DNA of 20,349 nucleotides, taken from IMG/VR virus record IMGVR_UViG_3300049914_000152, positions 1-20,349 of that record; one strand, given 5' to 3'. The position numbers and the translations under genes are program-made. The notes under the pieces are model-generated. The model made no database searches, was not told where the DNA came from, and saw only the letters and a program-made list of their open reading frames with translations. Source of the DNA: a virus. Of the stretch, positions 1 through 20,349 are shown piece by piece (positions within the stretch are counted from its first letter, which is position 1; every line of letters begins with the position of its first letter).

Positions 1-2549
1 GATATGATGAGGTCAACGACAAGTTCAATGCCTTCTTCTTCCAGCCGGTTGCGAGCATCGAGCAGGACACGGGGGCGGTGCGCGAGGGCGTGAACATTGT
101 CTCAGAAAATCTGCAGAAGGGATCACTCGACGATATCTGCAACTACGTCCTCATGTACTATTTCCCGCGCCGCTATCCCTATGGTGAGGACTGGACAGAG
201 CCCGCCGTCATCGAGGCGGGAACAGCAGCCTGGACGCGAGCAGCCGATTTCGTCCAGCAAGCCCATGTGCCGGGCGCGGCGCGCGAAGTGCGTCTCTTCC
301 AGCGAGGACCATGCACCACCATCAGTTCCGACTGCCTGAATGCGGACCACATTCACGTCGCGAGCACGGCCGGATTCGCGGCCACCGGCGGTATTCTCAT
401 TGCCGGTTTCGGTCTCGTCTACTATCTCAGCATCACCGGTGATCAATTCAATCTGCCAGGCGCCATCAACGGTCTCTGGAAAGCCGGTCTGACGGTCGTC
501 CAGGGCTGGCTCTCCGACCTTGGGCCGGTCGTTCAATGCGAAGTCGCCTCGGTCTACATGGCGCCAATTACCGAGACAGTCGACCAACTGGATCTCTATA
601 TCGAGAGCATCGTGGGAACACCGGGCCCCATCAAGGTCTACGCCGTCAGCAGCGAGTACGGATATCCAGCAGTCTACCTCGGGACCATCACGCCGACAGT
701 GCCCGGTTGGCAGACGCTCGAACTCGCGTGGACCGTGCCAGGACCCTACTATTACTCGCTTCGTCTGGTCTTCCAAGTCGAGGAGGCTCATACGATCGAC
801 GACTACTACACCCTGGGCACCGGACCGGCGGCGGTCGGTGACTTTTTCAGCTGGTACGTCTACTCAGATGTGTACGGCGGCGGCGGGGACCCGCTGCAGC
901 AGCTCTCGATTGCCTTGTGGAGCGGCCTTATGACCGCGCCCAACACCACCTGGGTCTGCACGGGCGCGACAAAGGCTCTCGATCAGGCAGCATTCCTCAG
1001 CTCCAGCGGAAACGTCATGAACGACAATAGAGCAGGAACGGGCTGCATTCGCTTCGTCGGCGCTGGCACGGCGAAGGTTGAGGATACCAGCGATATCGCA
1101 GAATATGACCGCCTGCACTTCTACTACAAGGGTAACCTCAGCCAAGTCGAGATCATCTGCGAGGGCGGTTCGTACTACCAAGCCCTCGGATCGCAGAGCG
1201 ACTGGAATGAGGAGACGCTGACGATCGCCGCCATGCTCAAGTCGGGCACGCCGCTGACAACGCTCATCGCCATCAAGTTCACGAATACCGGCGGGTCCGG
1301 ATGGGTCGACGGCCTGTACTTCCTCGCCCCGACAAGCGGCCTGCCCGTCACCGTCCAGGATAGCGATTCAATTCTGGCCTATGGTCAGCACCCCGAGGTC
1401 ATTTACGCGAAGGGCGTCACCGAGAGCAGCTACGCGTTCTCCCTTGCTCAGGCGATCGTCCTCGACCGCAAGATACCAAAGTATTCTGGGACCATCGTCG
1501 TCAAGGACACGCCCGGACGCTGGAGCCCCCAGAAGTCCGTGCGCGTGATGATCGCGAGCAAGGATATCGACGAAGTCATGGCCATCTACCAAGTTACCCA
1601 CATGTTCGACGGTTATGCACATCTCGAGGTCAACAGTTTCGAATTCGACTACGCCCGCATCCTGGCCGGATTGGAAAGTAGTATGGAAAACCTGCAGATC
1701 AGCGTCGGCTCGACCGTCCCCGTCGATGAGAACGTGGCGAAACAAGCCGTGATTGTCGCAGCCCATGCCGGCCGGCATGCAGCGAGTGGCCTCGATGAAA
1801 TCAACGTCGGCGGTCTGAGTGGCGTCCTCGCCGATAACCAGCCGTCGACCTGGGCTCTTGTCGCCAGCAAACCGTCGAGTGCGGTCGCGGACATCGATAA
1901 CGCCGTGAGTCTGAGACATGCGGCGGCTCATACCCATCCTGAATCGGAAGTGACAAACCTGACGACTGACCTTGCGGCAAAGGTCGCAAAGACGCTCTTT
2001 GATGCTTACTCTATTCTTGCAGCCACCGCCGATGACACGCCCGCTGCCCTTACTGTGGCAGAACAAACTCTGTTGGGCAGAATCACTGGCGGGGCTATCG
2101 CAGCCCTCTCTATTGCACAGATACGAACGCTTTTGGGGATAACCGCCGCTGGTGCTGCTCTGATTGATGATGCGGCGGCAACTAATCAATTGGCAACACT
2201 TGGCGCTGAACCCCTTGCTCCGGTAGCTGCGGCCTATACTCCCGCAACTGGTTCCCAAACAGTTGCCCTGGACGTGACAACCGTCAATATGCACGTTGTC
2301 ACCGGTCATGCCGATGGGACGGCAATTACCTTTACGGTGACGGGCGCAACGAACAACCAACGCTTCGTGGTCTCAATCCTGCAGGGCGGTACGACCGTCT
2401 CAACGATTGCCGCATGGTTTGCAACGATCCGGTGGGCGGGGGGAGCGCCTCCGACATTGACGGCAACAGTGAACAAGAGAGATACGTTCGGATTCATAAG
2501 GACCGGTGCCAATACCTATGACGGTTTCGTCATTGGACAAGGCGCGTGA
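1..2549 (+). CDS. Tail/baseplate protein with fibre-like C-terminus (5' partial)
   Basis: The reading frame is open from base 3 with no stop, so the gene begins outside the window; GTG at 78 is only the first internal start-like codon. At least 848 residues are visible. Counting from that GTG, residues 150-240 and 290-425 look like beta-rich, carbohydrate-binding-type domains (many Tyr/Trp/Gly). Residues about 435-560 contain DSDSILAYG and a following segment like those in baseplate hub or tail-lysin proteins. The motif AAHAGRHAASG (about 572) is typical of tail-fibre hinge regions. The last 100 residues (IRWAGGAPPTLT, then GFVIGQGA) match a common C-terminal tail-fibre domain. It probably sits at the tail tip and contacts the host surface. 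The family assignment is by motif recognition only; a structural role is fairly sure, the exact component is not. Confidence 0.8.
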   Translation, partial: YDEVNDKFNAFFFQPVASIEQDTGAVREGVNIVSENLQKGSLDDICNYVLMYYFPRRYPYGEDWTEPAVIEAGTAAWTRAADFVQQAHVPGAAREVRLFQRGPCTTISSDCLNADHIHVASTAGFAATGGILIAGFGLVYYLSITGDQFNLPGAINGLWKAGLTVVQGWLSDLGPVVQCEVASVYMAPITETVDQLDLYIESIVGTPGPIKVYAVSSEYGYPAVYLGTITPTVPGWQTLELAWTVPGPYYYSLRLVFQVEEAHTIDDYYTLGTGPAAVGDFFSWYVYSDVYGGGGDPLQQLSIALWSGLMTAPNTTWVCTGATKALDQAAFLSSSGNVMNDNRAGTGCIRFVGAGTAKVEDTSDIAEYDRLHFYYKGNLSQVEIICEGGSYYQALGSQSDWNEETLTIAAMLKSGTPLTTLIAIKFTNTGGSGWVDGLYFLAPTSGLPVTVQDSDSILAYGQHPEVIYAKGVTESSYAFSLAQAIVLDRKIPKYSGTIVVKDTPGRWSPQKSVRVMIASKDIDEVMAIYQVTHMFDGYAHLEVNSFEFDYARILAGLESSMENLQISVGSTVPVDENVAKQAVIVAAHAGRHAASGLDEINVGGLSGVLADNQPSTWALVASKPSSAVADIDNAVSLRHAAAHTHPESEVTNLTTDLAAKVAKTLFDAYSILAATADDTPAALTVAEQTLLGRITGGAIAALSIAQIRTLLGITAAGAALIDDAAATNQLATLGAEPLAPVAAAYTPATGSQTVALDVTTVNMHVVTGHADGTAITFTVTGATNNQRFVVSILQGGTTVSTIAAWFATIRWAGGAPPTLTATVNKRDTFGFIRTGANTYDGFVIGQGA

Positions 2550-2624
2550 CCTTCTGGCTCCGTATCTCTATAAGGATTGACCGGAACCACATCAACTGGT
2601 AGATCATGACCGCAGGAGGTTGAG

Positions 2625-3038
2625 ATGACCTATATGGGCGACGGGAATGAACGTGCAATGGTTGACGAACAGTTCCAGCAACACGCGGTATCAAATGAAG
2701 GGCGGATCTTGTCGCTCGAACAATACGTCATGGGAAAAGGGGGTATCTTCAACCTCATGCAGGAAATGAAGCAGCAACTGGGCGATCTCAGCAAGAACTT
2801 CGACGACAAGATGGGCAAGTTCGACGATCGGATGGGCGGGTTTGACCGTGAACTGCAAGAAGTGAAGCGAATCGTCAATGAGGAAAAGAACTTGAGAGTG
2901 GACAAAGAAAAGTTGGCAGTTGAGGCCAAAAAGCCAGCCATTGCGATGGGCTGGAGTATCGCTGAAAAGTTCATCTGGACAATTTTGCTGGCACTTATCA
3001 CGTGGGTGGGTTATTTGCTACTGGCTACTCAGAAGTAG
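2625..3038 (+). CDS. Coiled-coil protein with C-terminal membrane anchor (XhlA/holin-accessory-like)
   Basis: 137 residues. The start is fixed by a strong AGGAGGT ribosome site at 2614-2620, five bases before the ATG. Residues about 45-105 are rich in Glu, Lys, Asp and Leu with short repeats (DDKMGKFDDRMGGFD) and look like a coiled coil. Residues about 110-133 form one hydrophobic segment (WTILLALITWVGYLLLA) ending in a short QK tail. This architecture resembles the hemolysin XhlA-type proteins found in phage lysis cassettes, and the amidase lies two genes downstream. I infer a membrane-anchored role in lysis. A tail-associated structural role is possible because it directly follows the fibre gene. 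Confidence 0.7.
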   Translation: MTYMGDGNERAMVDEQFQQHAVSNEGRILSLEQYVMGKGGIFNLMQEMKQQLGDLSKNFDDKMGKFDDRMGGFDRELQEVKRIVNEEKNLRVDKEKLAVEAKKPAIAMGWSIAEKFIWTILLALITWVGYLLLATQK

Positions 3039-3051
3039 CCGAAGGAGATTT

Positions 3052-3759
3052 ATGTTCGATGAATCAGAAAGACGGCATGGCATCAAGGAAGTTGAAGTCA
3101 AGACCCTCCAGGTGGAAGTCTGGCGGAAAGAGGGCGCGATCGTCGCGGTCAATGAAGCTGGGCATCTCGGCTCCCAGGATCTGGTGGCAGACCCGGCAAA
3201 GGAAAACGTTTACAGGTGCATCGGCGCCTACGGGCGTCCAGGCTCGAAGATTCCCGTCACGTTCTCACTGGAGACGCTTGGAACAATCGGGACTCGTCCT
3301 GTCGTGACGGGAACGGTTCATCCCGCCGTTTGGAAAGACATCAGGTTCGATGCTCTGAAATGGTTGGACGAACCCGAGAAGGCCGCCGCCCTCTCCGACA
3401 AGGAGAAGGTCAAGCTCCAGAACATCGGAGTGGCCGAACTGAACGACATCGTTCTTGCCGCTCTCGTGGCTGTTCCGCGCGTTTGGTCTCCTCTCGTCGA
3501 CGCGGCGATGGCTATCATGCAACATGCGAATGGAAGCCAAGCGGCATTCCCCGAACCCATCATGACCGTAGTTCCCGATACCATCGAGGTCCCAGACCAT
3601 GCGGATGGGGCAGTTGCCACGTTGAAGGTCGGAGACCATTTCTTCACGGTCGGAGGCAAGTATTTCCGCTTCGTGTCCTACGGCATCTGCAAGGGCCGTG
3701 AGCGCTATGCCTTCACGTGGATGGGCGTGCCGGTGAGTTACCTCGACGAACCGAAGTAA
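3052..3759 (+). CDS. Unknown phage protein between tail and lysin genes
   Basis: 235 residues. ATG at 3052 is chosen over an upstream in-frame ATG at 2920 because GAAGGAGA lies just before it and because it starts after the previous stop. I do not recognise the family. The N-terminal 100 residues look beta-rich and globular. Residues about 105-160 are charged and helical (DEPEKAAALSDKEKVKLQ, then a hydrophobic LNDIVLAALVAVP). The C-terminal 60 residues are again beta-like. There is no signal peptide and no clear membrane span. The stop codon is followed at once by the ATG of the amidase gene, so the two are probably co-translated in the tail/lysis operon. Confidence 0.75.
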   Translation: MFDESERRHGIKEVEVKTLQVEVWRKEGAIVAVNEAGHLGSQDLVADPAKENVYRCIGAYGRPGSKIPVTFSLETLGTIGTRPVVTGTVHPAVWKDIRFDALKWLDEPEKAAALSDKEKVKLQNIGVAELNDIVLAALVAVPRVWSPLVDAAMAIMQHANGSQAAFPEPIMTVVPDTIEVPDHADGAVATLKVGDHFFTVGGKYFRFVSYGICKGRERYAFTWMGVPVSYLDEPK

Positions 3760-4452
3760 ATGCGAATCTATCTGTCGCCAAGCAACCAACCATGTAACAC
3801 CTATGTCCTTGGCGGCACGAACGAGAAGGTGCAGATGGAGGGCGTCGCGGCTCGCATCAAGGCCATCCTTGATACAGACTATTTCTGCGAGACGGTGATG
3901 GCGACGCTCTCCCTGTCCATTAGACTGACCGAGCGACCGAAAGAAGCTCACGATAAGGGGTGCGATGTCTACCTCGCGATCCACAGCAACTCGGGCGATG
4001 GCAAGGCAAGCGGGGCAATGGCGTACTATTACCCGGACCAGCCGCAGGGCAAGGTGCTGGCTGAGCATATCGTCCGGGAACTGGGCTCGGTCTGCCCTGT
4101 CAAGAGCACCCGGTCGTCGCCCGTCCAGAATGGCATGGCGCAGTTTGGCGGCGCGGGCATGGGAGAAGTCCGGAGCCCGGCAAGTTTCGGACTGATCGCG
4201 GTGCTGGCTGAGACGGACTTCCATGACAACCCCGTGATCGCGCAGTGGATCATCGCCAACAAGGACAGCATTGCTCATGCCTACGTGCACGCGCTGGTGG
4301 ATGCCTTAGGGATTGCAAGGAGGCCCCAGCTCTCTATCGCGCAGCAGGAAATGATTGACCGGGGGATCGTCAACCTACCCGTCGACTGGAACACCGTGGT
4401 TACGTACAACATTCTTGCGTGGGTCCTGCATAAGGACCGTGGCAAGGCATAG
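3760..4452 (+). CDS. N-acetylmuramoyl-L-alanine amidase (Amidase_3-type endolysin)
   Basis: 230 residues. It should cut the bond between N-acetylmuramic acid and L-alanine in peptidoglycan during host lysis. Residues 3-22 (IYLSPSNQPCN, then GGTNE) correspond to the variant N-terminus of Amidase_3 enzymes that carry SPSxQ in place of the usual DPGHGG. E22 or E27 is a likely zinc ligand, H75 in LAIHSNS is the second, and E151 in LAETDFHDN fits the catalytic glutamate. Residues 190-228 form a short tail (QQEMIDRGIV) that resembles a helical repeat more than a known wall-binding domain. It starts right after the upstream stop and is followed by a holin-like gene. A zinc amidase is well supported; the changed first ligand (Gln for His) is a real departure. 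Confidence 0.88.
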   Translation: MRIYLSPSNQPCNTYVLGGTNEKVQMEGVAARIKAILDTDYFCETVMATLSLSIRLTERPKEAHDKGCDVYLAIHSNSGDGKASGAMAYYYPDQPQGKVLAEHIVRELGSVCPVKSTRSSPVQNGMAQFGGAGMGEVRSPASFGLIAVLAETDFHDNPVIAQWIIANKDSIAHAYVHALVDALGIARRPQLSIAQQEMIDRGIVNLPVDWNTVVTYNILAWVLHKDRGKA

Positions 4453-4460
4453 GAGGTACC

Positions 4461-4823
4461 ATGACTGAGTTTGTGATTCTCTTTGTGCTCGCAATTCTCG
4501 TCGAAGCTCTCGTGAACCTGACGCTCGGCGATGTTCCCGTCTGGGGTTGGGTGAAGAAGGTCGCATCCATGATCCTCGGGATCGCCTTCTGCGTCTTGTG
4601 GAAGGTCGGACTCATTTCCCTGCTCGGCATTGAAGGCGGGATACCATTGGTCGACTACATAGCCACGGGCATCATTATCTCCCGTGGCGCCAACTACCTA
4701 AACCAATTGCTGACGAGACTCAAGGGCGGGGACGCGACGACGACAGTGACGACCACGCCTACAACATCGGATGCGTCGACTACGACGACTACCAAAACCA
4801 CGCCGACAGTACCACCTATCTAA
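4461..4823 (+). CDS. Putative holin-like membrane protein with Thr-rich tail
   Basis: 120 residues, ATG at 4461 after a strong AGGAGGT site. Hydrophobic stretches at about 3-22 (FVILFVLAILVEALVNLTL), 33-56 and 64-78 suggest two or three membrane spans. The last 30 residues are low complexity, mostly Thr with Ser, Pro and Lys (KGGDATTTVTTTP onward), on the DNA a run of ACG/ACC/ACT codons. Its position after the amidase and its small membrane architecture suggest a holin, which makes the inner-membrane hole that releases the endolysin. No family-specific motif is visible, so this rests on context. It is the last gene of the tail/lysis block. Confidence 0.65.
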   Translation: MTEFVILFVLAILVEALVNLTLGDVPVWGWVKKVASMILGIAFCVLWKVGLISLLGIEGGIPLVDYIATGIIISRGANYLNQLLTRLKGGDATTTVTTTPTTSDASTTTTTKTTPTVPPI

Positions 4824-5101
4824 TTGAACACCCCGGCACCCGAACAATCATCGGGAACAAATGAGAATGGTAGTGTCTCAGTCGGGATAGTCTCACCTGC
4901 CACGAGCGGGAAGAGATCCTTGGCCGATGCTTTTTTTAGGTCGGCCATCGCAGTTTGGGGCAAAATCCCTCCCTAGGCAGAACGGCATATCGAAAAGAGG
5001 CCCTAGGGCGCAATCTCGTTTGGCTTGCCTTGTGTTGGTAGCCCTAGTTCACGCTTCGTGCGCGTGGTGAGGCCAGTCCATCAACTGATCTTTCTCAAAC
5101 C
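4824..5101. other. Non-coding gap with hairpins and repeated CCCTAG
   Basis: No credible gene lies in these 278 bases. Small inverted repeats are present: CCCGA/TCGGG around 4840-4856, and TGGCCGA (4921-4927) with TCGGCCA (4941-4947), whose loop holds seven T residues. The second could serve as a weak terminator between the converging lysis operon and the minus-strand lipoprotein gene, although its T run is in the loop and not after the stem. CCCTAG occurs four times, at 4971, 5001, 5042 and 5100, the last overlapping the lipoprotein stop codon. The copy at 5001 is inside a perfect GCCCTAGGGC palindrome. Confidence 0.5.
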
Positions 5102-5449
5102 CTAGTTGCCGAAGATTGATATGACAAGACCTGATTTCTGCGCAAGGACATTGCCGTTTTTGTCCACGATGGTTACTGCCAGCAAACCAGAATCGGTATC
5201 ATTGGACAGGATACATGAATCCAGGGTGCCAACGATCACGTAATCGGCCGGGACAGTTCCCTTGATGTCTCGTGTTTTCTTATCGCCGTATCCCGAGCTG
5301 ACAACGTAGGAACATGAGCCAGTAAAATGGACTCCTTTTGTCCCGGTCACCTGAATCCGGAATGATGGACCGTCTGGAATTGCGGCGGCACGACACGCTG
5401 TCATCAATAGAACCACAAGAATCAGCGCGAATACTCTTCCTCTTCGCAT
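5102..5449 (-). CDS. Putative lipoprotein (minus strand)
   Basis: 115 residues, the only convincing minus-strand gene. The ATG at 5447-5449 is chosen because a perfect AAGGAGGT site lies just upstream on that strand; an upstream start at 5509 would read through the promoter. The N-terminus is a lipoprotein signal: MRRGR, a hydrophobic core FALILVVLLM, then a TAC lipobox with the lipid-accepting Cys at about residue 19. The rest looks like a small beta-sandwich, with two further cysteines (in GSCSY and DSCIL) that could form a disulphide outside the cytoplasm. The pattern faintly resembles MmpS-type small lipoproteins. Its own promoter and reverse orientation suggest a lysogenic-conversion gene, possibly for superinfection exclusion; that role is inference. 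Confidence 0.75.
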   Translation of the reverse strand: MRRGRVFALILVVLLMTACRAAAIPDGPSFRIQVTGTKGVHFTGSCSYVVSSGYGDKKTRDIKGTVPADYVIVGTLDSCILSNDTDSGLLAVTIVDKNGNVLAQKSGLVISIFGN

Positions 5450-5480
5450 GTTTACCTCCTTGGCAGTACAGTTGTTTGCC

Positions 5481-5509
5481 AGTATCTCTTTATCCCTCCT
5501 TCCTGTCAA
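5481..5509 (-). promoter_or_regulatory. Promoter for the lipoprotein gene
   Basis: On the minus strand, TTGACA (plus-strand bases 5504-5509) is followed by 17 bases and GATACT (5481-5486), a good sigma-70-type match about 30 bases before the lipoprotein start. Its -35 box and that of the opposite promoter form an 8-base inverted repeat, CTGTCAAG at 5503-5510 and CTTGACAG at 5531-5538. One regulator could therefore control both directions. Confidence 0.65.
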
Positions 5510-5531
5510 GGCGGTTTAGCTATTTACCCTC

Positions 5532-5560
5532 TTGACAGTAAAGAGCTTTGCTGCTATACA
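5532..5560 (+). promoter_or_regulatory. Promoter for the parA cassette
   Basis: TTGACA (5532-5537), a 17-base spacer, then TATACA (5555-5560): a near-consensus sigma-70 promoter. The -35 region lies within a small inverted repeat, CTCTT/AAGAG (5530-5546), a possible operator. A variant of the repeated leader motif begins about five bases after the -10 box. Confidence 0.7.
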
Positions 5561-5566
5561 GGTATT

Positions 5567-5586
5567 GGACTGGGGGAAGGGAGTCC
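5567..5586 (+). promoter_or_regulatory. Leader motif, variant copy 1
   Basis: GGACTGGGGGA matches the core of the GCGGACTGGGGAG element but the first two bases differ (TT for GC). GGACT (5567-5571) can pair with AGTCC (5582-5586), placing the purine-rich ribosome site GGGGAAGGG in the hairpin loop just before the GTG at 5590. Confidence 0.55.
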
Positions 5587-5589
5587 AGC

Positions 5590-5787
5590 GTGATTCAGCA
5601 TAAGTCTCACCCAGAAGTCGACGAACTCTGCAGCGCAAAGATCAGATACCTTGCCAGAACTCTACGCAAACATCCAACACAGATTATCGACGAAGCGATC
5701 GACCGGATGTTCCGGGAGTGCAACGAGCGGCCGCCGGAAGCCAATCTGATCACCGAGCAGATCCCCGAGAGCGAGCGTCTCCTGTGA
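5590..5787 (+). CDS. Small putative ribbon-helix-helix protein upstream of parA
   Basis: 66 residues from GTG at 5590, chosen because GGGGGAAGGGA precedes it and because an upstream in-frame start at 5548 would lie inside the promoter. Residues about 14-42 (KIRYLARTLRKHPTQIIDEA) resemble the helices of Arc/CopG-type DNA-binding proteins, in which LA..L..s.sqIIdeAI is a common pattern. Its stop overlaps the parA GTG (GTGA at 5784-5787), so translation is coupled. Small ribbon-helix-helix proteins beside ParA often bind the centromere or repress the operon. That function is inferred from context. Confidence 0.65.
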   Translation: MIQHKSHPEVDELCSAKIRYLARTLRKHPTQIIDEAIDRMFRECNERPPEANLITEQIPESERLL

Positions 5788-6527
5788 TTGTTGCTGTTGC
5801 CAATTTGAAGGGCGGCACCGGCAAAACCACCACCACCTTTCATATTGCTCGCTACTTTGCTTCGCAGGGTCGGACCACGCTGGCGGTCGACTTAGACGAC
5901 CAAGGCAGCCTGACGTCGCTCCTGACTCATGACCTGCCGCGAGAAAACAATATCGCGCAGATCTTCACATCGAAGTCTGACCCGCCCGTCTCCATGCAAA
6001 TCAGCCTCAACCTGGATCTGATTGGCGCGGACGATACCCTCTCAGAGTACGAATCGGGTCCAGAGTACGAGCGGTCCTTTCGACTGCGCGAACTTCTGTC
6101 GACGCTGACCTATGGCGTGACGATCTGCGATACCCCGACACACTTGGGGCTCTCTGTCACCAACGCCCTCATAGCGGCGGATTGCGTCCTTATCCCCGTG
6201 AGACCGGACCGGTTCAACCGCGACGCTATGGCTCGCCTCTTCTCGAGGATCGTCTTTGTCCGGGAACATGGTAACCCATCACTTAAGATCGCCGGCATGA
6301 TCCTCAACGCCGTCCAAGAGAGAACATCCTACGCCAAGGCCTTCGCGGCCATGCTCCGAGATACGTACGAGGCTGCCGTGTTCGAGACGATCATTCCCTC
6401 GAGCATCCGGGTTACTCAGGCGCTCGAAGAATCGGAACCGGTATGGGAGTTTTCCCCGAAGGAGAAGGTGTCCGTGGCATGGAAGTCCTTCCTGGGAGAA
6501 TTGGAAAGGACCCTATGGGATACCTAG
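5784..6527 (+). CDS. parA: ParA-family partition ATPase
   Basis: 247 residues from GTG 5784. It begins almost directly with the deviant Walker A motif KGGTGKTT (residues 9-16, signature K9 and K14), followed by the A' region AVDLDDQGS (34-42) and a Walker B-like VTICDTPTHLG near 110-120. Length and motif order fit the small ParA/Soj/MinD-type ATPases without an N-terminal helix-turn-helix. Such proteins bind DNA in an ATP-dependent way and, with a centromere-binding partner, distribute plasmids or plasmid prophages to daughter cells. It lies between two small putative DNA-binding genes, overlapping the first by 4 bases and the second by 13. No classical ParB is visible. The family call is very sure; its job in this phage is inferred. 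Confidence 0.92.
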   Translation: MIVAVANLKGGTGKTTTTFHIARYFASQGRTTLAVDLDDQGSLTSLLTHDLPRENNIAQIFTSKSDPPVSMQISLNLDLIGADDTLSEYESGPEYERSFRLRELLSTLTYGVTICDTPTHLGLSVTNALIAADCVLIPVRPDRFNRDAMARLFSRIVFVREHGNPSLKIAGMILNAVQERTSYAKAFAAMLRDTYEAAVFETIIPSSIRVTQALEESEPVWEFSPKEKVSVAWKSFLGELERTLWDT

Positions 6528-6742
6528 ATCGGGCATTGAAGGAGAAGAAAGCTAAGATCACGCTCTACTGGGACGAAGCAACTCTGCTTGCCGTCGGTGA
6601 GTTCTGCTTGCATCACCGGGGTTGGAACAAGTCGACCTTCTCCGAGGCCGCGGTCCTTGAAAAGGTTGAACGCGACAAGGCTAGCGAACAGGCGAAGAAA
6701 CCCGTCGACCTGATCATGCGGCACACCAGCAAGGAGACATGA
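6515..6742 (+). CDS. Small ParB-like/ribbon-helix-helix protein downstream of parA
   Basis: 75 residues from ATG 6515, which has TTGGAAAGGA just upstream; a longer form from 6443 would lie deep inside parA. Residues about 12-50 (KAKITLYWDE, then FCLHHRGWNKSTFSEAAV) fit a ribbon-helix-helix fold: one beta strand for DNA contact followed by two helices. The C-terminal 25 residues are charged. Overlapping the 3' end of parA by 13 bases, it has the position and size of the centromere-binding partner in type Ib partition systems. No family signature proves this. Confidence 0.65.
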   Translation: MGYLDRALKEKKAKITLYWDEATLLAVGEFCLHHRGWNKSTFSEAAVLEKVERDKASEQAKKPVDLIMRHTSKET

Positions 6743-6801
6743 CGGCATACTGCTAAAACGGTCTAAGACGGTGACAACCTGACCAAACGCCACGTGCGCT
6801 C

Positions 6802-6819
6802 GCCACAGAGTGCTGTGGC
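6802..6819 (+). repeat. Perfect hairpin after the parA cassette
   Basis: GCCACAG (6802-6808), a four-base loop AGTG, then CTGTGGC (6813-6819): a perfect 7-bp inverted repeat 60 bases after the last parA-cassette gene. The following bases TTCACTATTCGTT are only moderately T-rich. It may be a weak terminator or a binding palindrome such as a centromere half-site. Confidence 0.5.
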
Positions 6820-6854
6820 TTCACTATTCGTTCACGATTGATGTGTAATTCTTC

Positions 6855-6882
6855 TTGACAGGGGCAACCGAAAGGGAACAAT
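6855..6882 (+). promoter_or_regulatory. Likely promoter before the 6943 operon
   Basis: TTGACA (6855-6860) is a consensus -35 box. AACAAT (6877-6882) after 16 bases is a partial -10 match; other hexamers nearby are no better. It lies about 40 bases before the leader motif at 6924. Confidence 0.45.
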
Positions 6883-6923
6883 AAGAACAGTAAGACGTGG
6901 AGGCCACGAGTCCTCTGACATAT

Positions 6924-6937
6924 GCGGACTGGGGAGG
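6924..6937 (+). promoter_or_regulatory. Leader motif copy 2
   Basis: GCGGACTGGGGAGG, a perfect copy, ends five bases before ATG 6943. It is preceded by CATAT, as is the copy at 14530. GGGGAGG can act as the ribosome-binding site of the first gene in this operon. Confidence 0.75.
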
Positions 6938-6942
6938 AAGCA

Positions 6943-7116
6943 ATGAAGGTAGTCACTGGGCACGGTACGTCCAAGCATGGTGCAGCGCCAGGGTTCAGCA
7001 GATACACCCGCGCCGCCAAGCGGTCGGATCGCCGTCAGTCTCTCACTCTAGCATGGATGCTCGTCACGCCACGTTATCAGCCGCGCTCCGCCGGCACGTT
7101 CGGACGTGCGGCATGA
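6943..7116 (+). CDS. Small basic protein, unknown
   Basis: 57 residues from ATG 6943. The start is chosen because the leader motif with its GGGGAGG site lies at the right distance. The product is rich in Arg, Lys, Ser and Gly (SRYTRAAKRSDRRQS) and is probably very basic, with no recognised domain. Its stop overlaps the next start (ATGA at 7113-7116). Position and translation signals are good, but the composition is not strongly protein-like. A longer ORF in another frame (from 6897) covers the same DNA and lacks a ribosome site. Confidence 0.5.
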   Translation: MKVVTGHGTSKHGAAPGFSRYTRAAKRSDRRQSLTLAWMLVTPRYQPRSAGTFGRAA

Positions 7117-7235
7117 TCTCCTTGACCTATCTGATGTCCTTTGGCCTCGGCATCATCGTCGGGGCAGGCGTCGGCATCTGGCTCGTTTTCCGCAAGATAC
7201 ACTGGCTCGTGAAGTGGGGTCTCGTCGATGAGTGA
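7113..7235 (+). CDS. Single-span membrane miniprotein
   Basis: 40 residues from ATG 7113, overlapping the previous stop by four bases. Nearly the whole N-terminal half is one hydrophobic, glycine-rich helix (YLMSFGLGIIVGAGVGIWLV), followed by FRKIHWLVKW, which would lie in the cytoplasm. Its stop overlaps the ATG of the next gene (7228). A longer in-frame form from 6897 is possible but would span the promoter motif. Function unknown. Confidence 0.6.
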   Translation: MISLTYLMSFGLGIIVGAGVGIWLVFRKIHWLVKWGLVDE

Positions 7236-7515
7236 GCTGACGATCTGCGTTCAATGTGAACACATGAAAAGGCATCTTCCGGTGCCAGCTGGCTTTCCCT
7301 TACCAGATCGTGAACCCGCTAAGTGCATGGCTGGCGTTAAAATTGTTCAGAGGCTTGACTTCGTAACTGGCGCGATGAAGGACGTCTATGTCACGTGTCC
7401 CGGTCTATGCTCCGAGAGAAACCGTTTAGGAGACTGCGCTCACTTTGAGCAGAGATCTCCCGGCAAGATCACAATCATCGAAGCCCCACATCGCAAGCAT
7501 TGGTGGCAGAGATGA
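7228..7515 (+). CDS. Small Cys-rich, probably metal-binding phage protein
   Basis: 95 residues. The cysteines form a spaced pattern: CVQC near residues 7-10, then single cysteines in AKCMAG, VTCPGLC and GDCAHF. Small phage proteins with CxxC(K/E)H at the start and R...G.C..F at the end are common and probably bind zinc or an iron-sulphur cluster, but their function is not established. The pattern D.VTG...D.Y..C fits the same family. It overlaps both neighbours by a few bases, so it belongs to the 6943-8097 operon. Confidence 0.7.
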   Translation: MSELTICVQCEHMKRHLPVPAGFPLPDREPAKCMAGVKIVQRLDFVTGAMKDVYVTCPGLCSERNRLGDCAHFEQRSPGKITIIEAPHRKHWWQR

Positions 7516-8030
7516 GCGACTTACGGACGAAATACTTACACCAGGTGGTCATCATCCGTGACGGTTCGACGAGCGATGGGATGTACGGTTTGGTGACACA
7601 GATCATCGAAGGCTCTGAGACTCCTTTGACCGTGACATTCTGGCTTACCCAGGGTGTAAGGCACGAGAATTATTATGCGGCAGCCGACGTCGAGCTTACG
7701 ACTCAGGCATGGAACGACTTCCTTACTCGCGACTCAGAACTCAGGTGCATCTATGACAAGCACTACACCCACCTGTACTATATCTGCGGAAAGGGTGGCA
7801 GGGACATCAGCGGCTATCCGACGGTAAATAGAGCCTGGGCGCACTGGTTTAAAAATGACGAAGCGACAGCAGCATTGCACCGGTTGGTGCAGGAGGCAAC
7901 GAATGATCCATCCTCTCGTCCTATGGAGAGTACAGACAAATCAGACACAACTGGCAGCGGCAAAGGCGATGAAAGTATCACTGCCGACGTGGAAAACTTG
8001 GGAGAGCGGCGTGAGCCTTCCCAAAGTTGA
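7512..8030 (+). CDS. Unknown protein with disordered tail overlapping a regulator gene
   Basis: 172 residues from ATG 7512 (ATGA overlap with the previous stop). Residues 1-125 look like an ordinary globular protein: a beta-rich start (HQVVIIRDGSTSDGMYGLV) and many aromatic residues (KHYTHLYYICGKGG). From about residue 131 to the end the composition changes to Ser/Thr/Asp/Glu-rich. That part is read in a different frame across the start of the XRE regulator gene at 7903, an overlap of 128 bases. The tail may be a true overlapping extension or a sign that a stop codon was lost. No family recognised. Confidence 0.65.
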   Translation: MSDLRTKYLHQVVIIRDGSTSDGMYGLVTQIIEGSETPLTVTFWLTQGVRHENYYAAADVELTTQAWNDFLTRDSELRCIYDKHYTHLYYICGKGGRDISGYPTVNRAWAHWFKNDEATAALHRLVQEATNDPSSRPMESTDKSDTTGSGKGDESITADVENLGERREPSQS

Positions 8031-8097
8031 ACGCATGGCAAAGCTCACGAAACTGACTGGCGTAACGCGGGCGCAGCTCGAGACTGCCCGCGGATAA
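7903..8097 (+). CDS. XRE-family helix-turn-helix regulator
   Basis: 64 residues. ATG 7903 is fixed by a strong AGGAGG site five bases upstream, although it lies inside the preceding ORF. The sequence follows the XRE pattern: residues 7-20 LWRVQTNQTQLAAA (first helix and turn), recognition segment 23-36 ending TWKTWESG, then PKVERMAKLTKLTGV. This is the single-domain lambda Cro/CI-like DNA-binding fold. It is the last gene of its operon, with a leader-motif copy ten bases after its stop, so it could repress the promoters in this window. That target is inference. Confidence 0.8.
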   Translation: MIHPLVLWRVQTNQTQLAAAKAMKVSLPTWKTWESGVSLPKVERMAKLTKLTGVTRAQLETARG

Positions 8098-8106
8098 TAA
8101 CCACTA

Positions 8107-8120
8107 GCGGACTGGGGAGG
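8107..8120 (+). promoter_or_regulatory. Leader motif copy 3
   Basis: GCGGACTGGGGAGG, perfect, four bases before ATG 8125. An A/T-rich hexamer (GATAAT at 8093-8098) lies eight bases upstream and could be a -10 box; no good -35 box is seen. Confidence 0.75.
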
Positions 8121-8124
8121 TTCT

Positions 8125-8397
8125 ATGAATGCTTGGATCATTTTGTTGCTTATATGTATCGCTGCTTTCTGCGGGGCAGTCCTGGAACACAGGAGACTCC
8201 GGCAGGACCAGGAGTTCAGGATGCAGCATCTGCATACGTGCTACTTGGAAGTGATCAAGCAGAAACACAAACTCACCGAGACGCTTGCTGCGGAGCACGC
8301 CGAGCCGATTGATGTTATCCTTGACCGGCTGCTGGAAGATTGCCCGGACGAAAGCCAAGTCAAGACATTCGCCGCCGGGCAAGATCCCAGGGACTGA
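8125..8397 (+). CDS. Small protein with N-terminal membrane anchor
   Basis: 90 residues from ATG 8125, right after the leader motif. Residues 4-20 (WIILLLICIAAFCGAVL) form one membrane helix. Residues 22-70 are charged and probably helical (RRLRQDQEFRMQHLH, KQKHKLTETLAAEH), followed by an acidic end. It is first in the long operon running to 11387. The architecture recalls Rz-type spanin components or small phage membrane proteins, but no lysis neighbour supports that here. Unknown function. Confidence 0.7.
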   Translation: MNAWIILLLICIAAFCGAVLEHRRLRQDQEFRMQHLHTCYLEVIKQKHKLTETLAAEHAEPIDVILDRLLEDCPDESQVKTFAAGQDPRD

Positions 8398-8398
8398 T

Positions 8399-8662
8399 AT
8401 GGATCTTCCACTATTCGTTCCTCGTTGGATGGTACGCAAGATGGTCGACGCGGCCTATAGAGAAGGCAAGCGTGAACAATTCCAGGAAGACAGTGCGGCG
8501 ATTGATCGCGTCTTCAAGAAGGATCTCGCCGACCACGGGCAATCATTACCTTCGAAGTTTGACATCGACGCACGTGCTGCCCTTGTCTATCCAGACCGTG
8601 TCTATCCAGACCGGCACAAACGAGACGACGATTGTGGCGATTATCACACGTGGCCGCGATGA
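8399..8662 (+). CDS. Unknown small protein with a short tandem duplication
   Basis: 87 residues from ATG 8399, which overlaps the previous stop (TGATATGG). The first 45 residues look helical (PRWMVRKMVDAAYREGKREQF). The segment VYPDRVYPDR comes from a 15-base tandem duplication in the DNA at about 8584-8613. The C-terminus is rich in Asp, His and Arg. No domain recognised. Its stop overlaps the start of the next gene. Confidence 0.6.
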   Translation: MDLPLFVPRWMVRKMVDAAYREGKREQFQEDSAAIDRVFKKDLADHGQSLPSKFDIDARAALVYPDRVYPDRHKRDDDCGDYHTWPR

Positions 8663-9312
8663 AGCGCCTGGGCAAGGCGGTGATCATGACATTCGCCGAG
8701 TACGAATCGTTGGTCTGTCGCTGTGAAGATGCTGAGGCGCACGCTAGAGACTTCGCGGAAGAACTGAGCCGGATGCGGGCTAACTCGGTCCTGGCAGAGG
8801 CAACTGCCTTCACGTCCGGCAAGTTCCATGCAGCTGGAGGATACGCACGTGCCCTTAAGGAACTACGCCTCAAACTCCAAGGCACCACGGCCGTGATGCT
8901 CCGTTTCATGGACTTGGCTGCGAAATGGCGCCCGCTGGTGGAAGCTCTCGAGACGTACCCAAATCAGTTCGTCGAGATCGGCTTCGACGCCGGCCTGCAT
9001 TTCCCGGTGAAGCGGTTCAACAAGGACGGCACGGAGTATCTCGCGACCGTCCAGTACCAGGAAGGGCAGTATCCGGATCATAGCCACGACCTAATGCGGA
9101 AGTTTGGAGACATGAGCGACCCTGCTGCTCCTGCTGATTTTGAAGCGGTAGGGGCACAAGTGAGGCAAGAGCGCAACGACTTGGAGTCTCAGGTCACTAC
9201 CCTGGATAGATTGCTCAGTGAGCTGCCAGATTCCAGCGTGATCGACCGAATGAGTTTGGAGTCCCGAAAGAAGGAAGTGCAAGACGAGCTCGCGGGAAAG
9301 GTGACGGGATGA
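8659..9312 (+). CDS. Coiled-coil phage protein, unknown
   Basis: 217 residues from ATG 8659, chosen because it forms the usual ATGA overlap; ATG 8686 is an alternative. Residues about 15-75 (EYESLVCRCEDAEAHARDF onward) and 165-215 (QERNDLESQVTTLDRLLSE) are long charged helices of coiled-coil type. The middle part (about 85-150) is mixed alpha/beta with HFPVKRFNKDGTEY. No catalytic motif is visible. It sits between small operon genes and shares overlaps on both sides. Confidence 0.65.
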   Translation: MKRLGKAVIMTFAEYESLVCRCEDAEAHARDFAEELSRMRANSVLAEATAFTSGKFHAAGGYARALKELRLKLQGTTAVMLRFMDLAAKWRPLVEALETYPNQFVEIGFDAGLHFPVKRFNKDGTEYLATVQYQEGQYPDHSHDLMRKFGDMSDPAAPADFEAVGAQVRQERNDLESQVTTLDRLLSELPDSSVIDRMSLESRKKEVQDELAGKVTG

Positions 9313-9611
9313 GAGAGAACATCAAGCCGTCTCGGGAGATGATCGCCGTGACCTTCCGCTACTACTGGCGCGTGAAGTTTGCCCTCGAGGAAGGGAAGTG
9401 GATCTGTTACGTTCCCTGGATGCCTCAGGGCAAGGAAGTCACAATGGACATTCCAGTCGACCATTTCAAGATGATGCAGAAGGAGCAAGATGAAGGCGAT
9501 CCCGTCCTCGGAGCCGAGCCGTACCATAACGCACGGCGATACTACCGCATGGTCGTCGTCCAGGAACTGAACAAAGAGACGGCAAAGGAGGCACCTAGTG
9601 AAGTGCATTGA
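9309..9611 (+). CDS. Small unknown phage protein
   Basis: 100 residues, ATG 9309 overlapping the previous stop by four bases. Probably one alpha/beta domain: MIAVTFRYYWRVKFALEEGKW, a proline-rich turn YVPWMPQGKEV, then PVDHFKMMQKEQDEGD. Its last 14 bases overlap the next gene. No family recognised. Confidence 0.65.
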   Translation: MRENIKPSREMIAVTFRYYWRVKFALEEGKWICYVPWMPQGKEVTMDIPVDHFKMMQKEQDEGDPVLGAEPYHNARRYYRMVVVQELNKETAKEAPSEVH

Positions 9612-9822
9612 TTGCAGCAAGCACGGCATGGTATGGTGTGCTATCGGTGACGGGATTCTGAAGTCTGAACTGGTCTGTCAACCGAAAGGAAACAGGCAAG
9701 TCATAACGGGCGCAAGCAAGGCGGTGATGGCGGCAACGGAAGCACCCGCATGGTGTCCACTAAAGCATGATTGTTGTACAGGAGTTGAACAAGCAGGCAA
9801 AGGAGGCCGACAATGGCAATAG
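9598..9822 (+). CDS. Small Cys-containing protein
   Basis: 74 residues from GTG 9598. The start is supported by AAAGGAGG seven bases upstream. Cysteines occur in CIDC (3-6), WCAIG, VCQPK, WCPLK and DCC, a spacing compatible with zinc or iron-sulphur binding. It resembles the small Cys-rich gene at 7228 in style but not in sequence. Overlaps both neighbours. Function unknown. Confidence 0.6.
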   Translation: MKCIDCSKHGMVWCAIGDGILKSELVCQPKGNRQVITGASKAVMAATEAPAWCPLKHDCCTGVEQAGKGGRQWQ

Positions 9823-10112
9823 TTGAGGAATTGATAGAGAAGATTGCCGACGAAGTAGAGTTCTACTGGTCGGAGAACAAGGAGTTCGACGAGGCGATTG
9901 AGGCCAGACGGCGCGTTTATGACCTTGTTGCCGCCGCCGAAGCAAGAGGCATTGAGAAGGGGGCAGAGCAGGAGAAGGAGAGGATACTGGCAGAGTGCGG
10001 CTCTGTCTATGCCTCTCGGAATCACATGGAACAATCGGGAGGGGAGTTTGTGGAAGGCGATGTATGGTACTACTTTCCCGCTTCCGTCCTTGCCCCAAAG
10101 GAGAAGCCGTGA
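9813..10112 (+). CDS. Small helical protein, unknown
   Basis: 99 residues from ATG 9813 with AAAGGAGG just upstream. Residues 1-65 are strongly helical and acidic/basic alternating (VEELIEKIADEVEFYW, ARGIEKGAEQEKERIL). The last 30 residues are aromatic and probably beta (EGDVWYYFPASVL). No recognised domain. Its stop overlaps the GTG of the next gene. Confidence 0.65.
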   Translation: MAIVEELIEKIADEVEFYWSENKEFDEAIEARRRVYDLVAAAEARGIEKGAEQEKERILAECGSVYASRNHMEQSGGEFVEGDVWYYFPASVLAPKEKP

Positions 10113-10321
10113 GTCCGTGGAAAGAAGCCATGACCGTCGGCGATCACATCCGGTGGCATCGCGAATATGAGAAAGGGTTCTACAACAACCCTGAACATGA
10201 AACGATCTGGACCGGGACCGTCGTTGAACTCGTGACGCCCCAGTTGGTCAAGGTTCGACGCGACGGAGACAGTGACCGGGCATACTTGGTCCTCGTGAGT
10301 GACATCAAGGAACGGCCATGA
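10109..10321 (+). CDS. Small beta-barrel-like protein
   Basis: 70 residues from GTG 10109 (GTGA overlap). The sequence MTVGDHIRWHREYEKGFY and then TGTVVELVTPQLVKVRRDGD, followed by YLVLVSD, has the strand pattern of an SH3-like or KOW-like small barrel. Such proteins are common in phage operons and their roles are mostly unknown. Its stop overlaps the ATG of the DUF5131 gene. Confidence 0.6.
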   Translation: MSPWKEAMTVGDHIRWHREYEKGFYNNPEHETIWTGTVVELVTPQLVKVRRDGDSDRAYLVLVSDIKERP

Positions 10322-11202
10322 ACCGCACGAAGATCGACTGGGCTGATTACAGTTGGAATCCTGTGACGGGCTGTCTGGGTCCCAACGGGGGCGGACCGTG
10401 CACCTATTGTTATGCCAAGCGTATTGCCGCACGGTTCGGTGCGGACACGTCTTACTTTGACAGTGCATATCCGGACCGCCCACATCTGCACTACATCCGG
10501 CTCGACGTCGAAGAAGAGTTCATTGACCTGAACTTCAAGGACCGGAACGGATACCCCATGGAACTGGGCAATCTCGAATGTCGTTCACTCTATCCCTTCA
10601 ACTTCGAGCCGACCTTCAACGAATATCGTCTGAGCGAGCCGCTGTGGGCCAAGAAGCCGTCACGAGTGTTCGTCTGCTCTATGGGTGAACTGTTTGGCAA
10701 CTGGGTGCCGGATGACTGGATCAGGCGGGTGCTCGCGGCGTGTGAGGCAGCCCCGCAGCACCAGTACCTGTTCCTCAGCAAGAACGCGGGCAGATATGAA
10801 CTCTTGTTCGGAAAGACGACCGTGCATCCGAACTGGTGGTTTGGAACGACGTGCGACACCCTAGACCATACGTTCTCAATGACCGTAGACGATCCAACAG
10901 GCGCGGCTATGATGCTCCTGCATCGCCGTGGTTGGCATACATGGGCGTCGGCAGAACCGCTCCTAGAGGACATTGCCCCTCGGTTCGACATGGCAGACGA
11001 GATGATCGACTGGTTGGTGCTCGGCGCGATGACCGGACCAGGAAGCAAAGGAGGGCAACCACAGCGAGAGTGGATCGCCAACCTGGCTATTGCTGCCGAT
11101 AATCATGGCATCCCGGTGTTCATGAAGCGCAGCCTGCAGACGTTGGTAGATGAGCCATTGATCCAGCAATACCCGAGGGCAATGACAAAGGAGGCAGCAT
11201 GA
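10318..11202 (+). CDS. DUF5131 / phage Gp37-Gp68 family protein (radical-SAM-like)
   Basis: 294 residues. The N-terminus IDWADYSWNPVTGC (6-19), then a Gly-rich loop and CTYCYAKR (28-35), is the family signature of DUF5131, with three cysteines at 19, 28 and 31 that could hold an iron-sulphur cluster. Further family-like segments are VFVCSMGELFGNWVPDDW, YLFLSKN, WWFGTTC and the C-terminal DWLVLGAMTGPGSK followed by IPVFMKR. These proteins are frequent in phages and look distantly related to radical SAM enzymes; the reaction is not established. The cysteine spacing (x8 then x2) differs from the classical CxxxCxxC. Near the end of the operon that starts at 8125. Confidence 0.88.
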   Translation: MNRTKIDWADYSWNPVTGCLGPNGGGPCTYCYAKRIAARFGADTSYFDSAYPDRPHLHYIRLDVEEEFIDLNFKDRNGYPMELGNLECRSLYPFNFEPTFNEYRLSEPLWAKKPSRVFVCSMGELFGNWVPDDWIRRVLAACEAAPQHQYLFLSKNAGRYELLFGKTTVHPNWWFGTTCDTLDHTFSMTVDDPTGAAMMLLHRRGWHTWASAEPLLEDIAPRFDMADEMIDWLVLGAMTGPGSKGGQPQREWIANLAIAADNHGIPVFMKRSLQTLVDEPLIQQYPRAMTKEAA

Positions 11203-11387
11203 CGCTTTGTCTCCTTAACGGCAAGCTGGCAAAGATATTTGACTGCAAGGCGTTATGCTGTCTTGCTGTCATGAAGGGTAAACCGCTTGACAATTTTGGC
11301 AAACGCTTGCAGAATAATGGCCGCCCCGACGGAGCTGACTCCCCAGTCCGCACGCCGGGGTTACGTATTACTAGACTGGGGACTTGA
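11199..11387 (+). CDS. Small ORF overlapping the replication control region
   Basis: 62 residues from ATG 11199, with AAAGGAGG six bases upstream and an ATGA overlap with the DUF5131 stop, so the start looks real. The first 30 residues (MTLCLLNGKLAKIFDCKALCC) contain four cysteines. The second half is read through a promoter and the inverted leader motif at 11337-11351, so its codons there may be constrained by regulation. It could be a true last gene of the operon or only a ribosome-accessible leader. Confidence 0.45.
   Translation: MTLCLLNGKLAKIFDCKALCCLAVMKGKPLDNFGKRLQNNGRPDGADSPVRTPGLRITRLGT
11287..11315 (+). promoter_or_regulatory. Promoter P1 of the replication region
   Basis: TTGACA (11287-11292), 17 bases, CAGAAT (11310-11315). 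A transcript would start near 11322 and soon contain GACTCCCCAGTCCGC, the exact complement of the leader motif. Confidence 0.5.
11337..11351 (-). promoter_or_regulatory. Leader motif, reversed copy
   Basis: On the minus strand this reads GCGGACTGGGGAGTC, identical over all 15 bases to the copy at 19361-19375. No gene starts to its left on the minus strand, so it is not a ribosome site there. It faces the copy at 11374. Confidence 0.75.
11374..11382 (+). promoter_or_regulatory. Leader motif, partial copy facing 11337
   Basis: GACTGGGGA, preceded by CTA in place of GCG, abuts the -35 box of promoter P2. Together with the reversed copy it makes an 11-base inverted repeat with one mismatch (11339-11349 against 11374-11384). 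It could be a DNA operator or an RNA hairpin. Confidence 0.6.
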
Positions 11388-11411
11388 CAGGCAAATGAAT
11401 CTGACTATAGT
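11384..11411 (+). promoter_or_regulatory. Promoter P2 before the replication gene
   Basis: TTGACA (11384-11389), 16-base spacer, TATAGT (11406-11411): a strong sigma-70 match. The transcript would begin near 11418 and carry a leader of about 160 to 200 bases before the replication-like ORF. Confidence 0.65.
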
Positions 11412-11421
11412 TCGTGATAGA

Positions 11422-11573
11422 AGGCGGCTTGGGACAGCCAGCTACTGTTCGACAACCAACCGCATAGGGCCGCCGCCTCCTACGTCAACGCTTGCGGGTT
11501 ATGCGGTGAGAGTCTTTTCAGGGTCCAGCCTCCCACCAATAGAAACGGATAAGCCCTTATTGGGTTTGGAGGC
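11422..11573 (+). ncRNA. Structured leader of the replication gene
   Basis: No gene fits between promoter P2 and the ORF at 11624. Two long inverted repeats are visible: AGGCGGC (11422-11428) with GCCGCCT (11472-11478), and GCCTCC plus ACCAAT (11528-11540) with ATTGGGT plus GGAGGC (11559-11573). The second encloses the only purine-rich ribosome-like site, GGAGG at 11568-11572, in its 3' arm, so folding would hide it. This suggests a regulated 5' leader or a small RNA. I match it to no known riboswitch. Confidence 0.4.
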
Positions 11574-11623
11574 GTCCCACGTCTAGCCGAATTCTGTTCG
11601 ATTCAATTCTCACATCAGAAACG

Positions 11624-12100
11624 TTGGATAAGCTCTGTCCCGAGCAGGAAAACCTCTGGTACCGCCTTCTGGTATGCGCCGACGACTACGGTTGTGCTGA
11701 CGCTCGCCCGATCATTGTCTTGGCGCAATGTTATCCTCTCCGCATCGGCAAGATTCAGCCTGAGCAAGTAGCGGACTGGCTGCAGAACCTTGCCCAGGTT
11801 GGCCTCATTACCCTGTATCAAGTCGAGGGCAAGGATTACCTGCAAGTATCCAAGTGGGAAGAGCATCAACGCATCCGCACTAAGCGTCACAAGTATCCAT
11901 TACCTGCTGCAGACGGCAACAGCTCACAAGACATTGCGACCACTCTGAACAAGTTGGCGCAATCTGCGGCAATCTGCGGCAATCTGCGGCAATCTGCGCA
12001 GATTGCGCCTTCTTCTGAATCCATATCATTACATTCTGAATCCATTCCGAATCCTCCAGACCCTCTTCTGGCTAAACATGGAAGCATAGGACAAAGATAA
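11624..12100 (+). CDS. Replication-initiation/replisome-organizer-like protein, start uncertain
   Basis: 158 residues from TTG 11624, the first usable bacterial start. The sequence LCPEQENLWYRLLVCADDYGC, then LITLYQVEGKDYLQVSKWEEHQRIR, is typical of the N-terminal domain of phage replisome-organizer or DnaD-like replication proteins. Family-like residues continue upstream of the TTG (SSRILFDSILTSETL, frame open from 11543), but no ATG or GTG exists there. ACG 11579 sits six bases after GGAGG, and ATT 11591 and CTG 11594 are other candidates. The C-terminus after the wHTH-like part is low complexity, encoded by 10-base tandem repeats, and ends early compared with the family's usual 250 or more residues. 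The gene may be truncated or may use a rare start. Confidence 0.65.
   Translation: MDKLCPEQENLWYRLLVCADDYGCADARPIIVLAQCYPLRIGKIQPEQVADWLQNLAQVGLITLYQVEGKDYLQVSKWEEHQRIRTKRHKYPLPAADGNSSQDIATTLNKLAQSAAICGNLRQSAQIAPSSESISLHSESIPNPPDPLLAKHGSIGQR
11959..12006 (+). repeat. Iteron-like tandem repeat, possible replication origin
   Basis: GCAATCTGCG occurs four times in perfect tandem (11959-11968, 11969-11978, 11979-11988, 11989-11998). It is followed by an inverted copy, CGCAGATTGC (11997-12006), making the 18-base palindrome GCAATCTGCGCAGATTGC. The array is inside the putative replication gene, as the origin iterons of lambda lie inside its O gene, and an A/T-richer segment with its own direct repeat follows. 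An alternative is simple coding repetition. Confidence 0.6.
12013..12045 (+). repeat. Direct repeat TTCTGAATCCAT
   Basis: TTCTGAATCCAT at 12013-12024 and again at 12034-12045, with a partial third copy TTCCGAATCC at about 12046-12055. The spacing is 21 bases, two helical turns. It directly follows the iterons and is A/T-richer than the surroundings, so it could be the unwinding part of an origin. Confidence 0.5.
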
Positions 12101-12121
12101 CCGACAAAAAACACCTTATTG

Positions 12122-12135
12122 GCGGACTGGGGAGG
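12122..12135 (+). promoter_or_regulatory. Leader motif copy 6
   Basis: GCGGACTGGGGAGG, perfect, six bases before ATG 12142 of the antirepressor. TTATTG lies directly upstream; no clear -35/-10 pair is seen. Confidence 0.75.
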
Positions 12136-12141
12136 TCTATT

Positions 12142-12855
12142 ATGACAGATGAACTGCAAGTCTGGAACTACAACGCACATGAGATACGGACGGTCACAAG
12201 GGAAGGTGAGCCGTGGTTCGTGGCTCAAGATGTATGTGCGATTCTCGGTTTGGGAGACACGAGCAAGGCGGTCCAGAATCTCGAAGATGCCGAAAAGGGC
12301 ACGACCAGTGTTCCCACCCTTGGTGGTGTGCAGTCTATGACCATTGTCAACGAGTCGGGCATGTACGCACTCGTCTTCAAGAGCCGCAAGGTCGAGGCAA
12401 AGGCCTTCCGGCTATGGGTCACTGGCACGGTCCTTCCACAGATCCGCAAGACCGGGTCCTATTCCTTGCCCTCGAGCAAGAACGTCTACGGCATCCTCAG
12501 GGGCCTCGTGGATGACCTCGAGCGTCAGGACCAGCAGATCGCCGCGGTGAGTCAACGCGTCGACAAGATTGCCCAGGGGATCCCTGCCCTACCAGTGCCG
12601 GAGTCAGCGGCTTTCGAGTACGTAACTCCAACGCAGATCGGCAGGATGTTCTCGCCGCGCATGTCCGGCATAGAGACCAATTTGCGTCTCCAATTCGCCG
12701 GCTTGCAGTACAGGGTGGGTGGCGAGTGGGTTCCTTCTGACAAGGGGAAGGACTACGTCAAGACTCTCCCGGTCCAGCTAGAGAATGGCAAATGCGTCTA
12801 TCAACTCCATTGGCAGCGCCGGGTGTTTGATATGATCTGCGAGGTAACGACATGA
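12142..12855 (+). CDS. BRO-family antirepressor
   Basis: 237 residues. Residues 5-105 form a BRO-N domain: LQVWNYNAHEIRTV, EPWFVAQDVCAILGLGDTSKAV, then VNESGMYALVFKSRK and the ending FRLWVTGTVLPQIRKTGSY. A linker helix (about 120-150) follows, and the last 80 residues (YVTPTQIGRMFS, then LQYRVGGEWVPSDKGKDY) resemble the C-terminal DNA-binding part of phage antirepressors of the Ant/KilA-C type. Such proteins bind DNA or repressors and help switch between lysogeny and lysis. It is the first gene after a leader-motif copy and overlaps the next gene by four bases. Confidence 0.88.
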   Translation: MTDELQVWNYNAHEIRTVTREGEPWFVAQDVCAILGLGDTSKAVQNLEDAEKGTTSVPTLGGVQSMTIVNESGMYALVFKSRKVEAKAFRLWVTGTVLPQIRKTGSYSLPSSKNVYGILRGLVDDLERQDQQIAAVSQRVDKIAQGIPALPVPESAAFEYVTPTQIGRMFSPRMSGIETNLRLQFAGLQYRVGGEWVPSDKGKDYVKTLPVQLENGKCVYQLHWQRRVFDMICEVTT

Positions 12856-13265
12856 TCAAATACACGAGCGTGGAGATTAGCAGGTGTCTGGCAGAAGCAG
12901 GGTTCGAGGTAACACCGCCCGATGCAATGTGGGGTATAGACCCGATAACAAAGGAGTGGCGCATAGACACATGGTACTATACGACCAATGAACGCCGCGC
13001 CTATCGGTCCGACACACTCTTGACGTGGCTGCTCTCGCTAGACAGCAAGGAAGTCGCTGCGAAGATGGGAGTCCGGACACTGGCAGAGAATGGAGACCGT
13101 GGGTGTCTGCGTGTTGAGCAGGCTAGGATTGATTCCAAGGGGACGCTGGCATACGTGGTGCAACTTTATCGTCCCATCGAGATGGGATCTCAGGGCCCAG
13201 TTCTTGCTGACGCACTCGGATTGCTTGTGTGTAGAGTGATGAAGGAAATGGAGGCGAAGCCATGA
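12852..13265 (+). CDS. Unknown phage protein
   Basis: 137 residues, ATGA overlap with the antirepressor gene. The N-terminal part, RCLAEAGFEVTPPDAMWGID then WYYTTNERRAYRSDTLLTWL, has the feel of small phage proteins of about 130 residues that occur near recombination or antirepressor genes. The C-terminus (LADALGLLVCRVMKEME) is helical. No catalytic residues recognised. Confidence 0.65.
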   Translation: MIKYTSVEISRCLAEAGFEVTPPDAMWGIDPITKEWRIDTWYYTTNERRAYRSDTLLTWLLSLDSKEVAAKMGVRTLAENGDRGCLRVEQARIDSKGTLAYVVQLYRPIEMGSQGPVLADALGLLVCRVMKEMEAKP

Positions 13266-13561
13266 GCAACCCGACTGACCTCTCCAAGTTGTCCAGTACG
13301 GAGATCATCGCCAAGATCGTCAACTTGGCACTTGGCTGTGACGGCGTATCTATGTGGACGAAAGAGGCGAACGCGAAGCTGCATGTCTTGACTGTTGTTC
13401 TCAAGCAAGCCGTCATCCGAGAGGCAAGCGTAGGAACGGTTTCGATAAAACACGTTGTTGCAGTAGGGAACTTCGTGGATGAGGATCGCATTAAGTTCTC
13501 TAAGAGAGTAAAAGATAGACATTGGATAGACTACGACCTCATTCCCAAGGAGATCACATGA
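13262..13561 (+). CDS. Small unknown protein
   Basis: 99 residues, overlapping the previous stop by four bases. An alpha-helical start (LSKLSSTEIIAKIVNLAL) is followed by a mixed region and a basic segment (RIKFSKRVKDRHWIDYD). Not recognised. The translation coupling and codon use match its neighbours. Confidence 0.6.
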   Translation: MSNPTDLSKLSSTEIIAKIVNLALGCDGVSMWTKEANAKLHVLTVVLKQAVIREASVGTVSIKHVVAVGNFVDEDRIKFSKRVKDRHWIDYDLIPKEIT

Positions 13562-13821
13562 ACGAGTCACAGGATTCATTTCAGCGCTTCATGTTTGGGG
13601 AAATGAACAAAGACGCGGCCCGACGCCGTAAGGAAGCTGCAATCAAAGAGGCTGCGGCTTCCGATAGGGCCCTGAAGGAGCAGATCGCCTCGCGGTCGAC
13701 AGAAGAGCAGCTGGCTGCTATAGACGAACTCGTAGCAGACGGCCAACGGAAAGGATTGCCGATAACGAGAGAGCTGGTCCTGTATGCAATGAGGCCCGTG
13801 CATCGGAAGGCGACTCCATGA
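13558..13821 (+). CDS. Small charged helical protein
   Basis: 87 residues from ATG 13558, which gives a four-base overlap; an upstream in-frame start at 13522 would cut into the previous gene. Almost the whole protein is alternating Arg/Lys and Glu/Ala helix (AARRRKEAAIKEAAASD), probably a coiled coil. Function unknown. Confidence 0.6.
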   Translation: MNESQDSFQRFMFGEMNKDAARRRKEAAIKEAAASDRALKEQIASRSTEEQLAAIDELVADGQRKGLPITRELVLYAMRPVHRKATP

Positions 13822-13913
13822 GAACGATTGTCTCTCTCTGGCATGCGTTCTGGCGGTCCTTTGAGGTACAGCGGGCGCTGGACGCACTGATGCGAATACA
13901 GAGGAAGTCATGA
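13818..13913 (+). CDS. 31-residue miniprotein
   Basis: ATG 13818 to TGA 13913, sharing ATGA overlaps with the genes on both sides; it exactly fills the space between them, which is the main evidence that it is translated. The product (MRTIVSLWHAFWRSFEVQRA onward) would form one amphipathic helix with a hydrophobic, aromatic first half. Small and unproven. Confidence 0.5.
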   Translation: MRTIVSLWHAFWRSFEVQRALDALMRIQRKS

Positions 13914-14182
13914 GCAGACCCTATAAGACCGCGAATCACAGGATTATCGACCGGGGCAGGAACGGGTGTTTTCGGCAGTCAACACTCGCAGACGTTGGGT
14001 TGAAGGCCACGGTTTGCCCGGGGTGTGGGCGCATCAACTTCTGGCACCGTCCGATCGATGACAAGCCGGAAGGCTATCGGTCTCCAGGTGGGTTCAGTGA
14101 CCCAGCAGATTTCGTACACCAGAACCCGATGGTGTGCGCCAGGTGTGGAGCGGACATCAGTGAGGTGGCACCCAATGGTTGA
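13910..14182 (+). CDS. Small zinc-ribbon protein
   Basis: 90 residues. Two knuckles, CPGC near residue 36-39 and CARC near 76-79, form a C-x2-C ... C-x2-C zinc ribbon with about 36 residues between. The N-terminus is basic (MSRPYKTANHRIIDRGRNG), suggesting nucleic-acid contact. It overlaps its neighbours (ATGA upstream, 8 bases downstream). The zinc ribbon is seen in the sequence; a nucleic-acid role is inference. Confidence 0.7.
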   Translation: MSRPYKTANHRIIDRGRNGCFRQSTLADVGLKATVCPGCGRINFWHRPIDDKPEGYRSPGGFSDPADFVHQNPMVCARCGADISEVAPNG

Positions 14183-14366
14183 ACTTGCAAATGGCGACCT
14201 CCAGCTGGACAACGGCACGGTGATCCCTGCCGAGAAGCGTACCAGGTGCGAGGTCTACTCTCGAGTCGTTGGCTACCTGAGACCGATCGCCCAGTGGAAT
14301 CTCGGCAAGAAGGCAGAATGGGCCGACAGGGTTGTCTTTGAGGCGGCGAGTCATGTCCGTAAATAA
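14175..14366 (+). CDS. Stand-alone NrdD C-terminal (glycyl-radical-like) domain
   Basis: 63 residues from ATG 14175. Residues 25-52 read CEVYSRVVGYLRPIAQWN then GKKAEWADR. This is very close in pattern to the end of class III anaerobic ribonucleotide reductase (NrdD), where RVxGYLxP..xWNxGK surrounds the radical-bearing glycine; G33 is the equivalent here. The catalytic barrel and ATP-cone are absent, and no NrdD body lies nearby. Short stand-alone proteins of this kind exist in other genomes. It may act as a spare glycyl-radical domain, as YfiD does for pyruvate formate-lyase, or it may only keep a zinc/DNA-type fold. The resemblance is strong, the function unknown. Confidence 0.75.
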   Translation: MVELANGDLQLDNGTVIPAEKRTRCEVYSRVVGYLRPIAQWNLGKKAEWADRVVFEAASHVRK

Positions 14367-14457
14367 GGAGTTTGTGCTAGAGGGATTGAGCCATTCATGC
14401 GGTATGCTCGACAGGATATACCAGGCAGGGTATCTGAGAGGATCCATAACGCCATAG
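14353..14457 (+). CDS. Possible 34-residue ORF after the NrdD-like gene
   Basis: ATG 14353 to TAG 14457, overlapping the previous gene by 14 bases. Product MSVNKEFVLEGLSHSCGMLD then RIYQAGYLRGSITP. The ribosome site is weak. The gap from here to 14502 holds a short hairpin (CCGGCCC/GGGCTGG, about 14481-14500) and no gene. Confidence 0.3.
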   Translation: MSVNKEFVLEGLSHSCGMLDRIYQAGYLRGSITP

Positions 14458-14502
14458 CACCACTAGGCTAAATCAGTGTTCCGGCCCTGCGAGGGGCTGG
14501 GG

Positions 14503-14521
14503 TATACAGCGGACTGGGGAG
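14503..14521 (+). promoter_or_regulatory. -10-like box plus leader motif copy 7
   Basis: TATACA (14503-14508) is directly followed by GCGGACTGGGGAG (14509-14521), seven bases (GACATAT region) before ATG 14528. No strong -35 box is seen; a GC-rich hairpin occupies that place. Confidence 0.7.
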
Positions 14522-14527
14522 AGACAT

Positions 14528-15055
14528 ATGCGGACTGGGGATCTCGTAAGGCATACTCCGTTACGTCGCACGGCATTCAAGAACATCGGGCGAAGCTCTG
14601 AAGGGGGCGTTCGAACGTGCAAGGTCGGCAAAGGCATTGTGGCTGCGCAGATACGCAGACGCTGTCTGACGGCCTTACGAAACGAGAACGACACAATCTG
14701 TGGCGACATCGTTCGCTTCCGGGACGGCATGGTCTGCCGTAAATGTCATCAGCATGTCGAAGGGCGCAACGCCCAGTGGTCCCATATCTTCGTCCGGGAA
14801 CTGCTCGGCACGCGCTGGAATTCTCGTAACGCTGTTCTGCTCGGCTCGGACTGTCACCATGGATGGTGGGAGGGTTTGAGTCGGAAGGAGCAACTCGCCT
14901 GGGCGCGGACCCAACTAGGGGAAGGCGAGCTCGATCAACTGTGGGCTGAGTCGATGGCGCTGCTCCACGATCGACAAGCCTTCTACGAATCTGAGAACGC
15001 CAGGCTCAAAGCCGAATACCGCACACTCACCGGGCATGCATGGGGCAAGTCATGA
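14528..15055 (+). CDS. NinG-like/HNH-type phage recombination protein
   Basis: 175 residues. Residues 70-73 (CRKC), 86 (H in AQWSHI), 95-102 (TRWNSRNA) and 109-111 (CHH) give the order C-x2-C, H, N, C-x-H seen in NinG-type phage proteins and related HNH nucleases. In lambda, NinG works with recombination functions on branched DNA. The N-terminus (HTPLRRTAFKNIGR) is basic and typical of NinG-like proteins. A second copy of the leader motif (14530-14541) overlaps its first codons. It overlaps the next gene (ATGA). Confidence 0.7.
   Translation: MRTGDLVRHTPLRRTAFKNIGRSSEGGVRTCKVGKGIVAAQIRRRCLTALRNENDTICGDIVRFRDGMVCRKCHQHVEGRNAQWSHIFVRELLGTRWNSRNAVLLGSDCHHGWWEGLSRKEQLAWARTQLGEGELDQLWAESMALLHDRQAFYESENARLKAEYRTLTGHAWGKS
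14530..14541 (+). promoter_or_regulatory. Leader motif copy 8, over the start codon
   Basis: GCGGACTGGGGA begins with the G of ATG 14528-14530 and is translated as part of MRTGD. It lies 21 bases, two helical turns, after copy 7, and its upstream context ACATAT matches that of copy 2. Confidence 0.65.
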
Positions 15056-15657
15056 GGGCCGGACAGCACGCGACAGAGGAACAGGTGGCAAGGTGTACCG
15101 GATCCCTTAATTCCAATTGGAAGGGCGGCAAGGTCGAACGTATCTGTCTGCAATGTGGTGAGAAGTTTCTTTCTAAGCGTTCAGCAAATCGCAAGTATTG
15201 CAGTGGAAAATGTTTCCATGAGGCGCAGTTTGGTCACCCCGTGTCAGATAAGGGTTTAGCTGCGCTGTCAACAGGAGCGGTCATAGCTCAGAAACGAAAT
15301 ACGGGGACCCACCGTTCTCCAGAAACTAAGAAGAAGATATCTGTCGCCTCGACCGCTTGGCAGATAGGAAAAAAGGGGCCGTTGAACAATCATTATCGAG
15401 GGGGAAAGCATTTGAACTGGGCCAGAACCCACTCAAAGCGGCGTGACCTCGCCTTCCTGCCCCTGAACCTTTGGTTCCCTGACTGCGAGGGGCACCACCT
15501 CGACCACGATCACGTCCTGTATATTCCTAGGATCTTGCACCAAAGCGTCAGCCACAATCACACCAGCGGGCGCGGCATGGAACAGATTAACGCCCTGGCC
15601 CTGGCCTATGCAGGACTGAGCAGCGACGTTCTTAATGATGCGTTGCCGTTCAACTAA
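15052..15657 (+). CDS. HNH-type homing endonuclease-like protein
   Basis: 201 residues from ATG 15052 (ATGA overlap). Three parts are visible: a zinc-finger-like start (ICLQCGEKFLSKRS, then KYCSGKC), a NUMOD3-like DNA-recognition motif (HRSPETKKKIS) and a C-terminal His/Asp-rich domain, GHHLDHDHVLYIPRILHQSV followed by HN and a helix (MEQINALALAY). The last domain resembles a group of HNH-like nucleases found in environmental and archaeal-virus sequences. The mid part is A/T-richer than the neighbours, consistent with a mobile gene. No intron boundaries are seen, so it is probably a free-standing homing nuclease. Confidence 0.75.
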   Translation: MRAGQHATEEQVARCTGSLNSNWKGGKVERICLQCGEKFLSKRSANRKYCSGKCFHEAQFGHPVSDKGLAALSTGAVIAQKRNTGTHRSPETKKKISVASTAWQIGKKGPLNNHYRGGKHLNWARTHSKRRDLAFLPLNLWFPDCEGHHLDHDHVLYIPRILHQSVSHNHTSGRGMEQINALALAYAGLSSDVLNDALPFN

Positions 15658-15672
15658 AGGGGAGGGGACACG

Positions 15673-16203
15673 ATGAAGTGGTCATCTCGCAAGCCAACGC
15701 GCGTCGACTACAGCAAGATCGCCCTTGCTTTGTTCATAGTGGCTCTTGTCGCTCTGTTTGTGATGCTGCTCTCACTCCTGGCACCCAGTGAGGCCACAGC
15801 TGGGGACATCGTCAACTTCCGGGTCGCTCGCCGGCTGCCTCCTGCCCCTCTCCTCGAGAAGGTGACGACAAGGTCATCTGAACCTATCGCAATTTTGATA
15901 TGCGAGATCACGGCCTATTCGCCTACCGTAGAAGAGACGGACAATGACCCCATGACTACTGCCAGCGGCAAGCGTGTCTACGTTGGCGGCATTGCTGCAG
16001 ATCTGAGCGTCTTGCCATTCGGCTCGCTGGTTGTCATCCCCGGGTACAATGGCGGTGATCCTTGCACGGTCATCGATACTGGCTCTGCCATCAAGGGCGC
16101 CAAGCTGGACGTGTTCCTATGGTCAGCACACGAGGCAATTCACTGGGGACGGCGTCGTAACGTGCGCGTGGAGGTCCTCTACGTTCCTAAGGCGTCGCCA
16201 TGA
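15673..16203 (+). CDS. 3D-domain (double-psi barrel) membrane-anchored protein
   Basis: 176 residues from ATG 15673 after GGGGAGGGG. Residues 16-37 form a membrane helix (IALALFIVALVALFVMLLSLL). Residues 77-172 form a 3D domain, named for three conserved aspartates: ITAYSP (79-84), D110 in AADLSVLPFGS, and D135 and D146 in VIDTGSAIKGAKLDVFL. In MltA and cell-wall-binding proteins this fold cuts or binds peptidoglycan. The domain would face outside the membrane. It is far from the main lysis cassette and among early-type genes, so it may act in DNA entry, wall remodelling or exclusion and not in lysis. Confidence 0.85.
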   Translation: MKWSSRKPTRVDYSKIALALFIVALVALFVMLLSLLAPSEATAGDIVNFRVARRLPPAPLLEKVTTRSSEPIAILICEITAYSPTVEETDNDPMTTASGKRVYVGGIAADLSVLPFGSLVVIPGYNGGDPCTVIDTGSAIKGAKLDVFLWSAHEAIHWGRRRNVRVEVLYVPKASP

Positions 16204-16403
16204 CCAACAATCAGATCATCCGCGGTCTCCTGCCAGGGCAGAAGGTGGAGCTCGTCCTAGTCGACGGTCGCATCTTCAAGGGGATTGTCGTCGGCAATGG
16301 GATGCAGACATGGGTCGAACTGACCGGCAAGGACGGCGACCAGTTCAAGATCGAGACAAGCCGTCTGTCGCGCTGCCTTGGGACGCTCGAGGTCGTGGAA
16401 TGA
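16200..16403 (+). CDS. Small Sm/Lsm-like beta-barrel protein
   Basis: 67 residues with ATGA overlaps at both ends. The strand pattern GQKVELVLVDGRIFKGIVVG, then WVELTGKDG and FKIETSRL, is what an Sm-like or SH3-like barrel would give (bent strand, Gly, second strand). Hfq-type key residues are not clear. Because this phage may use antisense RNA control, an RNA-binding barrel would be of interest, but that link is only a guess. Confidence 0.6.
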   Translation: MTNNQIIRGLLPGQKVELVLVDGRIFKGIVVGNGMQTWVELTGKDGDQFKIETSRLSRCLGTLEVVE

Positions 16404-18676
16404 GGCGCGGTCCTGAAGTATCCGGCTGGGCTGGCTCGCTATTCGGCGAACCAATAGCGGCGGCAGTCAGACTGTCTGCGATCTGCAACGGCATAGCCTA
16501 CGAGTCACTCAAGTGCAAGCAATGTGATATGCTCGCATTCTGCGATGGAAATCCCATTAGCCAGGGATGGTCAGCGAAACATCCTGCTGATTACGGCCGA
16601 ATGAAAGCAGAGTATGCGGTCCTTCCTATGAAGTCGCACGACATTAGCGTCATAGACAATGTCGTGAAGGTCGACGGCATAGTGACTGATGACAACTTCG
16701 TGCCCCTCAATCAGCCTGCCCCGGGGCTCGAATCTCCCTGGGCGTGTGACTGCCGGAATTGTGGCGAGTACCAGGGCGGGGCCTGTCCGATCTATGGCTG
16801 CATGTGCAAGCCTGACTGTCGGCAGGATCCTCCGTGTGCGGTGGAGCATTGTGTCGGCTACTGGCCGGCCAGCGACCGGTACGATAAGCTGGCGGAGGAC
16901 AGGCTGATCACGTACCTGCAGAGAGTCAGCATGCCTACGGCCAATGAGATCGCCCCATTGTTCCCGAAGGACCTACTCGCCCAAGCATACAACAAGGGGC
17001 TTATCCAGGGCGTCGAGAACGGTTACCGCTACGACCTCGGAGAGTCGACCGAAGAGTTCTACTGGCGCATCAATCACACGCCTTGGACGCTCGCTGCCGT
17101 CGCCAAACAGAATGAGCGCAATGGTATCGGGGCTTACGAACCCTTCGAGCGATGGCAGCTGCTCATGCGGCACCGGCAGAAGGCGTCACCTGCCGAAGTG
17201 CCTGTCGTATCCAGGAAAAAGCCAGCCAAGGCGAAGAAGCAGCCAAAGCTCATGAGGGCAGCCTATAATGGCAACTCTCTCCCTGGGAGCAATGCCGATA
17301 TCTGCAGTCACTGTGACTGCGAGACCTGTGGCCTGAACCAGGCGCATCTGAACTACACCGACAAGGAATGGGCGAACTGCCCGCGTTGCGGGTGTGACCA
17401 GTGCCTTGGCAAGCCGGAGCTCCAGCCAAAGACTCTCTGCGGACGGAAGTCGTCGCTCACAGCCGAGGTTATGGGAAACACCGAGAGCTGTCTGCCCAGG
17501 GAACAGCTGCACGTCGACACGGTCCAGCGTTACGTCCGGCCAGCCGAATGCCAAGAGGGGTCTTGCACTGCCTGTCAGTGCCAGACCTGTGGCAACCGCA
17601 ACCTGAACTGTGCACTCAATGGCGATGAACCGGTCCTCATCTGTTCCACGTGCTGGTTGAACCATCCGCATCATTGGAAGGTCTACGCCGCGATCGTCAA
17701 GACATGTCCTCACTGGCGCGACGCTGCGACCTTCCCCGCGGACATCCTGGCGCCTGGCCAAGGTCCGTGCCCAGCAGAGCCTTGTCAGCTCATGTACAAC
17801 GGCGAAGGTGGCCCCTGTCTCTGCCATTCCTGCAAGCATGGAACGCCCGATTGCGATAGCACGTGCGGTGTCCCCGGCTACCCGATGGAGACGGGGCAGT
17901 ATGCTTGCGGATGGTACGCTAAGAAGGAAGTGGCCACGGTCGAAGTAGTTACGCTGCCGGCTGCCGATCTCGACGTCCCGGACCTGGTCAAGGTGGGCGA
18001 CCTGGTGACCCGGTTGCACACAAGAGGCTTTGTGTACGACATTCGCAAGGTGACACACGTGGAGAGAACGGACGCCGGCTGGCAGATCTATGGTGATCTG
18101 TGGGACGACTTCCGGCACCCACGGCGGAAGAACGTCAGCAAGAACGAACCGATCATCGAGTACCCCGCCACCAGCTGGAAGGTCCAGGAGGGCAGAGTCG
18201 TTCCCATAAGTGAGAAGGTTGTCGACGCGTGCGACGAATCGATCTACAACGAGACGTTTCCGGATGAGCGGCTCATCACGCTTACCCTCGAGCAGGTTGA
18301 GCAACTGGTGGCTGTCGAGGAAGCAGAGGACATCAATGGGCCGACCTGGTATACCCACGTGTGGCTCAAGGCTGTGAACGCGAAAGGACACAAGAACGAA
18401 CAGGGTTATCTCGAGGATCCAAGAAAGCGGTGGCCACTACTCGGGCATGCGCGGTTCGTGGACACGTCGGCTGCCGCGGTCGCAAAGATTCCATCGGGTC
18501 GGCGTTCAGAGGTCTGCCAGGATGAACCCGAGTGCGAACATTGCCTCTGCTACACCTGTCAGCATCAGAAGGCCTGCCGCCTGGACAATACGCTGAATTG
18601 TTGTTCGCCATGCAAGACAACAGGTGGAGCGCACCATCATAAAGCCGTCGACTGCGAAGGATACCAGACCACCTGA
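16400..18676 (+). CDS. 758-residue cysteine-rich multi-zinc-module protein, unknown
   Basis: ATG 16400 overlaps the previous stop. About 51 cysteines are spread in clusters: residues 29-48, 116-151, 302-335, 384-436, 457-503 and 706-752. The unit C-x2-C-x-C-x2-C occurs at 302-310, 327-335, 389-397 and 712-720, with shortened forms C-x-C-x2-C at 116-121 and 473-478. The units at 389 and 712 continue alike: one Cys, then C-x2-C, a His pair and a last Cys. Between them are a helical segment (160-260), a Lys/Pro linker (265-285) and a Cys-poor domain (about 515-700) beginning VKVGDLVTRLHTRGFVYDIR that looks like a small barrel. There is no signal peptide. Zinc or iron-sulphur binding is likely. 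I do not recognise the family. Confidence 0.75.
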   Translation: MRRGPEVSGWAGSLFGEPIAAAVRLSAICNGIAYESLKCKQCDMLAFCDGNPISQGWSAKHPADYGRMKAEYAVLPMKSHDISVIDNVVKVDGIVTDDNFVPLNQPAPGLESPWACDCRNCGEYQGGACPIYGCMCKPDCRQDPPCAVEHCVGYWPASDRYDKLAEDRLITYLQRVSMPTANEIAPLFPKDLLAQAYNKGLIQGVENGYRYDLGESTEEFYWRINHTPWTLAAVAKQNERNGIGAYEPFERWQLLMRHRQKASPAEVPVVSRKKPAKAKKQPKLMRAAYNGNSLPGSNADICSHCDCETCGLNQAHLNYTDKEWANCPRCGCDQCLGKPELQPKTLCGRKSSLTAEVMGNTESCLPREQLHVDTVQRYVRPAECQEGSCTACQCQTCGNRNLNCALNGDEPVLICSTCWLNHPHHWKVYAAIVKTCPHWRDAATFPADILAPGQGPCPAEPCQLMYNGEGGPCLCHSCKHGTPDCDSTCGVPGYPMETGQYACGWYAKKEVATVEVVTLPAADLDVPDLVKVGDLVTRLHTRGFVYDIRKVTHVERTDAGWQIYGDLWDDFRHPRRKNVSKNEPIIEYPATSWKVQEGRVVPISEKVVDACDESIYNETFPDERLITLTLEQVEQLVAVEEAEDINGPTWYTHVWLKAVNAKGHKNEQGYLEDPRKRWPLLGHARFVDTSAAAVAKIPSGRRSEVCQDEPECEHCLCYTCQHQKACRLDNTLNCCSPCKTTGGAHHHKAVDCEGYQTT

Positions 18677-18796
18677 TGTAAGGGAGCAGATACCCTTCGC
18701 CGCGTTTCGCCAAAGCGGGCTAATGACAAGTTCAGGTGAGGGGTCTTGCATAACTGAAATGAAGGCGCGCCGCGGAAAAAAGCACGGAGGCGAGGC
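18677..18796. other. Short gap, no convincing gene
   Basis: 120 bases after the cysteine-rich gene. An AAGGG/CCCTT hairpin lies at about 18678-18695 without a T run. An ORF through here (18624-18866) overlaps both neighbours and lacks a good start. The end holds CACGGAGGCGAGG, the ribosome site of the next gene. Confidence 0.5.
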
Positions 18797-19342
18797 ATGC
18801 GAGAGAAGGTTCCTCTACTACGAGTGCCTGGGTTCAGGACCGTGGAACGAGATGGCAGATACGTGAGTGGCAGGAATGTCGTGCTGGAATGGTGCGGAGG
18901 CAATGCGCGCGACGCCGTGCATGCCTTACGTGATCAGATGATCCAACGGAACGAGAAAGAGATTGCCGGGATCGTCATTCGTGGACTGAGCAAGAAGTAT
19001 GACCTCCTCTATGAATTGGATAGGGAGACGATCGACGGTAGAAAGAAGACCGCCGTGAAGTTCAGTTGTTGGAAACATGTGCCAAGCAGGCAAGAGAAAC
19101 CGAAGAAACCGCACCACGAGGAAGTTCTTTTACCAACGGCAACGCCTGGGATTCGACAGACCCACGCCGGTTTGTTTCGGGTGAATCTGGGACACCACTC
19201 TCTCGGGACGTTCCCCACGTATGTAGAGGCTGTCTGTGCGAAGGCGCTCTACGTCGCTGAAATAGGGCCTCGTCCTGGACCCAAACCGAATGTCGGGAAT
19301 TGTAACAGTGAGAAACTTGCCAATGCTCCAGTGCGCTCCTAG
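18797..19342 (+). CDS. AP2-like DNA-binding domain protein
   Basis: 181 residues from ATG 18797 with GGAGGCGAGG just upstream. The N-terminal 85 residues are alpha/beta and unrecognised. Residues about 118-158 (GIRQTHAGLFRVNLGHHSLG, TFPTYVEAVCAKAL) follow the AP2 pattern: three short strands, then LGtF.t.eEA..A in the helix. AP2 domains in phages are often carried by homing nucleases or small regulators; no nuclease motif is seen here. The last 25 residues are Pro/Asn-rich. It ends 19 bases before the next leader-motif copy. Confidence 0.65.
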   Translation: MREKVPLLRVPGFRTVERDGRYVSGRNVVLEWCGGNARDAVHALRDQMIQRNEKEIAGIVIRGLSKKYDLLYELDRETIDGRKKTAVKFSCWKHVPSRQEKPKKPHHEEVLLPTATPGIRQTHAGLFRVNLGHHSLGTFPTYVEAVCAKALYVAEIGPRPGPKPNVGNCNSEKLANAPVRS

Positions 19343-19344
19343 AC

Positions 19345-19375
19345 TATAAATGCAACAATTGCGGACTGGGGAGTC
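19345..19375 (+). promoter_or_regulatory. -10-like box plus leader motif copy 9
   Basis: TATAAA (19345-19350) and, ten bases on, GCGGACTGGGGAGTC (19361-19375), identical over 15 bases to the reversed copy at 11337-11351. ATG 19379 follows three bases later. No good -35 box at the right distance. Confidence 0.7.
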
Positions 19376-19378
19376 TAC

Positions 19379-19525
19379 ATGTTGAACGAGTATGCCGAGG
19401 CCTTGGAAGCGCAATATGCCGTGTTGTTCCCGGTGGCTTGTCATACTCCCCGAAGCAGATCCCCCATGTACCACGGTCAGGCCCGCTGTTTGCCCGTGAA
19501 CGCATGGGGGATTTTGCATGTCTAG
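19379..19525 (+). CDS. Possible 48-residue leader ORF
   Basis: ATG 19379 to TAG 19525. The start is supported by the leader motif, whose GGGGAG lies about seven bases upstream, as for the other motif-led genes. The product (MLNEYAEALEAQYAVLFPVA, then CHTPRSRSPMYHGQARCLPV) has no recognised domain. Its second half overlaps a strong hairpin, so the peptide may be a leader whose translation affects the downstream RNA. Confidence 0.45.
   Translation: MLNEYAEALEAQYAVLFPVACHTPRSRSPMYHGQARCLPVNAWGILHV
19459..19512 (+). terminator. Hairpin followed by TTTT: terminator or attenuator candidate
   Basis: ATCCCCCATG (19459-19468) pairs perfectly with CATGGGGGAT (19503-19512); an inner stem CACGG/CCGTG (19472-19476 with 19494-19498) shortens the loop. 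T residues follow at 19512-19515 (GGGGGATTTTG). It lies within the 48-residue ORF, an arrangement typical of attenuation. Confidence 0.45.
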
Positions 19526-19547
19526 AAAAGCCAATCGCGATTGTTTG

Positions 19548-19603
19548 AGTGCAGACGTGTTTCCTCCTAGCCGCGCAAGCGGACTCCTTTGCACGTCTGC
19601 ACT
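19548..19603 (+). repeat. 12-bp perfect inverted repeat with GNRA-type inner hairpin
   Basis: AGTGCAGACGTG (19548-19559) and CACGTCTGCACT (19592-19603) match at every base. Inside, CCGC-GCAA-GCGG (19571-19582) is a stem with a GNRA tetraloop. The inner GCGGACT (19579-19585) equals the start of the leader motif and could also pair with AGTCCGC at 19622-19628, giving two exclusive folds. Confidence 0.65.
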
Positions 19604-19645
19604 GAGACGATCCCTCTGGCCAGTCCGCAAGGCTGACCGGCATAT

Positions 19646-19704
19646 GGAGCTGGACACAGCAGTCAGCCAGGGTGCTGACGCGGGTGCGATTCCCGTAGGC
19701 TCCT
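19646..19704 (+). tRNA. tRNA-like or decayed tRNA element (weak)
   Basis: GCGGG-TGCGATT-CCCGT (19680-19696) looks like a T arm with a seven-base loop, though TGC replaces TTC. GGAGCT (19646-19651) can pair with GGCTCC (19698-19703) as an acceptor stem. Between them is one hairpin, GTCAGC/GCTGAC (19662-19679). At about 59 bases it has no room for both D and anticodon arms, so it is not a normal tRNA. It may be a remnant or a mimic. Confidence 0.25.
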
Positions 19705-19801
19705 ACAACTATACTGAGAGCGGGATGCTGCAATTGACTTCCTTAAGCTCCAAGTCGGGCAACGTTCCCGGACAGTTCCCGCTCTCGCCTGTGGTGACAG
19801 C

Positions 19802-19957
19802 ATGACCGACTCAACCCTCTCGTTTACTGTCAGTGGACATGACAAGATCAGTGGTCGTGATGTGCGCATCAAGATCAAGATGATCCCTATCCGGACGTTC
19901 AAAGATGAACGCGGATTGGTTGTCACCTACCAAGTCAAGGCAAAGGAAGTCAAGTGA
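19802..19957 (+). CDS. Small 51-residue protein, unknown
   Basis: ATG 19802 to TGA 19957. The product (MTDSTLSFTVSGHDKISGRD, then VRIKIKMIPIRTFKDERG and VTYQVKAKEVK) has alternating hydrophobic and charged residues typical of a small beta protein. The ribosome site (GGTGAC) is weak. Its stop lies one base before the GTG proposed for the HNH gene, consistent with coupling. Confidence 0.5.
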   Translation: MTDSTLSFTVSGHDKISGRDVRIKIKMIPIRTFKDERGLVVTYQVKAKEVK

Positions 19958-19958
19958 C

Positions 19959-20330
19959 GTGCCCTATGCCGCGCTCCGATTCTGTGGTTATGCCGGATGT
20001 CACAAGTATGCACTGCCAGGCGGCTACTACTGTGAGGATCATCGACAGGCTGCACCTCATGCCTATGACGAGGCGCGTTACACAGAGGCAGAGCACAGGT
20101 TCTACAAGTCAAGCGAGTGGCGTACTGCGCGCTGGCAGTATCTGCAGGATCATCCCCTCTGCGAGAACTGCTTGGCCGAGGGCAGAGTCACGCCTGCTAC
20201 CCTGGTCCATCATAAGCAGCGAGTCAGAGACCACCCCGAACTCGCGCTCGATCCTGCCAACTTCAAGTCCTTATGCGATGTCTGTCACAACCCAGAGCAT
20301 CCAGAGAAGGGCGGACCGCATGATGACTAG
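19959..20330 (+). CDS. Small HNH endonuclease
   Basis: 123 residues from GTG 19959, chosen because AAGGAAG lies upstream and it avoids the 53-base overlap that ATG 19905 would cause. Residues 9-28 (CGYAGC, then YCEDH) form a zinc site. FYKSSEWRTAR (48-58), CENC (68-71), VHHK (83-86), NFKSLCDVC (101-109) and H110 give the HNH order; the usual VDH is VHH here. Proteins of this kind lie beside terminase genes in many phages and help DNA packaging or end formation. The bases after the stop (GGGAGGGGAGC) look like the ribosome site of the next gene, beyond the window, which may be the terminase small subunit. Confidence 0.85.
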   Translation: MPYAALRFCGYAGCHKYALPGGYYCEDHRQAAPHAYDEARYTEAEHRFYKSSEWRTARWQYLQDHPLCENCLAEGRVTPATLVHHKQRVRDHPELALDPANFKSLCDVCHNPEHPEKGGPHDD

Positions 20331-20349
20331 GGAGGGGAGCTCAAATATC

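Follow-up and report, generated by a model that had tools for sequence, protein, structure and literature searches.

A cysteine-rich phage protein with exchangeable modules, encoded at a fixed locus in uncultivated phages

Gene and locus

The stretch of DNA analysed here, referred to as the window, comprises the 20,349 nucleotides of the IMG/VR virus record IMGVR_UViG_3300049914_000152. It encodes a large cysteine-rich protein composed of consecutive modules (Table 1). The reading frame starts with an ATG overlapping the upstream stop codon as ATGA. The protein contains 25 histidines, and its cysteine count is that given by the initial annotation. Compared with its relatives, the gene differs mostly in third codon positions, with a dN/dS of about 0.1; thus it is a true gene rather than a chance frame.

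Table 1. Features of the window (aa, amino acids)
Feature	Position	Strand	Basis or remark
C-terminal part of a separate gene (ORF 8632-9312)	9166..9291	+	homologous to a mosaic module of L023 and L038
Membrane-anchored 3D-domain gene	15673..16203	+	Pfam PF06725, 5e-13; constant upstream neighbour
Modular Cys-rich phage protein	16400..18676	+	758 aa, 51 Cys, intact frame
Constant N-terminal leader MRRGPEVSGWAGSLFGEPI, core GWxGSLFxEPI	16400..16456	+	common to all 13 members with start seen
Variable N-terminal block (4 Cys, then IDN segment)	16484..16717	+	alignment A1; relatives have other modules here
Cys module A (9 Cys, CxCxxC)	16736..16867	+	module map
Cys-free, mostly helical module	16883..17179	+	winged-helix-like by eye; helices at pLDDT of about 40-56 only
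Lysine/proline-rich linker SPAEVPVVSRKKPAKAKKQPKLMR	17186..17257	+	DNA recurs in relatives
Linker DNA CCAGCCAAGGCGAAGAAGCAGCCAAAG	17222-17248	+	recurs in relatives ahead of unrelated modules
Cys module B, two CxxCxCxxC units	17258..17548	+	motif search, alignment, module map
Cys module C, CxxCxCxxC, His-rich tail, final CPHW	17549..17764	+	relatives show two allelic forms
Cys module D (CxCxxC ... CGWY)	17765..17923	+	alignment, module map
Cys-free module SH3a (DLVKVGDLVTRLH...)	17972..18184	+	SH3-like by eye; truncated by a deletion in L010
Cys-free module TYW	18266..18469	+	matches no known domain
Closing Cys module E, CxxCxCxxC ... CxxC ... HHH ... CEGY	18515..18664	+	profile score 27.4 bits
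AP2-like gene (by eye)	18797..19342	+	usual downstream neighbour, then HNH/terminase

The gene is held at one fixed locus. Each of the 13 loci that extend far enough has the 3D-domain gene upstream. On the downstream side, AP2-like, HNH or TerS genes were seen at 16 of the 18 loci, with certain loci belonging to the same phage. One related contig (L007/L009) passes through the mosaic gene at both of its ends and is therefore very probably a circular, complete genome of 36,770 bp (G005). There the gene stands outside the tail gene cluster and is followed by AP2-like, TerS, TerL and portal genes. The AP2-like gene, which has no Pfam or PHROG match, lies directly downstream in most relatives and occurs in at least two diverged forms. 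The initial annotation had placed the protein behind NinG-like, HNH and Sm-like genes. The NinG-like assignment corresponds to a weak match (PHROG, E 1e-4). The Sm-like label was abandoned, as the 67-aa gene at 16200-16403 has no Pfam or PDB support and matches one unnamed PHROG at E 0.0014. The 3D-domain gene, absent from that annotation, lies between the 67-aa gene and the earlier neighbours.

The upstream anchored gene is also mosaic: a common N-terminal anchor precedes the 3D domain in the window and, by eye, a glucosaminidase-like domain in G005 (reverse complement, 32956-33642; about 3322 in L007). Elsewhere in the window, a ParA-like ATPase gene (5718-6527, by eye, also in G005) was observed and no integrase was noticed, possibly indicating a plasmid-like prophage state. 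Between the lysis and ParA genes, on the minus strand, 5102-5509 encode a small predicted lipoprotein with a lipobox-like LMTAC, a candidate lysogeny-expressed gene.

Modules of the window protein

The full unit CxxCxCxxC occurs at residues 302, 327, 389 and 712, that is, four times, whereas 300 shuffles of the same composition contain on average 0.01 and at most one. Shortened CxCxxC forms occur at residues 116 and 473. The motif count thus confirms the units described initially. The longer layout ascribed to two of the copies is confirmed as well: residues 389-439 and 712-752 both follow C-x2-C-x-C-x2-C ... C ... C-x2-C ... His run ... C-x-x-[W/Y]. The pattern common to the Cys modules of the window and its relatives is C-x2-C-x-C-x2-C-x(5-6)-C ... 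C-x-x-[YFW].

The modules were compared with a profile built from the modules of relatives only, without window sequences, and with shuffles that kept every cysteine in place. Module E scores 27.4 bits, exceeding the maximum of 21.0 bits among 200 such shuffles, and is therefore homologous to the other modules beyond the spacing of its cysteines. The scores of modules C and D, 8-9 bits, fall inside the range of the shuffles, and no window module other than E is separable from cysteine spacing by this test. Hence the profile supports homology of the cysteine-rich repeats beyond spacing for module E only.

Relatives

No match to the window protein was found in Pfam, PHROGs, NCBIfam, PADLOC, the PDB sequences or 50,697 GenBank phages. 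The best Pfam match, Hepsin-SRCR (E 0.032), is under the cut-off, and searches with single modules gave nothing significant. RING, TRASH, zinc-ribbon, ferredoxin and other described cysteine-rich families all stayed under the Pfam cut-off. The initial statement that the layout belongs to no known phage family is therefore upheld in these databases, including for a RING/TRASH-type match, which had been named as the result that would speak against it.

The metagenomic search proposed with that statement did find relatives, all in uncultivated IMG/VR contigs save for a single contig assigned to a Chloroflexi MAG. Ten loci came from the scan of IMG/VR proteins, L023/L024 from a scan with two modules of L004, and L035, L036 and L038 from a scan with the L023 protein. 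A DNA pattern of the leader only (GWxGSLFxEPI) recovered the known members together with two new ones, L045 and L049; L046, from the same scan, was rejected as a chance match. Wider profile scans with A1 and A2 yielded no further members. The members comprise 220-858 aa with 6.4-9.5% cysteine, and their Cys-free modules reach about 100 aa.

The sole bacterial record is the 4.2-kb contig in the Chloroflexi MAG, from Lac Pavin sediment, which carries a close partial copy. As to a possible Chloroflexi host, the core is present in one of 400 genomes searched, namely in this contig itself. The best Chloroflexi match of the phage TerL has 38% identity, compared with 35% in GenBank phages, and the regions examined around three of those terminases contain no mosaic-type gene.

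Exchange of modules

The multiple alignment of the members falls apart into blocks. All-against-all comparison and the module map resolve 12 distinct module orders among 13 members, each with 5-14 modules that have been swapped, repeated, reordered or deleted. Module borders were drawn by hand from pairwise matches, and the exact number of orders depends on this choice, whereas the exchange itself does not. The protein is modular and its modules are shuffled, of which we have little doubt, and it represents a new family with unusually free module exchange.

Several cases illustrate this. Residues 323-370 of L007 match L023 twice (299-346 and 679-729), L036 (96-143) and L045 (412-459). Module G is present twice in L023, once each in L007, L035, L036, L038 and L045, and is absent from the window. 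Cys module A is found in L001, L002, L004 and L007, and missing from L003, L005, L010 and L023. The helix-rich module of the window gives way to RHG/DAR modules in L003, L005 and L010, and the IDN segment of its N-terminal block recurs in L035 and L049. Module SH3b precedes CGK in L010 and follows it in L045. The proteins close with one of two alternative blocks, SH3a-TYW-E (the window type) or LLN-G-K (the L023 type). In members such as L036, L038 and L045, little apart from the leader and the type of module is shared with the window protein.

One module also exists outside the mosaic gene: the EQE module of L023 and L038 has a homologue in the separate window gene listed in Table 1 (blastp, E 2e-7 to L038 and 6e-4 to L023). 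Small solo cysteine-rich phage proteins are encoded at 7228-7515 and 9598-9822 of the window, at 5411-5671 of L067 and at 4187-4804 of L066. Several have a CxxC ... C-x-x-F layout, and the one in L067, a related phage, adjoins a 3D gene. They could be free-standing versions of the modules.

Selection and junctions

The modules held in common are under purifying selection, with dN/dS relative to the window of about 0.1, and 0.2-0.3 in SH3a. In the core of the leader (codons 9-19, pairwise among 13 sequences) there are 88, 141 and 449 differences at the first, second and third codon positions. Since third-position differences dominate, the leader peptide itself is selected and is not merely a frozen start region. 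A clamp-binding reading of the SLF in the leader was dropped, because it lacks the Gln of the known motif.

In several members, 27 nearly identical bases encode the linker segment KPAKAKKQPK and precede unrelated modules; L023 has them twice. Copies standing before different modules carry 0-6 mismatches. At the 3' junction of L049, the compared stretch matches L035 (IDN segment and linker) at 90% identity over bases 1-92; over bases 95-264 it matches L008 at 91% identity, in the end of module E and the downstream DNA. The join sits at the linker and is out of frame, resulting in a truncated protein. This shows that the linker can serve as a recombination site, although a single clear junction is no proof that recombination usually takes place there. 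In L010, a deletion running from SH3a into the downstream DNA also truncates the protein. Such truncating junctions would be expected of a degenerating, non-functional locus that collects rearrangements. However, this explanation is largely refuted by the low dN/dS, the selection on the leader and the long intact frames in most members, and we consider it scarcely credible.

Possible function

Our preferred, though tentative, reading is that the protein interacts with the host, that it is modular and presumably stabilised by zinc, and that recombination diversifies it. Behind the constant leader would stand a string of small domains that fold independently; many are cysteine-rich and probably held by zinc. 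The leader probably serves for docking or delivery, with the virion or a fixed partner of phage or host as the destination. The beads may be interchangeable and bind host factors, most likely components of defence or targets of takeover. Recombination, some of it within the repeated lysine-rich linker, would alter the set of beads. The outcome would be a protein acting like a polyvalent counter-host protein. The rebuilding of the protein in relatives most likely keeps pace with a changing host. A point against it is the low dN/dS within modules, since an arms race would have to run by module exchange and not by point changes. The binding of zinc is deduced from the cysteine pairs, since AlphaFold2 gave no usable model (pLDDT 29 for the whole protein with a 10-row alignment, 47 for a module alignment of 24 rows). 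The host targets, the counter-defence role and the role of the leader are likewise presumed. It also speaks against the reading that Pfam, PHROGs, NCBIfam and PADLOC recognised no enzymatic or known counter-defence domain in any member.

The main rival is that the protein is a nucleic-acid-binding regulator or packaging accessory whose specificity is retuned by module exchange. The zinc knuckles, the winged-helix-like module and the histone-H1-like KPAKAKK linkers would bind DNA or RNA in concert with the nucleases, the AP2-like protein and the terminase encoded nearby. Indeed, the locus lies between VRR-NUC, HNH and NinG-like genes on one side and the AP2-like and TerS genes on the other, one module is predicted to be mostly helical, and the lysine-rich linker has a net charge of +7. 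On the other hand, all complete intact members are mildly acidic (net charge -2 to -21, pI 5.8-6.8); basic values occur only in L049, which is truncated, and in the read-through frame of L036. The helix-rich module is missing from most architectures, and the sole matches in the PDB sequence and profile search, to retroviral nucleocapsid, are at chance level (E 0.45). The general nucleic-acid binding suggested initially is weakened by this acidity, and its argument from the neighbours drew partly on the unsupported Sm-like gene. We regard this rival as rather unlikely.

A constant N-terminus with a variable body would also fit a virion-associated structural protein or a cell-surface recognition factor, with modules setting the host range as in mosaic tail fibres. 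However, the protein has no tail or trimerisation domain, its gene is outside the tail cluster of the complete genome, and its many cysteines suggest the reducing cytoplasm; this makes such a role improbable. Still less probable is a metal store or redox buffer of the metallothionein type, or an iron-sulphur protein. The high cysteine content of all members agrees with it, but much of the chain consists of Cys-free modules, residues other than cysteine are strongly conserved, and no ferredoxin or metallothionein profile matches.

The host-interaction reading may be taken one step further. The leader, the cassette-like zinc modules and the repeated linker might form a diversification locus that continuously assembles multi-target anti-host proteins and would draw some of its modules from the phage's own solo genes. 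Its role would be like that of anti-CRISPR loci or polymorphic toxins, but within one polypeptide. We put this extension forward as a doubtful one.

Comparison with known systems

Metallothioneins are short chains made mostly of cysteine clusters, whereas the members described here have 220-858 aa, 6.4-9.5% cysteine and Cys-free modules.

Polyvalent proteins of phages and conjugative elements carry 2-15 disparate, often enzymatic domains per polypeptide and are injected with the DNA (Iyer et al. 2017, PMC5512222). Their genes typically lie close to late genes, and an origin by assembly from solo domains has been proposed for them (PMC5512222). The mosaic protein resembles them in its many domains per polypeptide and in architectures that vary between related elements (5-14 modules, 12 orders in 13 members). 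Further likenesses are its place near late and virion genes (AP2-like, TerS, TerL and portal in G005), a module also found outside the protein, and unique uncharacterised domains. It differs in the dominance of one cysteine-rich module type, the constant leader, the repeated lysine-rich linker joints and the exchange among close relatives. Disparate enzymatic domains were sought with Pfam, PHROGs, NCBIfam and PADLOC and none was found, and for this reason we do not place it with the polyvalent proteins.

The T-even internal proteins Ip1-Ip3 have bodies without common homology beyond an N-terminal packaging leader (PMC12373910). Here, too, a constant leader precedes bodies without common sequence, for example in L036, L038 and L045, at a variable locus. 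However, this is one large bead-string protein with exchangeable modules and not a set of separate, unrelated small proteins. We assign the mosaic protein to neither group.

Finally, the parts of Smug et al. (2023, PMC10684548) considered here describe ongoing exchange of fragments at high identity in receptor-binding proteins and endolysins. The mosaic protein is similar in this ongoing exchange at high identity. On the other hand, tail, lectin, trimerisation and lytic domains were sought and none was found, and the position in the genome is different. The cysteine-rich bead-string class is not among the protein classes named in those parts. If our reading holds, phages mix small binding domains, probably stabilised by metal, within one protein, and the family is a natural library of such domains whose targets can be tested module by module. 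It would also be a clear case of a phage protein, other than a tail fibre or lysin, that evolves through domain exchange at linkers.
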